64,000 nt of DNA, from NCBI GenBank assembly GCA_002238965.1, contig MPNJ01000002.1, positions 191,001-255,000 on the forward strand, written 5' to 3'. This stretch comes from Nitrospinae bacterium bin107. Lineage in GTDB: Bacteria; UBA8248. The position numbers and the translations under genes were made by a program. This document shows positions 1 to 64,000 of the stretch, piece after piece (the stretch's first letter is position 1; the number at the start of each line of letters is the position of its first letter). Below the pieces are notes generated by a model. That model did not search any database. It was not told where the DNA came from and saw only the letters and a program-made list of their open reading frames with translations.

Positions 1-474
1 TGGAAACAGGTAGTTTCGGACCTCGCGAAAACGCGGCGGGCGCTGCTCGCCGGTTTCCTGGGCCTGGGTCTCGCCGTGCTGTGGTCGGGCGTGGTTTTAG
101 GGCAAACAGTCCAGAGGGGACCCCAGGCGTATGTCGATTCCGCCACCGACGACGGCGGCGGGAAGATCAGGATATCGTGGTCGCTCCAGTCGGAGCCCGA
201 AGGCGTCAAATTCGAAAACGACCTGCCTGAGAAGGTGTGCGTAATTTGGGCCTTGGTGACAGACGGAGTAGTAGGGGCGGATACGAGCACATGCTTCACC
301 AGCGAAGCCGCGAACCAGGATGACCTGGTGGTCGATACGGGCATCGGCGGGGACGGCCCGAAAACGGTGTATTCGGTGATACTGGTCCCCCATTATAATG
401 GTCTCCCCTTGTGGCCTCTAGATGAAAATGGGAATTCGCGGCGGACCGAAGTCACGCTGAACGCATCGGCCTGA
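1..474 (+). CDS. Small secreted protein, tandem copy 1 (5' end cut by window)
   Basis: The frame is open from base 1, and the first residues (WKQ..., then a hydrophobic LLAGFLGLGLAVLWSG stretch) match residues 4 onward of the complete copy that starts at 545. About three N-terminal codons therefore lie outside the window. The hydrophobic segment looks like a signal peptide. The mature part is about 110 residues with two cysteines (KVCV and STCF) spaced as in copy 2, possibly forming a disulfide. The conserved core (DSATDDGGGKIR, then SWSL) looks like one small beta-sandwich domain, but I do not recognise the family. It ends in LNASA. Function is unknown; export is inferred only from the N-terminus. 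Confidence 0.7.
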   Translation, partial: WKQVVSDLAKTRRALLAGFLGLGLAVLWSGVVLGQTVQRGPQAYVDSATDDGGGKIRISWSLQSEPEGVKFENDLPEKVCVIWALVTDGVVGADTSTCFTSEAANQDDLVVDTGIGGDGPKTVYSVILVPHYNGLPLWPLDENGNSRRTEVTLNASA

Positions 475-544
475 CGATTCATCTCCGGCGCTGTTCCGAA
501 ACAGGCGGCGCCGGATGGACAACTGGATGGAGGAGGAAGAAGCC

Positions 545-1036
545 ATGAGCAGATGGAAGCAGGGAGTTTCAAACTTCGCGAAGACGCGGCGGGCGCTGCT
601 CGCCGGTCTCCTGGGCCTGGGTCTTGCCGTGCTGTGGTCGGGCGTGGTTTTCGCAAACACAGGGAACACAGAGCAGATGGGACCCCATGCGATTATCGAT
701 TCCGCCACCGACGACGGCGGCGGGAAGATCAGGGTCTCGTGGTCGCTCGAGTCGGAGCCCGAAAACGTCACTTTCAAGAAAGACCTGCCTGAGAAGGTGT
801 GCGTGTATTGGGCCGTGGTGGAAAACGGAGTAGAAGGGTCGTTTACGAGCACATGCTTCACCAGTGAAGTCTCGAGCCAGGAGGACCTGGTGGTCGATAC
901 GGGCATCGGCGGGGACGGCCCGAAAACGGTGTATTCGCTGACAGTGATCCCCTATTACTATGGACTCCCCTTGTTTCCTGAAGATGTTAATGGGTCAATG
1001 CCGATGACCGAAGTCACGCTGAACGCATCGGCCTGA
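545..1036 (+). CDS. Small secreted protein, tandem copy 2
   Basis: This 163-residue protein is a close paralog of the gene ending at 474. I chose ATG 545 because GGAGGAGGAAGA lies just upstream and because the product then begins MSRWKQ, as copy 1 appears to. A basic N-terminus (KTRR) and a hydrophobic stretch ending VVFAN suggest a signal peptide. The mature domain keeps the DSATDDGGGKIR motif, both cysteines and the closing EVTLNASA. The two copies differ mainly after the signal peptide and near the C-terminus (YYYGLPLF versus HYNGLPLW), as expected for duplicated surface or periplasmic proteins that are diverging. Family and function are not recognised. Confidence 0.75.
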   Translation: MSRWKQGVSNFAKTRRALLAGLLGLGLAVLWSGVVFANTGNTEQMGPHAIIDSATDDGGGKIRVSWSLESEPENVTFKKDLPEKVCVYWAVVENGVEGSFTSTCFTSEVSSQEDLVVDTGIGGDGPKTVYSLTVIPYYYGLPLFPEDVNGSMPMTEVTLNASA

Positions 1037-1157
1037 AGCGCGCCGTCGGAGTCGGGACGACCAGGTACATGCGGCGTCCCCCCCACTTCCCTCACATTCA
1101 GTTGCGGCGAAGCCGCGTATCGAAGGTCAGCCCCGACTGAGGGTTGAAAAAGTCCGT

Positions 1158-1187
1158 AGTAGGGACAGGTCGCGACCTGTCCCTACT
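1158..1187. repeat. Perfect 30-bp palindrome of the GGGACAGG dispersed repeat family
   Basis: The two 15-base arms (AGTAGGGACAGGTCG and its exact reverse complement) abut with no spacer. Related hairpins built on GTAGGGACAGGC and GCCTGTCC occur near 1200-1245, 5306-5350, 39838-39872 and 45471-45560, always between genes. Confidence 0.8.
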
Positions 1188-1360
1188 GCAAGAGGGTTTG
1201 TAGAGACAGGCCCCCGTGCCTGTCCTGGCCCCCGTGCCTGTCCTGGACCGTGTGACTGCAAAGCGCAACCACGGGGACAACATATTCTATACGGGCGGCC
1301 ACGGGTCGAACTTCCCGAAGAGGGGAGTTCGACGCCCCTACGTATGAATTAGGTTTTGTT

Positions 1361-1396
1361 CGTCATCCCGGTGTCGGCTCCGACACCGGAATGACG
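1361..1396. repeat. Inverted repeat of the CGTCATTCCGG family
   Basis: Arms 1361-1377 and 1380-1396 are reverse complements apart from one base. The same CGTCAT(T/C)CCGG head, preceded by TTTTGTT, begins the longer element at 39951, and a related one starts at 45196. Confidence 0.65.
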
Positions 1397-1735
1397 GCAA
1401 ACTCTGCCGCATGGAACTTTTTCAACAACCCCAACCGGGGAGGCTTCGGCGGATGCCCCTGCGCGGCTGCGCCGGTCCCGCGCCCAGGGAAAAATCGGAA
1501 CCCCCGGAATTCACCCGGGACCTTCTTGTTTATTGTTATATATTGGTAATATAATAGCTTGCAGAGGGCTGTGCACATAGATTTGATAATATTCATGACG
1601 CACGAGATCGGTTCGTCGAGACGGATTCATCCGCAATGACGGGAGAGGAAAGCCATGCGCGCATCCGGATTCCCGGCGAAACGCGGACAGGACACGTAGG
1701 ACGGTTGAGGAAGCACGGCGTCGTTTGGCGACGAC

Positions 1736-1772
1736 GCGGCGGACCGGAGTCACGCTGAACGCATCGGCCTGA
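1736..1772 (+). pseudogene. 3'-terminal scar of a third copy of the secreted-protein gene
   Basis: These 37 bases repeat the last 37 bases of copy 1 (438-474) with a single mismatch, including the TGA stop and the codons for EVTLNASA (here GVTLNASA). The bases after the stop (AAGCCCGCCGGCGG) resemble those after copy 2 (AAGCGCGCCGTCGG). Nothing coding for the rest of the protein lies upstream. The array therefore once held at least three units, and one has been deleted down to its 3' end. Confidence 0.7.
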
Positions 1773-1950
1773 AGCCCGCCGGCGGGGAACGGCGACGGGA
1801 GTTCGGTTTCGAGCCTCACCACGAACGATGGCGTCGGCCTGCCCTGGTCGGATTCCTGCTTCACGGGAAGGGCCGCATGATGAAACGAATCGGGCCGGCG
1901 ATATTCTGGTTTGCCGTTACCGTGTTGACGGCTCGAGGAGGCGCGAGACA

Positions 1951-3459
1951 GTGCTCCGATTCGGATACCAGGTCGGGATCGATCGCTTCGGCAAACGGGT
2001 GCTGGGTCTGTATTTCGTCCTGGCGGCCCTTGCGCTCGGATTTTGCGGCGCGGCCGAGCCCGCGAGCGCTTCGCTGGAACGGGAGCTGACGTTGGCCGAA
2101 TGCATCGCACTGGCCGTCCGGAACAATCGGGATCTCGCCGCCGGCCGTCTCGACAGGCTGGCGCAGAAGCTGTCCCTTCAGGACGCCGAGGATGAGTTCC
2201 GCCCGTCTCCCTCGCTTGGCCTGTCCCTGGATCAGGACTCCACAGGGTCCGCGCTCGGACGCGAGGATGACTCCACCGTCAGCGTCTCGCCCCGGGTGAC
2301 GCTGCGCATCCCCACCGGGGGGGAATTCACCCTGAGCGCGAACAACAGGGTGACGAGCGCGGACATCGCCAACCGCTACGCCCAGAGCGTGGTGATCGAG
2401 TTTAACCAGCCGTTACTGAGGGGCGGCGGAACCGAGGTCGGCTCCTCCGGGGTCGTGACGGCCCGGCGCGCGGAACAGAGCGGCGTCCTCGGCTTCAAGT
2501 CGGCGGTCATCGGGCTCGTCACCCGGACGATCCTCGCCTACCGGAACGTCATCCGTTCGACGCGCGCGGTGGAGATCGCCAAACGCTCGGTACAGCGGGC
2601 CCGCGAACTGCTGGAGGTGAACCGGATCCTGATCGAGACCGGCAGGATGGCCAGGCAGGATATCGTACAGACCGAGGCGAACATCGCGGAGCGCGAGCTC
2701 GGCCTGACCGAAGCGGAGGGCGCGCTGAACGACGCCCGCCTGGCCCTGATCAATATCCTGGAAATCGACAGCCGGACCCGTATCCGGCTGACGGAGCCGC
2801 TGCGCATGGAGGAGGCGAAGCACGAGGCCGAACGCGCCGTGCATCTGGCGCTGCAAAACCGTACCGACTATCTCCAGGCGCAGCTGGGCGTCGAGAACGC
2901 CGAGAACGCTCTCAAGCTGGCCGACAACGCGCGCAAGTGGGGTCTGGACCTCTCCGTGTCTGCGAGGCTTGGACACAGCGGGCGCTCGTTTTCGGAGGCC
3001 TACCGCCGGTTCGACGACAACTACGGGGCGGGGCTCAGTGTGGACATCCCCGTGGGAGCGAACGCGGACGCCCGGCAGCGCAGCTACGAGAGGGCGAAGC
3101 TCTCCCTGCGGCGGTCGCACTTGCGGGTCGCGGAGCTGCGCCAGTCGATCGAAGTCGAGGTACGGGCCGCCCTGCACGACGTCAAGGTGCGGTTCCGGCG
3201 CGCGGAGCTCGCCCGGCGGGCCAGGGAGCTGACCGAGCGGAAGCTCGAGATCGAACAGGTCAAGCTGCACGCCGGCTTGACCACGAACTTCCGCGTGGTC
3301 CGGTTCGAGGACGACCTCGTCAGGAGCCAGAACAGTGAAGTCGGAGCCGTCATCGGGTATCTCAACGCTTTGACGTCGCTCGACCGGACGCTGGGGACGA
3401 CGCTCGATACCTGGCGGATCGAGTTCGAGTCGTCGGTCGACGTGGGGGTGGACAAATGA
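1951..3459 (+). CDS. TolC-family outer-membrane efflux channel
   Basis: This is an outer-membrane factor of the TolC/OEP family, which forms the outer-membrane and periplasmic tunnel of tripartite export systems. The frame is open from 1828, but GTG 1951 has GAGGAGG nine bases upstream and puts a signal peptide (VLGLYFVLAALALGFCG) near the N-terminus, giving 502 residues, a normal length. The mature protein starts with the typical LTLAECIALAVRNN helix and shows two similar halves of long amphipathic helices (for example ARELLEVNRILIETG and ARELTERKLEIEQVKLHAG). The stop codon overlaps the next start (ATGA), so it is translationally coupled to the adaptor gene. A matching inner-membrane ABC pump lies on the opposite strand at 6849-8737. 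Confidence 0.88.
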   Translation: MLRFGYQVGIDRFGKRVLGLYFVLAALALGFCGAAEPASASLERELTLAECIALAVRNNRDLAAGRLDRLAQKLSLQDAEDEFRPSPSLGLSLDQDSTGSALGREDDSTVSVSPRVTLRIPTGGEFTLSANNRVTSADIANRYAQSVVIEFNQPLLRGGGTEVGSSGVVTARRAEQSGVLGFKSAVIGLVTRTILAYRNVIRSTRAVEIAKRSVQRARELLEVNRILIETGRMARQDIVQTEANIAERELGLTEAEGALNDARLALINILEIDSRTRIRLTEPLRMEEAKHEAERAVHLALQNRTDYLQAQLGVENAENALKLADNARKWGLDLSVSARLGHSGRSFSEAYRRFDDNYGAGLSVDIPVGANADARQRSYERAKLSLRRSHLRVAELRQSIEVEVRAALHDVKVRFRRAELARRARELTERKLEIEQVKLHAGLTTNFRVVRFEDDLVRSQNSEVGAVIGYLNALTSLDRTLGTTLDTWRIEFESSVDVGVDK

Positions 3460-5300
3460 TGACCGAAGCATCCCCGCCCCCGGAGGGGGGCGGCGCGGGC
3501 GCGGAGCGGGACTCGCTGCTTCACCGCAACGTGCTGGAAAGCATGAACGACGGGGTCATGACCATCGATTCCGGCGGCCGCATCGGAATCGCCAACCCCG
3601 CCGCTTCGCGTCTGCTCGGGCTGGCCCGCGCCGACGTCGAGTCGAAGGCGTTCGCCGAGGTTTTCCTCCATCTCGACGGGCTGGAGGAATTCAGCGATAC
3701 CGTGCTCGCGGCGGTCTACGACAGGGCGGTCGGGACCCGCTCCACGGTTCGCGTGCGCCTCGATGACGGCACGGAGCGGTCTCTCGCCGTGACGACCTCC
3801 TACCTGGTCGACCACAAGGACGGGGAAACCCGGCGAATCGGCATCGTCGCCGTGTTCAACGACATCACCGAGATCGAGGCGCTGCGGAAGGCCGAGCAGG
3901 AGTTCGCCGCGTCGACGGAGGAGCAGAACGTCAGGCTCCGCGACGCCTTTCGCGAGATTGAAGACAAGAACAAGGCCCTGAGCTCGGTGCTCAAGAAGGT
4001 GGCGGTGGTGCGGTGGGCCGCCATGGTTCTCGTCGCCGTCCTGTTCGGGGGCGCCGCATGGTACGTCTGGGACGAGACGGGGGCGTCGCTGCAGGCGGAA
4101 ATTGCGAAAGTGTCGGCGGCGCCGACAGATGCGGAGGATGTGGTGACCGTCACCGTCGCGCCGCGGCCGTTCAAGATGACGCTCTCGTTCGTCGGGCGGC
4201 TGGCGCCCCGGAAGGAGGTGCGGGTGACGAGCCCGATCGCGGGCAAGGTGGCCCGGGTGCTGTTCGAGTACGGGGGCCGCGTCTCGGCCGGCGCGCCGCT
4301 GGTTGAACTGGATACCGCCAAGAACGAGCGGCAGTACCGTTCGGGGCGGGCCGACTATCTCGAGGCGCGCGACAGGCTGAGGGAACTGGAGAATTGGGAA
4401 AACAGCCCCGAGATGGCCCGCGTGCGCCGCGCGGTGGTGCGGTCGAAGCTCGATCTCGATGCGCGCAAGAACAAGATCGCCGAAACGGCCCTGCTTCTCG
4501 ACAAGGGGATCATACCGGCGTCGGAGCATGAGGCTTCCCAGCGCCAGTATAACGCCCAGCAACTGAACCACGAGGCGGCGCTCCAGTCGCTGGAGGCGGC
4601 GCAGGCCAAGGCGGACGCGGATGCGCTGCAGATCGCCCGGCTCAAGCTCGAGAACGCCGAAGAGCGGATGCGGGAACTCGAGGCGACGATCAAGAACGCG
4701 GTCGTCCACGCGCCGGTGTCGGGGATCGTTCTCGAACCCGGAGGCGGGGGGAAACAGGGCAAGGGAGAAGGGAACGACGGGGAGCCGCTGGCGCCGGGAC
4801 GAACGGTGAGCGAGGGAGGCTATCTGCTGACCCTGGGCGACCTGGACGGGCTGTCGGTTGCCGGGGCAGTCGACGAAGTGGACGTGGTGCGTCTGCGTCC
4901 GGGCCAACGCGTGCGGATCAGCGGCGATGCGTTCTCCGATCTCGAACTGGAGGGGAAGCTCGCGCGCATCTCCTCGCAGTCGACGGGAAGCGGAGGAAGG
5001 AAAGTGCCGACCTACGAGGTGAAGGCGGTCATCGACGGCGTCTCCGAGGAGATTCGCCGACGGTTGCGTCTGGGCATGTCGGCGAACGTGGTCGTCGTGG
5101 TGCGGGACGAGCCCAAGGCGTTGCTCGTGCCGCTGGCTGCGGTGAAGGGAAAGCAGGGGAAGCACTGGGTCGGGCTCTGGAGCAAGGAAGACGAAACGGT
5201 GCGGCGCGTTCCCGTGGAAATCGGCGTGACGACCCTGAACAAAGTGGAGATCGTGAGCGGGCTCAAGGCCGGGGACGAGGTGATCGTCTCCAGCCTGTAA
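3456..5300 (+). CDS. Periplasmic adaptor (HlyD/MacA type) with N-terminal cytoplasmic PAS domain
   Basis: This is a 614-residue membrane-fusion protein. Residues 20-140 form a PAS domain (ESMNDGVMTIDSGGRIG, then ANPAASRLLGL, ending FNDITEIEAL), followed by a coiled coil (142-180) and one transmembrane helix (184-204). The periplasmic part has a barrel-sandwich half (VTSPIAGKVARVLFEYGG, about 257-274), a long alpha hairpin (about 290-425, heptad-like, rich in A/E/K/R), the second lipoyl half (VVHAPVSGIVLEPGG) and beta-barrel and membrane-proximal segments ending GLKAGDEVIVSSL. MacA-like adaptors are usually 370-400 residues with no cytoplasmic sensor, so the PAS-coiled-coil module is an added part. 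The coupled TolC gene and the nearby MacB-like pump suggest one export system whose assembly or activity could respond to a ligand or redox cue sensed by PAS; that part is inference. Confidence 0.85.
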   Translation: MMTEASPPPEGGGAGAERDSLLHRNVLESMNDGVMTIDSGGRIGIANPAASRLLGLARADVESKAFAEVFLHLDGLEEFSDTVLAAVYDRAVGTRSTVRVRLDDGTERSLAVTTSYLVDHKDGETRRIGIVAVFNDITEIEALRKAEQEFAASTEEQNVRLRDAFREIEDKNKALSSVLKKVAVVRWAAMVLVAVLFGGAAWYVWDETGASLQAEIAKVSAAPTDAEDVVTVTVAPRPFKMTLSFVGRLAPRKEVRVTSPIAGKVARVLFEYGGRVSAGAPLVELDTAKNERQYRSGRADYLEARDRLRELENWENSPEMARVRRAVVRSKLDLDARKNKIAETALLLDKGIIPASEHEASQRQYNAQQLNHEAALQSLEAAQAKADADALQIARLKLENAEERMRELEATIKNAVVHAPVSGIVLEPGGGGKQGKGEGNDGEPLAPGRTVSEGGYLLTLGDLDGLSVAGAVDEVDVVRLRPGQRVRISGDAFSDLELEGKLARISSQSTGSGGRKVPTYEVKAVIDGVSEEIRRRLRLGMSANVVVVVRDEPKALLVPLAAVKGKQGKHWVGLWSKEDETVRRVPVEIGVTTLNKVEIVSGLKAGDEVIVSSL

Positions 5301-5305
5301 GGCGG

Positions 5306-5350
5306 TTCGTAGGGACAGGCCCCCGTGCCTGTCCGAGGCCCCCGCGCCTC
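5306..5350. repeat. GGGACAGGC hairpin repeat downstream of the adaptor gene
   Basis: GTAGGGACAGGCCCCCGTGC is followed by CTGTCC, which can pair with GGACAG. A second GGCCCCCGCGCCTCC copy follows. It starts seven bases after the adaptor stop, so it may also end or protect the tolC-adaptor transcript. Confidence 0.55.
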
Positions 5351-5519
5351 CTTTCAAGTCCTCTCACGACAATCGCGCCCGAATCATCTTCATGCGATTC
5401 TTGCCGGCAATCCACCATCAACTTTTCAAGCGGGTCGAACTCGTTACCGGAATACATTTTTTTGCTTCCATTTTTTTTCCGCCCCGTTCACGACCACTTC
5501 TTACGTGTGAAGGCCCGTA

Positions 5520-5932
5520 ATTACTCCCTTTAAAGCAAGGTTCGCATCGAGCGCATCCCGAACATAAAGCGCAATACGCTCCACAATTTCATCAACCGAA
5601 CCGTGAAGGATGAGGCAGATGCCATCTACACGGACGAACTCAAGCCCTAAATCGGAATCGAGGATAGCGATATGCGCCACGAGACCGTGAACCATTCCGA
5701 GGAAATGTGGGTCGTGGGTGACATTCACACGAACAGTTTGGAGGGCGTGTGGAGCCTGTTCAAGCGTTCGCTCTTCGGCGCGTTCCACAAGATGAGCTCA
5801 AAGCACATGGATCGCTACCTTGAGGAGTTCGAGTGGCGGTTCAACAACCGCGACAATCCCGATATTTTCATTGACACGCTCGGGCGCATCGTCAATACGG
5901 GAAACCTTACATACCGGAAGCTGGTATCATAG
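5520..5932 (+). pseudogene. Remnant of an IS1595/ISXO2-type transposase
   Basis: The part after 5672 reads ETVNHSEEMWVVGDIHTNS, then LEGVWSLFKRSLFGAFHKMS and HMDRYLEEFEWRFNNR. This is the C-terminal end of the ISXO2-like DDE domain of IS1595-family transposases, including the conserved HTN-EG-WS/W-FKR motif. Upstream in the same frame the similarity continues (VKDEADAIYTDELKP) but is broken by a TAA at 5648-5650. The N-terminal zinc-ribbon part is absent, and I see no clear terminal inverted repeats. It is a dead insertion between the two halves of the export locus. Confidence 0.8.
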
Positions 5933-5940
5933 AATCAGCA

Positions 5941-6405
5941 TCAATTCTCGCCCTTATAGAACTTACGCCATCGCTCTAATGCTTCACTGTATTTCGTCCA
6001 GTAGCCAACGAACGGCTCTTTTCCTTCATGAAGCGCCCAGTTCCATCTTCGGGAACGCTTGAAATATTCTTCTATGAGGTGGTCTCCACCAGTCCGAAAC
6101 CTGAGCATATTTTTCGAATAAATCTCAAGGCTCGTTGTTGCGGTTTTGTCCAAAAACATAAGCCCTGGGTGATGTTCCTCAAGGCAATCCGTATAGACTT
6201 TCATCGCCTTGTCCCCTACTTCATGGGCGTTCATGGGAGTTTGTTCTTGCTTCAACCATTCATGGGCCGCCTTCCTCTTGGTCTTGCAGTCCACAAAAAT
6301 CTTCTGATGCTCTTCGATGGTTCCCAATTCCTGTTGAGCCAATTCCTCGACGGAAACGCAACCTGAAATGCTCAACAGAAAGACAAGAACGGCCAGAATT
6401 TTCAT
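5941..6405 (-). CDS. Small putative lipoprotein of unknown family
   Basis: This is a 154-residue protein. Residues 1-16 are a lipoprotein signal peptide (MKILAVLVFLLSISGC) with lipobox ISGC, so Cys16 should be lipidated. The mature part is charged and helical, with no domain I recognise. Its ATG overlaps the stop of the upstream membrane-protein gene by four bases, so the two form a coupled pair. Base composition is more AT-rich than the flanking transporter genes, suggesting a later arrival alongside the IS remnant. Confidence 0.7.
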   Translation of the reverse strand: MKILAVLVFLLSISGCVSVEELAQQELGTIEEHQKIFVDCKTKRKAAHEWLKQEQTPMNAHEVGDKAMKVYTDCLEEHHPGLMFLDKTATTSLEIYSKNMLRFRTGGDHLIEEYFKRSRRWNWALHEGKEPFVGYWTKYSEALERWRKFYKGEN

Positions 6406-6659
6406 GGTTGTTTCCTTTCCAGATCATCAATGCGTTCATCAAGGCTTTCGATATCTTCCAGTATTTGGATAATCAGCAAGGCAATCACTCCTAAAAAATA
6501 ATTTCCAACCGTGAATAGTGGAGTAGTGTATGACATTCCTAGCACCCATCGAGTCAATATGAGTGCTGCCAGAGCCGGAAGAATCACGGTATACAGCCCC
6601 ACAAATGTTCCGGCTAAAAGGGCCATGCTCAGCCTTCTTTTTATGAATGGACTCATCAT
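6402..6659 (-). CDS. Small two-helix membrane protein
   Basis: This 85-residue protein has two hydrophobic segments (about 10-35 LSMALLAGTFVGLYTVILPAL... and 50-67 VGNYFLGVIALLIIQIL) and a charged tail (EDIESLDERIDDLERKQ) that looks like a short coiled coil. It precedes the lipoprotein gene with a 4-base overlap. The pair could form a small envelope complex, but no known family is recognised. Confidence 0.6.
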   Translation of the reverse strand: MMSPFIKRRLSMALLAGTFVGLYTVILPALAALILTRWVLGMSYTTPLFTVGNYFLGVIALLIIQILEDIESLDERIDDLERKQP

Positions 6660-6848
6660 GTCTTTAGCTCTTCACTCAATAGATGCCGTCGAGTATGAGT
6701 TTTCAGATGATTAAGGGCTTTAGCCGGGCGGCCGTTCCGTAGAGGCAAATCCGTAAAATCGCGGGCCGGGCCCCGGTTCCCCGTAAAGCGGTCTCCCGGA
6801 CCGCCGCGGCCCTGCCCTCCGGCGTTCAACAGACCGCCGATACCCGCG

Positions 6849-8039
6849 CTAGCCTGCTCTCAGTGCTTCGATGGGGTCGAGCCGCGCGGCCTGGACGGCG
6901 GGCTGGAGCCCGAAGAAGACGCCGATGCCGCAGGCCACGACGAACCCCATGGCCACGGCGGCCGGATCGACCAGGAACGTCCAGTTCGTGAACCGGCAGA
7001 ATACCCAGGTGCCGCCCACGCCGAGTCCGATGCCGAACACCCCGCCAATCAGCGACAGGATGAGGGATTCGGTCAGGAACTGGCTCTGGATGTCGAAGCG
7101 GCGCGCGCCGAGCGCCCGTCTGATCCCGATCTCCTTGCGCCGCTCGCTTACAGAGACCAGCATGACGTTCATCACGCCGATCCCTCCGACGATCAGCGAG
7201 ATGCTGCCTATCGCGGCCAGCAGCAGGGCGAACGTCTGCATCTGGCGCTGCATCTGCTCGATCACCCTCTGGGCGCTGCGCACCCTGATCCCGATACCCG
7301 GCGCCTTGCGGCGGAAATAGCTCCGCACCTCCTCGGTCGCCGCCTTGTGCTGCGCTTGCGCTTTCATGCGGGCGGTGATCCGCCGGATGCCCCGCCCGGG
7401 GTACATGCGCTGCGCCGTGGACAGGGGAATCAGGATCGACCTGTTGGCGTTGAACGACTGCAGGCCCCACCTCGGGGAGTTGCGAAGCACCCCCATGATC
7501 GCGCAGAGGCGGTCGTTCAGCCGGATCGATTCCCCGACCAGGCGTTTCGCGCCGGCGCGCCGCAGGGCGGTGGCGATGTTCGCCCCGATGACGCAGTAGT
7601 AGCGGCGGTAATCCAGGTCCGAGACGCTGCGGCCGCGCTCGATGCGCAACTTGTTGATGGTGGTGAACGACTCGGTAACCCCCAGGACCGAAGCGTCCGC
7701 GATCTTCTTCCCGCCATAGACGGCCTGTCCGTGGCCCTGGATCCACGGGGCGGTCGCCCGGATGGACGAGGTCTCCTCGGGCAGCGCCAGGGCGTCCGAC
7801 AGGCGGATACTGGGCGGGGAGCCCGATCTCGACCCCCTCGATCTGGCCGAAATGGTGAGAAACTCGGTGCCGAGCTCCCGGAACTGCTTCAGCGCCTGGT
7901 GCTTGGCGATCTCCCCGACCGAGACCATGCCGATGACCGAGCCGATGCCGATCACGATGCCGATCAACGCGAGAAAGCTGCGCTGCTTCGAGGCGTAGAG
8001 GCTTACGAACGCCTCTTTGGCGTTGGCTTTCAATACCAC
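6849..8039 (-). CDS. MacB/LolC-type ABC transporter permease (FtsX family)
   Basis: This inner-membrane permease has the four-helix FtsX plan: one helix near the N-terminus (FLALIGIVIGIGSVIGM), a periplasmic core of about 200 residues, and three C-terminal helices. It has the family signature SVSERRKEIGIRRALGA and ends ARLDPIEALRAG. I chose GTG 8039 because it lies two bases after the ATPase stop with GAGGAG just upstream; longer starts would run into the ATPase gene. The product is 396 residues. In MacAB-TolC or Lol-like systems this subunit drives export of peptides or lipoprotein-like substrates from the periplasm, in contact with an adaptor. The likely adaptor here is the PAS-containing protein at 3456-5300. 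Confidence 0.87.
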   Translation of the reverse strand: MVLKANAKEAFVSLYASKQRSFLALIGIVIGIGSVIGMVSVGEIAKHQALKQFRELGTEFLTISARSRGSRSGSPPSIRLSDALALPEETSSIRATAPWIQGHGQAVYGGKKIADASVLGVTESFTTINKLRIERGRSVSDLDYRRYYCVIGANIATALRRAGAKRLVGESIRLNDRLCAIMGVLRNSPRWGLQSFNANRSILIPLSTAQRMYPGRGIRRITARMKAQAQHKAATEEVRSYFRRKAPGIGIRVRSAQRVIEQMQRQMQTFALLLAAIGSISLIVGGIGVMNVMLVSVSERRKEIGIRRALGARRFDIQSQFLTESLILSLIGGVFGIGLGVGGTWVFCRFTNWTFLVDPAAVAMGFVVACGIGVFFGLQPAVQAARLDPIEALRAG

Positions 8040-8041
8040 GG

Positions 8042-8737
<696 letters not shown>

Positions 8738-8738
8738 C

Positions 8739-8900
8739 TTATTCGCTCCCGGCGCCCGGCCTCTCCATGCGGTAGCCGACGCCCCGTACGTTCAGGATAT
8801 AGGTCGGGCGGGCGGAGTCGTCGCCGAGCTTTCGGCGCAGCTGCTTGACGAAAGTGCGGACGCGGTTTGGACCCCGGATGCCGCATTCGGGTACCTGCGC
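8739..8900 (-). pseudogene. C-terminal remnant of an OmpR-family response regulator
   Basis: Reading the minus strand up to TAA 8739-8741 gives NRVRTFVKQLRRKLGDD, then ARPTYILNVRGVGYRM and a short tail. This is the recognition helix and wing of the winged-helix DNA-binding domain of OmpR/PhoB-type regulators. The similarity fades at about 8890, and the AT-rich DNA beyond holds no receiver domain and no plausible start. The gene has thus lost its receiver domain and most of its effector domain. It sits one base upstream of the pump ATPase, which makes it the likely former regulator of this export locus. Confidence 0.8.
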
Positions 8901-9256
8901 TGTTCGTCCAGTGTACGGAAAATCTGTTATATACCAAATACAATATATATTTCACATGATACTACATAATTATCGCACACGCATATTGTATAATCGAATC
9001 TCCGGGCAGCGGCATTCAACCGGGGCGGGGTGTAAAAGAACCTGAGGATGTTGGGGATTAAACGCGATTGATGAATGAGTGTTTAACCCGACCGGGGAGG
9101 GAGGGTTTGACGCGACCGGGGAGGGGTGAAAAGCCCCCCGAACCCGCGCGGAAGGGAAATTCGGGGAAACGCGCCTTCGTCTCGATGAGCGGAACCGGAG
9201 ATCGTGGCTTTTGGGCGTTACGCTCGGCGCGCCGCCCGATATTCCCGCGGTGCGGT
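8901..9256. other. Intergenic, AT-rich then GC-rich; no gene seen
   Basis: 8920-9000 is AT-rich and could contain a promoter reading toward the export ATPase. 9020-9130 holds two imperfect copies of a (C/G)ACCGGGGAGGG motif. No coding potential is apparent on either strand. Confidence 0.5.
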
Positions 9257-9805
9257 TCAGGCGGGGGAAGTCTCGTCGCCCTCGCCGAGAGTGCGTTGCA
9301 TGATCACGCAGTCGAGCCATCGGCCGTGCTTGAAGCCGACCGATTGAAGGACGCCTGCGAGCCGGAAGCCGGCTCGCTCGTGCAACTTGACGGAAGCCGC
9401 ATTCGCCGAGTCGCCGATGACGGCGACCATCTGGCGCAAGCCCGATTGAGCGCATGAATCGACCAGCCTGTCGAGCAGCGCCGCACCGAGGCCCTGCCGC
9501 AAGACGCCGCCATCGACGTAGACCGAGTTTTCGACGGTATGGCGGTAGGCGGGCCTTTGGTGGTAAGGCGCCGCGTAGGCGTAACCCCGCACGACGCCTT
9601 CGACCTCCGCGACGAACCAGGGGAGGCCCCTCTCCCTTGCGGTGCGGAAGCGGCGGCGCATCTCCTCGACATCAGGAGGCTGCTCCTCGAACGAGGCCGT
9701 CCCGTGCAGCACGTGATGGGCGTATATCCTCTGGATCGTGGGCAGGTCGTCTTCCGTGGCGTCGCGGACGAGCGGCTCCGCTTTCGAATCGGCCATCACA
9801 GGCAT
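9257..9805 (-). CDS. GNAT acetyltransferase, phosphinothricin/MnaT-like
   Basis: This 182-residue GNAT enzyme should transfer acetyl from acetyl-CoA to an amine. It has the features of the phosphinothricin/methionine-sulfoximine acetyltransferase group: N-terminal VRDATEDDLPTIQRIYAHHV, the WFVAEVEGVVRGYAYA strand pair, ENSVYVDGGVLRQGLGAALL (acetyl-CoA loop, here RQGLGAA) and SVKLHERAGFRLAGVL. An alternative start is ATG 9796 (MADSKAEP). It stands alone and is divergent from the RidA-type gene at 9993. Physiological substrates of this group are often methionine derivatives; resistance to phosphinothricin cannot be assumed. Confidence 0.85.
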   Translation of the reverse strand: MPVMADSKAEPLVRDATEDDLPTIQRIYAHHVLHGTASFEEQPPDVEEMRRRFRTARERGLPWFVAEVEGVVRGYAYAAPYHQRPAYRHTVENSVYVDGGVLRQGLGAALLDRLVDSCAQSGLRQMVAVIGDSANAASVKLHERAGFRLAGVLQSVGFKHGRWLDCVIMQRTLGEGDETSPA

Positions 9806-9992
9806 AGGCGCTCCCCGTTATCGTCAAGCCCTGGATTCCGCGAGCGGGGCGTTCCCGGCGCGCGGCGGTCGGATGCCGGAGTATATACACGGGATGGGCG
9901 CTGCCCGCCATATAGGCCGCGCCCGATGCCGTGTCGCGCACGCCCGCGGCGTGGTAACATGGATTTTCACAAGATCCATTCGAGGAGACATC

Positions 9993-11264
9993 ATGAAGCG
10001 CGTGATTGTTCCAGGAGACTGCCCGGCCTCCCCCAAAGCGCAGTCAGAAGCGATCGAGACCGAACACCTGCTCTTCTTCGCCGGTCAGATGGCGACGGAC
10101 TACGCCACCGGCGTCGCGCCCGAGGCCGCCGTGGACCCCGAGAATCCGTTCGCCGGCCCGCCGCCGATGGCGCGGCAGACCCACGTCATACTCCAGCGGA
10201 TGGGGGAGATACTCGAATGCGCGGGTCTCGGGTTCGAGGACCTGATCCGCATCGAGCAGTTCATCACCGGCCGCGAGCAGGCCGCGTGGTATTCCGCGAC
10301 GAGGCAAAGCTATATGTCCAAGGCGCACCCGACCAGCACGCGGGTGGTGGCGAAAGCCCTGGAAGTGCCCGATGCGCTCATCGCATGCGATGGATTTGCG
10401 CTCAGACCTGAGTCGGGATGGAAAAAACAAACGCACGACCTCGAAATCGTGCCCGGCTCCCTGACCGGCTACCCCGCGGCCATGTCCGCCGGGCCTTTCG
10501 TGCTCATGCCGGGCATGATCGCCACCGATTACGCGACCGGGATTCACCCCGACGCCCGCGTCGATCCGACATTCTGGCACCAGTCCGCCATCAAGCGTCA
10601 GACCGAGTACATCCTCCGCACCAAACAGAAGGTGCTGAACGAACTGGGCCTCGACCTCGAGAACATCGTTCAGACCTCGGTTTATCTCACCCACATGGAG
10701 GATCTTCCGGCGGTCGATCACGTGTGGCGCGAGTTCTTCGCAGACGACCCCCCCGCGCGCAGCGTCATCCCCTGTGACGATCTGGCCATCGGCGGCTCCC
10801 GCATCGAGGTCAGTTCCATCTCCCTGCGCCCGGACGGCGGGCTGGAGCGGCGAACGATACTATCGCCCGACGCCCCGGCTCCCCTCTTCCATGAGCCGCA
10901 TGCCGTCAAGACGGGCTCGTATCTCTGGCTCTCGACGCAAATCGCCGCAGGCGAGAGCGGCCTGGCGCCGGAGGTTCGCGTGAACCCCGGGCTCCCCTGG
11001 CATTCCTCGCCGATCAGACTCCAGACCGAATACATACTCAAAAACGCGGACGCCATCTGCCGCGCGGCGGGAGGCAGCCTCTCCGACGTCGTCAGAAGCC
11101 AGACCGTGTTCCACGACATGAGCGATCTGCACGGCGCATTCGAAGTATGGGGCGGCGCATTCACGGACGCCCCGCCGGTGAACATGAGCGCGCAGACAGC
11201 CACGCCGATGCCCGTGCCCGGATGCCGGATCCTGGCGTCGCTTGCGGCCTATATTCCGGATTGA
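9993..11264 (+). CDS. Triple-domain RidA (YjgF/YER057c/UK114) protein
   Basis: This 423-residue protein is built of three consecutive RidA-like domains (about 1-135, 145-280 and 290-423), each with the family's pattern of a QMATDYATG-type strand, RQT/LQTEYIL helix and a closing hydrophobic strand. ATG 9993 was chosen because CGAGGAGACATC precedes it and no family similarity lies upstream. RidA proteins are usually about 130-residue trimers that hydrolyse reactive enamines and imines. The active-site Arg seems present in domains 1 (TSTRVVAK) and 2 (PARSVIP) but is Asn in domain 3 (PPVNMSAQ). The Glu of the closing motif is kept only in domain 2 (SRIEVSS). A single chain may therefore mimic the trimer with one complete site. 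The reaction is unknown. Confidence 0.82.
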   Translation: MKRVIVPGDCPASPKAQSEAIETEHLLFFAGQMATDYATGVAPEAAVDPENPFAGPPPMARQTHVILQRMGEILECAGLGFEDLIRIEQFITGREQAAWYSATRQSYMSKAHPTSTRVVAKALEVPDALIACDGFALRPESGWKKQTHDLEIVPGSLTGYPAAMSAGPFVLMPGMIATDYATGIHPDARVDPTFWHQSAIKRQTEYILRTKQKVLNELGLDLENIVQTSVYLTHMEDLPAVDHVWREFFADDPPARSVIPCDDLAIGGSRIEVSSISLRPDGGLERRTILSPDAPAPLFHEPHAVKTGSYLWLSTQIAAGESGLAPEVRVNPGLPWHSSPIRLQTEYILKNADAICRAAGGSLSDVVRSQTVFHDMSDLHGAFEVWGGAFTDAPPVNMSAQTATPMPVPGCRILASLAAYIPD

Positions 11265-11949
11265 GAAAAGAAACCTCGCACTGCCCGGCGGCGGAGTCGG
11301 GCGGCTCCCTCGATACGGCCCTTGCGGGCCTACTCGGGATGAGGGGTTCAGAGGGGATCATGCTTCACTCGCTCTCTCTCGGCTTGAAACCAACCCCCTT
11401 GGCCCCCTTATCTGGGGGTAAAAACGATCTCCCCGACTGCGACCTCCACAAACCGCCAACGCCTCTTTCCTCACCCTGAGTAGCGGCGAAGCCGCGTATC
11501 GAAGGGCCCGTCTGACTGAAGCGGCAAGGCATTGCCTTTCCCTCAAGGGAGCGTTGAAAAAGACCTTGCGGGTCGAACCAAACCACTCCCCCCTTGAGGG
11601 TCGGTCTATCCTCCTCGGGTAGACCGACGAAGAGGCAAAGCCCTTGGGCGAAGGCCGATTCGGTGGAGGGACATGCCACGGATAAAAGCTCCCCCCACCA
11701 ACTCGCCTGCGGGCTTCGCTCGTGGTTTGTTCTGCGCATATTATCTGCTAGGATCACAAACATACATAAATCACTAATATACATAAGATAAAGCGCGCTT
11801 GAGATTTCGGGTGACCGACGAGGCATCGAGTCAGGAATGCGATTGTTCGTATTGATTCGATTTGACGCGACAGGTTTCCACTTTCGCCGTCATTTCTACG
11901 CGGGCTGTGTTCGCCGGGCTGCGGCCCGGCCAGGAGAGGGAGTCGAGAT
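11265..11949. other. Intergenic region of dispersed repeats; no gene seen
   Basis: It contains CACCCTGAGTAGCGGCGAAG followed by CCGCGTATCGAAGG (near 11474-11505, a relative at 55079-55112), a GCGTTGAAAAAGACC motif near 11550, and GCGAAGGCCGATTCGGTGG (11655-11675) that recurs at about 54851 together with the CCCCCCACCA that follows. An AT-rich stretch at 11745-11800 may carry a promoter for the M20 operon. Confidence 0.5.
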
Positions 11950-13305
11950 ATGGAGCAGGCGACGGGCATGGGCGAGCATCGAGAGAAGGTCTTTGCGGCG
12001 ATCGACAAGGAGCGCCTCAAGAAGCTGGGAATGGACCTGGTCGACATCTGGAGTCCCACGGGGGAGGAGAGCGAGATCGCACACTTCCTGGGTGAACGCT
12101 ACGAGTCTATCGGGCTCGCCTCGCGACTCCAGGAGTTCGAGACGGATCGGTTCAACGCGCTGGGCACCCTGCAGGGCGACGGCACCGGAATCGAATTTCT
12201 CTTCTGCGGACATATCGACACCTCCTATTCGGGCAAAGAGCCCGGCCTCCCCAAGCTCCCCGCCTACCAGCCCAACGCCTGGAGCGAGACCGACCCCGCT
12301 ACGGGTGAGGAATGGATTTACGGCCTGGGCATCTACAACATGAAGGGCGCGATCGCCTGCTACGTCGAGGCCTTGAACGCCATCCAGAACGCGGGCGTGA
12401 AACTCAAGGGGAACGTCACCGTCGGGGCGGTGGGCGGCGAGATTGAGATGGGCGCGATCGACCAGTACCAGGGCAAGCACTACCGGGGCGGCGGCTGCGG
12501 CGCCTGCTATCTGGCCACCCACGGCGGCAGCGCCGACATGGCGGTCATCGGCGAGCCCTCGGAGATGCGGGTGGTTCTCGGCCATATGGGCTACGTCTAT
12601 CACAAGATCACCGTCTACGGGACGCCGGCCCACACGACCTACGCGCACAACGCGGTCAACGCCATTTTGAAGATGAAGAAAATCCTCGACGCCCTGGAGC
12701 GCTGGGCGCCCAAGTATCGTGAAGCGCATCCCTACGGAAATTCGAACGCCAACGTGAACATTGCGGCCATCGAGGGCGGCTGGCCCTGGAGGTGCAGCCG
12801 CACCCCCGTTTTCTGCAACCTCTATCTGGATACGCGCCTCTTGCCCAGGCAGCACCCTCTGGAGATCAAGCGCGAGATTCAGGACATCATCGAAGAGATC
12901 GTAGCCGGAGACCCCGACCTCAAGGTGGACCTCGAGATGTACATGTCCAACCCGGGCGCGGAGATCGAAGATGACGAATACATATACGGCGCCATCAAGC
13001 GCGCCCACAAGTCGGTGCACGGCCAGGATCCGGAAACGGTGACCGAGGGCTGGATTTCGGACGCTTCACACATCACGCGCTACGGCATTCCCGCGCTCAA
13101 TTACGGACCCTCCGGCAGGACCCGCTCGGGGGTGCCGGGTTGGGACCCGAACATCGGCGAGCACGTGAGCCTAGAGGACCTCTACCAGACCACGAAGGTC
13201 TATGCGAGCTTGCTGCTTGATGTTTGCGGCAAGCCGAGGGAGGAAATCCTCCCCCACATCCAGCGGAAGATAGACCAGCAGCGCCATAGCACGGTCACGC
13301 TCTAG
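11950..13305 (+). CDS. M20-family zinc hydrolase (ArgE/DapE/ACY1-like)
   Basis: This 451-residue protein should cleave an amide bond in a small N-acyl compound or dipeptide using two metal ions. Visible motifs are FCGHIDTSY (metal His88, catalytic-region Asp90), YGLGIYNMKGA, VGGEIEMG (general-base Glu region, 164-166), VIGEPSEM (Glu202), the dimerisation-domain HTTYAH, and a C-terminal WISDASHITRYGIP with the last metal His. The position that normally holds the Asp bridging both metals (xDMKG) is Asn130 here. Variants with Asn exist, but metal binding may differ. The start at 11950 follows GGAGAGGGAGTCGAGAT. It is followed by an ABC importer on the same strand, suggesting uptake and hydrolysis of one substrate. 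Confidence 0.83.
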   Translation: MEQATGMGEHREKVFAAIDKERLKKLGMDLVDIWSPTGEESEIAHFLGERYESIGLASRLQEFETDRFNALGTLQGDGTGIEFLFCGHIDTSYSGKEPGLPKLPAYQPNAWSETDPATGEEWIYGLGIYNMKGAIACYVEALNAIQNAGVKLKGNVTVGAVGGEIEMGAIDQYQGKHYRGGGCGACYLATHGGSADMAVIGEPSEMRVVLGHMGYVYHKITVYGTPAHTTYAHNAVNAILKMKKILDALERWAPKYREAHPYGNSNANVNIAAIEGGWPWRCSRTPVFCNLYLDTRLLPRQHPLEIKREIQDIIEEIVAGDPDLKVDLEMYMSNPGAEIEDDEYIYGAIKRAHKSVHGQDPETVTEGWISDASHITRYGIPALNYGPSGRTRSGVPGWDPNIGEHVSLEDLYQTTKVYASLLLDVCGKPREEILPHIQRKIDQQRHSTVTL

Positions 13306-13483
13306 CCCCGCGGGAGGAGGAAGCCGGAGGCGCAGTAGGGGATACGGGTTTTTGCCGGGGTATTCAGTTGGACGTCTCGCGGCGTCCGCCTCGGATAAAC
13401 GGAACCTGGGTTTTACGCGGACGTCCGGGGAAGTTCCGGGCGATGTGCGTTTTTCGAGGCTATCACAACAGGGAGGGTGAGCA

Positions 13484-14473
13484 ATGCGTCACACGGAAAG
13501 CAGGAAACGCTTGTTTGTGGTGATTTTACTGGCGGCTTTCGCCTTGGCTGTGGCCGTTCCCTCGTGGGCGGCTCCCAAGAAGTCGCAGTACACATACCTC
13601 ATCGGCTCCACGCCCCAGTTCGCGCCGATGGTGACTGCGGTCCACAAGGGGTTCTACAAGAAGCTGGGGCTCAACGTGAAACTCAAGAAATTCACCTCGG
13701 GCGGCGTCGCCGCGCAGTCGTTCATCGCGGGGCGGGGTGACTTCGTGAACACGGGGGACTGGCCCGCCGTACGCACCTGGCTCCAGACCAAGGGCAAGAT
13801 CGTCGGGCTCCATCCCTCCGCGCACTACACCGAGCTTTCGGTGGTGGTCGCCAAAAAAGGGATCAAGGGCGCCAAGGATTTCATCGGCAAGACGATGGGC
13901 GTATGGCTGGGGACGACGTCTGAGTTCTTCGCGGCCAAATATCTCGACGCCAATGGCGTCAAGCTCTCCGACGTGAAGTACAAGAACGTCAAGCCGGCCG
14001 AGATGGTCGTCGCCCTCGATAGGGGCGACCTGGACGGCTTTACGATTTGGCAGCCCTTCGGCTGGCGGTCGGTCGAGGTGTCGGGAGCGAACAAGGTGCA
14101 CATCCTGAGTACGGGCAAGGGTTTCTTCACCGAATACATGGTCACGTCCGCTCGCAAGGACCTCATCGAGAACGACTTCGACGCCGTGACGGCTCTGATC
14201 AAGGGTACGATCCAGGGGGCCGAATTCTCCGCGAAGAACGTCGACGAAGCGGCGAAGATCGTGGGCAAGGAGTTCAAAGTCCCTGCGGACAAGGCCAGGC
14301 GGATGATCCAGGTCATGAACATGGACGTAGCCTATACGCCGCAGTTTCGAAAAGACATGGACGGTCTCAACAACTTCATGATCTCGAAGGGCAAGTCCAA
14401 GGCCAAGGTGAACTGGAGCACGCTCTTTGACACGCGGGGCCTGAAGTCGGTGAGCCCCAAGCTCATCAAGTAG
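13484..14473 (+). CDS. ABC transporter substrate-binding protein, NitT/TauT/SsuA type
   Basis: This 329-residue periplasmic receptor has a signal peptide (RLFVVILLAAFALAVAVPSWAA). The fold is the NMT1/THI5-SsuA type: PQFAPMVTAVHKGFYKKLGL at the N-terminal lobe, DFVNTGDWPAVRTW in the ligand cleft, GIKGAKDFIGKTMGVWLGTT as the domain crossover, and VALDRGDLDGFTIWQPFG. These systems import sulfonates, nitrate, pyrimidine precursors or similar small molecules; the ligand cannot be read from the sequence. GGGAGGGTGAGC precedes the ATG. It is the first transport gene of a run SBP, ATPase, permease, permease. Confidence 0.87.
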   Translation: MRHTESRKRLFVVILLAAFALAVAVPSWAAPKKSQYTYLIGSTPQFAPMVTAVHKGFYKKLGLNVKLKKFTSGGVAAQSFIAGRGDFVNTGDWPAVRTWLQTKGKIVGLHPSAHYTELSVVVAKKGIKGAKDFIGKTMGVWLGTTSEFFAAKYLDANGVKLSDVKYKNVKPAEMVVALDRGDLDGFTIWQPFGWRSVEVSGANKVHILSTGKGFFTEYMVTSARKDLIENDFDAVTALIKGTIQGAEFSAKNVDEAAKIVGKEFKVPADKARRMIQVMNMDVAYTPQFRKDMDGLNNFMISKGKSKAKVNWSTLFDTRGLKSVSPKLIK

Positions 14474-14546
14474 GCGCCGTTAGATAACGCGGTTTCCCCC
14501 GCCTCCGGCCGGCCAAACGGCCCGGGGGCGGGGACGAGGAGGCGGA

Positions 14547-15332
14547 GTGAGCTGGCGGGTCTTACGCCTGGAGGGCGTGGGGAAGGATTTTACCCGCGCC
14601 GACGGGGGCGTCGCGCAGGTGTTGCGGGACGTCACCCTGACAGTGGAGCGGGGAGCTTTCTTCACCCTCCTCGGACCGAGCGGGTGCGGCAAATCCACCC
14701 TCCTCAACATAGTCGCCGGCTTTGAGGAGGCTACCACCGGAGGCGTTTCCCTCGACGATAACCCCGTCACCGCACCCGGAACGGACAGGACGGTCATATT
14801 CCAGGACGTCAGCAACGCCCTCTTCCCCTGGATGAACGCGCGCGAAAACGTGGAGTTCGGTCCGAAGATGGCCCGCCTCGGCGCCCAGGTGCGCAATGAG
14901 CGGGCCGACAAGTATCTCCGCCTCGTGGGCCTCGACGCCGATAGCGGGAAGTTTCCCTTCGAACTCTCGGGCGGGATGAAGCAGCGCATCCAGATTGCCC
15001 GCGCGCTCGCGAACGACCCGGACATCCTCCTCATGGACGAGCCTTTCGCGGCGCTGGACGCGATCACGAAGAAACACCTTCAGATTGAATTCCGCAAAAT
15101 CTGGGACGAGACGGGCAAGACCATTTTCTACATCACCCACGACATCTTCGAGGCGCTTCTCCTGAGCACCCACCTGGCGGTGATGACGGCCGGGCCGGAG
15201 GCGGGGATCAAGGAGGTCTTTCAGCTCGACCTGCAAGAGCCCCGCTCTCCGTCAAATCCCGATTTCGCCGCCATGTACAGCCGGGTCGAGTCGCTCATCG
15301 ACGAAGAAGTGCAGAGGATGCGCGCCCGGTGA
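14547..15332 (+). CDS. ABC transporter ATPase, NitT/TauT type
   Basis: This 261-residue ATPase has Walker A GPSGCGKST, Q-loop VIFQDVSNALFPWMNARENV, signature LSGGMKQR, Walker B ILLMDEPFAALD and H-loop YITHD, the exact pattern of SsuB/TauB/NrtD-like proteins. GTG 14547 is used because GAGGAGGCGGA sits directly upstream. The last codons overlap the following permease start (GTGA). It should energise the heteromeric permease encoded by the next two genes. Confidence 0.9.
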   Translation: MSWRVLRLEGVGKDFTRADGGVAQVLRDVTLTVERGAFFTLLGPSGCGKSTLLNIVAGFEEATTGGVSLDDNPVTAPGTDRTVIFQDVSNALFPWMNARENVEFGPKMARLGAQVRNERADKYLRLVGLDADSGKFPFELSGGMKQRIQIARALANDPDILLMDEPFAALDAITKKHLQIEFRKIWDETGKTIFYITHDIFEALLLSTHLAVMTAGPEAGIKEVFQLDLQEPRSPSNPDFAAMYSRVESLIDEEVQRMRAR

Positions 15333-16096
15333 ACCCCCCGAAGTTATTTTTAAGAGCGCTGTCGGTCGCCGGGGCGTTCTCCCTGTGGTGGCTGAGCAGC
15401 GGCACCATCTTCAACCCGATACTGGTGCCCCCGCCGCACAAGGTCGCTGTGAACCTCTGGGGGATGACGGCGGACGGCGAGATACTCTTTCACGCCTGGG
15501 CCAGCCTCCGGCGCGTGATCGTCGGTTATGCGTTCGGGTCCGTCCTGGGGATTCTCACCGGGGTCGCCGTTGCGCGGATCCGGATTGCCGAGGACATGCT
15601 CGAGCCCCCCCTTCAGTTCGTACGCAACATTACGCCGGTCGCCATAATTCCGCTGGCGGTGAACGCCTTTGGCCTGGAGGAGCCCAGCAAGTATTTCGTC
15701 ATCATCTATTCGACCATCATTCCGGTTGTCTTCAACACCGCAGCGGGGGTGGCGTCCACCCCCCAGATTCGCGTCCGCGCGGCCATGTGCCTGGGCGCGG
15801 GGCGTTGGGACATCTTTGCGCGCGTAGTGCTGCCCTCGGCCTGGCCGTTCATCCTCACCGGGCTTCGGGTCGCGCTCGGCTTCGCGTTCATGGGCGTGGT
15901 GGCCGCGGAGATGATCGCGGCCGAGACCGGCGTGGGCTACCTCATCATGCAAAGCCGGAACATGCTGCTTCCCGAGCAGATGTTCTCGGGTCTGTTCCTG
16001 CTGGGCCTGATCGGGCTCGTGACGGATCGCGCCTTCCAGTTCACCATCGGAAGGCTCATGCGTCGCTACATGCTGCAGACGGCAGCGTTCGACTGA
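15329..16096 (+). CDS. ABC transporter permease 1, NitT/TauT type
   Basis: This 255-residue inner-membrane protein is of the binding-protein-dependent transport family (SsuC/TauC/NrtB). It has about six helices and the EAA loop AAMCLGAGRWDIFARVVLPSAWP that contacts the ATPase. It starts with GTG inside the end of the ATPase gene, so translation is coupled. A close paralog follows 23 bases downstream; the two probably form a heterodimeric channel. Confidence 0.88.
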   Translation: MNPPKLFLRALSVAGAFSLWWLSSGTIFNPILVPPPHKVAVNLWGMTADGEILFHAWASLRRVIVGYAFGSVLGILTGVAVARIRIAEDMLEPPLQFVRNITPVAIIPLAVNAFGLEEPSKYFVIIYSTIIPVVFNTAAGVASTPQIRVRAAMCLGAGRWDIFARVVLPSAWPFILTGLRVALGFAFMGVVAAEMIAAETGVGYLIMQSRNMLLPEQMFSGLFLLGLIGLVTDRAFQFTIGRLMRRYMLQTAAFD

Positions 16097-16119
16097 GGCG
16101 GAAAGGGAGGTCGGGACGA

Positions 16120-16878
16120 ATGAATGCGGGCAAGCTGGCGAGGCTGTCGGTTTCGATCCTGGTGTTCGTCGGGGTCTGGTGGATGACGAGCGGGACCTTC
16201 TTCGAGGCTGCGATCGTTCCCTCGCCCGTCTCGGTGGCCGAGAAACTCGCCGAGATGATCTGGAACACCGAGCTGTTCGCCCACCTCGGGGCGAGCCTTG
16301 GGCGCATCGTCTTAGGCTACGCCCTGGGCTGCGTCATCGGGATCACGGTCGGGGTGGCGACCGGGGCGATTCGCCTGGCCCGGGACCTCATCGAGCCACC
16401 CCTGGAGTTCTGCCGGAACATCCCGCCGGTGGCCCTCATTCCGCTGGTCGTCTCGATCTTCGGGATCGGCGAGATCGGAAAATACTTCATCATCTCCTAC
16501 GCCGCGGGGATCGCGGTGCTGTTCAACACCGCGGCCGGGGTGGCCTCCACCCCCCAGATCCGGGTGCGTGCCGCCCTTTGCCTGGGCGCGCGCAAACAAG
16601 ACGTCTTCATGCGCATCGTCCTGCCGTCGGCATGGCCCCACATCCTCACCGGGCTGCGGATCGCGCTGGGCTTTTCCTTCATGGGCGTCGTGGCCGCGGA
16701 GATGCTGGCCGCGGACCAGGGAATCGGCTTCCTCATCATGCAGAGCACGAACATCATCGCGCCCGCCGAGATGTTCGTCGGCTTCTTGATGCTGGGCACG
16801 TTCGGCCTCATCACCGACCAGCTCTTCCGGATGACCATCCACAGGCTCATGCGGCGTTATATGATTCCCCTGGCATGA
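16120..16878 (+). CDS. ABC transporter permease 2, NitT/TauT type
   Basis: This 252-residue paralog of the preceding permease shares the VFNTAAGVASTPQIRVRAA-type segment (here LFNTAAGVASTPQIRVRAAL) and the EAA loop ALCLGARKQDVFMRIVLPSA. ATG 16120 has AAAGGGAGG upstream. Most SsuC-type systems use one permease gene as a homodimer, so this tandem duplication points to an asymmetric pore. The stop codon lies inside the first codons of a higA-derived repeat (16875 on), meaning a recombination endpoint falls exactly at the end of this operon. Confidence 0.88.
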   Translation: MNAGKLARLSVSILVFVGVWWMTSGTFFEAAIVPSPVSVAEKLAEMIWNTELFAHLGASLGRIVLGYALGCVIGITVGVATGAIRLARDLIEPPLEFCRNIPPVALIPLVVSIFGIGEIGKYFIISYAAGIAVLFNTAAGVASTPQIRVRAALCLGARKQDVFMRIVLPSAWPHILTGLRIALGFSFMGVVAAEMLAADQGIGFLIMQSTNIIAPAEMFVGFLMLGTFGLITDQLFRMTIHRLMRRYMIPLA

Positions 16879-16970
16879 CATATGACCTCGAAGCGGCGAA
16901 ACGCGAACTCGCCGACGTCCTGCCCGGGATCGAGCCTATGAGTCCGCCGAAAGACGCCATCTCCGCCTGA
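16875..16970 (+). pseudogene. 3' fragment of a higA-like antitoxin gene
   Basis: The frame MTYDLEAAKRELADVLPGIE, then PMSPPKDAISA, matches the last 32 codons of the intact higA at 19426-19779 with a few substitutions. The helix-turn-helix part is missing. The ATG overlaps the permease stop, so it could be translated by coupling, but the product would lack the DNA-binding domain. I read it as the truncated partner copy of the flanking repeat. Confidence 0.7.
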
Positions 16971-17072
16971 AAATCCAGAAGACGGACAACGCCCCGACCG
17001 ACTATCGCGCACCTCCCCTATACGGGGTTGTTGAATACCCTGTTACGAGGCCGGGCGGACCATCGGCGAGGG
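16875..17072. repeat. Left copy of about 198-bp direct repeat (higA end plus downstream DNA)
   Basis: It aligns without large gaps to 19683-19880, covering the last 32 higA codons and about 100 bases of noncoding DNA beyond them, including CCCCTATACGGGGTTGTTGA. Identity is roughly nine in ten bases by eye, so the duplication is not recent. The two copies bracket the ATPase/nuclease-like genes. Confidence 0.75.
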
Positions 17073-17343
17073 GGACGAGACCCCGCCGGTCTGAAACGTG
17101 CGCGGGGGGATTAAGCGGCTATAACTCAATCACTCTGATGATAAGCCGACTGTTCTCTCACCTTTATACGACACACATGGTTAAGACATTACAAGGCAAT
17201 CTTGCCTTTCGGACGTATGCGCACTTATAGTGCGGTGCAGGAATCCATACGCAGAAAAAACAAATGTGAGATTGATGTAATTCGTGCAATTTGCTTCAAG
17301 ACACCTTCGACTACGATACTCTGAGAATCGTGGAGGTGGAGAT
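16971..17343. other. Leader of the AT-rich island; palindrome, no gene seen
   Basis: The first 100 bases belong to the direct repeat. From about 17100 the DNA becomes AT-rich. 17193-17208 is a 16-bp hairpin (AAGGCAA, TC, TTGCCTT), followed by CGTATGCG near 17213 which can pair with CATACG near 17248. These sit where an operator or weak terminator for the next operon could be. No convincing reading frame. Confidence 0.5.
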
Positions 17344-18747
17344 ATGAAAATAAAAGTTAAGAATCTCGGTGTTATTAAACAGGCAGAGTTCAGTCTGGGC
17401 GATTTCACCATCATCTGTGGTGAAAACAACACCGGTAAAACCTATGCGACGTATGCTCTATATGGTTTCTTGGATTTGTGGCGGAAACGTTTTAGCTTTG
17501 ATGACTACCGTTACATACCCGACAAAGCATTCGATGAGTTGAGGGAAAATGGCGTCACTCGTCTTAACATCGCAGAATACGCCCAAAACGCACAAAAAAT
17601 CCTTGACCGGATATGTCGTGGTTACACCTTGGATTTACATGATGTTTTTGCCGCATCTGAGGAGAAATTTCAAGATAGTAAGTTTCAGGTATTCCTGGAA
17701 AATGATGTCTTGTCCTATTCATTAAAACCAATGTCTTTTGAACGCAATATAGGTATAGGCCGCCAGACTCTCTCTCTTACCAAGGAAAAGGGAAATGAAG
17801 AACTGGAAATTTCCTTACTGGTGGACAGGCAAATAAGAAACTTGCCCCCTCGCTTTATTGAACGAAGAATTGCCGGGGCCATCAATAAAATCATTTTCAG
17901 TCCGCTCTTTCCTACTCCTTTCATTGTTAGTGCTGAACGCACCGGTGCTGCGATTTTCCGAAAGGAACTGAACTTCGCTCGTAACCGCTTGCTGAAAGAA
18001 ATGAGTCAGGCGGATGAAAAAATAGATCCTCGGGAGTTGCTGTACAAATCATACCAGGACTATCCATCACCCGTAGAAAAAAATGTTGATTTCACACGTC
18101 AGCTTGAGGACGTTGCCAAGCAAAAAAGCTTTCTCGCCAGCAAACATCCCGAAGTATTGAAGAAGTTCGCCGACATCATTGGTGGAACATATAGGGTGAC
18201 GCGTAACGACGAGCTGTATTTCATTCCCATGGGCAAGCGCGTCAAATTAGGTATGGATGAGAGCGCCAGCGGGGTGCGTTCCATGCTCGACATCGGTTTT
18301 TATTTGCGCCATGTCGCCAAGCGAGGCGACTTGTTGATGGTGGATGAGCCGGAGTTGAACTTGCATCCCGAAAATCAACGCCGCATCGCGCGGCTTTTCG
18401 CGCGACTGGTGAACTTGGGCATCAAGGTATTCATCACCACGCATAGCGACTACATCGTCAAGGAACTAAACACCCTGATCATGCTGAACCAGGATAAAAC
18501 CCACTTGAAAAAAATCGCCAAACGAGAAGGGTATGATAATTCCGAATTTTTAGACCCAGAAAGAATCAAATTATATATCGCGGAAGAGGCTCTCATAAAA
18601 CTCGACGGCAACCAGCGTAGGACAAGATGCCAAACCCTGGTGGAAGCGGAAATAAACCCGGAGTTGGGTATCGAGGCGCGGAGTTTCGACATCACCATCG
18701 ATGAAATGAACCGCATACAGGATGCCATCTTATGGGAGGAAGACTAG
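17344..18747 (+). CDS. AAA ATPase of the OLD/RecF-like (AAA_15/AAA_21) type, defence-like
   Basis: This 467-residue ABC-like ATPase starts at ATG 17344 after TGGAGGTGGAGAT. It has Walker A GENNTGKT (26-33), a degenerate ABC signature ESASGVRS (306-313), Walker B LLMVDEPELNLHP (330-342) and H-loop ITTHSDY (364-370). The MDEPELNLHP/THSD pattern is that of OLD-family and PARIS AriA-like ATPases. The long helical middle (about 100-300) probably forms the SMC-like arm. Unlike OLD nucleases it has no C-terminal TOPRIM domain; after the H-loop there are only about 100 residues. Its stop abuts the GTG of the next gene with no gap. With that nuclease-like partner it resembles two-gene antiphage modules. 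That role is inferred. Confidence 0.82.
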   Translation: MKIKVKNLGVIKQAEFSLGDFTIICGENNTGKTYATYALYGFLDLWRKRFSFDDYRYIPDKAFDELRENGVTRLNIAEYAQNAQKILDRICRGYTLDLHDVFAASEEKFQDSKFQVFLENDVLSYSLKPMSFERNIGIGRQTLSLTKEKGNEELEISLLVDRQIRNLPPRFIERRIAGAINKIIFSPLFPTPFIVSAERTGAAIFRKELNFARNRLLKEMSQADEKIDPRELLYKSYQDYPSPVEKNVDFTRQLEDVAKQKSFLASKHPEVLKKFADIIGGTYRVTRNDELYFIPMGKRVKLGMDESASGVRSMLDIGFYLRHVAKRGDLLMVDEPELNLHPENQRRIARLFARLVNLGIKVFITTHSDYIVKELNTLIMLNQDKTHLKKIAKREGYDNSEFLDPERIKLYIAEEALIKLDGNQRRTRCQTLVEAEINPELGIEARSFDITIDEMNRIQDAILWEED

Positions 18748-19281
18748 GTGCCATCCTGTATCGATAATTTGCGCAGAATACTCCATCAATCATCCATCAC
18801 GGAAGTCTCTGGACAGGGCGTGGCGATTCTGAAAGAAACCGACCCATCAAACTCTTATGAAATTGAATTGAAAGGATTGCCGCCGGACAGCCTCATCGTA
18901 AAGATAGAACGGTTCAAAGAGAAAAGATATTTCCTGAACGGTAGACATGGTATAGCGAGACGCGCCGATTTTGCGATCGTGAATGACGATGCACTCGTAT
19001 TCATTGAGCTTAAATCAGGCAAATTTCAAAGAACGGTCGTCAAGCGGCAACTTCGTGGAGCACAATGCGTAATGGATTATTGCGCCTCGATAGGCAATCG
19101 CTTTTTCAATGATCCGAATTTTCTAAATCCTGCGATAAACAATCCACATCTCGTTTTGCTTCATACTGGAAGAAGCATGAACAAACGCAGGTCCATCGCA
19201 GAAAAAAACCAAAGCTCAAATCATCCTTTCAAGATGATTAAATGTGGCTCTTCGGTATATTATAGAGAACTCTTAAGCTGA
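18748..19281 (+). CDS. PD-(D/E)XK-like putative nuclease, partner of the AAA ATPase
   Basis: This 177-residue protein starts with GTG immediately after the ATPase stop, with GGGAGGAAG upstream. Residues 72-91 read RADFAIVNDDALVFIELKSG, which fits the PD-(D/E)XK nuclease core: Asp74 on one strand, then Glu87-x-Lys89 at the end of the next, followed by a basic helix (QRTVVKRQLRGAQ). The remainder has no motif I recognise. No TOPRIM, HNH or HEPN signature is present. The tight coupling suggests a two-component effector in which the ATPase senses and this subunit cuts or binds nucleic acid. Nuclease activity is inferred from the short motif only. Confidence 0.65.
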   Translation: MPSCIDNLRRILHQSSITEVSGQGVAILKETDPSNSYEIELKGLPPDSLIVKIERFKEKRYFLNGRHGIARRADFAIVNDDALVFIELKSGKFQRTVVKRQLRGAQCVMDYCASIGNRFFNDPNFLNPAINNPHLVLLHTGRSMNKRRSIAEKNQSSNHPFKMIKCGSSVYYRELLS

Positions 19282-19378
19282 ACCGGTGAACTTGATAACC
19301 ACCCATCGGCTGGATATTCGTCCCCCACCGTCTGCTTCATACTTGACTGCTGCGAGAAAGCGACTGACCACATTGAGC

Positions 19379-19426
19379 CATGACGACGGCGCGGCTCTCC
19401 GAGTTGACCTGGAGGACTACCACTGA
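19379..19426 (+). pseudogene. 3' remnant of a higB toxin gene
   Basis: The frame ending at TGA 19424-19426 reads HDDGAALRVDLEDYH. This resembles the C-terminus of HigB/RelE-type toxins (…D.YDVEIVDYH). The stop overlaps the higA start in the TGATG arrangement usual for higBA. No toxin-like sequence exists further upstream, where the DNA turns into the end of the AT-rich island. The toxin has lost nearly all of its body. Confidence 0.55.
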
Positions 19427-19779
19427 TGCGCAAGAAAGAACTCACCGCAGGCGCGCGCGGTATGCGGGCATCCCACCCGGGCGAGGCCTGGGGCGCGATT
19501 CTCAAGGAAGGACTCGGGCTGAGCGTCAGCGAAGCCGCAAAGCGCATGGGTATCTCCCGTCAGCGGCTCCACGCCGTCATCCGCGAGAAGGCTCCCGAGC
19601 GTGTTACGCCGAACCTGGCGCTTCGTTTCACCCGTCTGTGCGGTAAGGACGACGAGGCGGCGAAATTATGGCTGCGCATGCAGATGACCTATGACCTGGA
19701 GGCGGCCAAGCGTGAACTCACCGACGTCCTGCCCGGGATCGAGCCGGCGAGTCCGCCGAAAGACACCGTCTCCGTCTGA
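19426..19779 (+). CDS. higA: HigA-family antitoxin (XRE-type HTH)
   Basis: This 117-residue protein has the HigA hallmark HPGEAWGAILKEGLGLSVSE, then AAKRMGISRQRLHAVIRE (helix-turn-helix) and LALRFTRLCGKDDEAAKLWL, followed by MQMTYDLEAAKREL. HigA neutralises HigB mRNA interferase and represses its own promoter. Here the toxin gene in front is reduced to its last codons, so the antitoxin is orphaned. Its last 32 codons and downstream DNA are duplicated at 16875-17072. Confidence 0.85.
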   Translation: MRKKELTAGARGMRASHPGEAWGAILKEGLGLSVSEAAKRMGISRQRLHAVIREKAPERVTPNLALRFTRLCGKDDEAAKLWLRMQMTYDLEAAKRELTDVLPGIEPASPPKDTVSV

Positions 19780-19880
19780 ACATCCAGAAGACGGACAACA
19801 CCCCGACCGACCATCGCGCCCCTCCCCTATACGGGGTTGTTGAATACCCCGTTTCGAGACCGGGCGGACCCTCGGCGATG
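19683..19880. repeat. Right copy of about 198-bp direct repeat (higA end plus downstream DNA)
   Basis: Counterpart of 16875-17072; this copy is attached to the full-length higA, so it is likely the source. The segment between the two repeats, about 2.6 kb, contains the AAA ATPase and its partner. Confidence 0.75.
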
Positions 19881-20030
19881 GCGACGATAGCCAGCCTACT
19901 TGAATGGCATCGTGGGGGGGGTATCGCCCGAATGCAATGAAGAAGAGACGCTGCGCTGCTCCACGGCGTGAAGCCTTTGCGCTGATGAGTGGAACGGACG
20001 TGATAAGCCGCCTTTTCATTCACACATGCA

Positions 20031-21059
20031 TCAACGGTTTCTCGCCCGGTTGATCATTTGCTCCACTTCTTTGGTTGCTCTGACGTAGATGATACTGACC
20101 TGGGGATGCGTGTTCTTGTAGACCCTGAAAATTTCATCCGCGAAAGCTCGGCCGATGCTCTTGATCCCCTTGAAATCGAGAAGAACCTCCTTGAAGCCAT
20201 CGAGACGCATGAGCAGCCTCCTGGCCTGAGAGCGGGAAATAAGCTCTTCTCCTTCATACAACAGAAGCTGCAGGGGAACGTGGGTTCTGGAAAAATCGAG
20301 GTCCTCCTCGCCGGCGGCGAATTTTTCGAAAATTTCCAGCGACGTTCTTCGGGTCTTTGTATTTATTGCCAACCTGATTATGGTTCCCTGAAGGCTCTCT
20401 CCCTCCGACGTTTCAATCAGCCAGTCATCCTCATCGTTTTCGCGCAGAAAACAAAGGGTTCCCGAAACAATAGTAAACTGGTCGAACATTCGCGAAGTAT
20501 AAAATATCCCATCGCCGGTATGTTTCTCCTCGTCCGTCGTGAGTTTTCCTTTCGATAGTTCCAACAGAGCGTGGCGTGGATCATGCAAGTCGAACTCCGT
20601 CTGGATCTTCCCGAAAATTCCAACGCCTGCGTCCATCACATCAATCGTGATGTTCGTCGCAGTTCGAGACAGGTGAACCCTGGCTTCTTTCGACTCCGAA
20701 TGGTCAATCACGTTATTCAGCATTTCCGTGAAACCGAAATAACAAATGCCATATATGTTCTCGGGAAGTTCTGTCAGGTGGGGTCGTACATATTCACGCC
20801 AAACGCGGTCTTCCTCGATTTCATCGACCTTGAACCTCCAGTTCTCATCCAGGATTTTTCGCAGAGTATACTTGCGCGCACTCGTTGTACCGCTCGATTC
20901 CAGGAAACCGCCATCAACGAGCGATCTCAAGTGCTTGCTCACGGCTGACCTGGAAACCCCGAATCTCTCGGAAGTCACCCTCGCAATATCCCGAGAGTGC
21001 TTTTCAACATTATCGAGGATATACTCTCTTATCCTTTCGGTTTGTCTGACTTTGGCCAT
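20031..21059 (-). CDS. HTH-GHKL ATPase-STAS-like (DUF4325) regulator
   Basis: This 342-residue protein has three parts. The first is an N-terminal winged HTH (IARVTSERFGVSRSAVSKHL). The second is a GHKL ATPase domain with N-box FTEMLNNVIDHS, G1 DAGVGIF and G2 HTGDGIFYTSRMFD. The third is a C-terminal STAS-like DUF4325 domain (VLLDFKGIKSIGRAFADEIF). No phospho-acceptor His or receiver is seen, so the ATPase resembles RsbW/SpoIIAB-type protein kinases rather than two-component sensors. One chain thus holds a DNA binder, a possible Ser/Thr kinase and a STAS-like module. I prefer ATG 21059 to the TTG three codons earlier because AAAGAGG lies nine bases upstream of it. The gene has its own AT-rich promoter region with phased repeats. 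Its target is unknown. Confidence 0.8.
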   Translation of the reverse strand: MAKVRQTERIREYILDNVEKHSRDIARVTSERFGVSRSAVSKHLRSLVDGGFLESSGTTSARKYTLRKILDENWRFKVDEIEEDRVWREYVRPHLTELPENIYGICYFGFTEMLNNVIDHSESKEARVHLSRTATNITIDVMDAGVGIFGKIQTEFDLHDPRHALLELSKGKLTTDEEKHTGDGIFYTSRMFDQFTIVSGTLCFLRENDEDDWLIETSEGESLQGTIIRLAINTKTRRTSLEIFEKFAAGEEDLDFSRTHVPLQLLLYEGEELISRSQARRLLMRLDGFKEVLLDFKGIKSIGRAFADEIFRVYKNTHPQVSIIYVRATKEVEQMINRARNR

Positions 21060-21094
21060 ATAAAACAACCTCTTTGAAACTATTTATGTTATTA

Positions 21095-21166
21095 TTTACA
21101 ACTTTATACAAGATACTATATACTTTTGTCAGCATATTTGCAACTTATAGGTTATTCTTTGCAATT
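21095..21166 (-). promoter_or_regulatory. Three helically phased direct repeats (TTTRCAAYT), candidate operator
   Basis: Copies lie at 21095-21103 (TTTACAACT), 21137-21145 (TTTGCAACT) and 21158-21166 (TTTGCAATT). Start-to-start distances are 42 and 21 bases, four and two helical turns, so all face the same side of the DNA. One copy abuts the -10 box, one lies just upstream of the -35 box and one further up. This layout suits cooperative binding of a regulator, possibly the HTH protein itself. Confidence 0.5.
21103..21132 (-). promoter_or_regulatory. Predicted sigma-70-type promoter of the HTH-GHKL-STAS gene
   Basis: On the minus strand CTGACA (21127-21132, five of six to TTGACA) and TATAAA (21103-21108, five of six to TATAAT) are separated by 18 bases, about 45 bases before the ATG. 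The surrounding 100 bases are strongly AT-rich. Confidence 0.55.
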
Positions 21167-21274
21167 TTTATGGAAATTCTTGCTGGTTGAGTGACTGAAA
21201 GCAGGTAATGTGGATTATTTCATCAGCTTGGATGCCATGCTCGCAACAAGGGACGAACACACCTCTCCTCCCCC

Positions 21275-22891
21275 CTACACGCCCAGGATCTTCTTCGCGG
21301 TCTCGCGCGCCTCCTCCAGGGTCTCGACGATGCGCTCCCCGGGCGCGTCGCGCAGAACGTCGAACGCGCGGAGGGTGTGCGCGACGTCGCCCCCGAGGCC
21401 CATCACGATGAACGCGGTGCGCTCCTGCGCGGCGATGTCCATGAGCCGTCTGATGAGCATGGCCGCGCTGTCATCGAGATAGGTGGCGCCCGAAAAATCG
21501 AAGATGACGACTTCGTGATCCTTGATGTCCGCGCTGATGGCCGCGACCAGCTCGTGGGATGAGGCGACGGTGAAGCTCCCCCGGAGCGATACCAGGCCAA
21601 CGCGCGCCGCATACGGGTTCACCGAGGCCGCGTCCTGATGTTCTCCAAAGAAAATGTGGTCGAGCATCGGCACGGAGACCACGTTGTCGATCTCCAGGCG
21701 CTCGAGGTGCCGCGCGTGGGCCATTCCAGCGGCGATGAGGCCTATCGCCACGGCGGTCAGCAGATCGACGAACACCGTGAGGCCGAGCGTCATCAACATG
21801 ACGAAGAGATGCTCGCGCCGGATGTGGCGCACCCGCGCGAGCAGCCGCCAGTCGACGATGTCCCAGCCCACCTTCATCAGGACACCCGCCAGAGCGGCGA
21901 GCGGAATCGACTCGACGTATTGACCGAGACCGAGCAGGAGTGCCAGCAGGAGCACGGCGCGAAGTACGCCCGAAACCCGCGTCTGCCCGCCTGCGCGGAT
22001 GTTCGTCACGGTGCTCACGGTGGCCCCGGCGCCGGGGAGTCCGCCGATGAGGCCCGCGGCCACGTTGCCGATGCCCTGCCCTACCAGTTCGCGGCTCGGG
22101 TTGTGGCGCGAGCCGGTGAGCGAGTCGGCCACCAGGGCGGCGAGAAGGCTGTCGATGGAGCCCAGAAGGGCGAGGACGATCGCCGGTTGCAGGGCGCCTG
22201 CCAGGAAACCGGCGGAGGGCAAACCCAGTTCCAGTCCCGGAAGCCCCGTCGGCATCCGCCCGATAGTGGGCGCGTCGCTCAGCCAGAAGACGCCCAGAAG
22301 CCAGCCGACCACGAGCGCCATAAGAGGAGGAGGTAAAAACCTCGCAAAGCGTCGCGGCCAGAAGGCGAAGGCGGCAAGCGCGGCGGCGCCGACGCCCAGG
22401 GCGTCCGCGTTGATCCCGGCCAGCGCCTCGGGGAGCGCGCGGATTGCGCCCATGAAGCCCCCCGGCGCGGGCGGCGCGCCGAGAAAGGGCAAGGCCTCGA
22501 TCGCCATGATGATGACGCCGATGCCGGACATGAAGCCCGAGACGACCACGTGGGGCGTGTAGACCACGAAGCGCCCGGCGCCCAGCGCACCCAGAAGCAC
22601 CTGCAGCAGGCCGCCCAGAACGACCACGCTCAGGGCTTCGGCCAAGTTCGTTGCGTGGGTGGTGACGATGACCGCCATGGCGACGGTCATCGAAGGCGCA
22701 GGTCCCGAGATGACGGCTCGCGAGCCGCCGAAGAGCGCCGCGAAAAAACCGAGCGCTATCGCGCCATAGAGTCCCGCAGCCGCGCCCAGGCCTGAGGCCA
22801 CGCCGAAAGAGAGCGCGAAGGGAAGCGCCACCACAGTCGAGGTGAGGCCGCCGTAGACGTCTCCGCGAAGCGTCTGGAGATTGTAGTTCAC
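21275..22891 (-). CDS. SulP-family anion transporter with STAS domain (copy 1)
   Basis: This 538-residue protein starts with GTG 22891. About 12-14 membrane segments (for example LTSTVVALPFALSFGVASGL and SGFMSGIGVIIMAIEALPFL) form the SulP core. The GGLPGAGATVSTVTNIRAGG loop is a family signature. A C-terminal cytoplasmic STAS domain begins about residue 430, with FDFSGATYLDDSAAMLIRRL at the usual phosphorylatable loop. SulP proteins move sulfate, bicarbonate, or C4-dicarboxylates; the substrate is not predictable here. It lies 40 bases downstream of its paralog on the same strand, an evident tandem duplication. Confidence 0.88.
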   Translation of the reverse strand: MNYNLQTLRGDVYGGLTSTVVALPFALSFGVASGLGAAAGLYGAIALGFFAALFGGSRAVISGPAPSMTVAMAVIVTTHATNLAEALSVVVLGGLLQVLLGALGAGRFVVYTPHVVVSGFMSGIGVIIMAIEALPFLGAPPAPGGFMGAIRALPEALAGINADALGVGAAALAAFAFWPRRFARFLPPPLMALVVGWLLGVFWLSDAPTIGRMPTGLPGLELGLPSAGFLAGALQPAIVLALLGSIDSLLAALVADSLTGSRHNPSRELVGQGIGNVAAGLIGGLPGAGATVSTVTNIRAGGQTRVSGVLRAVLLLALLLGLGQYVESIPLAALAGVLMKVGWDIVDWRLLARVRHIRREHLFVMLMTLGLTVFVDLLTAVAIGLIAAGMAHARHLERLEIDNVVSVPMLDHIFFGEHQDAASVNPYAARVGLVSLRGSFTVASSHELVAAISADIKDHEVVIFDFSGATYLDDSAAMLIRRLMDIAAQERTAFIVMGLGGDVAHTLRAFDVLRDAPGERIVETLEEARETAKKILGV

Positions 22892-22931
22892 GGGAGGAAA
22901 CCCTTTTCCATCATGTGACGCATCCTACGCC

Positions 22932-24554
22932 TCAAACCCCCACGAGAGGCTTCGCGATCTCTCGCGCCTGGTCCAGGTTCTCCACGATTCGCTCATCCGG
23001 CACCTCGCGCAGGACGTCGAGCGCATCGAGGGTCTCCGCCACGTCGCCCGAAAGCCCGATGACGATGGACTCGGTATCTTCTTCGGTGGCGACTTCGATG
23101 AGTTGCTTGATGACCATGGCGGCGCTGTCGTCGATGTAGGTGGCGTCCGTGAAATTGAAGATGACGACTTCATGATCCTTGATGTCGAGGCTTATCGTCC
23201 GTACGAGTTTCTTGGACGACGCGACGGTGAAGCTCCCCCGGAGCGCCACCATGCCGACGCGCGCCTCGAACGGGTCGACCCCTTCCACCTCTTCTCCCTC
23301 GTAGAGGAACATCTGGTCCAGCAGGGGTACGGAGACCACGCTGTCGAGTTCCAGGTTCTCGAGTTGTCCCGCGTGGGCCAGACCCGCGACGATGAGGCCT
23401 ATCGCCACGGCGCTTATCAGGTCGACGAACACCGTGAGCAACAGCGTCGTCAGGAGGACGAAGAGGTGTTCGCGCTTGATGCGCTGGAGGCGGGTGAGCA
23501 GACCCCAGTCGATGATGTCCCAGCCCACCTTGATCAGAACGCCCGCGAGAGCGGCGAGCGGAATCGATTCCACGTACGGCCCGAGGCCCAGCAGGATCGC
23601 CAGCAGGAACACCGCGAATATCGCACCCGCCGCCCGGGTCCGCCCGCCGGAGCGTATGTTCGGCACGGTGTAGACGGGGGTGCCTGCGCCGGGCAGTCCG
23701 CCGATGAGGCCCGCCGCCGCGTTGCCGATTCCCTGGCCGATGAGTTCGCGGTCCGGGTCGTGGCTCGTGCGGGTCATCGAGTCGGCCACCAGGCAGGTGA
23801 GAAGGCTCACCACCGATCCGATCAGGGCGAGAATGAGCGCGGGCTCCACAGCGTGCGCCAGAAAGCCCAGGGAGGGCAGCCCGATTTGCAGCCCCGGCAA
23901 ACCCGTCGGCACCCTCCCGATGACGGGCGCATCTTGCAGCCACACCACGCCGATGAGCGTTCCGGCGAAAAGTCCCACCAGGGGCGTGGGAAGAATTTTC
24001 CGGAACCGCGGCGGCCAGAAGACCGCGACGCCGAGCGTGACGAGCCCGACCCCGAAAGCGCTCGGGTTGAGGTCGCGCACCGCCTCGGGCAGCGCGAAAA
24101 TCATGCCGACGGCGCCGCCGGGCGCGGGCGCCGAGCCGAGAAATGGCAGCACCTGAATCGCCATCACGAGGACACCGATCCCGGACATGAAGCCCGAGAC
24201 GACCACATAGGGCGTGTAGGCCACGAAGCGGCCGAGCTTCAATACACCCAGGAGGGCTTGCAGGAGACCGCCCATCACGACGACCGTCAGGGCTTCGGTG
24301 AGATCTTTCGCATACGTGGAGATGACGACCGCCATCACGATGGCCATCGGCGCGGTGGGGCCGGAAATCTGGGTCGCCGTTCCGCCGAAGACGGCCGCGA
24401 AAAAGCCCACCGCAATCGCGCCGTACAGCCCCGCCGCAGCCCCCATGCCGGACGCCACGCCGTAGGCCAGAGACAGCGGCAAGGCCACCACCATGGCGGT
24501 GACGCCCCCGAAAAGGTCTCCCCGAAGCGTATCGAAATCGTATTTCAATTTCAC
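22932..24554 (-). CDS. SulP-family anion transporter with STAS domain (copy 2)
   Basis: This 540-residue paralog aligns with the next gene over its whole length (TLRGDLFGGVTAMVVALPLS, GGLPGAGTPVYTVPNIRSGG, and the STAS loop FNFTDATYIDDSAAMVIKQL). I use GTG 24554 because it makes the N-terminus equivalent to that of the paralog; an ATG at 24602 would add 16 residues without family support. The STAS domains of both copies keep the DDSAAM motif. Being first in the pair, it probably shares a promoter with copy 1. Substrate is unknown. Confidence 0.86.
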   Translation of the reverse strand: MKLKYDFDTLRGDLFGGVTAMVVALPLSLAYGVASGMGAAAGLYGAIAVGFFAAVFGGTATQISGPTAPMAIVMAVVISTYAKDLTEALTVVVMGGLLQALLGVLKLGRFVAYTPYVVVSGFMSGIGVLVMAIQVLPFLGSAPAPGGAVGMIFALPEAVRDLNPSAFGVGLVTLGVAVFWPPRFRKILPTPLVGLFAGTLIGVVWLQDAPVIGRVPTGLPGLQIGLPSLGFLAHAVEPALILALIGSVVSLLTCLVADSMTRTSHDPDRELIGQGIGNAAAGLIGGLPGAGTPVYTVPNIRSGGRTRAAGAIFAVFLLAILLGLGPYVESIPLAALAGVLIKVGWDIIDWGLLTRLQRIKREHLFVLLTTLLLTVFVDLISAVAIGLIVAGLAHAGQLENLELDSVVSVPLLDQMFLYEGEEVEGVDPFEARVGMVALRGSFTVASSKKLVRTISLDIKDHEVVIFNFTDATYIDDSAAMVIKQLIEVATEEDTESIVIGLSGDVAETLDALDVLREVPDERIVENLDQAREIAKPLVGV

Positions 24555-24751
24555 GCGATTATACCCCTTCGCGCTTCGTTCCCGGGCGATTGTCGTGATC
24601 ATCGCATGTTCTTCGACAGCATATCACACCACCGTCGTATCGTGAGCGAGCGTGCGGAGGCATCACCGGGCCTGCTTCCCCGCACGCGCCGTTTGATGGT
24701 ATGAATGGCGCGGCTTCATCGTTCAACCTTTCTCCCCACCCTGGAATCCGC

Positions 24752-25936
24752 ATGAGCGCACGCGCCAACATCCTCATCATCGCGTCGAGCCATTCGGTGA
24801 ACTCGCTCTACAACCGGATTCTGACGCCCATCCTCCCGCTCATCATGGCGGATTTCGGGCTGAACTACGCGCAGACGGGCCTCATCGCCTCCGTCTACGC
24901 CCTCTCGAGCAGCCTGTTTCAGCTGCCGATTTCCTTTCTGGGGGATTTCACCGGAAGAACCCGACTCATTCTGGGGTTCTCCCTTCTCTTCAACGCCCTG
25001 CCCGCCTGGTTCTACGGCTATTCGAGCACCTACGCGGCGCTCCTCACCTTCGTCTTCCTGAGCGGGCTGGGCTGTTCGGCCTATCACCCCGCGGCGGTCT
25101 CGATGATCGCCGCAGAAAGCCCCAAAAACCGCGGCCTCGCCATGGGGCTTTTCAAGGCGGGGGGCGATTTCGGCAGCATCCTCACACCTGTAGCCATGGG
25201 CTGGCTCACGGTCTATCTCGCGAGCTGGCGCGCCGCGGCGCAGTATTTCGTGCTGCCGGGCATCGCGTGCGCGCTCCTCATCTGGCTGCGGTTTCAGGAC
25301 GTGCCCAGCGAGCGGAAGTCGATGGCCAAGGAGGCCAAGTCGACTTTCAGCGAGCTTCTGGGCGATAAATTCATGATCCTGATGACGCTGCTCTCCTCCT
25401 GCCGGGTGATGGGCTTGAGGGGCATCATGACCTTCCTGCCCCTGCTGCTGGCCGAGGGGCTGGGGCTGGGCACCATCGAGGTGGGCTGGGCCATCACGGC
25501 CTATTTCCTGGTCGGCACGGTCTTCGCCGTGATATGGGGGAAATACACCGACCCCAGGAAAGAGACGCGCGTCATCCTATTCATGATGGCGACGAGCGCA
25601 CTCTCCCTCGCATTCCTGTCGCAAGCCGAATCCGTAGTCATCTTCTTCGGCCTGCTCGCGCTCCTGGGCGCGTGCCTGAACCCCTCCCAGAGCCTCATGC
25701 TCACCCTCACCACCGGCGTGGTCCGCGAGAAAAACCGCACCAGCGCCATCGGCCTCATGTACACGGCGAACGAGGCGGCCTCGGTCATGTCGCCCTTCCT
25801 GGGAGGACTCATCGCCCAGGCCGTGGGCCTGAGGCAATCGTTCCTCTTCTATTCCCTGCTCTGCCTCATCGCCACGAGCCTCGCCTGGCTCATTCACACA
25901 GAGCAGAAAAGACGCGCGCGCGTGAGCGCCGCCTGA
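24752..25936 (+). CDS. Major facilitator superfamily transporter
   Basis: This is a 12-helix MFS protein of 394 residues from ATG 24752. It resembles the FSR (fosmidomycin-resistance) branch: HSVNSLYNRILTPILPLIMA, FGLNYAQTGLIASVYALSSS, motif-A-like FLGDFTGRTRLIL, and SGLGCSAYHPAAVSMIAAES, which is characteristic (S/GxYHPAA) of that branch. A longer frame opens at 24701, but those 17 residues are not membrane-like. It stands about 110 bases ahead of a TauD-type dioxygenase, so it may carry that enzyme's substrate or product. The direction and substrate are unknown. Confidence 0.85.
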   Translation: MSARANILIIASSHSVNSLYNRILTPILPLIMADFGLNYAQTGLIASVYALSSSLFQLPISFLGDFTGRTRLILGFSLLFNALPAWFYGYSSTYAALLTFVFLSGLGCSAYHPAAVSMIAAESPKNRGLAMGLFKAGGDFGSILTPVAMGWLTVYLASWRAAAQYFVLPGIACALLIWLRFQDVPSERKSMAKEAKSTFSELLGDKFMILMTLLSSCRVMGLRGIMTFLPLLLAEGLGLGTIEVGWAITAYFLVGTVFAVIWGKYTDPRKETRVILFMMATSALSLAFLSQAESVVIFFGLLALLGACLNPSQSLMLTLTTGVVREKNRTSAIGLMYTANEAASVMSPFLGGLIAQAVGLRQSFLFYSLLCLIATSLAWLIHTEQKRRARVSAA

Positions 25937-26045
25937 AATCTTTACAGGCAAGCGCTGTTTTTATAGACTGGACGAAACAGCCAATCACATCTGCCGGGTA
26001 GTCTGTCCCGGAGAAGAGAAACTTACACGATAGGAGTTCACCAAA

Positions 26046-26954
26046 ATGAACGCGAAAAACACGCTCGATAGTCTGGAAGTGGTGCCGACGGGCGCCGCCC
26101 TGGGTGCCGAGATCAGGGGTGTCGACCTGGCCCAGCCCATGCCCGATGAGGTGAAGCAAGCCCTGCGCGACGCATGGACGGAACACCTCGTTCTCCTGTT
26201 CCGGGATCAGGAGATGACAGAAGAGCAGCACCTGGACGCCACGCGCATCTTCGGCGAGGCCGTCGTGCCCGCCGCCAAGGCGTTTTACGACAAGGCGGGG
26301 AAACAGCAGTCCTGGGCGGCCAAGTATGCGGAAATCACCGTCGTCCATAATCTCGATGATGACGGAAATCCCGTACAGCAGAACGAAAGCCTGGGCTCCG
26401 GCGAGGTCGTCTGGCACAACGACAATTCCTACACCGAAAAACCGCCCGCGGGCAGCATGCTCTACGGGCGGATGCTGCCGCCTTCGGGCGGGAACACCTG
26501 CTTCAGCAACCAGTACATGGCGTATGAGACCCTGCCCGAGGACGTGAAACAGAAAATCGAGGGCAAGACCGCCGTCCACGATGCGAGCAGAAACTCCGCG
26601 GGCACGCTCCGTCCGGGCGTCAAGCTGCCCACCAAACCCTCCGAGGTGCCGGGGCCGCACCATCCCCTCGTGTGCACGCACCCCGAATCAGGCAGAAAAG
26701 CGCTCTATCTCGGCCGCAGGCGGGTCTATCCCTCCCAGTATATCGACGACATGGAAGAAGAAGAGAGCGAGGCGCTCCTCGATTTCCTCTGGGAGCACGC
26801 AAGCCGCGATGAACTCGTATGGGCGCACGTCTGGCGGCTCGGCGACGTGCTCTTGTGGGACAACCGCTGCACCATGCACTACCGCGAACCCCATGCGGGC
26901 ACGCACCCGCGCCTCATGCACCGCACGCAGATACAGGGCGCGCAGCCTGTGTAG
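26046..26954 (+). CDS. TauD/TfdA-type Fe(II)/2-oxoglutarate dioxygenase
   Basis: This 302-residue enzyme hydroxylates a small substrate using 2-oxoglutarate and O2. The metal triad is visible: H124 and D126 in WHNDNSY, and distal H278 in WDNRCTMHYRE; the 2-oxoglutarate-binding Arg follows in HPRLMHRTQI. The N-terminal VVPTGAALGAEIRGVDL is the usual TauD opening. Length is normal. AGGAGTTCACCAAA precedes the ATG. Substrates in the family include taurine, alkyl sulfates and 2,4-D; nothing here tells which. The MFS gene upstream is a plausible partner. Confidence 0.9.
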   Translation: MNAKNTLDSLEVVPTGAALGAEIRGVDLAQPMPDEVKQALRDAWTEHLVLLFRDQEMTEEQHLDATRIFGEAVVPAAKAFYDKAGKQQSWAAKYAEITVVHNLDDDGNPVQQNESLGSGEVVWHNDNSYTEKPPAGSMLYGRMLPPSGGNTCFSNQYMAYETLPEDVKQKIEGKTAVHDASRNSAGTLRPGVKLPTKPSEVPGPHHPLVCTHPESGRKALYLGRRRVYPSQYIDDMEEEESEALLDFLWEHASRDELVWAHVWRLGDVLLWDNRCTMHYREPHAGTHPRLMHRTQIQGAQPV

Positions 26955-27023
26955 GTTTTAGCGGGGATCAAACAGACACACGCATCAACGTAGGGACAAG
27001 GTTCAAGTCGACAAGGAAGAGAA

Positions 27024-27944
27024 ATGCGTTTGCCCATTAAACCACTCATAGCGATACTATATTTGTGGTTCGCATTATGGATGAGTGCGATCCCATCGAT
27101 AGCAGCGATATCTTGTATGAAGTGGAACACGGGTACCTTCTTCAGAATTGCTGATGAGGAAGATGTTTCACGTTGCCTAAAGGGTGGGGCCAACGCAAAC
27201 GCACGCGATAAATACGGAGAAACACCCCTGCATTGGGCAGCAATACACACTAAAACGTCAGCAGTCGTGACAGCCTTGGTGGAGGCCGGGGCCAAGATCA
27301 ATGCTCGAAACGAAGACGGGGATACACCCTTGCATCATGCTGTGAGTCATAAATACCCTGCGGTTGTAAGGGCCTTGCTGAAAGCGGAAGCCGACGTAAA
27401 CGCGAGAGACAAGAACGGATTCACACCTTTACACAGAGCGGCAGCAGCAGGAGGTGGCAGACAAGGTGCAATCCTTGGCGCCAATTTCAGAGCCAGAACA
27501 ATCGGCTTGAAAACCTCTCTAGCGGCCCTCAAGGATGGGCACTCACCTGCGGAGGCCAAACGGAAGGGTAGATTGGCCGAGACTGCCTACAAGCAGGCTG
27601 CACGTAAAAGGATATTTAAGGAGATAGACGGAGGAAATCCTGCAGTTGTAACCGCTCTCTTGGATGCAGGATCGAATCCCAATACACGAGATAAGAATAA
27701 ACGTACTTCCCTGCATTGGGCGGCAGAATATAGTATCCCGGCGATCGTAGCAGCGTTACTAGAAGCGGGTGCCAGCCCAACGGCAAAAGATAAAAAAAGC
27801 AATACAGCGTGGGACTTAGCGAAAGAAAACCCCTCGCTCAAAGGCACCGATGTCTATTGGCAGTTGAACGAAGCGAGGTTCAAAACCCCGTCTCCCCGAA
27901 AACAAAAGGAAAAATTGGGGAGCGGAAAGCTTTATACTTTTTAA
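27024..27944 (+). CDS. Secreted ankyrin-repeat protein with internal insertion
   Basis: This 306-residue protein has a signal peptide (LIAILYLWFALWMSAIPSIAA). Ankyrin repeats start near residue 45 (DVSRCLKGGANANARDKYGE), continue as TPLHWAAIH, TPLHHAVSH and TPLHRAAAA, are then broken by about 55 residues of basic, low-similarity sequence (about 150-205), and resume as GGNPAVVTALLDAGSNPNTR and TSLHWAAEY. The C-terminal tail is basic. Ankyrin repeats mediate protein binding; a periplasmic or secreted location is inferred. The insertion may be a degraded repeat unit or a grafted segment. Composition is AT-richer than the neighbouring metabolic genes. Confidence 0.8.
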   Translation: MRLPIKPLIAILYLWFALWMSAIPSIAAISCMKWNTGTFFRIADEEDVSRCLKGGANANARDKYGETPLHWAAIHTKTSAVVTALVEAGAKINARNEDGDTPLHHAVSHKYPAVVRALLKAEADVNARDKNGFTPLHRAAAAGGGRQGAILGANFRARTIGLKTSLAALKDGHSPAEAKRKGRLAETAYKQAARKRIFKEIDGGNPAVVTALLDAGSNPNTRDKNKRTSLHWAAEYSIPAIVAALLEAGASPTAKDKKSNTAWDLAKENPSLKGTDVYWQLNEARFKTPSPRKQKEKLGSGKLYTF

Positions 27945-27968
27945 CCACATTTATAAGATGTATCACTA

Positions 27969-28589
27969 TCATTCGGCTTTGTATTCACTTTCTGGAACTC
28001 GTTTCCGCAGCCTCACACCGATATTCATACGCTGCTGTCCGGGATTTAGGTGCTCATATCTGTTATTGACCCCGTACCGACGCGCCACTTCGTAGAGTTT
28101 ATCCAAGTTGAGAGTACCGTCTGAGTTTTTTACCTGCTCGCCCAACCAGCGATTGAATGGACTATCTGCCGTTTTCTGCTTCCACGCTTCTCTTTGTTCC
28201 CGTGTGATTCGCATCGACCGATCACGCTTCTGGTTTGGCTTGTGATAACAAGCGGCGCTCGTAAACAGGCTTTCTCGCGTGATTCGCAGCTTTCGCTCGA
28301 CCACATAGCCAATTTCCACCATTATGTGCCGCGCCATGTGTCCAATCATCTGTTTGATGCGATCTTCTCCAACATCCGGACCAAATTCTCTGAGTAATCC
28401 AGGCGCTAATGGTTCAACAGCCGCACGTTCAAGAAATGTCGCCGTCTCCATCCTCACGACATTATCCGGCCTTTTCAGAAAATCCCAGAGTGCTTCACCG
28501 AGGTCGGTCTCATAAAGATCGCGGAAGTTTTGTGGCTTATATTCAAGGTCTTGCAACTCTTTTAGGTCATGTCCGCTAAGCGTCTGCAT
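27969..28589 (-). CDS. Unknown protein, long member of a paralogous pair
   Basis: This is a 206-residue protein from ATG 28589, preceded by GTGGAGAATAAA. Its first half (KPQNFRDLYE, then FLERAAVEPLAPGLLREFGP and MIGHMARHIMVEIGYVVER) is homologous to the small protein encoded just upstream. The second half (ITREQREAWKQKT, then FNRWLGEQVKNSDGTLNLDK and LYEVARRYGV) is absent from the paralog and looks helical, possibly a DNA-binding module. It is basic overall. The family is not recognised. Two tandem related genes in an AT-rich patch suggest an acquired mobile or defence-related module, but no function can be assigned. Confidence 0.65.
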   Translation of the reverse strand: MQTLSGHDLKELQDLEYKPQNFRDLYETDLGEALWDFLKRPDNVVRMETATFLERAAVEPLAPGLLREFGPDVGEDRIKQMIGHMARHIMVEIGYVVERKLRITRESLFTSAACYHKPNQKRDRSMRITREQREAWKQKTADSPFNRWLGEQVKNSDGTLNLDKLYEVARRYGVNNRYEHLNPGQQRMNIGVRLRKRVPESEYKAE

Positions 28590-28622
28590 TTTATTCTCCA
28601 CATGCAAAGTCAATTATTTTCA

Positions 28623-28925
28623 CTAACTCTTTTTGTATTGAGTAGCCTTCGTGAATAGAGGATTTCCCGTGGTCAGCACCCACCTCTGAGCTACTTCGTA
28701 TCCCATTCTTTCCATCAACTCTCGCGCAACGCGGCCGATCATCCGCTTAGTGCTATTCTTCTCTTTGTTGCTGCATGTGCGAAAAAACAGATCAAATTCG
28801 TTGAGCAGTCCGTTCGCCAACGGTTCAACGGCTGGTCGCCCAGCATGTGTTGCGGTCCTCATCAATCGCAAATTCTGTGGTTTACTCATAAAGCCCTGGA
28901 TTTCTTGTTTACTAGGCTGGTTCAT
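28623..28925 (-). CDS. Unknown protein, short member of a paralogous pair
   Basis: This 100-residue protein starts at ATG 28925 with AAGGAG seven bases upstream. It matches the N-terminal half of the following gene: FMSKPQNLRLMRTATHAGRP, AVEPLANGLLNEFDLFF, KRMIGRVARELMERMGYEVA, and a closing GNPLFTKATQYKK that parallels RESLFTSAACYHKP. The shared core probably folds alone and could form heterodimers. It is the first gene of the pair, with a predicted promoter at 28976-29004. No family recognised. Confidence 0.6.
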   Translation of the reverse strand: MNQPSKQEIQGFMSKPQNLRLMRTATHAGRPAVEPLANGLLNEFDLFFRTCSNKEKNSTKRMIGRVARELMERMGYEVAQRWVLTTGNPLFTKATQYKKS

Positions 28926-28975
28926 CCGATTCTCCTTAGAATATAAAGGCAGCGAATTCCTCAAAACCGCTCAAA

Positions 28976-29004
28976 ATAATGCCACATAATATGACATGTG
29001 TCAA
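28976..29004 (-). promoter_or_regulatory. Predicted promoter of the paralogous pair
   Basis: On the minus strand a perfect TTGACA (28999-29004) is followed after 17 bases by CATTAT (28976-28981, four of six to TATAAT), some 50 bases before the ATG. TGACA-TG-TGTCA (28992-29003), overlapping the -35 box, could be an operator. Confidence 0.5.
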
Positions 29005-29284
29005 TAATATAATATGTTAATATTACATTATTGAGCCTTTAAGATTCTTCAATGGGATGAAATTGTTTACACGCAGGCTGGAAGAATGAGCGCATCCGAA
29101 AAAAACCCTCCCCGTCCCACCATGCGGAACGAATCCCCGCATTACGAACCCCTGCTTCCCTTTTCAGGCTTGGGCCGATTTGATAGGCTTCCCGAAATTG
29201 ACATAACGCGGATCGCTTGGAAGGCCGGAACCCGAACGGGGCGTTTCGGCATCTCCCGAATCCCCCTGCATTGAGGAACGCACA
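29005..29284. other. Intergenic; AT-rich promoter DNA, then GC-rich DNA without a gene
   Basis: 29005-29045 is AT-rich and belongs to the divergent regulatory region. A 62-codon frame at 29086-29274 has no ribosome-binding site worth the name and an amino-acid makeup unlike a protein, so I do not call it. Confidence 0.4.
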
Positions 29285-30520
29285 ATGTATCTGAACGCAG
29301 AGCGCGCGCGCGGGCTGATGGCCGATTTCGGTTTCGACGCCATCATCGCCTCAACGCCCGAGAACGTCACCTATCTGGCGGGCACCGTGGGCTGGTCGAA
29401 TAAGGTCTACGCCTACTCCGTCCACATGTTCGCCGTATTCGCGCGCGACGAAGGCGCGGCCCCCGCCCTCATCGTGCCGGGCCAGGAGGTCACCTACGTC
29501 TCGGCCCAGCAGTCCTGGATCAAGGACCTCTACACCTTCGGCGGCAAGAGCGCCCTCATCCAGCCGGCAGGATCAGAAGCGCAGACACCGGAGGAAGAGA
29601 CCTACCTGGGCCTCTACAACGACGACCACAAGCGCGGCAAGAATCCGGGCGAGGCCCTTGCGCTCGCCCTCAAAAACCGCGGCCTAGAGAAGGCGCGCCT
29701 CGCGCTCGATCAGGAGCGCGTGATGCCGAACGTGCGCGCCCAGATAGAGGCGGCCCTGCCGGATGCGGAGATCGTCGACGCGGCGGATTTCTTCCGATTG
29801 ATCCGCATGGTCAAGACGCCGGACGAGATAGCCGCGCTCGCCGCCGCCGCCGAAGTGAACGAGAAGGCGGGAATCGCCGCCTCGAACGCCGTGGCCGAGG
29901 GCGCGACCGAGCGCGAGGTGGCGTCTGTCTTCGCGGCGGAGGTGGGGCGCATGGGCGGCAAATGGCAGTGGTTCCATTTCTGCTCGGGCCGCCGGGCGAC
30001 GGGCATATTCCCGCCCACCGACAAGAAGATCGCCAAGGGCGAGATGTGGAAGTTCGACGCCGGCGTCGTCCTGAACAACTACCAGGGGGACACAGGCTGG
30101 GGCGGCGTGCTTGGCGAGCCGACCAAGGCGCAGCTCGATTTGTGGAAGGCGACGGAAGAGGGCTTCGAGGCCGCGATGTCGAAGGTCAAGGCGGGCGTGC
30201 TCGGCTCCACCATTCACCGCACTTTGCTGGAATCCACGCGCGCGGCGGGGCTGCCCGAGCACAACGGCAACTTCGCCGGCCACGCCATCGGTCTCGAGCA
30301 GCGCGAGGTGCCCTACGTCCTTGCGGAGCCCGCGCCGCAGGGCAGCCCCTTCCTTCCGGATTCGAGCGATTTCCCGCTCGAGGCGGGCACGACGATATGC
30401 GTCGAAAACCCCTGCCAGATATTCGGCATGGGCGGAACCCAGATAGAGAAAACCGTCGTCGTCACCGAAACCGGGTATGAGCCCGTCTACCCGCAGGAGA
30501 GAAAACTCTGGGTCGTCTAG
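29285..30520 (+). CDS. M24-family metallohydrolase (Xaa-Pro peptidase/creatinase type)
   Basis: This 411-residue protein has an N-terminal creatinase-like domain (1-175) and a C-terminal pita-bread domain. All five metal ligands are in place: D258 (KFDAGVVL), D269 (YQGDTGWGG), H333 (AGHAIGLEQRE), E374 (CVENPC) and E388 (QIEKTVVV). Such enzymes cut Xaa-Pro bonds or C-N bonds of compounds like creatine and some amidines. The start has GAGGAACGCACA in front. It opens a long same-strand cluster (cyclase, ABC importer, two BKACE enzymes, ThDP enzyme), so it is likely catabolic rather than a general peptidase. Confidence 0.85.
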   Translation: MYLNAERARGLMADFGFDAIIASTPENVTYLAGTVGWSNKVYAYSVHMFAVFARDEGAAPALIVPGQEVTYVSAQQSWIKDLYTFGGKSALIQPAGSEAQTPEEETYLGLYNDDHKRGKNPGEALALALKNRGLEKARLALDQERVMPNVRAQIEAALPDAEIVDAADFFRLIRMVKTPDEIAALAAAAEVNEKAGIAASNAVAEGATEREVASVFAAEVGRMGGKWQWFHFCSGRRATGIFPPTDKKIAKGEMWKFDAGVVLNNYQGDTGWGGVLGEPTKAQLDLWKATEEGFEAAMSKVKAGVLGSTIHRTLLESTRAAGLPEHNGNFAGHAIGLEQREVPYVLAEPAPQGSPFLPDSSDFPLEAGTTICVENPCQIFGMGGTQIEKTVVVTETGYEPVYPQERKLWVV

Positions 30521-30562
30521 GCGATCAGGCAAAAACGGTTTCCAACCAGTAAAGGATACGCC

Positions 30563-31330
30563 ATGTGCGCTACCAGATTCATCGACTTGAGCACCCCCAT
30601 CATGAACGGCTCGAACGAGCCGCGCCCGCCCGAGGTCACCTACCTCGACCATGAGGAGTTCGGCGCGCGCTCGGCCAAGACCTGGGACATCCCGATAGAG
30701 GAGCTTCACGACGGCGTGGGCGGGGCGGCGGAGTTCGTCACCGTATCCACCCATTCGGCCACCCACATGGACGCCCCCTGGCACTACGGCCCCACCGTGG
30801 CGGGCGAACCCTCCCGCAAAATCGACAAGGTGCCGCTCGAGTGGTGCTACGGCGACGGCGTGGTTCTGGATTTAAGGCACAAGAAAACAGGCGACTGGAT
30901 CAGTGAAGAGGACATCAAGGCGTGCCTCACGAAGATCGACTACGAGGTCAAGGCGGGCGACATCGTGCTCCTTTGGACGGGCACGGACGAGCACCGAGAC
31001 AACCCGGACTACCCCGAACTCCATCCGGGCATGAGCATTCCGGCGACGGAGTATCTACTCGATCGCGGCGTGCGCGTCATCGCCATCGACGCCTTCGGTT
31101 TCGACAGGCCCTTCAGCTTCCAGGTGCCCGAGTTCAAGGCGGGCAATCGCGAATCGCTCATGCCGTGCCACCACATCCTCGGCAGGCAGCGCGAGTATTT
31201 CCAGATTGAGCAGATCACCAACATCGGCGCGATCCCGAAGCCGCACGGCTTCAAGATATGCTGCTTTCCGATCAACGTGAAGGACGCGAGCGGCGCGTGG
31301 GTGCGCCCGGTAGCGATAGTAGAGGATTAG
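30563..31330 (+). CDS. Cyclase/kynurenine-formamidase-type metal hydrolase
   Basis: This 255-residue protein is of the cyclase family (PF04199). The metal motif HxxTHxDxPxH is present as H64, H68, D70 and H74 in STHSATHMDAPWHY. The central LEWCYGDGVVLDLRHK and the closing VRVIAIDAFGFDRPF are typical. Members hydrolyse formamides, lactones or cyclic amides. AAGGATACGCC precedes the ATG, 42 bases after the M24 gene. Co-location suggests the two enzymes act on the same imported compound. Confidence 0.85.
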   Translation: MCATRFIDLSTPIMNGSNEPRPPEVTYLDHEEFGARSAKTWDIPIEELHDGVGGAAEFVTVSTHSATHMDAPWHYGPTVAGEPSRKIDKVPLEWCYGDGVVLDLRHKKTGDWISEEDIKACLTKIDYEVKAGDIVLLWTGTDEHRDNPDYPELHPGMSIPATEYLLDRGVRVIAIDAFGFDRPFSFQVPEFKAGNRESLMPCHHILGRQREYFQIEQITNIGAIPKPHGFKICCFPINVKDASGAWVRPVAIVED

Positions 31331-31377
31331 AACGAGTGATTTTAGCTGACTCATAATTCCCAAGGAGGAGAACTCTC

Positions 31378-32520
31378 ATGAAAAAGTTTCGACTCGTAAT
31401 CGCCGTCGCGGCCCTGTTCGCGTTTCTCGTCGCGGCGCCGGCGCCGTCCGACGCCATGAAGCTCAAGAACATCAAGGTGACGATGGCGAACCCGCTGTTC
31501 AACCCGGGCATATCGTTTCTTTGGATCGGAAATTTCCTGGGCTACTACCAGGAGAACGGCGTGGACGCGCAGTTCGTCGCCGCCCAGGGCGGCGCGCAGG
31601 CGATGGGCTGGGTGCTCTCGGGCCGCACGCACGTCGGCCTGCCGAGGCCCATCCCGATTCTCTTCCGCGCCGCGCGCGGCAAGAAGATGCCTCCCGTCAA
31701 GGGCGTCTACATCCTGAACAGAGACGCCATCTACGCCGACGGCGTGGCCGTGCCGCCGGGCAGCAAGATCAAGTCCGTCTGCGACTTGCAGGGAAAGAAA
31801 GTCGGCGTCATGAGCCAGCGCGACTCCGGCCCCATCTTCGTGCGCAAGGCGCTCGAGACCTGCGGCATCCCCGCCGACAAGCAGGAAGTGACGTATCTTC
31901 CCGTCGGGCCCGCCTCGAAGGCCGCCGCCGCCATGAAGCTCGGCCGGGTGGAGGCCTGGGCGAACGTGGACATCCAGTACACCCTGGCGAAGGCGGCCGG
32001 ATTCAAGTTCGACATGATCCCCTACCAGAAGGACTGGACGCAGAACCTGTTCGGCAACGTCGTGTGGATCAACACGAAATTCCTGGCGGACAACCGCGAC
32101 ACCGTGGTGGGCTTTCTGCGCGGTCTGGCCAAGGGCAGCCTCTTCTTCTACACGAACCCCGAAGCCGCGCTTAAAATCCACTGGGTGCTCTACCCCGAAT
32201 CGAAGCCCAAGGGAATGAGCGACGCGCAGGCCACCGCCCGGATGATCAAGGTGCTCAAGTCGCGCGCGCCCAAGCTGCGCCTGGATGATGAAAAGATTAA
32301 AAAGTTCGGCGCGCACCACGACGGCGAATGGGCCGAGTACGTGAAGTTCGTGGGACTGGACAAGAAGCTGACCGAAGAACAGGTGAAATCGCTGTACACG
32401 AACGAGCTGATTGACGAGGTCAACGACTTCGACCGCAATGAGGTCATCAACCGCGCCAAGAGCTTCGACTTCGCCAAGGAGTTGAAGAAATTCAAGGCGA
32501 TGATGAAGATGCAGAAGTAA
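31378..32520 (+). CDS. ABC transporter substrate-binding protein, NMT1/SsuA type
   Basis: This 380-residue periplasmic receptor has a signal peptide (FRLVIAVAALFAFLVAAPAP). Family features are LWIGNFLGYYQENGVDAQFV, AQGGAQAMGWVLSGRTHVGL, VCDLQGKKVGVMSQRDSG, and AMKLGRVEAWANVDIQYTLA. The acidic, Lys-rich C-terminus is longer than usual. AAGGAGGAGAACTCTC precedes the ATG. The permease and ATPase follow. The ligand is unknown but presumably feeds the adjacent hydrolases and BKACE enzymes. Confidence 0.87.
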   Translation: MKKFRLVIAVAALFAFLVAAPAPSDAMKLKNIKVTMANPLFNPGISFLWIGNFLGYYQENGVDAQFVAAQGGAQAMGWVLSGRTHVGLPRPIPILFRAARGKKMPPVKGVYILNRDAIYADGVAVPPGSKIKSVCDLQGKKVGVMSQRDSGPIFVRKALETCGIPADKQEVTYLPVGPASKAAAAMKLGRVEAWANVDIQYTLAKAAGFKFDMIPYQKDWTQNLFGNVVWINTKFLADNRDTVVGFLRGLAKGSLFFYTNPEAALKIHWVLYPESKPKGMSDAQATARMIKVLKSRAPKLRLDDEKIKKFGAHHDGEWAEYVKFVGLDKKLTEEQVKSLYTNELIDEVNDFDRNEVINRAKSFDFAKELKKFKAMMKMQK

Positions 32521-32532
32521 GAGGCAAGCGAA

Positions 32533-33453
32533 ATGGCGACTACTGACCGGAAAAACGAAGCCCCGAAGGCTGCGGGCGGCCCCACGCTTTCGGAGACGCT
32601 GCTGCAAAGGCCGTATCTGCTTTTCGCCGTCTCCTTCGTGGTGCTGATCATCGTCTGGGAATGGACGGTGACCTACTTCGAGGTGGACGATTTCATCTTC
32701 CCGGCACCCTCGGGCGTGGCCACGGCGCTTCTGCGCGGGCTGTTCTTCTACGACGTGGGCGGGGAAGTCGAGGGCGCTGCGGACTTCATGGGGCTGATGA
32801 AGACGAGCTTCTACAACCACATCAGCCACACGCTGTTCGAGGCCGTCATGGGCTTCTTCATGGGCAGCTTCATCGGGCTGGGACTCGGGCTGGCGTTCAT
32901 GCAGTCGAAATGGGTCGAGGCGATCATCATGCCTTACGTGGTCGCGTTCCAGACCCTGCCCAAACTCGCCATCGCGCCCCTGTTCATCATCTGGTTCGGC
33001 TACGAGGTGAAGTCGAAGATATTCCTGGCCGGCCTCGTGGCGTTCTTCCCGCTTCTGGTGAACACCATGGTGGGGCTCAAGTCCGCGGCGTCGGACCAGA
33101 TAGACCTCATGCGCTCGCTATCGGCCTCACGCTGGCAGATGTTCTGGAAGATGCAGTTCCCCAACGCCCTGCCCTTTATCTTCGCGGGCTTCGAGATAGC
33201 GGTGGTGTTCAGTCTGCTCGGCGCGATTCTCGGCGAGTTCGTCGGCGCGGGCCAGTGCATGTGGGGCGGCCGCGGCCAGTGCGGTCTGGGCATTCTGCTC
33301 ATGCAGATGAGCTTCAGCAGCGACACCACGGGCACGTTCGCCATCCTGGTGATCCTCTCGTGCATGGGTCTGGGGATGCACCAGGTGGTGCGCTTCGTGA
33401 AGAAAAAAGTGCTCTTCTGGGCGCCTGAGACGGACAAGACGATGGGCGCTTAA
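32533..33453 (+). CDS. ABC transporter permease, NitT/TauT type
   Basis: This is a 306-residue inner-membrane permease. An extended N-terminus (about 60 residues including one extra hydrophobic helix) precedes the usual core. The EAA loop is RSLSASRWQMFWKMQFPNAL, and LKSAASDQIDLM leads into it. GAIDxF-type spacing in the helices (AFQTLPKLAIAPLFIIWFGY) is family-typical. It is 12 bases after the receptor gene and followed by a strong hairpin and the ATPase gene. Confidence 0.87.
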   Translation: MATTDRKNEAPKAAGGPTLSETLLQRPYLLFAVSFVVLIIVWEWTVTYFEVDDFIFPAPSGVATALLRGLFFYDVGGEVEGAADFMGLMKTSFYNHISHTLFEAVMGFFMGSFIGLGLGLAFMQSKWVEAIIMPYVVAFQTLPKLAIAPLFIIWFGYEVKSKIFLAGLVAFFPLLVNTMVGLKSAASDQIDLMRSLSASRWQMFWKMQFPNALPFIFAGFEIAVVFSLLGAILGEFVGAGQCMWGGRGQCGLGILLMQMSFSSDTTGTFAILVILSCMGLGMHQVVRFVKKKVLFWAPETDKTMGA

Positions 33454-33477
33454 GAGACGAACAATCTAAGGAAATCG

Positions 33478-33502
33478 CCCCCGGCGATTCGTTCGCCGGG
33501 GG
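33478..33502. terminator. Intercistronic hairpin between permease and ATPase genes
   Basis: Ten complementary bases (CCCCCGGCGA, and TCGCCGGGGG) enclose a TTCGT loop, followed by only three T residues. The stem is strong but the T-run is short, so it may attenuate or protect mRNA rather than end transcription. It lies directly ahead of the GGAG ribosome-binding site of the ATPase gene. Confidence 0.6.
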
Positions 33503-33514
33503 TTTCGGAGAAAG

Positions 33515-34288
33515 ATGAACGCATATATTTCGGTAACGAACCTGGAGAAGGAATACGTCACCGCGAGCCGCGAGATCGTGCACGCCCTGACGGATATCAA
33601 CTTCGAGATCGCGGAGGGCGAGTTCGTCTCCGTCGTCGGCCCGAGCGGCTGCGGCAAGAGCACGCTGCTGAAAATCCTGGGCGGCCTGCTCGCCAAGACG
33701 TCCGGCGCCTGCTCGCTCAAGGACACGCCCATCGACGGCCCGCGAAACGACGTCGGCATCGTCTTTCAGGACCCGGTGCTCCTCCTGTGGCGGAACGTGC
33801 TCCAGAACACCATGCTGCCCGCCGAGATTCTGGGGCTGGACGCGAAGCAAACGCTCCCGCGCGCGCACGACCTCATCCAACTCGTGGGTCTGGACGGCTT
33901 CGAGGACAAATACCCCCATGAACTCTCGGGCGGCATGCGCCAGCGAAACGCCATCATCCGCGCGCTCATCCACGACCCGAACGTGCTTTTGATGGACGAG
34001 CCCTTCGGCGCGCTCGACGCCATGACGCGCGAGCAGATGAACCTGGAACTCCAGCGAATCTGGCTGGAGAGCAAGAAGACCGTCTTCTTCATCACCCACT
34101 CCATCCCCGAGGCCGTTTTCCTGGGCGACAGGGTGATCGTCATGACGCCGAGGCCGGGCCGAATATCGGAGATCATCACCGTCGACATCCCGCGCCCGCG
34201 CTCGCTCTCCACCATGGGCGATGAGATGTTCGTCGAACTCACGCAGAGAATCCGAAACCTCCTCTACGTGGAAGGTTCCCTGGATTAG
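33515..34288 (+). CDS. ABC transporter ATPase, NitT/TauT type
   Basis: This is a 257-residue ATPase with Walker A GPSGCGKST, Q-loop IVFQDPVLLLWRNVLQN, signature LSGGMRQR, Walker B VLLMDEPFGALD and H-loop FITHS. It completes the receptor-permease-ATPase importer. GGAG lies five bases before the ATG. Confidence 0.9.
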   Translation: MNAYISVTNLEKEYVTASREIVHALTDINFEIAEGEFVSVVGPSGCGKSTLLKILGGLLAKTSGACSLKDTPIDGPRNDVGIVFQDPVLLLWRNVLQNTMLPAEILGLDAKQTLPRAHDLIQLVGLDGFEDKYPHELSGGMRQRNAIIRALIHDPNVLLMDEPFGALDAMTREQMNLELQRIWLESKKTVFFITHSIPEAVFLGDRVIVMTPRPGRISEIITVDIPRPRSLSTMGDEMFVELTQRIRNLLYVEGSLD

Positions 34289-34325
34289 ATCAAAAACCGG
34301 AAGCACAGCCTGAGGAGCGCACCGA

Positions 34326-35129
34326 ATGGAGAAACTCATCATCACCAACTGCGCGGCGGACACCCGGAAGCACGCGGGCGTCCCCAAGCGGCTCCAGACG
34401 CCCGACGCCGTTGCCAAAGAGATCAAGGAAAGCTACGAGGCGGGCGCTGCCATCGCCCACATCCACGGCATCCCGATGAAGCTCGAAAGCTGGGAGCCGC
34501 TCACGAACGCGGTGCGCGAGGCCTGCCCCGAGGTGCTTATCCAGTTCGGAATCGCCGCGATGGGCCTGCCGGGCAGGCAGAAGATCATCCACCTGAAGCC
34601 GGATATGGCCTCCATCGCTCTGGGCTCGCACGATTTTGCCTTCGTGGACGCCGACCTCCTGGTTGAACACTCACGCCAGGAGATAGAAGACCAGGTGCGC
34701 CTGTTCAACGACCACGGCGTGAAGCCCGAGTTCGAGTGCTTCAACCTCGGCCACTTGTGGAACCTGGAGTGGCTGCTGGACAAGGGGCTGGTGGAAGACC
34801 CGGTCGTCATCACCATCTTCTTCGGCTGGCCGGGCGGCTTCTACGCCCCCGCCACGCTCAAGGAGCTTCTCCACCGCATCGACCACCTGCCGGAAGGCTG
34901 TGTGTTCTCGTGCAGTTCCGCGGGTCCGACCTCGAACGCGCTCGAGACCGTCACCATCATCGAGGGCGGCCACGTCCGCGTGGGAACAGAAGACGAGCCC
35001 TACTACACCGAGGGCGTGCTGTGCGAGAACAACGCGCAATTGGTCGCACGCATCGCGCGAATCGGCCACGAACTCGGGCGTGACCCGGCCACGGTGGATG
35101 AGGCGAAGAAAATACTCGGCATGGACTAG
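34326..35129 (+). CDS. BKACE-family (DUF849) enzyme, copy 1
   Basis: This 267-residue protein is of the beta-keto acid cleavage enzyme family, zinc TIM barrels that condense a beta-keto acid with acetyl-CoA to give acetoacetate and a new CoA ester. It opens KLIITNCAADTRKHAGVP and has the two zinc His in AAIAHIHGI (H47, H49 region), the GHVRVGTEDEPYY motif near residue 218 and KPEFECFNLGHLWNL. The usual Arg after HxHx is missing (HIHGIP), which may alter substrate choice. GAGGAGCGCACCGA precedes the ATG. A paralog follows 32 bases downstream. Confidence 0.82.
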   Translation: MEKLIITNCAADTRKHAGVPKRLQTPDAVAKEIKESYEAGAAIAHIHGIPMKLESWEPLTNAVREACPEVLIQFGIAAMGLPGRQKIIHLKPDMASIALGSHDFAFVDADLLVEHSRQEIEDQVRLFNDHGVKPEFECFNLGHLWNLEWLLDKGLVEDPVVITIFFGWPGGFYAPATLKELLHRIDHLPEGCVFSCSSAGPTSNALETVTIIEGGHVRVGTEDEPYYTEGVLCENNAQLVARIARIGHELGRDPATVDEAKKILGMD

Positions 35130-35161
35130 AGGAAACTTACGGCATCATAAAGGAGCGCTTC

Positions 35162-35956
35162 ATGGAAAAGATGATGATCATCAACTGCGCGGCGGACACC
35201 TCGATGCACGAGGGCGTGCCGCAGCGTTTCGCGGATTCCGAAGTCCTCGCCGACTCGGTGGAAAAGGCTTATGAGGCGGGCGCTTCCACCGCCCATATCC
35301 ACGCGCCGCCCACGAACTACGAGGCCTGGGCGTCTCACTCGAAAGCCATCAGGGACAGGTGCGGAATCATGCTCCAGTACGGCATCTCCACCCAGACGGT
35401 CGAGCAGCGAAAAGAGGTGGTCAAGAACCATCCCGAGATGATGTCCGTCGCCGTCGGCGCGCACAACATGGCGTTTATCGCGCGCGACGTGATGATGCTC
35501 CACCCCCGCGAGGAATTGGCCGAGATGATGCGGCTCTGCAGGGATTACAACGTCAAGCCCGAGTTTGAGGTCTTCACCCTGGGCGAGACCTGGATGATCG
35601 ACGACCTGCTCCAGAAAGGGCTGCTCGAGCCGCCCGTTCTCATGACGTGCTTCTTCGGTCGTCCGGGCGGGGCATGGTCGCCGCCTTCGCTGAGCGAGTT
35701 CCTGCACCGCGTCTCGAACCTGCCCGCGGATTCGGTCTACATCACGAGCGCCACAGGCCCCACGCACATCCACATGCAGACGATGGCGGTCATGCACGGC
35801 GGCCACGTGCGCGTGGGTACGGAGGATGAGCCCTATCTCCACCCCGGCGAACTGGGCGACAACGCCGATCACGTCGCGCGAATCGCGCGAATCGCGGGCG
35901 AGATGGGCCGCGAAATCGCGAGCGTGGACGAGGCGAAAGCGATGATAGGAATTTGA
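35162..35956 (+). CDS. BKACE-family (DUF849) enzyme, copy 2
   Basis: This 264-residue paralog of the preceding gene has KMMIINCAADTSMHEGVP, zinc-ligand motif STAHIHAPP, KPEFEVFTLGETWMIDDLL, CFFGRPGGAWSPPSLSEFLH and GGHVRVGTEDEPYLH. The two copies differ most in barrel loops that line the pocket, so they could act on different beta-keto acids or form a hetero-oligomer. AAGGAGCGCTTC precedes the ATG. The next gene downstream is of different composition and probably unrelated. Confidence 0.82.
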   Translation: MEKMMIINCAADTSMHEGVPQRFADSEVLADSVEKAYEAGASTAHIHAPPTNYEAWASHSKAIRDRCGIMLQYGISTQTVEQRKEVVKNHPEMMSVAVGAHNMAFIARDVMMLHPREELAEMMRLCRDYNVKPEFEVFTLGETWMIDDLLQKGLLEPPVLMTCFFGRPGGAWSPPSLSEFLHRVSNLPADSVYITSATGPTHIHMQTMAVMHGGHVRVGTEDEPYLHPGELGDNADHVARIARIAGEMGREIASVDEAKAMIGI

Positions 35957-35980
35957 TGAATTGTTCCCAAAGCAAATGGA

Positions 35981-36802
35981 ATGCCAAGTATGAGCAAGAC
36001 TAAATTTTCCCGCTATATAGGTATCGACTATTCTGGGAAAGAAACCTCGACTGCGAACCTAAGAGAACTACAAATCTTTTTGACCGAAGGCGAAGGGAAA
36101 CCAAAGAAACAATCCCCGCCGCAGTCTCATCCATCTAGAAAAAATTGGAACCGCAAGGACATCGCCGATTGGTTGATAGAGAAATTATCCGATAAAACGA
36201 CGACACTGGTCGGTATTGACCACGCTTTTTCCTTTCCTCTTAAGTATTTTGATCACTATGCTCAAAAAGGTCTAAAGCGCACTTGGCCTGCTTTCCTCAA
36301 AGACCTTCAGAATTACTGGCCGACCAGTGATGATGACATTTCGGTTGATTACGTACTTAAAGGTAAGGCTGGCAAGGGTGAAGAGCGTTGGGGTTTCCCT
36401 GGTTGGTTACGTCTGACCGAGGAGCGGTCTGGAGGGGCGAAATCGGTTTTTCATTTAGGGAATGGAACTGTAACCTATGCCACTTTTGGAGGAATCCCCT
36501 GGCTCCGTTACATGCGCCAGAAGCTGGGGAGGCGTGTCCACTTCTGGCCTTTCGATGGCTGGAGCATTCCCTCCAACCGCTCCGCTATTGTCGAAGTTTA
36601 CCCTGCACTCTGGAATGATCAATTTACCCAAGAATGTCGTAATCTCAATCTCAATGAACACCAGCGCGACGCTTATTCCGTGGCCGCATGGATGGCGGAG
36701 TCCGACCGAAACGGCAGACTCGAAAAGTTTCTCAAGCCCAAATTAAAACGAGACGAAAGCAAACTGGCGCGGATTGAGGGCTGGATTTTGGGCGTAGCGT
36801 AA
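35981..36802 (+). CDS. DUF429-family protein (RNase H-like fold)
   Basis: This 273-residue protein has the DUF429 pattern: YIGIDYSGKETS near the N-terminus, VGIDHAFSFPL, IVEVYPALW, and DAYSVAAWMAES near the C-terminus. The acidic residues (D, D, E, D) match the metal site of RNase H-like folds, so a nuclease role is predicted for the family but not proven. A second ATG at 35990 is equally possible; neither has a good ribosome-binding site. It is AT-rich and sits between BKACE and ThDP-enzyme genes of high GC, which marks it as an insertion into the catabolic cluster. Confidence 0.75.
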   Translation: MPSMSKTKFSRYIGIDYSGKETSTANLRELQIFLTEGEGKPKKQSPPQSHPSRKNWNRKDIADWLIEKLSDKTTTLVGIDHAFSFPLKYFDHYAQKGLKRTWPAFLKDLQNYWPTSDDDISVDYVLKGKAGKGEERWGFPGWLRLTEERSGGAKSVFHLGNGTVTYATFGGIPWLRYMRQKLGRRVHFWPFDGWSIPSNRSAIVEVYPALWNDQFTQECRNLNLNEHQRDAYSVAAWMAESDRNGRLEKFLKPKLKRDESKLARIEGWILGVA

Positions 36803-36874
36803 TGGGAATTTTGACGAATAAAAACTCGATTAAATCTCACAATATATCCACCCACACTTTTAAGGACGAATAAC

Positions 36875-38560
36875 ATGCCCAAGATGAGCGGGGCGCAGTT
36901 CATGGCTGACGCCCTCCACGCCTACGGCGTCACCCACATTTTCTTCGTGCCGACGATTTTGAGCCACTCTCTCGCCCAGATGGACGAGCGCGGTACGGGC
37001 ATCGCCCGCGTCCTCACGCACGGGGAGAAGGCCGCGGCCTACATGGCGGACGGCTACGCGCGGGCCTCGGGCCGCCCCGGCGTCTGCATGGCGCAGATCG
37101 TGGGCGGCGTGAACCTCGCGGCGGGCCTGCGCGACGCCCACCTCGCCTGCGCGCCCCTCATCGCCTTCACTGGCGGCACCACGCCCCAGATCCGCTACCG
37201 GAACGCCTATCAGGAAACGGAGGACATCAGCGCGTTCGACCCGGTCACCAAGTTCAACGCCACGGTGGACGACGTCACGCGTTTTCCCGATCTGCTGCGC
37301 CAGGCCTTCCGCGTCGCCACCTCGGGCACGCCGGGGCCCGTGCACCTGCGCTTCGGCGGGAACCTGGGCCAGGTGGAGCAGGACGTGGCCGACCTCGAAC
37401 TGATCGTCGAGGAGAACTTCAGGAAAGTGCCCGCCTACAGGCCCGAACCCGAGCCTGCGAGCATCGCCCACGCGCTGGAAGTAATCGCGAAAGCCGAGCG
37501 GCCCATCATCGTCGCGGGCGGCGGCGTCAGGACCTCGGGCGCGAACGCAGAACTCGTCGCGCTTGCCGAAAAACTCCAGATTCCCGTCGCCACCTCGATG
37601 AACGGCAAGGAAACCATTCCCGGCGATCACCCCCTCTCGGTCGGCGTGGTGGGGACGTATTCGAGGAGAAGCGCCAACGAACTCGTCTCAGAAGCAGACC
37701 TCGTATTCTTCATCGGCACCCAGACGGGCGGCATGACCACCCACTTCTGGCGCGTGCCGAAAATCGGCGTCAAGGCGGTTCAACTCGACATCGACCCCGA
37801 AGAACTCGGGCGCAACTACCCGCTCGAGGCCTCCATCATGGGCGATGCGAAAATCTCGCTCGGCAAACTCATCGAAGCGGCGGAAGAAGTCCCCGCGCGG
37901 GCAGCGTGGCTTTCCCGCGTGGAGGCGGTGGGCGCGGCGTGGCGGGCGGAATTCGCGCCGCTGCTGAACTCGGACGCCTCGCCCATGCGGCCGGAGCGCG
38001 TCTGCAAGACGCTGGGTGAGCACCTGCCGTCTGACGCCATCGTGCTCGCCGACACCGGACATTCGGGCATGTGGACGGGCGGCTACCTCGACCTCAAAAG
38101 CCCCGACGTCAGCTTCATGCGCGCGGCGGGCCACCTGGGCTGGGGATTCCCCGCGGCGCTGGGGGCCAAGTGCGGCGCGCCCGAGCGGCCCGTGGTCCTC
38201 TTCACGGGCGATGCGGGTTTCTGGTACCACATCGGCGAAGTCGAGACCGCCGTGCGCTGGGGCATCAACGCCGTCATCCTCGTGAACAACAACGGCTCCC
38301 AGAACCAGGAGACCAAGATTTTCGACGACGCCTACGGCGGTGAGCAGCGCGGCAAGGCGCACGAACTCTGGCACTTCAACCAGACGAACTTCACGGAAAT
38401 CGCAAAGTCCATGGGCGCCGCGAGCATCCGCGTCGAAAAACCGGGCGAACTCGGAAGTGCACTCGATCAGGCCTTCAGCATGAAGGGAGGCCCCGTCATC
38501 CTCGACGTCGTGACGGACATCGAAGCCCTCGCGCCGGGGGCTTACGGGCCGCCTGGGTAG
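36875..38560 (+). CDS. Thiamine-diphosphate-dependent enzyme (acetolactate synthase/benzoylformate decarboxylase-like)
   Basis: This is a 561-residue enzyme with the three-domain plan of the POX/ALS family. The Glu that activates ThDP is E51 (VLTHGEKAAAYMADGYARAS). The middle domain carries PIIVAGGGVRTSGA. The cofactor motif is GDAGFWYHIGEVETAVRWGI, then NAVILVNNN (about 444-475), with GDA in place of GDG. The FAD-binding residues of true acetolactate synthase are not obvious. Reactions could be decarboxylation or carboligation of a 2-oxo acid. AAGGACGAATAAC precedes the ATG. It probably ends the pathway of the preceding catabolic genes. Confidence 0.85.
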   Translation: MPKMSGAQFMADALHAYGVTHIFFVPTILSHSLAQMDERGTGIARVLTHGEKAAAYMADGYARASGRPGVCMAQIVGGVNLAAGLRDAHLACAPLIAFTGGTTPQIRYRNAYQETEDISAFDPVTKFNATVDDVTRFPDLLRQAFRVATSGTPGPVHLRFGGNLGQVEQDVADLELIVEENFRKVPAYRPEPEPASIAHALEVIAKAERPIIVAGGGVRTSGANAELVALAEKLQIPVATSMNGKETIPGDHPLSVGVVGTYSRRSANELVSEADLVFFIGTQTGGMTTHFWRVPKIGVKAVQLDIDPEELGRNYPLEASIMGDAKISLGKLIEAAEEVPARAAWLSRVEAVGAAWRAEFAPLLNSDASPMRPERVCKTLGEHLPSDAIVLADTGHSGMWTGGYLDLKSPDVSFMRAAGHLGWGFPAALGAKCGAPERPVVLFTGDAGFWYHIGEVETAVRWGINAVILVNNNGSQNQETKIFDDAYGGEQRGKAHELWHFNQTNFTEIAKSMGAASIRVEKPGELGSALDQAFSMKGGPVILDVVTDIEALAPGAYGPPG

Positions 38561-38589
38561 GATCTTAATCAAGCTGAGTGGGATAGTTA

Positions 38590-39690
38590 TCAGGCGTTTT
38601 GCGTCTTGTTCGGGCCGTCTCCGATGACAGCGGAAATGCGGTCCGATAACGCTTTGCTAAATTCCTCTAATTTCCCTGGCTCCCAAGTAATATGATTGTA
38701 CTGTCGCGTGTCGAAGTGAACCTTCTCCACTAAGTCCGCTCGACAAGTGAATATCACCGGGATGTTCAGCCCGTGCGCGAAACCCGCTTCGTAATATACG
38801 CTCCCGCGCGCTCCAACCTTCTTGAGTTCCTCCTTGTCCTTGCAGTTCTCGATTTCTTCGATATCTTTATAAGTGAAGTCGGCAACGAGGAAGCGAGAGC
38901 GCCTGATCTCAGCGATAATCTCATCGTCTATTTTCCTTATATGATGTTTTTGCTTGATGATGAGTGGCTTATACCCGGCATCTCTTATTCCAGTTTCGAT
39001 GCCGTCTTGATAAACATCTTCCACACTTTCATCGAACCACATGGCAACAAAAGCTTGGGATGAATCCGTAGCTGCTTTATCGAGTTCGGCGAGATGAGCG
39101 TAGCCTTCGACTGTTATGTGGTCAGTCTCGCGTCCTTCAAATTTTAAAGTTTCAATCCAACCTTGTGTCTCTAAATAATTAAGAAAAAATTGCAATTCCC
39201 TTCTTTGAGAACTTATTGCAGACGTGTTTACCGTTGATTCCAACCATGCCAACATATTTAAAAATCTATTGTCATTTTCACTTGTTACAGAATTTATACC
39301 AGCCCCAGCGTGCCGCTCCAGTTGCCCGAGATATCTAAGCAGTCTGTCCGCACGCTCGTGGACTGGCAAATGTGGTCGCCGTTCCACTTGCTCAATTGTT
39401 TTTGGCGTTATTTCAGGATACTCGACACCCAACCGCCGTTGCTCTATTAACCAAGAAGTCAATCGTGCTTTATGATAGTTAGCCTTCCTAGGTCTTTCCA
39501 TGAAACCATCTTCCTTGGTATCCGCTTGTCCAAGTTCATCTTCTATATTTTTCAGTTCCGTTTGCGCTGCAAAGAAAATGAAATACTTTCCCCCAGCGCG
39601 AGGCGAATCCACAAATTTTCCATTACGCAAGTTAGGAGGTTCAATGGAAGCTACCGTTCCCCATATCGGACACACTGAATTTTCACTCAT
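38590..39690 (-). CDS. Winged-helix protein with C-terminal nucleoside 2-deoxyribosyltransferase-like domain
   Basis: This is a 366-residue protein. Residues 5-35 (SVCPIWGT, then VDSPRAGGKYFI) resemble a decayed zinc ribbon. 155-205 look like a winged helix (QRRELQFFLNYLETQGWIET). 211-337 match the nucleoside deoxyribosyltransferase/TIR-like N-glycosidase fold: SQAFVAMWFDESVEDVYQDG, ISRFLVADFTY-like RRSRFLVADFTY with D271, and GSVYYEAGFAHGLNIPVIF with the catalytic-type E301. Relatives of this fold cleave N-glycosidic bonds, including NAD or nucleotides in defence. It is AT-rich, stands alone and faces the catabolic cluster convergently. A defence or stress role is inferred. Confidence 0.75.
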   Translation of the reverse strand: MSENSVCPIWGTVASIEPPNLRNGKFVDSPRAGGKYFIFFAAQTELKNIEDELGQADTKEDGFMERPRKANYHKARLTSWLIEQRRLGVEYPEITPKTIEQVERRPHLPVHERADRLLRYLGQLERHAGAGINSVTSENDNRFLNMLAWLESTVNTSAISSQRRELQFFLNYLETQGWIETLKFEGRETDHITVEGYAHLAELDKAATDSSQAFVAMWFDESVEDVYQDGIETGIRDAGYKPLIIKQKHHIRKIDDEIIAEIRRSRFLVADFTYKDIEEIENCKDKEELKKVGARGSVYYEAGFAHGLNIPVIFTCRADLVEKVHFDTRQYNHITWEPGKLEEFSKALSDRISAVIGDGPNKTQNA

Positions 39691-40227
39691 GTTTTCTATC
39701 TCTTGATTTAAGGGCGGTTAAACAGAAAAGCGCACGAGTATAACCATTGAACGCGTCTGAACGCGAGTTCCCTATTGGGACCGCTCAAAATGCCCTGATT
39801 TCGTAATTCGGCGTATGGAGCCGACCGGGAAGGAGTCTGTAAGGACAGGCACGGGGGCCTGTCCCTACGGGTTCGAATAGAAACACGGGATATGCGTAGG
39901 GGCGACCCCCTGTGGTCGGCCGATTGACTACGAGGCGGTGCGGTTTTGTTCGTCATTCCGGCGAAAGCCGGAATCCATTTTTACTCTTTTGCCTTTCGTC
40001 AGGGTTCACCCGAATCGGCTGGGGAATGAAACGCCGCCGTTCATTCACTCGCATCCGCAAATGGATTCCGGCATTCGCCGGAATGACGACGGTGGTGAAA
40101 TCCGACTGAAGAAGGAGAATTTCTTCCGAAAGAGGATGGGTTCTTCATCTACCCCGAGGAGCGAGGAATTGCGAGCCGATTCAAATCTCGCACGCCTATA
40201 ATCGCTCCCTCATCAGTCGCGATTGCC
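39691..40227. other. Intergenic region with hairpin repeats; no gene seen
   Basis: Holds a GGACAGGCACGGGGGCCTGT hairpin (near 39842-39867) and the palindrome-ended element at 39951-40088. The rest shows no coding character. Confidence 0.55.
39951..40088. repeat. MITE-like element with CGTCATTCCGG ends
   Basis: The 27-base ends (39951-39977 and 40062-40088) are inverted repeats differing at one base, and each arm is itself nearly palindromic (ATTCCGGCG and GCCGGAAT). The inner 84 bases are noncoding. The element at 45196-45339 has the same ends and almost the same length, so this is a dispersed nonautonomous repeat. Confidence 0.7.
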
Positions 40228-41016
40228 CTAATGCGAGAGTATCTGGCTCAGGAAGAGTTTCGTGCGGTCCGATTGGGGGCGGTAGAAGAATTCTTCGGGT
40301 TCGTTCTGCTCGATGATCTGCCCCTCGTCCATGAAGATGACCCGGTGGGCGACCTGACGCGCGAAGCCCATCTCATGCGTAACGACGAGCATCGTCATCT
40401 CGGTCTCGGCGAGTTCGACCATCACGTCGAGCACTTCTTTTATCATCTCGGGGTCGAGTGCGGATGTCGGCTCGTCGAAGAGCATAATTTTGGGCCGCAT
40501 GCACAATGAGCGCGCAATGGCCACGCGCTGCTGCTGGCCGCCCGATAGCTGGCCTGGGTATTTCAGGGCCTGCTCGGGTATCTTGACGCGGGTCAGGTAT
40601 TCCATCGCGAGTTCTTCCGCCTCGGCCCTCGGCGTCTTGCGCACCCAGATGGGCGCGAGCGTGCAGTTCTCCAGCACCGTCAGATGCGGAAAAAGGTTGA
40701 ACTGCTGGAACAGCATACCGACTTCCCGGCGCACGTTGTCGATTTGCTTGAGATCCCCCGTCAACTCGATGCCTTGGACCACGATGGCGCCTTTCTGGTG
40801 TTCTTCCAGGCGGTTGATGCAGCGGATGAGCGTCGATTTGCCCGAACCCGAGGGACCGCAGATGACGATGCGCTCGCCACGATAGACGGTGAGGTCGATG
40901 TCGCGCAGGACGTGGAACTGGCCGAACCACTTGTTCATGCCCTCGATGCGGATAATCGGCTCGTTCGAGAGGGTTTCCGTATTTACCGCCCCGGCTTCGC
41001 CCGCGTTTTCACTCAT
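40228..41016 (-). CDS. aapP: Amino-acid ABC transporter ATPase (AapP/GlnQ type)
   Basis: This 262-residue ATPase has Walker [11 protein letters not shown]-loop [17 protein letters not shown], signature LSGGQQQR, Walker [15 protein letters not shown] and H-loop VTHEMGFA, the polar-amino-acid pattern. I use ATG 41016, which has GGGAGGAAACGACTC upstream; an earlier in-frame start would run into the aapM end. It is the last gene of the operon aapJ, aapQ, aapM, aapP. Confidence 0.9.
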
Positions 41017-41033
41017 GAGTCGTTTCCTCCCGC

Positions 41034-42164
41034 TTAATTTCGGTGGCCCGTGTCGAGCTTGCGCTCGAGCCACAGGCTGTAGCGCGACATGCTGAAGCAG
41101 AAAATGAAATAGATAAGAGCCGCGAAGATGTAGGATTCATGTTCGAGGCCCAGCCATTTGGGGTCCGTCACGGCCGAGCGGGCCACGAGCAGCAGGTCGA
41201 ACAGCCCGATGATCGATACCAGCGCGGTATCCTTGAACAGGGCGATGAAGGTGTTGACGATGCCCGGAATCACGATTTTGAGCGCCTGGGGCAGGATGAT
41301 GAGCTGCATCGACTTCCAGTAGTTCAGGCCCAGCGCCATGGCCGCCTCGGTCTGGCCTTTCGGCAGGGCCTGCAGCCCGCCGCGCACGACTTCCGCCATA
41401 TAGGCGGAGGCGAACATGATGAACCCTATCAGGGCGCGCAGCAGTTCGTTGGCGTTCACCCCCTCGGGTGTGAACAGCGGCAGCATGAATGAGGCCATGA
41501 AGAGCACGGTGATGAGCGGCACCGAGCGCCAGAGCTCGATGAAGGCGATGCAGATCGTGCGGATGACGGGCATCTCCGAGCGCCGCCCGAGCGCCAGCAG
41601 AACGCCTATTGGCAGGGAGAACAATATGGCGACCGAGGCGAATACGAGGGTGAGCGTCAGGCCGCCCCACTTGTGCGTCGGTACGCTCTCCAGGCCGAAG
41701 GCGCCGTGGAGCAGGACGAAGGCGACGATGGGGAAACCGAATACCAGGAAAAGCGCCGCGAAGGTGCGGCCCGGCACCCTGTCGGACAGCACCGGCAAGA
41801 GGTTCAGGCAGAACAGGATGAAGGTGAGATTCACCCGCCAGCGCTCGGGCTCCGGGTAGAACCCGTAGATGTACTGCCCGAACCGCTTGGGTATGAGAAC
41901 CCAGCAGGCGCCCTCGATCCCCCGGCAGTCCTTGTTGGACTCACCCTCCAGGAGCGAGTCGATGAAGGCCCACTCGAACAGCGGCGGCACGACCAGATAG
42001 AGGAGATAAAACGTCAGCAGCGTGAGCGCCGTATTGGCCGGCGAGGAGAACAGGTTCGCCCGCATCCAGCCGGCTACGCCCGCGGTCGAGATCGGTGGCG
42101 GCGCCTCGGGGATATTTTCCGTGCGGACGAAGCTCCTGTCCGGATTTTTTGCGATATCGCTCAT
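41034..42164 (-). CDS. aapM: General L-amino-acid ABC transporter permease AapM
   Basis: This 376-residue permease of the HisM/GlnP type has the long N-terminal extension with extra helices that marks AapM (several hydrophobic stretches before residue 170). The core shows [20 protein letters not shown]-like [60 protein letters not shown] (EAA-type loop) and [33 protein letters not shown] precedes the ATG, which is four bases after the aapQ stop. Confidence 0.9.
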
Positions 42165-42168
42165 GGCA

Positions 42169-43368
42169 TCACCTCTCCACCAGCGATATGCGCCTGTTGT
42201 ACCAGTTCATGTAGAGCGATATCAGCAGGCTGAAGGTGAGATACACCACCATGCACATGGCGATAATCTCGATGGCCTGGCCGGTCTGGTTCAGCGAGAT
42301 GCCGCCGAAGACGTTGAACAGATCGGGGTAGCCGATGGCGATGCCGAGGGATGAGTTCTTGGTCAGGTTCAGGAACTGGCTCACCAGAGGCGGCACGATG
42401 ACCCGGAGCGCCTGGGGAATGATGACGAGCCTGAGCGTCGGCCCCGGCCGCACCCCCAGGGAATAGGAGGCTTCGCGCTGGCCGCGCGAGACGGCGAGAA
42501 TGCCCGCGCGCACGATCTCGGCGATGAACGATGAGGTGTAGACAGTGAGCGCGGCCAGCGAAGCGAACAGCTCTATCTGGATTTCCAGGCCGCCCGTGAA
42601 GCGGAACCGGCCCAGTTCCGCATATTCCCAGGTCAGCGGAAAACCTGTCGCCGCCGATACCAGCAGCGGCACGCCGATGAGGACGCCGAGCGACGCCCAG
42701 AAGACGGGGAACTGCTCTCCTGTCGCGTCCTGGCGCCTGCGCGCCCATTTTTTGAGATAGGCAATCGCCGCGATGGCGACGAAAAACGAAATCAAGACCA
42801 CCACGAAGCCCGGCTGCGGAATGGGCTTCGGCATCGTGAGGCCGCGGTTATGGATATACACCGTGTCGAAAATCGGTATCGCCTTGCGCACCAGGGGCAG
42901 CGACTGAAAGACGGCGAAGTGCCAGAAAAGAAAATGCAGCAGGAGCGGCACGTTGCGCACCGACTCGATATACACCCCCACCAGTTTCGAGACCAGCCAG
43001 TTGTTCGAGAGCCTGAGCACGCCGAGAATGAAGCCCAGTATCGTGGCCAGCACGATCCCGAGAGCCGAGATAAGGAGCGTGTTCAGCAGGCCGACGATGA
43101 ATACCGCCCCGTGGGTCGAACCCGCCTCGACGGAATAGGGGATGAGCGTGAGCGGAATCTCGAAGCCCGCCGGGTTGAAGAGGAAATCGAACCCCGTCTT
43201 TATGTTGCGTTTTTCGAGATTGATGATCGTGTTGTGAATCAGGTAGGCGCCCAGGCCGATGAGAGCCAGCACGAAGGCGACCTGAAAGGCGACAGACCGG
43301 ACTTTCGGGTCGTACCACCAACTGGCGGCGCTTGGCCGCGCGCCTGCTTGTTGAGAGTCTACCGCCAT
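42169..43368 (-). CDS. aapQ: General L-amino-acid ABC transporter permease AapQ
   Basis: This 399-residue permease shows AapQ features: an N-terminal GFDFLFNPAGFEIPLTLIPY and VYIESVRNVPLLLHFLFWHF, an inserted cytoplasmic region (KKWARRRQDATGEQFPVFWA), and the C-terminal core AEIVRAGILAVSRGQREASY, SLGVRPGPTLRLVIIPQALR. It pairs with AapM to form the membrane channel. It is separated from aapJ by a strong hairpin. Confidence 0.9.
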   Translation of the reverse strand: MAVDSQQAGARPSAASWWYDPKVRSVAFQVAFVLALIGLGAYLIHNTIINLEKRNIKTGFDFLFNPAGFEIPLTLIPYSVEAGSTHGAVFIVGLLNTLLISALGIVLATILGFILGVLRLSNNWLVSKLVGVYIESVRNVPLLLHFLFWHFAVFQSLPLVRKAIPIFDTVYIHNRGLTMPKPIPQPGFVVVLISFFVAIAAIAYLKKWARRRQDATGEQFPVFWASLGVLIGVPLLVSAATGFPLTWEYAELGRFRFTGGLEIQIELFASLAALTVYTSSFIAEIVRAGILAVSRGQREASYSLGVRPGPTLRLVIIPQALRVIVPPLVSQFLNLTKNSSLGIAIGYPDLFNVFGGISLNQTGQAIEIIAMCMVVYLTFSLLISLYMNWYNRRISLVER

Positions 43369-43427
43369 ATCGAGTCCCCGGTGTGCGACTTCGCCTGCGC
43401 GGTATCTTTGCTTCGAGAACGCGCCGC

Positions 43428-43455
43428 CCGGCCCCGGGGAAATCCCCGGAGCCGG
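43428..43455. terminator. Strong intercistronic hairpin between aapJ and aapQ
   Basis: Thirteen bases (CCGGCCCCGGGGA) pair with TCCCCGGAGCCGG except for one mismatch, with a two-base loop. No T-run follows on the minus strand. Placed just after the binding-protein gene, it probably stabilises the aapJ mRNA 3' end or attenuates, giving more receptor than permease, as in many such operons. Confidence 0.6.
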
Positions 43456-43484
43456 TACGGTTTTATCTTACACGTTCAGTCGGC

Positions 43485-44510
43485 TTAACGGAATGGAGGC
43501 GAGTAGAGAATACCGCCCTTCGTCCAGAGCTGGTTGTAGCCGCGCGCAAGGCCAACGGCCGTCTTGGGGCCGATGTGGCGCTCGTAGATCTCGGAATAGT
43601 TGCCTACGCCCTTGATGACGTTGTAGGCCCAGTCTTTCGGGAGGCCGAGCATGCTGCCGAAATCGCCTTCCTGACCGAGCATGCGCTTGATCTCGGGGTT
43701 GCTCGATTTCTTCATGGCGTCGACGTTCTTGGAGGTGATGCCGAGTTCCTCGGCGACGATGAGCGCGTTGCGCACCCAGCGGGCGATGTCGCCCCACACG
43801 TTGTCACCATGACGCACGACGGGGCCGAGCGGCTCCTTCGAGATGATTTCGGGCAGAATCACGTGGTCCGCCGGGTTCTTGGGCACGGAACGCTGGGCGG
43901 CCAGGCCGGAGCGGTCCGTCGTGTAGGCGTCGCAGCGGTTGGCGGCGTAGTTCTGGCGCGCCTCGGCCGCGTCCTCGACGACGACCGATTTGAACTTCAT
44001 CTTGTTGCTGCGGAAAAAGTCCGCCAGGTTGAGCTCGGTCGTGGTTCCCGTCTGGATGCAGATCGAAGCACCGCCGAGTTCCTTGGCGCTCTTGACGCCG
44101 AGCGACTTGCGGGCGATGAAGCCCTGCCCGTCGTAGTACAATACGCCCACGAACTCGAAGCCCAGGTTCACGTCGCGCTTGAAGGTCCAGGTCGTGTTGC
44201 GCGAGAGGACGTCGATCTCACCGGATTGGAGCGCCGGGAAGCGCGTCTTGCCGGTCAGCGGCTTGTAGGTCACCTTGTCGGGATTGCCGAAAATCGCTGC
44301 GCTGATACCGCGGCAGTAATCGACGTCGAAACCTCTCCAGACGCCCTTGTCGTCGGGCGCGGAGAATCCCGTCAGGCCGGTGTTCACGCCGCAGATGAGA
44401 TTGCCGCGCTTTTTCACGGTCTCCAGCGTCGGGCTGGCGGCGAACACGGCGCTTGCGATTACCGCAACGGCGGCAAACGCGCAAACTACGGTGAACAGGT
44501 GTTTTTTCAT
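43485..44510 (-). CDS. aapJ: General L-amino-acid ABC transporter binding protein AapJ
   Basis: This is a 341-residue receptor with signal peptide (LFTVVCAFAAVAVIASAVFA). AapJ landmarks are KRGNLICGVNTGLTGFSAPD, WRGFDVDYCRGISAAIFG, GEIDVLSRNTTWTFKRD, CIQTGTTTELNLADFFR, DAYTTDRSGLAAQRSV, and the C-terminal GPKTAVGLARGYNQLWTKGG. The three cysteines (GVN-side C, YC, RCD/ICIQ) are as in the family. ATG 44510 or the GTG one codon earlier can serve; GGGAG lies upstream. First gene of aapJQMP. Confidence 0.9.
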   Translation of the reverse strand: MKKHLFTVVCAFAAVAVIASAVFAASPTLETVKKRGNLICGVNTGLTGFSAPDDKGVWRGFDVDYCRGISAAIFGNPDKVTYKPLTGKTRFPALQSGEIDVLSRNTTWTFKRDVNLGFEFVGVLYYDGQGFIARKSLGVKSAKELGGASICIQTGTTTELNLADFFRSNKMKFKSVVVEDAAEARQNYAANRCDAYTTDRSGLAAQRSVPKNPADHVILPEIISKEPLGPVVRHGDNVWGDIARWVRNALIVAEELGITSKNVDAMKKSSNPEIKRMLGQEGDFGSMLGLPKDWAYNVIKGVGNYSEIYERHIGPKTAVGLARGYNQLWTKGGILYSPPFR

Positions 44511-44761
44511 CACAATTGTCTCCCTCGTGGGCCCTCTCGGGCATCAAGAAATTGAAGAAACGTCCTCTGAAAATAAGTCTAGTGTGGAAAGAAAAAAATA
44601 GCATGATGGGGATGCTCTCACAACCTTTTTCTCTGGACTGCAGATGAATTTTTCTGAGCCTGCAGATGAAGATGCAGAATTTTCAGAATTGGCAGGAAAA
44701 TATGTCTGGTTGGTACTCTTTCGTAACCGTCACAGGGACATCAAGCAACGTTGCCGTGAAC

Positions 44762-45043
44762 TCAAGCGGATGGGCGAAGCCGAAGGCCCAGGGCGCGCAT
44801 GACCTTGAGTACGGTGGCAAACTCGGGATTCCCGCCGGGCGAAAGCGCCTTATAGAGGCTCTCCCTGCCCAGGCCGGCTTCGGCGGCGACTTTCGTTATT
44901 CCCCTGGCTCTCGCGGCGTCCCCCAGTGCCGCCGCGATGAGGGCCGGGTCGCCATCCTCGAAAGCCGCTTCGAGGTAGAGCACGATATCCTCTTTGGTCT
45001 TGAGGTGATCCGCCGCATCCCACGGTTTGGTTTGGTTTGCCAT
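44762..45043 (-). CDS. Orphan addiction-module antidote protein (HTH)
   Basis: This 93-residue protein starts at ATG 45043 (GGGAGAAAGTGAGC upstream). It has the antidote-family layout: WDAADHLKTKEDIVLYLEAA, FEDGDPALIAAALGDAARAR, helix-turn-helix GITKVAAEAGLGRESLYKAL, then SPGGNPEFATVLKVMRALGL. The partner is normally a RelE-like killer protein encoded just upstream. Here upstream DNA is a MITE-like repeat and no toxin frame exists. It is therefore an orphan antitoxin or repressor, separated by about 250 bases from aapJ. Confidence 0.83.
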   Translation of the reverse strand: MANQTKPWDAADHLKTKEDIVLYLEAAFEDGDPALIAAALGDAARARGITKVAAEAGLGRESLYKALSPGGNPEFATVLKVMRALGLRLRPSA

Positions 45044-45105
45044 GCTCACTTTCTCCCATCGTTTTCACACACGAAGACGAGATGCTAACACAATTCCCTC
45101 CTCCA

Positions 45106-45382
45106 GGGGGTTGTTGAAAAAGCCCCCCAAAGGGAAATGATGTCCAAGAGAGCGCCGCCCAATGCGGAAAGGTAGTTATGCTCTTCGTTTTTGATCGTCA
45201 TTCCGGCGCATGCCGGAATCCAGGGACTTTGCCTTTGTTTTTTTATTTCTTCCGTATTCCAGCCAGTGAGTGGGGGGATGAAAAACCGGAGTGTCGCCAT
45301 TCTCCTCGGCTCTGGATTCCGGCGTTCGCCGGAATGACGGCTTCGGCCAATTCCGAGTGAGGAGGGGTTTTTCAACAGCCCC
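45106..45382. mobile_element. MITE-like element with GTTGTTGAAAAAG inverted ends
   Basis: The left end (45106-45128) reads GGGGGTTGTTGAAAAAGCCC and the right end (45364-45382) GGGGTTTTTCAACAGCCCC, which are inverted repeats. The 277-bp unit has no gene and carries a nested CGTCATTCCGG element (45196-45339). The same ends occur at 54748 and 55014, and single ends near 1421, 11549, 45637 and 55021. Confidence 0.6.
45196..45339. repeat. Nested CGTCATTCCGG palindrome-ended element
   Basis: Ends 45196-45222 and 45313-45339 are 27-base inverted repeats with two mismatches, of the same family as 39951-40088. It lies inside the larger GTTGTTGAAAAAG element, so it inserted later or the two travel together. 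Confidence 0.65.
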
Positions 45383-45650
45383 GACAAGGGAGGTGAGGGG
45401 GTTGGTTTTGTAGAAGGACAACTCTTTGGGGTTGTTCTCCCCTCCTCGGGACTGTCCCGCAGATCGCGATCTCGGACAGACACAGAGGGCCTGTCCGCTA
45501 CAGGATGATGGCGACCAACACGTCAGGACAGGCACGGAGGCCTGTCCCTACAAAACCGTCGCGTCCAAACACGCCGTAAGGGATTCCTCTCCACCGCAGC
45601 GTAACCCTCCATGCCGCCCGCTACCGAAGCGGGCTTTTTCAACAACCCCC
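45383..45650. other. Intergenic repeat debris; no gene seen
   Basis: Contains two GGCCTGTCC hairpin repeats (near 45490 and 45530-45553) and a GGGCTTTTTCAACAACCCCC end near 45633-45652 touching the stop region of the next gene. Confidence 0.5.
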
Positions 45651-46724
45651 CTACTCCCGTATTTTCTCGATGACGCTCAGCGTCTGCGCGCCGGGGGTGG
45701 GAATCCACATGGATTTCTGGCCCTCGCCGCCGCCTACGATGAGGATGAGGGCATCCGCGTGGGTGAGGATGGGCACGGAGGCTTCGGGGTCCGTCCTGTC
45801 GACCCAGACGGGAAAGGTGGGGCCTTTCGATTTTCCCCGGACGCCCACGTGCTTCCAGGGCTTTCGCGCCTTCTCGAAGAGATAGCGCTTCACGTCCGCC
45901 TTGCTCCAGCCCGACCGCGCAATGTAGGCGGCGTGCTCGGGCGCCATGACGAGGACGGGTTCTCCCTGGGAGGAGAGATTGTTCCCGCCCAGGGTCGCCA
46001 TCGAGTCCGCATAGCCGAAGAGCAGCGCGTGGGGCTCGGTGTTGTAGTTGTCCGTGATGCAGTGGGGCGCCTCGCCGCAGGTGAGCGTCACCGTGCTCTC
46101 ATCCGGCTCAAAACCGCGCTCGACGTGATAAGGCTCCCAGGGGTTCGCGCCCTCGTTCTCGGCGATGCAGTAGGTGTATTTCCCCGGATGCGCGTGCTGG
46201 GCGCGGTCCACCTCTCCGGGAACGGCGCCTCCCAAATTGATGAGGCAAAGCCTGAGCGCGCGGCCAATCGTCGCGTTCGCCCGCCAGCCGGGGCCGAAAA
46301 GGCCGGAGCCCGAGTTGATTTTGAGACGCCTCGCAATAGGGCCGTTCACGATGATGAGCGCGGTGGCGGGGTGCGTCGTCGTCTGGCGGTGGCTGAGTCC
46401 ATAGCGCGGCTTGGTGATTGCGGAGACAGCCGCGACGACGACGGACAGGTATTCGGGCGCGCAGCCGGCCATCACGGCGTTCACCGCGATTGCGCGGACC
46501 GTCGCCACCCCCATGAGGGGAGGAACCTCGGCGATTTCCTCATCCGCCTCCCCCGGCCAGCCTGTGAGCAGGCTTTCCACGCGCTCGCGCGTGGGCGGGA
46601 CGATGGGCAGCCCGTCCGTCCAGCCGCGCTCGTAGAAATAGGCGTTCACCTCATCGAGGGAGCCTGTGACCGGCAATACCCGCCGGCCCGCCTCAGGAGA
46701 GGGGTTTTCGACGTTCACGGCCAA
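45651..46724 (-). CDS. Unknown protein, operon partner of the UGSC selenoprotein
   Basis: This 357-residue protein starts with TTG 46724 (GGGGAGGCGGAAT upstream), 12 bases after the selenoprotein stop. It begins with a WTDGLPIVPPTRERVESLLT motif (about 35-54) that I associate with UGSC gene neighbourhoods. The middle (VRAIAVNAVMAGCAPEYLSV, INSGSGLFGPGWRANATIGR, ALRLCLINLGGAVPGE) is compact and Gly-rich. The C-terminal part (DALILIVGGGEGQKSMW) is strand-like. Several Cys and His are present but form no known motif. The enzymatic role is unknown; a joint function with the selenoprotein is inferred from close linkage. Confidence 0.7.
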   Translation of the reverse strand: MAVNVENPSPEAGRRVLPVTGSLDEVNAYFYERGWTDGLPIVPPTRERVESLLTGWPGEADEEIAEVPPLMGVATVRAIAVNAVMAGCAPEYLSVVVAAVSAITKPRYGLSHRQTTTHPATALIIVNGPIARRLKINSGSGLFGPGWRANATIGRALRLCLINLGGAVPGEVDRAQHAHPGKYTYCIAENEGANPWEPYHVERGFEPDESTVTLTCGEAPHCITDNYNTEPHALLFGYADSMATLGGNNLSSQGEPVLVMAPEHAAYIARSGWSKADVKRYLFEKARKPWKHVGVRGKSKGPTFPVWVDRTDPEASVPILTHADALILIVGGGEGQKSMWIPTPGAQTLSVIEKIRE

Positions 46725-46736
46725 ATTCCGCCTCCC

Positions 46737-47342
46737 CTATTTCGGGCAAAGATTCTCAGGACCCCGGAACTTCTTCTCCGCGTATTCGGCCCGGAGTCTT
46801 TCCGGGTCGCCTGTGAGCGCGTGGACGACTTCCGGCACGATGGCGTCCGACTTGGGGTGAAGGGCTACTCTCTCGGGAGCGGCGAGCGGGTGGTCCATCT
46901 CGACGATGGGCAGGCCGCCGTAGCCCTGCCTCCTCGCTATCGCGCGCCCGCTGTGGCTGAAGCCACGGCTCACGATCACGCAGGCGGGGCTTCCCAACCT
47001 CTCGAGTTCCACCGCGTCGCGGACACTCCACGACGTGGAAGAGCCTCAGTGCCCCACGCCGACCAGAACGGCGTCGCAGCACGCGTGCAACTCCTCGATA
47101 ATTTCAGGGGATGCCGCCTGGGCGAGGTGATGCTTCCTGCGCTGGACGACCTCTTTGATGCCGAACGAGGCTCGAAGCCTCTCAAGCACCCGGTCCAGCA
47201 CCCAGTCGGAGAATTCCTTGTTGTTATCCAAAATCCCGAGAACCGCGCCTTCCAGCGCCTCCGGTCTGGGTTTCAGAGCCTCATCCGGTATCCTGGGGAT
47301 GCCCGCGGGGGAGATGACGTCCGTATATATCTCCTCGTTCAT
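46737..47342 (-). CDS. UGSC-family selenoprotein (in-frame UGA read as selenocysteine)
   Basis: Two open stretches of the minus strand are joined in one frame through a TGA at 47046-47048: CDAVLVGVGH, stop, GSSTSWSVRDAVELERLG. This matches the UGSC family motif, where U (or C) is followed by GSCTSWSVxDAVELE; here it is U-G-S-S. With selenocysteine at residue 99 the product has 201 residues, the family's usual size. The start ATG 47342 has GGGAG upstream. A stem-loop with a bulged U and GUC loop lies just after the UGA. The gene sits in an operon with a CoA-transferase, a crotonase and the DGLPIVPPT protein. Function of UGSC proteins is not established; a redox or thiol-type active site is likely. 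Confidence 0.82.
47026..47048 (-). promoter_or_regulatory. UGA selenocysteine codon with candidate SECIS hairpin
   Basis: After the TGA (47046-47048) the minus strand reads GGCTCTTCCACGTCGTGGAG. CT-CCAC pairs with GTGG-AG, leaving one unpaired T (47039) and a GTC loop (47032-47034). A bulged U plus a G-U in the apical loop are the two hallmarks of bacterial SECIS. The loop begins only about 11 bases after the UGA, short compared with most known elements. Confidence 0.45.
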
Positions 47343-47364
47343 CGGATTCTCCCGGACCGGCCCT

Positions 47365-48171
47365 CTATCTGCCCGTGAAGACGGGCTTTCTCTTCTCCAT
47401 GAACGCCGTGCGGCCTTCCTTATAGTCGGCGCTGTCGAAACATTCTTTCGAGATTCTGGCGATCATCTCGAAATCGCGGTCCGCCCCGTCTTTCACCACC
47501 TCGCCGATGGTGAGCTTGGACGCCTTGACCGAGAGCGGCGCGTTGTTCGCGATGGTGGAGGCCATATCCACCACGTAGTTCTCCAGTTCATCCACTGGCA
47601 CGACTTCATTCAACAGCCCGATTTCGAGGGCCTTCGCCGCCTGAATGCGCCGGGCGGTGAAGAGTATTTCCTTCGCCTTGGCGGGTCCCACCAAATCGAC
47701 GAGCTGCTTCAGGTTGTCGAAGCCATAGGCGATGCCCAGACGCCCGGCGGGGATGCCGAACTGCGAATCGTCCGACGCGACCCGGATGTCGGCGTTCAGC
47801 GCGATTCCCAGCCCGCCGCCCAGGCAATAGCCCTGGATCATGGCGATCAGGGGCTTTTTCATCCCCACCATGATCTCTTTGGCTTCCTCGGATATCCGCG
47901 TGTACTCGGCGGCCTGCTCGGCGTTGCTCCTGTTCTTGGCGAACTGGGAGATGTCCGCGCCCGAGACGAACGCCTTATCGCCCGCGCCCTTCATCACCAC
48001 GACGCGGATGTCGTCGTCCGCCTCGTAAGAGCCCAGTATCTCGGCGATGGCCCCCCACATCTCGAGCGAGAGCGCGTTCCTCCGCTCGGGGTTGTTGAAG
48101 ATCATCCAGCCGATGCCGCCGTCCACCTCGAAAGCCATCTTCTCCGTCGATAACTGCATTCCATGCTCCAT
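47365..48171 (-). CDS. Crotonase-superfamily (enoyl-CoA hydratase-like) protein
   Basis: This 268-residue protein has the crotonase fold: NNPERRNALSLEMWGAIAEI, AFVSGADISQFA (oxyanion-hole region), GYCLGGGLGIALNADIRVAS, and DSQFGIPAGRLGIAYGFDNL. Both positions that hold the catalytic Glu in enoyl-CoA hydratase (after GGGC and in QPEI) are not Glu here, so hydration is doubtful. Isomerase, decarboxylase or hydrolase chemistry is possible. It is 22 bases upstream of the selenoprotein and downstream of a CoA-transferase, so it likely acts on a CoA thioester made by the latter. Confidence 0.83.
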   Translation of the reverse strand: MEHGMQLSTEKMAFEVDGGIGWMIFNNPERRNALSLEMWGAIAEILGSYEADDDIRVVVMKGAGDKAFVSGADISQFAKNRSNAEQAAEYTRISEEAKEIMVGMKKPLIAMIQGYCLGGGLGIALNADIRVASDDSQFGIPAGRLGIAYGFDNLKQLVDLVGPAKAKEILFTARRIQAAKALEIGLLNEVVPVDELENYVVDMASTIANNAPLSVKASKLTIGEVVKDGADRDFEMIARISKECFDSADYKEGRTAFMEKRKPVFTGR

Positions 48172-48204
48172 ACGCTGCGCCCCCCGAGGGGGGCAGGATA
48201 GTTT

Positions 48205-49392
48205 TCAGACGATGCCCGCATCGCGCAATTGGTTTATCGCTTCCGCATCGTAGCCCATTTGATTCAAAATCTCTTCCGTATGCTCGCCCACCTCGGGCGT
48301 CGAGTTGCGCATTTTCTGCGGCGTTCGCGTGAGCTTCACCGCCTGGCCCACAATCTTGATGGGCCCTTTTTCGGGATGTTCGACCTCGGGCGACATGTTC
48401 AGCCCCTTGACCTGGGGGTCGGCGAACGTCTTGTCCACCGTGTAAATGGGCCCGCAGGGGATTCCCGCCTCGTTCAGTATGTCGATCCATTCCGCACCCG
48501 GCTTCGTTTGCGTACGCAGATTGATAGTCTCGTGCAGGACCTCTTTGTTCTCGAATCGACTGGGTACGCTCTCATAGTCCGGATTCTCTAAGAGTTCGGG
48601 CATTTCGAGAGCATGTACGAGGCGCTTCCAGAGATGCTGGGGGCCGGACTGGATGATGATCTGTCCGTCCGCGGTCTCGAAAACGCCCGCCGGCAAAAAG
48701 GTGGGGTGGTTATTCCCCTGCTGGGTCGGCACGTCCTCAAAAAGAAGGTATCTCGCGGCCTGAAAGTCCATCATCTGAATCTGGGCTTCGAGAAGCGAGG
48801 TGTGCACCCATTGACCCTCGCCCGACACTTCGCGCTCGAGCAGGGCGATCATAATCCCCTGCGCGAGCATGAAGCCCGCCGAGAGGTCGGCGAGCGGAAT
48901 GCCCACCCGCATGGGACCGCCCCCCGGCTTTCCCGTGACGGACATGAGACCGCTCAGCCCCTGGGCCGTCATGTCCAGCCCCGGCCGCTTGCGGTAGGGC
49001 CCCTCCTGCCCGAAACCGGAGATGCTCCCGTAGACGATGCGCGGGTTCACGGCTCGGCACGCCTCGTAATCCACGCCCAGGCGGTGCTTCACGTCGGGCC
49101 GGTAGTTCTCGATGACGACGTCGGCGCCTTCCACCAGGCGGAAGAATATCTCGCGGCCTTTTTCTTCGCGCAGGTTGAGTGTCATGCCTCTCTTGTTGCG
49201 GTGCAGGTTCTGCGCCTCATAGCCGCCCCGGGGTTGGGCCATGTTGTCCGAAAAACCGCTCGCGGGGGGCGCTTCTATCTTGATGACGTCCGCCCCCCAG
49301 TCCGCGAACTGGCGAACCGCCGTGGGGCCAGCCCGCGCACGGGTGAGATCCAGGACCTTGAAGCGGGAAAGGGGTAAAGAATGATTCTGCAC
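48205..49392 (-). CDS. Family III CoA-transferase (CaiB/BaiF)
   Basis: This 395-residue enzyme moves CoA between carboxylic acids. Landmarks are FKVLDLTRARAGPTAVRQFA, DWGADVIKIEAP, LHRNKRGMTLNLREEKGREI, FRLVEGADVVIENYRPDVKH, and RPGLDMTAQGLSGLMSVTGK with the catalytic-type Asp. The C-terminal half has AGIPCGPIYTVDKTFADPQV. It opens the operon CoA-transferase, crotonase, selenoprotein, partner protein. The activated acid is unknown. Confidence 0.9.
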   Translation of the reverse strand: MQNHSLPLSRFKVLDLTRARAGPTAVRQFADWGADVIKIEAPPASGFSDNMAQPRGGYEAQNLHRNKRGMTLNLREEKGREIFFRLVEGADVVIENYRPDVKHRLGVDYEACRAVNPRIVYGSISGFGQEGPYRKRPGLDMTAQGLSGLMSVTGKPGGGPMRVGIPLADLSAGFMLAQGIMIALLEREVSGEGQWVHTSLLEAQIQMMDFQAARYLLFEDVPTQQGNNHPTFLPAGVFETADGQIIIQSGPQHLWKRLVHALEMPELLENPDYESVPSRFENKEVLHETINLRTQTKPGAEWIDILNEAGIPCGPIYTVDKTFADPQVKGLNMSPEVEHPEKGPIKIVGQAVKLTRTPQKMRNSTPEVGEHTEEILNQMGYDAEAINQLRDAGIV

Positions 49393-49552
49393 GAACGCGC
49401 TCCTGTGTAAAAATTGCAGCGATTCAAGAATAAGGGAGATTTATCCGCCCATAAGGTAGCAGAATCGAGCAGGTTTGCGCAGTGCGGGAGGGAGTGAATT
49501 TCACGATTTCGAGACGTGATTCTCCCTTCGGCAACAGAGAGTGTTTTTTCTC

Positions 49553-49629
<77 letters not shown>

Positions 49630-49719
49630 ATAAGGCAGCAAGACTACCACAAGCCAATCTCGCACTGGAACCAAAGGGGGAAAAAACCAAAATGAACGGG
49701 GCCGACCGGCCCGCGTGGG

Positions 49720-51969
49720 TCAGGCGGGCGCCGGCTGCGGCGTCTGCCCTTTTCGCCTGGTGTGCTGATACCAGTACAATGCGGCGAAAATCGCCACCGC
49801 GATGAGCTGCACCACGGGGCGCGGCCCGCTCGTGAAATCCGTGATGAGCGAGGGCCTGAACGCTGCGATGCACACCACCATCAACACTGCCCGCTCGCCC
49901 CAGTTGCAGTTATCGGCGAAATACCCCTGAAGGGCGGACGCGAAGGCGAACATCGCCACAAGGGAGACAAAGCACACCCAGGCGATTTTCATCACGTCGT
50001 TGATCCAGATTATCTCGCCCTTGGGGCCGACGCCCTGCATCATCAGGAGTTCCAGGTTGAAGATGAAGACGAACGGCAGCACGGCGGTCCGCAAATCGTA
50101 GACGAAGCCCTGCACGCCCGTCTGGATGGGGTCCGACTTGGCTATCGCCGAGGCGGCGAACGCGGCGAGACCCACCGGCGGCGTGTCGTCGGCCAGGATG
50201 CCGAAATAAAAGACGAACAGATGGGCTGCGAGCAGCGGCACCACGAGGCCCGCCTTCCCGCCCAGGCTCACGATGACGGGCGCGGTGAGCGTCGCCATGA
50301 CGATGTAGTTCGCCGTCGTGGGCAGGCCCATCCCCAGGATGAGCGAGCACAACGCGGTGAGCAGGAGCATGAGCACCACGTTGCCGAGAGAGATGATTTC
50401 AATCAATTCAATGAAGCGGCCGCTGAGCCCCGTGAGCGTCACGGTGCCGACGATGATGCCCGCCGCCGCGGTCGCCACGCCGATGCCCATCATGTTCTTG
50501 GCCCCGGCCATCATTCCCTGCCAGACGTCGCCGAAGCTCTGGCCGAAACCGGAGAGCACCCCGTGCCAGAGGCGATCCTCCAACTCCTTGAAGTGCGCCT
50601 CGCCGAACAACTCCCGCAGGTGGGCGACGCCCTTCTCGCGCTTCATGTCGCCCAGGACGGCGATGGTGTTCTGCATGGGACGCTGGACGACGATGATCGC
50701 CATGGTCAGCAGAATCGCGTTGAACGCCGAAGCCACGGCCGACATGCGCAGGATGACAAGTGTGTAGATCAGCGCCAGTATGGGAACGACGTAGTGGATG
50801 CCGCTGATGAGCGTGGGCCAGAAAGAGGGCAGCTCATCCTCTCTCAGCGGCCTTAAGTTTAACTTGAGCGCTTCTAAATGAACGACGTAGAACAGGGCGA
50901 TATAAGACAGCAGGGCCGGCAGTATGGCGGCGCGCACCACGTCGAGATAGGCGAGGCCCAGGAATTCCGCCATGATGAACGCGGCGGCGCCCATGACCGG
51001 CGGCATGAGCTGTCCGTTCGTGCTCGCGCCCACCTCCACGGCGCCCGCCTTGTAGGCGGGCAGGCCCACTTTTTTCATCAGCGGAATCGTGAAGGTCCCC
51101 GTCGTCGCCACGTTCGCGATGGATGAGCCCGAGACAAGACCCGTCATGCCCGAGGCGACCACGGCCGCCTTGGCGGGTCCGCCCCGGAATCGGCCCAGCG
51201 CCGCGAAGGCCACCTGCACGAAGTAGTTCGCCGCCCCCGCCTTGTCGAGCAGGGAGCCGAACAGCACGAAGAGGAACACGAAGCTCGTCGACACCCCGAT
51301 AGGTACGCCCCAGATGCCGCTGTCGCTCAGATACATGTGGTCCACGACGAATTCGAGCGGAACGCCCGGATGCGCGATGAACGAGGGCATGTACGGTCCC
51401 GCGAAGCAATAGAGCAAAAACAAGATGGCGAGAATCGGCAGCGCGGGCCCGAGCGCTCGGCGCGCGGCCTCCAGAAGCAGAAGGACGAGAATCGCCCCCA
51501 CGATGACGTCGCGCTGGATGGGTAGACCCGATCGCTGGATGATGTTCACGTAATCCCAGGCCATGTAGAGCGCGCCCAAACCTGCGAGGATCGCGAGCGC
51601 GTAGTCGTACCAGGGGATGACCTGCCGCGTAGAGCGCTGGGGCCGCAAGAAGCCGGGGAAAAGCTGGAGCGATACACGCTGAACCCAGCTCTCGCCGGGC
51701 TTTTTCGTACCCGGGAAAGCGAGATAGACCATCGTGATGGCGAAGGTGAGATGGATGCTTCTGGCGATAATGGAGTTAAGCGGTGTGTAGGCGATGTAGA
51801 GCTGAAAACAAGACCAGGAGATAGCCAGAACCGAGACCAGCCAGGCTGTGAGGTTCTTGGGCTGCCTTCCGCCTGATTCCGCTTCGGCGGCGATTTCCTC
51901 CGCCGCCTTCTTCGATTCCTCGTCTATCCCTGCGCTCAAGGCGTCTGCGGAATCACCCGGCTCGCTCAT
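49720..51969 (-). CDS. TRAP transporter fused 4TM/12TM permease (TAXI type)
   Basis: This 749-residue membrane protein fuses the small (DctQ-like) and large (DctM) TRAP subunits. After a polar N-terminus (about 45 residues) come about four helices, then the DctM-type core (FVFLFVLFGSLLDKAGAANY, ATTGTFTIPLMKKVGLPAYK, GAVEVGASTNGQLMPPVMGA, AAFIMAEFLGLAYLDVVRAA) and LGMGLPTTANYIVMATLTAP with FGILADDTPPVGLAAFAASA. This DUF3394-containing layout is typical of TAXI-TRAP systems. The receptor gene lies 112 bases upstream. Transport is driven by ion gradients; the substrate is unknown, often an organic acid or glutamate. Confidence 0.9.
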   Translation of the reverse strand: MSEPGDSADALSAGIDEESKKAAEEIAAEAESGGRQPKNLTAWLVSVLAISWSCFQLYIAYTPLNSIIARSIHLTFAITMVYLAFPGTKKPGESWVQRVSLQLFPGFLRPQRSTRQVIPWYDYALAILAGLGALYMAWDYVNIIQRSGLPIQRDVIVGAILVLLLLEAARRALGPALPILAILFLLYCFAGPYMPSFIAHPGVPLEFVVDHMYLSDSGIWGVPIGVSTSFVFLFVLFGSLLDKAGAANYFVQVAFAALGRFRGGPAKAAVVASGMTGLVSGSSIANVATTGTFTIPLMKKVGLPAYKAGAVEVGASTNGQLMPPVMGAAAFIMAEFLGLAYLDVVRAAILPALLSYIALFYVVHLEALKLNLRPLREDELPSFWPTLISGIHYVVPILALIYTLVILRMSAVASAFNAILLTMAIIVVQRPMQNTIAVLGDMKREKGVAHLRELFGEAHFKELEDRLWHGVLSGFGQSFGDVWQGMMAGAKNMMGIGVATAAAGIIVGTVTLTGLSGRFIELIEIISLGNVVLMLLLTALCSLILGMGLPTTANYIVMATLTAPVIVSLGGKAGLVVPLLAAHLFVFYFGILADDTPPVGLAAFAASAIAKSDPIQTGVQGFVYDLRTAVLPFVFIFNLELLMMQGVGPKGEIIWINDVMKIAWVCFVSLVAMFAFASALQGYFADNCNWGERAVLMVVCIAAFRPSLITDFTSGPRPVVQLIAVAIFAALYWYQHTRRKGQTPQPAPA

Positions 51970-52081
51970 TCATTCGCCCCTCAAACGAAAACCCCATTTC
52001 GTGAAAGACTGGACCTCGATTCACCACACGAAGCCGGAGGGCGATCGGCCCCCCGGCCCATGCGGTGGAAGTTCGTTCGAA

Positions 52082-53074
52082 CTACTTCTTCATCTTCTTC
52101 ATCATCTTCTTCATCAGGCCTGTTTCTTCGTAATAACGCACGGCGCCCGGATGGAAGGGAGCCGAGAGGCCGCCGAGCATGTCTTTCTTCGTCAGGTATT
52201 TGAACGCCGCGTGCGTGGCGCGGAACTGGTCGAGATTATCGAAGATGGTCTTCACGACGCTGTAGACCACGTCGTTGGGCTGGTTTTTGCCGGTTACGAA
52301 AGTGGCCTTCACCGCGTAGGTCGGCACGTCTTTCTTGACGCCCTTGTAGATGCCGCCCGGGATGTTCGTCATCACGTAGTAGGGCTTGCCGGCCACGAGC
52401 TTCTGGATGCCCATGGAGTTCACGGGAATCATGCGGATCGCCGTGCTGTTGGAGATCTCGAGACCGCCGCCCCAGGGGTTGCCGACGGTGTAGAAGAACG
52501 CGTCGATCTTCTTGTCCACCAGCGCGCGGTTCGCGCCGCCCTGCTGCAGACCCTCGGCCTTGATGTCCTTGTTCATGTCGATGCCGTAGATTTTCAGGAT
52601 GTCCGTCGCGTTTCCGCGTTGGCCGGAGCCGGGGTTGCCGATGTTGACCCGGCGTCCCTTGAGATCCGACACCTTCATGATGCCCGAATCCGCGCGCGCG
52701 ACGAGCATGATGGTTTCCGGGTGAACGCTGAAGACGCTGCGCAGGCCCTTGTAGGCTTTGCCCTTCCAGTCGGCTGTGCCGTTATACGCCTGAAAGTTCC
52801 TGTCGGACTGGGCGACGCCGAAGTTCAGCAGGCCGCGCTTGATGGCGTTGATGTTGAACACCGAACCCAGGGCGGGACGGCCGATGCAGTTGTAGCCCTT
52901 GCCCTTCAGGTTCTTGTTCACCAGCTTGCAGACGTTGAGAGCGACCTGGTAGTACACGCCCGTGGTGGAGCCGCCGCCGACCACGAGGAATTTCGCGGCG
53001 CTTGCCGGAACCGCCGCTCCCGCCAGCGAAATCGCCACGACGGAAGCGAGTATGAATTTCATTGTCCTTTTCAT
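52082..53074 (-). CDS. TAXI-family TRAP solute-binding protein
   Basis: This is a 330-residue periplasmic receptor. ATG 53074 has AAGGAGAATCAACG upstream and gives a clean signal peptide (FILASVVAISLAGAAVPASA). Family features are FLVVGGGSTTGVYYQVALNV, FGVAQSDRNFQAYNG, GRRVNIGNPGSGQRGNATDI, AFFYTVGNPWGGGLEISNST and HPGAVRYYEETGL. It ends in a run of Lys and Met (KKMMKKMKK), unusual for a receptor. It pairs with the fused permease downstream. Confidence 0.9.
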   Translation of the reverse strand: MKRTMKFILASVVAISLAGAAVPASAAKFLVVGGGSTTGVYYQVALNVCKLVNKNLKGKGYNCIGRPALGSVFNINAIKRGLLNFGVAQSDRNFQAYNGTADWKGKAYKGLRSVFSVHPETIMLVARADSGIMKVSDLKGRRVNIGNPGSGQRGNATDILKIYGIDMNKDIKAEGLQQGGANRALVDKKIDAFFYTVGNPWGGGLEISNSTAIRMIPVNSMGIQKLVAGKPYYVMTNIPGGIYKGVKKDVPTYAVKATFVTGKNQPNDVVYSVVKTIFDNLDQFRATHAAFKYLTKKDMLGGLSAPFHPGAVRYYEETGLMKKMMKKMKK

Positions 53075-53383
53075 CGTTGATTCTCCTTGAGTGAGGTGAG
53101 GGGGGAAAATGAACTTGCCAAGCATTGCTGATGCGCGTTTCCTCTGTATAAGCAGTACATTCGCCCGTTACTCGCAAATGACGAATTCTACGGAATACCT
53201 ATCGTTATCGGCCATTGCCGACGCTTTATATTCGGGATGATCGCTAGTTGAAGGATAATGAGGGCAATACTTGATGTCAACCGAAAACTAAACGCGAGGA
53301 GCCATCTCCATCGCTTTGGGGTATCCTCATCGCCTCAAAAATCTCTCGTTTTTTCTTATTGTTATTATTTTCGAGGTTGGGTA

Positions 53384-54592
53384 ATGAACCGGACAACGTG
53401 GGACGTCATCGTCATCGGAGGGGGTATACTCGGCCTTTCCACCGCCATGCAGATCACCCGCCGCCACCCCGAAAAACGCGTCCTCGTCCTCGAGAAAGAA
53501 ACCGATGTCGGCCGCCACCAGTCGCTCCACAACAGCGGCGTGATCCACGCGGGACTCTACTACCGCCCCGGCTCGCTCAAGGCGAAGACCTGCGTCGAGG
53601 GAGCGGCCGCGATGGTGCGCTTCGCGCAGGAACACGGGATCGACCACGAAATCTGCGGCAAGGTGGTCGTCGCCACGAAGGAGGCGGAAATCCCCCGTCT
53701 CGAGGAACTCTACCGACGGGGCGCGGCGAACGGCATCGAGAACATCGCGGTTCTGGGGCCCGAAGAACTGAAGGAAGTCGAACCACACACCCGGGGCGTC
53801 AAGGCGCTTCGAGTGCCCTCTACGGGCATCATCGACTATAACGGCGTCGTCCGCGCCTACGCCCGCATCGTCACCGAGGCGGGGCAGCGCATCCAGACAT
53901 CCGCGGAAGTGACCGGAATCACCGTATCGCAAGGAGAAAAGCGCGTCGAGACGACGGCGGGGGATTTCGGGGGGAAACTCATCGTCAACTGCGCGGGGCT
54001 TTATGCCGACAGGATAGCCAGTCTCGCAGGCGGAGCGCCGCCGATGAAAATCGTACCCTTCCGCGGCGAGTATTACGAACTCACGCCAGAGCGCCGCTCG
54101 CTCGTCAAGAGCCTTATCTATCCGGTGCCCGACCCGGCGTTCCCCTTCCTCGGGGTTCACTTCACACGCCGCGTGGACGGGAGCGTCGAAGCGGGGCCGA
54201 ACGCCGTTCTGGCTTACATGCGGGAGGGCTACACGAAGACGCGGGTCGACCCCTACGATCTCTTCGAAACGCTCACCTACCCCGGCTTCCTGCGGCTGGC
54301 TCGCAAATACTGGAAGACCGGGCTGGGCGAGATGGTCCGCTCCCTCAGCAAATCCGCATTCACGCGCGCGCTGCAAAAGCTCATGCCCGAGATCCGGGAG
54401 TCGGACCTGGTGCCCGCAGGCGCGGGCGTTCGCGCACAGGCGGTGGACCGGGCCGGCGGCCTCCTCGATGATTTCTCCATCATCCGGACCGAGGGAGCCG
54501 TTCACGTGTGCAACGCTCCCTCGCCGGGCGCAACGGCGTCTTTGATGATAGGCCGCGCCATCGCCGACATGGCCGAGGAGATGGAAGGCTGA
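53384..54592 (+). CDS. lhgO: L-2-hydroxyglutarate oxidase/dehydrogenase (LhgO type)
   Basis: This 402-residue FAD enzyme of the DAO family has the dinucleotide motif VIVIGGGILGLSTAMQI, HNSGVIHAGLYYRPGSLKAK, VPSTGIIDYNGVVRAYARIV, VNCAGLYADRIASLAG, PFRGEYYELTPERRSLVKSL and the closing NAPSPGATASLMIGRAIADM. These are strong LhgO/L2HGDH matches. It oxidises L-2-hydroxyglutarate to 2-oxoglutarate, usually at the membrane. I chose ATG 53384 (GAGGTTGGGTA upstream); the frame extends to 53258 without family similarity. It is divergent from the TRAP genes, which might import a related hydroxy acid. Confidence 0.88.
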   Translation: MNRTTWDVIVIGGGILGLSTAMQITRRHPEKRVLVLEKETDVGRHQSLHNSGVIHAGLYYRPGSLKAKTCVEGAAAMVRFAQEHGIDHEICGKVVVATKEAEIPRLEELYRRGAANGIENIAVLGPEELKEVEPHTRGVKALRVPSTGIIDYNGVVRAYARIVTEAGQRIQTSAEVTGITVSQGEKRVETTAGDFGGKLIVNCAGLYADRIASLAGGAPPMKIVPFRGEYYELTPERRSLVKSLIYPVPDPAFPFLGVHFTRRVDGSVEAGPNAVLAYMREGYTKTRVDPYDLFETLTYPGFLRLARKYWKTGLGEMVRSLSKSAFTRALQKLMPEIRESDLVPAGAGVRAQAVDRAGGLLDDFSIIRTEGAVHVCNAPSPGATASLMIGRAIADMAEEMEG

Positions 54593-55197
54593 GCACCGGC
54601 GAGGCGTGTTGAAAACCCCCTGATTTCGTGATTCGACGAATGCCCTCAACCGGGGAGAGAGGAGACATCACTCCCTTGAGGGGCCGGGCATCCAGAGGGG
54701 AATGCCCCGATGAAAAAGCCTTTGTTCAGAGAGCACCCCCCCTTGTCGGGGCTGTTGAAAAAGTCCCAATGAATGTGGATTCGACGCGACCGACGAGAAA
54801 AGAGATACCACTCCCCCCTTGAGGGGGAGTCGAAGAGGCCGAGCGGTTTATGCGAAGGCCGATTCGGTGGGGGGTGAATCGCGTTTTATCGCCACTCCTA
54901 GTTATACCCCCCACCAGTTCACTTTCGGGCTTACGCCCTCAGTTCACTGACTCCCCCTCAAGGGGGGAGTGAAATTCAGCGCGCTCCCTCTGTGGGACTT
55001 TTTCAACAGGCCCCCTCAAGTGGGGTGTTGAAAAAGCCCCGTCTGCGACCTTCGCAAACCGCCAACGCCTCTCTCCTCACCCTGAGTAGCCGCCGGAGGC
55101 GGCGTATCGAAGGGGCCTGTCCCTGCCTGCCGTACCCGCCATGGAAACGCCCAACCCGGGGAGATATTCATCCTTCATCCCCGAGGGATAAACTCCC
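54593..55197. other. Intergenic repeat cluster; no gene seen
   Basis: Apart from the element at 54748-55014, it has GGTGTTGAAAAAGCCCC at 55022-55039, and CACCCTGAGTAGCCGCCGGA with GGCGGCGTATCGAAGG (55079-55113), relatives of repeats at 1108-1125 and 11474-11505. No protein-like frame. Confidence 0.5.
54748..55014. mobile_element. MITE-like element with GTTGAAAAAGTCCC inverted ends
   Basis: The left end GGGGCTGTTGAAAAAGTCCC (54748-54767) and the right end (54993-55014, GGGACTTTTTCAACAGGCCC) are inverted repeats around 267 bp of noncoding DNA. The interior includes GCGAAGGCCGATTCGGTGG, shared with 11655-11675. No transposase is present, so any movement would depend on another element. Confidence 0.6.
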
Positions 55198-55875
55198 TCA
55201 CTCCCCGGGCCGGTACGCGCTCTCGGGAGGGTCGGCCCCCCGCCAGGGTCCAATGAGCTTTCCGCCCCGATAAGCCGCCTCGCAGGGGCCCTCGGGCGTC
55301 AAGACCACGAGAGGTCTTTTCCTTCGGCTCATCGTCCGGCGATAACGCCTGCTTTGCTCGATATAGAGTTCGCGCTCACCGGGCTGCAGTTCGAAAAGCC
55401 GGTTGAAAAAACGCAGGAATTCGCCAATAAACTTTTTCGTCGCCACGCGGTGGCGATCCACGAGGTAGCATTTGCCCTCCAGCACCCGGTTGTAGACCAG
55501 ACCCAGGAGATTCTCCTCGCCATCGAAATAGGGTTCATAGGGAAACGTGCGGCACGAGACGGAGCGGTTCTCCCGCTCGCAATGCGTGACACCGCGGCAC
55601 TCGATGAAAACGCTCTGCTCGGGGTCGACTTCTTCGACCATAGCGAGCTCAGAGGGGGTGCGCGGCCTGAACTCATGCCAGAGCCGCGTGCGCGATTCGA
55701 GATAGTTCCACTCTTCATGACAGGCGACGGGAACCACCCACCCCGAATCGCAGCAAAAAGGAACTCCCTCATTAAAGGGCGCGCATTTCTTACCGCAGTC
55801 GAACCGCGCCGGCGGACTCGCAAAGCCCGAGTAGAGCGTCTCGAAATCTTTCGGCCGCAGCCTCGCCTCGTTCAT
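55198..55875 (-). CDS. Cysteine-cluster protein, YkgJ-like
   Basis: This is a 225-residue protein with conserved-looking cysteines: FDCGKKCAP, PFCCDSG, ECRGVTHCERENRSVSCRTF and GPCEAAYRGG. The CxxxC ... CC ... C ... C ... C pattern resembles the YkgJ/zinc- or iron-sulfur-binding cluster (UPF0153). The middle is Trp/Arg-rich (WNYLESRTRLWHEF). It lies nine bases after the GAF-protein gene, as the last gene of that operon. Role unknown; metal binding is inferred. Confidence 0.65.
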   Translation of the reverse strand: MNEARLRPKDFETLYSGFASPPARFDCGKKCAPFNEGVPFCCDSGWVVPVACHEEWNYLESRTRLWHEFRPRTPSELAMVEEVDPEQSVFIECRGVTHCERENRSVSCRTFPYEPYFDGEENLLGLVYNRVLEGKCYLVDRHRVATKKFIGEFLRFFNRLFELQPGERELYIEQSRRYRRTMSRRKRPLVVLTPEGPCEAAYRGGKLIGPWRGADPPESAYRPGE

Positions 55876-55884
55876 ATTTTCTCG

Positions 55885-57444
55885 CTATGCCTCATCTTCG
55901 CCCGCCTCTTCGGGCGAATCCGCCGCGCGCGCTCGGGGAGCGCCGGCAGCCAGAGCGCGTGATATGGCGATGGCGGCCTGGTGAAAGAGTATGGCGCAAT
56001 AATCGACCTCGTCATCGGACATCTCCCGAGAGGCATCGAAATAAAACGAGGCCAGCCCCACCACTTTTCCCAGCGCGATCAGAGGAAAGACTACGGCTCC
56101 ACCCATCTTTTCGGCCTTGAGAACTTCGGGCGCGCCGTACCATTGATCGGTGAAGGGCACCTCGACAATCTCTTTTTCCCTGAGGGCGATCCTCTCCGGC
56201 AGACCGGAGTCGGGGGAGACGATGGCGCCGCGATAGGCCCCGCCCACGCGCGAGGAGCACACTTCGAGAAACTGCTCCGTCGTTTCATCGTATAGCGCGG
56301 CATAGTATCTTTTCGTCGAGAAAAAACGCGAGACCTCCTCCACGACGGTGAGGATAACACTGTGGAAGTGCGCGCCCGCAGCCACGGATTCACTCACTCT
56401 CAAGATGGTGGCGAATTGGTCCGAATCAAGTTTTCGACGGGATGCCCCCTCGTCCGCCCCGACCTCTCTCGTCAGAGGAGGTGTGGTTTCGCTTCCCTCG
56501 CGGGGCTTCAGCATGGAAAACAATGCGAGCGATGCGAGCCAGCCCGCCGTCATCACACCGGCCAGTATTGCCAATCCTGAGTCTGTCTTCGTGCGTTCCG
56601 TCAGGTGGACGAGGCGCAATCGCCTCATACCCAGATAGAATACGGCCTCCGTCATCGAGCGTTTGTCCCTGTTCTCGGCATTGAACGCGGCAGGATCACA
56701 ACATACCGGGAGATCGAGGACCGAGGCGAGTTCCGTCTTGAAAGCCCCGGCGATACTCTCGGCCAGAAACTTCTCACCCCGTTTGGCGAAGAGTACCTTT
56801 TGTTCGGGCTCCGCCAACAGAAATATGCTCTCGCCGGGGGCCGGCTCGTCCTCCCGCAACGGCAGCAGCGATTCCGCCGCAACGACGATGCCCCACATAC
56901 CCTTCATCGACGTCGAGGGCGCCAGCACCAGCACGGCCGGCGCGCCGTCCAGCGTGCTCGACTGAATGTCGAACTTCCTCCTCGACGGCCCCGCTCCTCC
57001 TTCTCGTTTCAACAAGGAGAGGAGCGAACGGCTCGCTCCCGACCAGAGACCTTTCTCCTCGCCTCCCGGCGGCGGCATGTTGCCCACCCTGCGAGAGTCC
57101 ACGATCTTGCCCCGCTCATCGAGCAGCACCGAGGCGGCAAAGGAGTCTCTCGATTCTCCGCCCAGGAGAAACGAAAGCGCCTTCCCCTCCCTGTTCGCGA
57201 CGCCCGAAACCGCCGCCATCAGAAGCTCGGCCCCCTGGATCTTCCCGAGCAGGGAGTCGACGCGCCCCCGCATCCTGGTTTTCAGGTCCTGCAGGCGCCT
57301 CGCATCACGCTCGGCGTGTCGACTCAGGAGTACACCCTGGACGGCTCGATGGGCGAAATAGGTCGCACCCGCTGAAAAAAGGGCCGTGATGAGCGCAAAC
57401 AGCAGAAAGGGGGAAATTGGTTTTAGGGATTTCACATCAATCAC
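55885..57444 (-). CDS. Membrane sensor-like protein with GAF domain
   Basis: With GTG 57444 as start this protein has 519 residues: helix 1 (11-31), a periplasmic region of about 255 residues, helix 2 (about 288-311), then a cytoplasmic GAF domain (about 345-500: FATILRVSESVAAGAHFHSV, RYYAALYDETTEQFLEV, VVFPLIALGKVVGLASFYFD). There is no kinase, cyclase or HAMP output domain. The frame is open upstream to 57687, but that part overlaps the end of the Opp ATPase gene. GTG 57435 is an alternative. It may signal through a partner, or act as a ligand-sensing scaffold. Start assignment is uncertain. Confidence 0.65.
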   Translation of the reverse strand: MIDVKSLKPISPFLLFALITALFSAGATYFAHRAVQGVLLSRHAERDARRLQDLKTRMRGRVDSLLGKIQGAELLMAAVSGVANREGKALSFLLGGESRDSFAASVLLDERGKIVDSRRVGNMPPPGGEEKGLWSGASRSLLSLLKREGGAGPSRRKFDIQSSTLDGAPAVLVLAPSTSMKGMWGIVVAAESLLPLREDEPAPGESIFLLAEPEQKVLFAKRGEKFLAESIAGAFKTELASVLDLPVCCDPAAFNAENRDKRSMTEAVFYLGMRRLRLVHLTERTKTDSGLAILAGVMTAGWLASLALFSMLKPREGSETTPPLTREVGADEGASRRKLDSDQFATILRVSESVAAGAHFHSVILTVVEEVSRFFSTKRYYAALYDETTEQFLEVCSSRVGGAYRGAIVSPDSGLPERIALREKEIVEVPFTDQWYGAPEVLKAEKMGGAVVFPLIALGKVVGLASFYFDASREMSDDEVDYCAILFHQAAIAISRALAAGAPRARAADSPEEAGEDEA

Positions 57445-57530
57445 ACGTCGGCCGACGCCCAAGCCGGGCGAACGCCCCGCCTGAGGAAAAGCGATGCGCC
57501 CGTGCAACGTCGGGCGACGGTCAGAACCGC

Positions 57531-58544
<1,014 letters not shown>

Positions 58545-58887
58545 GGTTCGCCTCTCTTGTTCAACAAAAAATCGCGCTCAAATTTACGTGTACTCAGTTT
58601 TTATCATTGCTGCCATCAGCGGGCAAGTCTCAAAGAATCTATCGACGCGGTTGGTGAACCCATTCCCCGCCCCTTCCCGTACATGCGAATTCGCCCGTAT
58701 GGAGCGCGGCCAAGTCTATCACATCACCTCTCCTCACCGGGCCGCGCGCGCGAGACCGTTGATCATCGCACCCCGTTTTGCTAGGTTTGGCGGTCAACCC
58801 GTATGGACGGGAACCATTTAGCGATACCATTCCCCAGAAATGCGCGCGGGTGCGCATCGGGGCGAAAACGTTTTCATGGAGAGGGAA
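58545..58887. other. Divergent intergenic region; no gene seen
   Basis: Lies between the minus-strand ATPase gene and the plus-strand Rho_N-like gene, so it should hold promoters for both. CGTATG-containing short inverted pairs (near 58697 and 58799) are present, but no clear promoter boxes. Confidence 0.4.
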
Positions 58888-59274
58888 ATGGCGGAAGAAG
58901 AAAAAAACGAAGCGGAAGCTCCCCAAGAAGAAGCGGCGGCCCCTGAAGAGAAGGGTCCAGTTCTGACGGCCAAAGAGATCGACAAGATGAACGTGCCCAA
59001 GCTAAAGGAAGCCGCCCTGGCCTACGGCGGAAAGATCTCGGGCGTTCACGGCATGGACAAAAACCAGTTGATCCGGGCGCTCAAGGAGATAAATGACATC
59101 CCTTTGATCGAGGCGAAGCGCACCTCCAAAATAGACAGGAGCGCCGTAAAGCAACGGATCAAGGCTCTCAAGAACATGCGGGACCAGAATATCGAGGCGA
59201 AAGACGGCATTCAGCTCAAGCGCGTGAGAAGGCGCATCAAATCGCTTCGGAGAAAACTGGTGCGAACCGCTTAA
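58888..59274 (+). CDS. Small Rho_N/SAP-like domain protein
   Basis: This is a 128-residue protein. The first 30 residues are Glu/Ala/Lys-rich and disordered-looking. Residues 30-75 (LTAKEIDKMNVPKLKEAALA, GMDKNQLIRALKEI) match the Rho N-terminal helical domain, a SAP-like nucleic-acid-binding unit. The C-terminal 45 residues are basic (RRRIKSLRRKLVRTA). ATG 58888 follows GGAGAGGGAA closely; ATG 58876 is an alternative. It precedes the ArsS-like gene by 34 bases. RNA or DNA binding is likely; exact role unknown. Confidence 0.75.
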   Translation: MAEEEKNEAEAPQEEAAAPEEKGPVLTAKEIDKMNVPKLKEAALAYGGKISGVHGMDKNQLIRALKEINDIPLIEAKRTSKIDRSAVKQRIKALKNMRDQNIEAKDGIQLKRVRRRIKSLRRKLVRTA

Positions 59275-59308
59275 GATCAAGAACGATTCTTGTCCCTCGG
59301 GAGAAACG

Positions 59309-60298
59309 ATGCCCGCACATATATCCTTGCCTCTCAATTCGAACGGCGGCGTGAAATTCATAGACCGCATCCGGGAGGACGCTCCTCTCCTGGAACGCAC
59401 TGAACTCACCACGCTACAGATCAACGTTGGCAAGTACTGCAACCAGACTTGCGCGCATTGCCATGTGGGCGCGGGACCGCACCGCAAGGAGATAATGACC
59501 GAGGAGACGGCGAACCGCATCATCGAATGGCTCGAGGATACCGAGATATCCAACGTGGACGTCACGGGAGGCGCACCGGAACTCAACGCCCATTTCAGAC
59601 GCATCGTCACGAACGCCCGCCGCAAGGGCCGCCACGTAATGGTTCGCTGCAACCTCACGGTCGTCTACGAGCCGGGCCAGGAGGACTTGATCGATTTCTA
59701 CCGCGAAAACCGGGTGGAACTCATCTGCTCGCTGCCTTGCTATCTCGAGGAAAACGTGAACGGCCAGCGAGGAGACGGCGTATTTGAAAAATCCATCCGC
59801 GCGCTCCGGGAGTTGAACGAGGCAGGGTTCGGCCCGCCGGGAGATCTGACCCTGAACCTCGTCTACAATCCCGTGGACGACAATCTCCCACCGCCCCAGG
59901 AGGGGCTCGAGGCGGACTACAAACGCGAACTCCTCAAGCGCTACGGCATCCGATTTCATCATCTCTACACCATCACCAACATGCCCATCACCCGTTTCGC
60001 CAGTTATCTGAAAGTGAACGGCAAACTGGATTCCTACATGTCCACGCTGCGCGAAGCCTACAATCCCGGAACGCTACCCGGCCTCATGTGCCGAAACCTC
60101 ATCAGCGTGGGCTGGGACGGCGTCTTGTATGACTGCGACTTCAACCAGATGCTCAACATGTCCCTGGGCAACGGGACACCCCTGAAACTGTGGGACGTGG
60201 CGCCCGCCGATCTGCTGGGCCGGGAAATTCTTCTGGACGATCATTGCTTCGGCTGCACCGCGGGCGCCGGCTCCTCCTGCGGAGGCTCTCTGGCGTAG
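59309..60298 (+). CDS. arsS: Radical SAM protein ArsS (arsenosugar biosynthesis type)
   Basis: This is a 329-residue radical SAM enzyme with the CX3CX2C cluster motif C44, C48, C51 (GKYCNQTCAHCHVGAG), followed by VDVTGGAPELNAHFRRIV and YNPVDDNLPPPQEGLEADYK. The C-terminal Cys-rich part has MCRNLISVGWDGVLYDCDFN and HCFGCTAGAGSSCGGSL. This is the ArsS/TIGR04167 type; some relatives carry selenocysteine in the GSSCGG position, but here the codon is TGC. ArsS relatives build arsenosugars from methylated arsenic. No arsM, arsR or other ars gene is near, so the role rests on family membership alone. GGGAG precedes the ATG. Confidence 0.85.
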   Translation: MPAHISLPLNSNGGVKFIDRIREDAPLLERTELTTLQINVGKYCNQTCAHCHVGAGPHRKEIMTEETANRIIEWLEDTEISNVDVTGGAPELNAHFRRIVTNARRKGRHVMVRCNLTVVYEPGQEDLIDFYRENRVELICSLPCYLEENVNGQRGDGVFEKSIRALRELNEAGFGPPGDLTLNLVYNPVDDNLPPPQEGLEADYKRELLKRYGIRFHHLYTITNMPITRFASYLKVNGKLDSYMSTLREAYNPGTLPGLMCRNLISVGWDGVLYDCDFNQMLNMSLGNGTPLKLWDVAPADLLGREILLDDHCFGCTAGAGSSCGGSLA

Positions 60299-60433
60299 AG
60301 GCCGCAATCGCAGAAAATTTTCTGGTCTCTCTTCAATCATCAAGCTATGATGTCATCCGCCCGGTTGAGTGGATATTCTCGCATCAGCTATTTTCGAGTC
60401 AGCGGTAACGACGTGAAAACGGAGTGAATTCCA

Positions 60434-61237
60434 TTGTCTCGCCCGACGAGAGGAAACAGAAAGAGATATCCGCAGGTACGCGGACTGCTCGCGCTCGTCT
60501 TGAGCCTCGCACTTCTGAGCGCTCCGGCCTCCATCGCCCTCGGTTCGGATCATGACATCGACAATGGGGAACAAGCCACTGAATCCATAGACCCGTTCGA
60601 GGACTTCAACCGCGCGGTCTTCGATTTCAACGAGGGCCTGGACGCCGTCATTTTCCTCCCGCTCGCAAAGTTATACCGGGCCTTATTCCCAAAACCCATC
60701 CGCGATACGTTCCGCAATTTCATGCGCAACCTGAACGCCCCCTTCATTCTGGCGAACGACGTCCTCCAGGGGGAGGGCGAGCGCGCCGGTATGACCCTGA
60801 GCCGGTTCCTGATCAACACCACCCTGGGCGTGGGGGGATTGTTCGACGTGGCGACCGGCTTGGGAGTGCCGTTTCACGACGAGGATTTCGGCCAGACCTT
60901 AGGCGTTTGGGGCGTGGAAGAAGGGGTATATCTCGTGCTGCCCGTTATAGGGCCATCGACGGTCCGGGACGGTTTCGGCAAGGTGGGGGACGCCTTCCTC
61001 AACCCGCTCAATTATCTGGGCGCCACCGGTGACGACTCGGAGAAAATTCTCTTCGGACACAGGGTCGACCTGGCGGATTTTCTTTTTGGAGTAAGGCTCC
61101 TGGAGGGCGTCGACCTCCGCGAGCGCTTAATCGAACCCATCGAACTGCTCAAGAAAGACCCCCTCGCCCTGGACTACTACACCCTGATTCGCAGCGTCTA
61201 CCTCCAGCGCCGCAAGAAAGAGATTCTGAATAAATAA
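60434..61237 (+). CDS. mlaA: MlaA/VacJ-family lipid-asymmetry protein
   Basis: This 267-residue protein has the MlaA signature: SIDPFEDFNRAVFDFNEGLD, FRNFMRNLNAPFILANDVLQ, SRFLINTTLGVGGLFDVATG, HDEDFGQTLGVWGVEEGVYL, and VLPVIGPSTVRDGFGKVGDA. MlaA sits in the outer membrane and pulls misplaced phospholipids inward. TTG 60434 with GGAG upstream is the likely start. The signal peptide (LLALVLSLALLSAPASIALG) lacks the lipobox Cys seen in most MlaA proteins, so it may not be lipidated. The MlaBCDEF genes are not in the window. Confidence 0.9.
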   Translation: MSRPTRGNRKRYPQVRGLLALVLSLALLSAPASIALGSDHDIDNGEQATESIDPFEDFNRAVFDFNEGLDAVIFLPLAKLYRALFPKPIRDTFRNFMRNLNAPFILANDVLQGEGERAGMTLSRFLINTTLGVGGLFDVATGLGVPFHDEDFGQTLGVWGVEEGVYLVLPVIGPSTVRDGFGKVGDAFLNPLNYLGATGDDSEKILFGHRVDLADFLFGVRLLEGVDLRERLIEPIELLKKDPLALDYYTLIRSVYLQRRKKEILNK

Positions 61238-61398
61238 CCGATCCGCTTGCCAATAACTTCCATCCCTCCTTTGCGCGATGAAATTCTGGAATATGCGCCC
61301 TCCTTGCACCAAGCTCCGCCTGCGCGCGCACCGCTTTTCATGCGCGGAAGAATACTGCAATATGGGGAGGCCGTGATTTTTCTTGCCCGGAGGTTCTC

Positions 61399-61983
61399 TT
61401 GGAATTTCTTGCTCCCGTCATCATCGTGGGATGCATCACCTACGACATCGGTTCTGTCTCCGCCGCCTGGTTCGCCGCCAAGGCGCGTGGCATCGACTTG
61501 CGCATATATGGAAGCGGACAACTCGATTTCGCGAACGCCTGGATGGTGCTGGGGGATCGCGTGGGCGCTCTCGTCTTCATCGCCGACCTCCTGAAAGCGC
61601 AACTGGCGCTGGGCTTCGCCTGGTTCATGAGCGACTCTCCGTGGATCGCCGCACTGGCCTGCGTCTGCGTGGTGCTCGGCGAGATACTGCCGGTCTTTCA
61701 CGGGTTTCGGGGCGGACGCGGAACGGCGAGCACCTCGGGCGCGCTGCTCGGCGTGTCGCCTCTCACCCTGGTGATCTGCGCCACCGTCGCCCTGCTCATC
61801 TCCGCCCTGACCGGCAGGCGCGATCACGCGGAACTCATCGCCATCCTGCTGATGCCGGGCGTCGCCATTTTCGTCGGCAAGGGTGACGTTCCCCTGATGG
61901 TCCTCACCGTCCTTATCACCGCGATGCTGCTCTATAAACGCAAGGAGTTGGTTGACGAACTGCTGGGCATCGGAAAAGAGTAA
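61399..61983 (+). CDS. PlsY-like membrane protein with degenerate motifs
   Basis: This 194-residue protein has about five membrane helices and the general PlsY (glycerol-3-phosphate acyltransferase) layout. The canonical GSGNxGATN motif is GSGQLDFAN here, DxxKG is DLLKA, and GHxxPxxxxFxGGKG is GEILPVFHGFRGGRG. Several catalytic or phosphate-binding residues are therefore changed, so acyltransferase activity is doubtful or altered. TTG 61399 follows GGAGG by six bases. It is downstream of the mlaA gene, which links both to phospholipid handling. Confidence 0.7.
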   Translation: MEFLAPVIIVGCITYDIGSVSAAWFAAKARGIDLRIYGSGQLDFANAWMVLGDRVGALVFIADLLKAQLALGFAWFMSDSPWIAALACVCVVLGEILPVFHGFRGGRGTASTSGALLGVSPLTLVICATVALLISALTGRRDHAELIAILLMPGVAIFVGKGDVPLMVLTVLITAMLLYKRKELVDELLGIGKE

Positions 61984-62077
61984 AGCCGAACAAACGCCAG
62001 CTACTTGAACGGCACCGCGGACGGCCATCTATTCCTACGGTCAATTGTACCCGTTCGTAAATTAAGGGAAAGGAAAC

Positions 62078-62932
62078 ATGAAAGAAACAACAGGGATAAT
62101 CAAAACTTGGGATGAATTATCAGGGAAAGGAACAATTGAAGGGGATGACGGCAAGACTTATGATTTCACTCAGAAACAGTGGACCGTACCAACTCAACCC
62201 GAAATTCAAGGTAGTGTCCGTGTGATATGCCAGAATGGAAGAGATGCATCTAAGGTAGAATATATCTACATCGAAAAAATGCCTCAGATAAGAATAAAAA
62301 CCTATTCGCAAGAAGGGGAATTATTGTTAGATGAACAGAGAAGGTTTATAGGAGGACCTTGGCGGATGCGATCTGATGCTTTGGCTTGGATGATAACCGC
62401 TAATAATCTTCATAGCCAAACATACAAATCCGAAATTGAAGATATCAGCAGCTTACTCTTAGAAGAGAATCTGCTTATTAGCATTCGTGGGTCAGTAATC
62501 AAATATTGTTATGGGTTTGCTATTGAATTGTATCTCAAATGGATATTGACTGAAGCAAAGATAGAATTTCAAGAAAATCACAAACTCACTCCCCTGCTTC
62601 AAAAACTTCCTGCACCTGTTCTTAAAAATCTGAGAAGTAAATATGTGACTCATAAAGACAGAAATCAAATGAATTTTAAAATGATGAACGCAGATGTGAA
62701 TGGTGTGAATGAATTAAATCTTGATTGGTCAACATTTGATAATTTTACAAATAATTTAGACAACCAGAAATTCATAATTGGAAGATATGCATCACCTGAA
62801 ATTTATAGCCTATTCCCATCAATTTCGAGTAATTTGTCATTGGAAATGAATTCATACATGGATTCAAATGACTTTTTTGATATCGGTGACACAATTTTGT
62901 CATACATACCTCCTCTCGACGATTACCAATAA
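62078..62932 (+). CDS. Cold-shock-like plus HEPN-like domain protein, toxin/defence candidate
   Basis: This is a 284-residue AT-rich gene product. Residues 1-65 resemble a cold-shock/OB strand set (GIIKTWDELSGKGTIEGDDG, then SVRVICQNG). Residues about 135-200 look like a HEPN bundle: RGSVIKYCYGFAIELYLKWI, NHKLTPLLQKLPAPVL, and a R-x5-H motif R186-H192 (RSKYVTH) in the place of the HEPN RNase active site. The C-terminal 80 residues are unassigned. HEPN domains often act as RNA cutters in toxin and abortive systems. AAGGGAAAGGAAAC precedes the ATG. No antitoxin-like partner is visible. Both domain calls are by eye. Confidence 0.6.
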   Translation: MKETTGIIKTWDELSGKGTIEGDDGKTYDFTQKQWTVPTQPEIQGSVRVICQNGRDASKVEYIYIEKMPQIRIKTYSQEGELLLDEQRRFIGGPWRMRSDALAWMITANNLHSQTYKSEIEDISSLLLEENLLISIRGSVIKYCYGFAIELYLKWILTEAKIEFQENHKLTPLLQKLPAPVLKNLRSKYVTHKDRNQMNFKMMNADVNGVNELNLDWSTFDNFTNNLDNQKFIIGRYASPEIYSLFPSISSNLSLEMNSYMDSNDFFDIGDTILSYIPPLDDYQ

Positions 62933-63374
62933 TCAAAACCACTCCATTTTTTTGATATTCCGATTCTTGCTTGCGGTATTCGATGCCAAGGGTATCGGCG
63001 AAGCCCTGACTACTTATCTCCTACCACTTAGCTTTCATGGTAATTCGCTCCTGTATACGAGAAATACTAGAGACATACTAAAGGCTTACGAAAAACATTG
63101 AGCAGGGAAGTTGATTCTTTCAATACCCGTTTTGTTTCAGACACAATCAGCCCCCTATTGCGGCCCTGAACGAGGCGAACCTGAATTATGAAAAGTGCGA
63201 AAGAGTCAGACTCAGGCTCAGCCCGTCTCGAAAAAGAAGAAAACTAAGAGTATGCTCCTCAGAATGCGGGACGATGACTACGGACATGGTCCTCATAACC
63301 ACCGTTATTATCGGTGGCAACTCGTACTGGAATTTGTGAGTCTACTCAGGAAGGCATCGCGCGATCATATACAT
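62933..63374. other. AT-rich intergenic region; no gene seen
   Basis: Two short frames (62868-63101 and 63195-63503) lack ribosome-binding sites and protein-like composition, the latter running antisense into the dehydrogenase gene. No repeats of the families seen elsewhere are obvious. Confidence 0.45.
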
Positions 63375-64000
63375 TCAGGGCTTCAGCATCACCTTGATGG
63401 CGGCGTCGGGCCGGTCCTGAACGGCGAACGCCTCGGGAGCATCCTCGAGGTCGAGGACATGGGAAATCAAGGGCCCGCGCTGAACCTTACCGCTTTCAAC
63501 TAGCGCGATGGCGCGGCGGTAGTCGTCCCCGGTCCAGGTCCAGGACCCATAGACGGCGACGTGTTTGCGCACCACCTGGTTGAAATCCATATCAACGGGA
63601 CGCTCGAACAGGGCGACCAACACCAAGCGGCCGTATTGCTGCTTCAGCATGAGCAGGCCCTGGTCAGGCGAAGACGGCGCGCCGGCGCAGTCGATCACCA
63701 GATCGGCGTTGCCGCCGCGAACGCCGAAACGCTCCACCGGCCTGGCGCCGCCTGTGAGTTCAATCACGGCTTCCACCGGGTCGGTTTCGGTCAGGTTGAC
63801 GGCGGCGTCGGCGCCGATATTTTTGGCCATGTCCAGGCGGCGCTCGGAAGCGTCGACGGCAATGATGCGGCAATCGACGCTCGCCCGGATGGCCTGGATA
63901 CAGCCCAAACCGATAATGCCGGCGCCCAGTACGACCACCGTCTCACCGGCCGCCGGCTTTCCCAGGGACACGCCGTGCAGGGAGGTGGCCAGCGGTTCGA
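63375..64000 (-). CDS. Zinc-type alcohol dehydrogenase (MDR family), 5' part beyond window
   Basis: The frame is open to the right edge (EPLATSLHGVSLGKP at its visible start) and ends at 63375. It holds the Rossmann part of a medium-chain dehydrogenase/reductase: VVVLGAGIIGLGCIQAIRA, IIAVDASERRLDMAKNIGAD, and ADLVIDCAGAPSSPDQGLLM. The Asp after the strand (VDASERR) points to NAD preference. The N-terminal zinc domain is outside the window apart from its last residues. It resembles sorbitol/threonine-dehydrogenase-like MDR enzymes; the substrate is unknown. Confidence 0.85.
   Translation of the reverse strand, partial: EPLATSLHGVSLGKPAAGETVVVLGAGIIGLGCIQAIRASVDCRIIAVDASERRLDMAKNIGADAAVNLTETDPVEAVIELTGGARPVERFGVRGGNADLVIDCAGAPSSPDQGLLMLKQQYGRLVLVALFERPVDMDFNQVVRKHVAVYGSWTWTGDDYRRAIALVESGKVQRGPLISHVLDLEDAPEAFAVQDRPDAAIKVMLKP

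Follow-up and report, generated by a model that had tools for sequence, protein, structure and literature searches.

Introduction

Operons that join an "OLD-ABC ATPase" to a "novel REase" were recognized in a 2020 survey of ABC ATPases, cited in PMC12137116. That paper reports that WonAB, encoded by the Vibrio WASA-1 prophage, protects against phage by abortive infection and requires both genes, the ATPase residues and the nuclease lysine for protection. In the same paper, WonB is lost once the WonA ATPase is inactive, and a WonA-WonB complex is predicted in which the partners are seated on dimerised C-terminal extensions of WonA. In PMC9519451, PD-T4-4 of E. coli is named among systems identified by phage selection. 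PDC-M47 is a candidate system of PADLOC-DB 2.0.0 (2023); no published test of any of its members was found, and the name was absent from the papers searched.

Here we describe a pair of genes, A and B, within a 64,000-nucleotide stretch of contig MPNJ01000002.1 from Nitrospinae bacterium bin107 (the window; positions below are window positions on the plus strand unless stated otherwise). A first-pass annotation of this DNA had proposed an undescribed defence module. The matches of both proteins to PDC-M47 models, together with their relatives WonAB and PD-T4-4, favor a probable defence module by analogy, but the word "undescribed" has to be withdrawn: PDC-M47A and PDC-M47B are already in PADLOC-DB 2.0.0, and PD-T4-4 and WonAB share the architecture.

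The ATPase gene

Gene A (17344–18747) opens with an ATG at 17344, closes with a TAG at 18745–18747, and encodes a 467-residue OLD-like ABC ATPase of the PDC-M47A type, the proposed sensor/regulator, as judged from its open reading frame, Pfam, PADLOC and a predicted model. Pfam assigned AAA_15 (1.4e-29) and found AAA/SMC-type domains only, without TOPRIM. The PDC-M47A model of PADLOC matched at 1.1e-218 (725 bits), aligning residues 1–466 with model positions 1–460 of 461, and PD-T4-4_A matched the full length (residues 1–465; 5.5e-162, 538 bits). Both scores lie far above those of AriA (8.3e-32), OLD, GajA and PtuA. The AAA_15 and AriA matches agree with the earlier description of an OLD/AriA-like ATPase without TOPRIM, and the motifs it listed, Walker A (GENNTGKT), Walker B (LLMVDEPELNLHP) and THSD, are all found; a signature-like ESAS/ESSS motif and an invariant ERTG motif, both unmentioned at that stage, are present as well.

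Searching one genome per species confirmed 128 relatives of A, and the 80 best of these were carried forward. Record titles place these 80 in many phyla and one archaeal bin, and relatives also occur on plasmid and phage records; those on E. coli plasmids share 27–33% identity, and both Escherichia proteins that were scanned fit PD-T4-4_A best. In alignment A3, comprising the window protein and those of 52 of the 80 loci hand-picked for spread, K32 and E335 are conserved in 53/53 sequences and H367 in 52/53, and E198-R199-T200-G201 is invariant. The predicted model (pLDDT 79) matched PtuA, the retron-Eco8 effector and Rad50 with Foldseek E-values of ~1e-8 to 1e-6, at TM values of only 0.25–0.35, and cohesin SMC1A was also among its structure matches.

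The partner gene

Gene B (18748–19281) encodes a 177-residue PD-(D/E)XK-like nuclease (PDC-M47B), the proposed effector, on the evidence of PADLOC, its predicted model and conserved residues. Its GTG start at 18748 touches the TAG of A, as the first-pass annotation had reported, and its TGA stop occupies 19279–19281. Four PDC-M47B models of PADLOC match the protein (best 8e-30, 102 bits); the only other PADLOC match at E<=1 is HEC-02B at 0.049, and no PD-T4-4_B match was returned at that threshold. The window protein is divergent, scoring 102 bits against PDC-M47B versus 204 for a member from a cyanobacterial plasmid. No Pfam family was found in it, a Pfam scan of all 74 aligned B proteins gave just scattered matches, each in 1–3 members, and no solved-structure relative was found by sequence at E<=10.

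The small protein had been read as PD-(D/E)XK-like from a nuclease-like core in its sequence, and the three residues named in it, D74, E87 and K89, were numbered correctly and prove to be strongly conserved. In alignment A2, consisting of the window and 73 loci (L074, which is interrupted, and L078, in which a contig end cuts B, were left out of 75), D74 and Q101 are kept in 74/74 sequences, E87 in 73/74 and K89 in 71/74, so that E87 is missing from one protein and K89 from three. The predicted model (pLDDT 86) places D74 immediately before strand 75–78 and E87-x-K89 in the next strand, 83–90, followed by a helix (95–119) that carries Q101, a layout of strands and helix that we take to be the PD-(D/E)XK core arrangement. 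The strand order suggests that D74, E87 and K89 lie near each other, and the neighboring strands of the model lend no support to the opposite arrangement, three residues far apart, which had been named as evidence against a nuclease. D74 and E87-x-K89 fall by adjacent strands. Matches to solved structures are weak: the best from Foldseek has E 0.013, none reaching 0.001, and VIA Z-scores go up to 5.6, under the tool's caution value of 8. Most of the 50 VIA matches listed are, we presume, PD-(D/E)XK enzymes such as Can2, McrC, HamA, Hjc, EndoMS, Bse634I and FokI, and Holliday-junction resolvases are among the weak structural matches.

Family membership and linkage of the two genes

Judged by their profile matches, A and B both belong to one catalogued candidate system, PDC-M47, because A matches PDC-M47A and B matches PDC-M47B. 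PDC-M47B is matched by 74/74 B proteins, and at least 59/74 also match a PD-T4-4_B model at E<=0.01. The partners of ATPases from an E. coli plasmid, an E. albertii plasmid, a Vibrio phage and a Bernardetia plasmid match both B families, and the partner of a Serratia ATPase matches PD-T4-4_B only. Given these B proteins and partners that match both B families, PDC-M47 and PD-T4-4 look homologous in both components. On a Serratia plasmid record (L117:1917–4377), a cut-short ATPase gene and its PD-T4-4_B-like partner are enclosed by a recombinase gene set that is present twice, in opposite orientations.

Homologs of the ATPase neighbor the small gene throughout, the alternative having been put forward earlier as grounds for doubt: B or a fragment of it follows A in 80/80 of the closest relatives (75 found by phmmer and five by profile). 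With the start candidate nearest A's stop chosen by script, B begins between -4 and +5 nt from that stop in 74 of the 75 phmmer-positive loci. A few copies of B are damaged. At L074 (6380–7768) several hundred inserted bases split it after ~28 residues, at L043 and L077 it is frameshifted and at L081 it is cut short, and the frame of A is open at all four. L029 retains a piece of B, found by profile, that ends near the contig end, and at L053 a contig end cuts B (weak profile match, E 0.05) and A is itself interrupted by a stop.

The association extends to viral contigs, in which 16 distant ATPase relatives (27–42% identity) each have an ORF of 187–240 aa beside them. Searched against 19 sequences, a B profile finds all 16 of these ORFs, with E-values between 2.8e-12 and 0.018, and the narrow D...ExK pattern fits just 1/16. 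Scanning the viral contigs with the B alignment gave 23 pattern matches, 0 of which were confirmed as a B relative. Across 50 shared loci, the pairwise distances of A and B are correlated (rho 0.66, reached by 0/2000 permutations). Over these loci A has a median identity of 0.62 and B one of 0.43, so B is the faster-evolving of the two.

Genomic setting and the higBA locus

The pair is AT-rich, as first described, with a GC content of 0.46 in A and 0.43 in B versus 0.625–0.643 in the three kilobases leftward; the right side is mixed (0.50–0.69). A 213-bp direct repeat, with copies 88% identical, brackets the two genes, in agreement with the repeat-bracketed island reported earlier. The right copy (19684–19896) contains the 3' part of higA and downstream DNA, and the left copy (16875–17087), which begins at the stop of a permease gene, is a duplicate of the higA 3' end with downstream DNA; the bracketing repeat is, by sequence comparison, a duplicated higA tail. 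Part of its higA-downstream portion (19820–19872) belongs to a short dispersed repeat with further copies, 83–91% identical over 34–48 bp, elsewhere in this genome and in those of congeners.

The adjoining toxin-antitoxin locus is broken on one side, as had been recognized. higA (19426–19779) is intact and encodes a 117-aa HigA-family antitoxin/Xre-type regulator (TIGR02607, 5e-17), and higB is reduced to its last ~14 codons (DDGAALRVDLEDYH, 19372–19425), which run up to the higA start. The remnant would carry the ribosome-binding site of higA and is perhaps retained for that reason.

The immediate neighbors are an ABC transporter, SulP-type transporters and a STAS/HATPase regulator, none of them a recognized defence gene. 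The names permease, SulP and GNAT are our own readings of the sequence; profiles were run on a GNAT gene at another place in the window (9260–9805) and on the STAS-like gene. The latter (20031–21068, minus strand, GC 0.49) matches DUF4325 (STAS-like) and, more weakly, wHTH and HATPase_c_2; it is possibly a regulator beside the cassette, and it occurs in congener G005 without the cassette. Beyond it lie two tandem similar genes (21278–24602), ~66% identical over part of their length, which adjoin higA in several congeners and which we take to be SulP-type transporters. Farther along, the window holds an AT-rich ankyrin-repeat gene (27024–27941; Ank_2 3.7e-36, PADLOC PDC-M72A 1.8e-26), an AT-rich ORF of 366 aa (38593–39690) with no Pfam match at 1e-3 and a weak match to a PADLOC TIR effector model (3.6e-06), and an ORF of 284 aa (62078–62929; GC 0.35) with no Pfam match at 1e-3 and no PADLOC match at 1e-5, possibly a recent acquisition.

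Full-length A occurs in 3/7 genomes of the genus and 0/11 other genomes of the family, several of these assemblies being incomplete. The cassette shared with L004 (Nitrospinota bacterium RHO1_bin_79), a locus identical over 4401 bases to that of G004, spans 17115–19783, covers the upstream region, A, B, the higB remnant and higA, and is 82% identical there, with other genes on both flanks than in the window. The homologous block of G002 corresponds to 17065–19787 (81%). The upstream region, A, B, the higB remnant and higA are the DNA common to all three cassettes, and the genes directly outside them differ; G002 shares a SulP-type gene that lies one gene further on in the window.

Gene content at the GNAT-SulP locus differs among the congeners. 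G006 has higB-higA there, with an in-frame stop near the end of higB; G002 has A-B-higB remnant-higA; G001 has a higB remnant and higA, with no A-B; and in G003 neither A-B, higB nor higA was found in the stretch searched. By this comparison, A-B takes up the place of most of higB. In the window itself the cassette is flanked by the permease and the STAS-like gene, and G005 has a GNAT-like gene at that position. In this genus, on the evidence of the aligned loci, the module occupies the place of higB and travels with higA. Estimates of dN/dS for the three congener pairs are 0.09–0.19 for A, 0.17–0.21 for B and 0.18 in each pair for higA, values by which all three genes are under purifying selection among these congeners.

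A candidate promoter and possible control by HigA

A promoter-like site (TTGCCT-18-TATAGT, 17202–17231) lies upstream of A, its second hexamer overlain by a palindrome, CGCACTTATAGTGC (17220–17233). All three cassettes of the genus carry the site and the palindrome. The palindrome is a possible operator. One promoter-like site was found where shuffles give 3.4 on expectation, a result that alone is not significant. The palindrome agrees with the region upstream of higB in G006 at 11/14 bases, and 87/20000 mononucleotide shuffles did as well; this match is a lead only, because the motif was chosen with the two regions already in view and both lie on -10-like sequence. A pattern derived from the palindrome has 6 sites in the 7 genomes, four of them its source sites, and its reversed control has 19.

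These observations raise a doubtful but specific idea for the genus, that the ATPase-nuclease module replaced HigB in higBA, that HigA represses the A-B promoter through the -10 palindrome, and that the whole moves as one mobile cassette. The G001 locus counts against control by HigA: it keeps higA and a higB remnant without A-B, and higA can therefore persist without the pair. If the idea were true, a defence operon under the control of HigA would have arisen from a toxin-antitoxin switch, with higA kept as the module's own regulator.

Proposed function and alternatives

We consider it highly probable that A-B is an anti-phage member of PDC-M47, in which an OLD-class ATPase sensor licenses a PD-(D/E)XK nuclease that stops phage production. 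What the sequences themselves show is that the pair belongs to the family, that its genes lie tightly together, that the motifs of ATPase and nuclease are conserved, that selection is purifying and that the distribution is patchy. By analogy with relatives, A, an OLD-class ABC ATPase, would dimerise and sense infection, and B, a small PD-(D/E)XK-type nuclease, would be held and licensed by A. Activated B would cut nucleic acid and phage production would stop, the outcome probably being abortive infection or growth arrest. The A dimer, the A-B complex, the defence phenotype and the abortive outcome we infer from relatives only; a role in defence is likely.

An addiction or toxin-antitoxin-like module serving to maintain a mobile element, with B as a toxic nuclease, A as its keeper and defence incidental, would suit the position of the pair, which takes the place of higB next to higA in 3/7 congeners. 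It would also suit the loss of WonB with an inactive WonA ATPase reported in PMC12137116, by which the ATPase affects the level of its partner. However, WonAB, a relative put to the test, is reported to defend against phage, and in 3/80 loci (L043, L077 and L081) an open A stands beside a frameshifted or truncated B, so that, barring errors of assembly, the loss of B appears to be tolerated; we regard an addiction module as rather unlikely. A housekeeping pair for DNA repair or recombination, Rad50/RecF-like, is very improbable. The Rad50 and cohesin SMC1A matches of A and the Holliday-junction resolvases among the weak matches of B point toward it, against a distribution of full-length A limited to 3/7 genomes of the genus and 0/11 others of the family (some assemblies incomplete), relatives scattered over many phyla, an archaeal bin and plasmid and phage records, and best profile matches that are defence candidates. 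Least credible of all is a decayed island in which A and B are functionless remnants like the adjoining higB, for although a broken higB and a duplicated higA tail lie alongside, both frames are full length, dN/dS is 0.09–0.21 and the catalytic motifs are kept.

Read as a PDC-M47 defence pair, the locus adds a full-length member, under purifying selection, from a lineage known from metagenome bins. What is new locally is that it has settled in a higBA locus that still has its higA; the type of system is already catalogued, and the replacement of higB offers an example of a defence pair lodging in a toxin-antitoxin locus. Through their apparent homology, PDC-M47, a computational candidate, is connected to PD-T4-4, which phage selection had uncovered, and the alignments supply residues for mutation: K32, R199, E335 and H367 in A, and D74, E87, K89 and Q101 in B.

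Comparison with known systems

The first-pass annotation had set the pair apart from PARIS, Gabija and Septu, and the absence of AriB, TOPRIM/UvrD and HNH partners or domains upholds that separation. PARIS resembles the locus in its AAA_15/OLD-like ATPase (AriA model, 8.3e-32) and differs in its partner, as B matches no AriB (TOPRIM-type) model in PADLOC at E<=1; an identity with PARIS was rejected on this ground, the matches of B being the four PDC-M47B models and HEC-02B at 0.049. Gabija and OLD were rejected since A lacks TOPRIM, the UvrD partner of Gabija is absent and B has no Pfam family. Septu and the retron PtuAB share the ATPase fold (Foldseek E ~1e-8) adjoining a nuclease gene, but their nuclease is HNH and the partner here is PD-(D/E)XK-like; no HNH family was found in B with Pfam or PADLOC, and an identity with Septu was rejected.

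PDC-M47 is matched in the family models of both window proteins and in an identical gene order and adjacency. The window locus departs from it in the divergence of its B protein and in higA, which stands beside only one of the 80 loci, the congener L004, the sole hit of a phmmer search with HigA. PD-T4-4 shares a full-length match to A, the pairing of an ATPase gene with a small nuclease gene, and B families that match each other, although the window B itself reaches no PD-T4-4_B model. WonAB of the Vibrio WASA-1 prophage is likened to A-B by its published description, an operon of an OLD-ABC ATPase and a PD-(D/E)xK nuclease in PMC12137116. Taking residue numbers from that paper, the spacing of the residues suggests a shorter insert in WonA, and the order of the residues mutated in WonA, K-R-E-H, agrees with K32-R199-E335-H367 of A.
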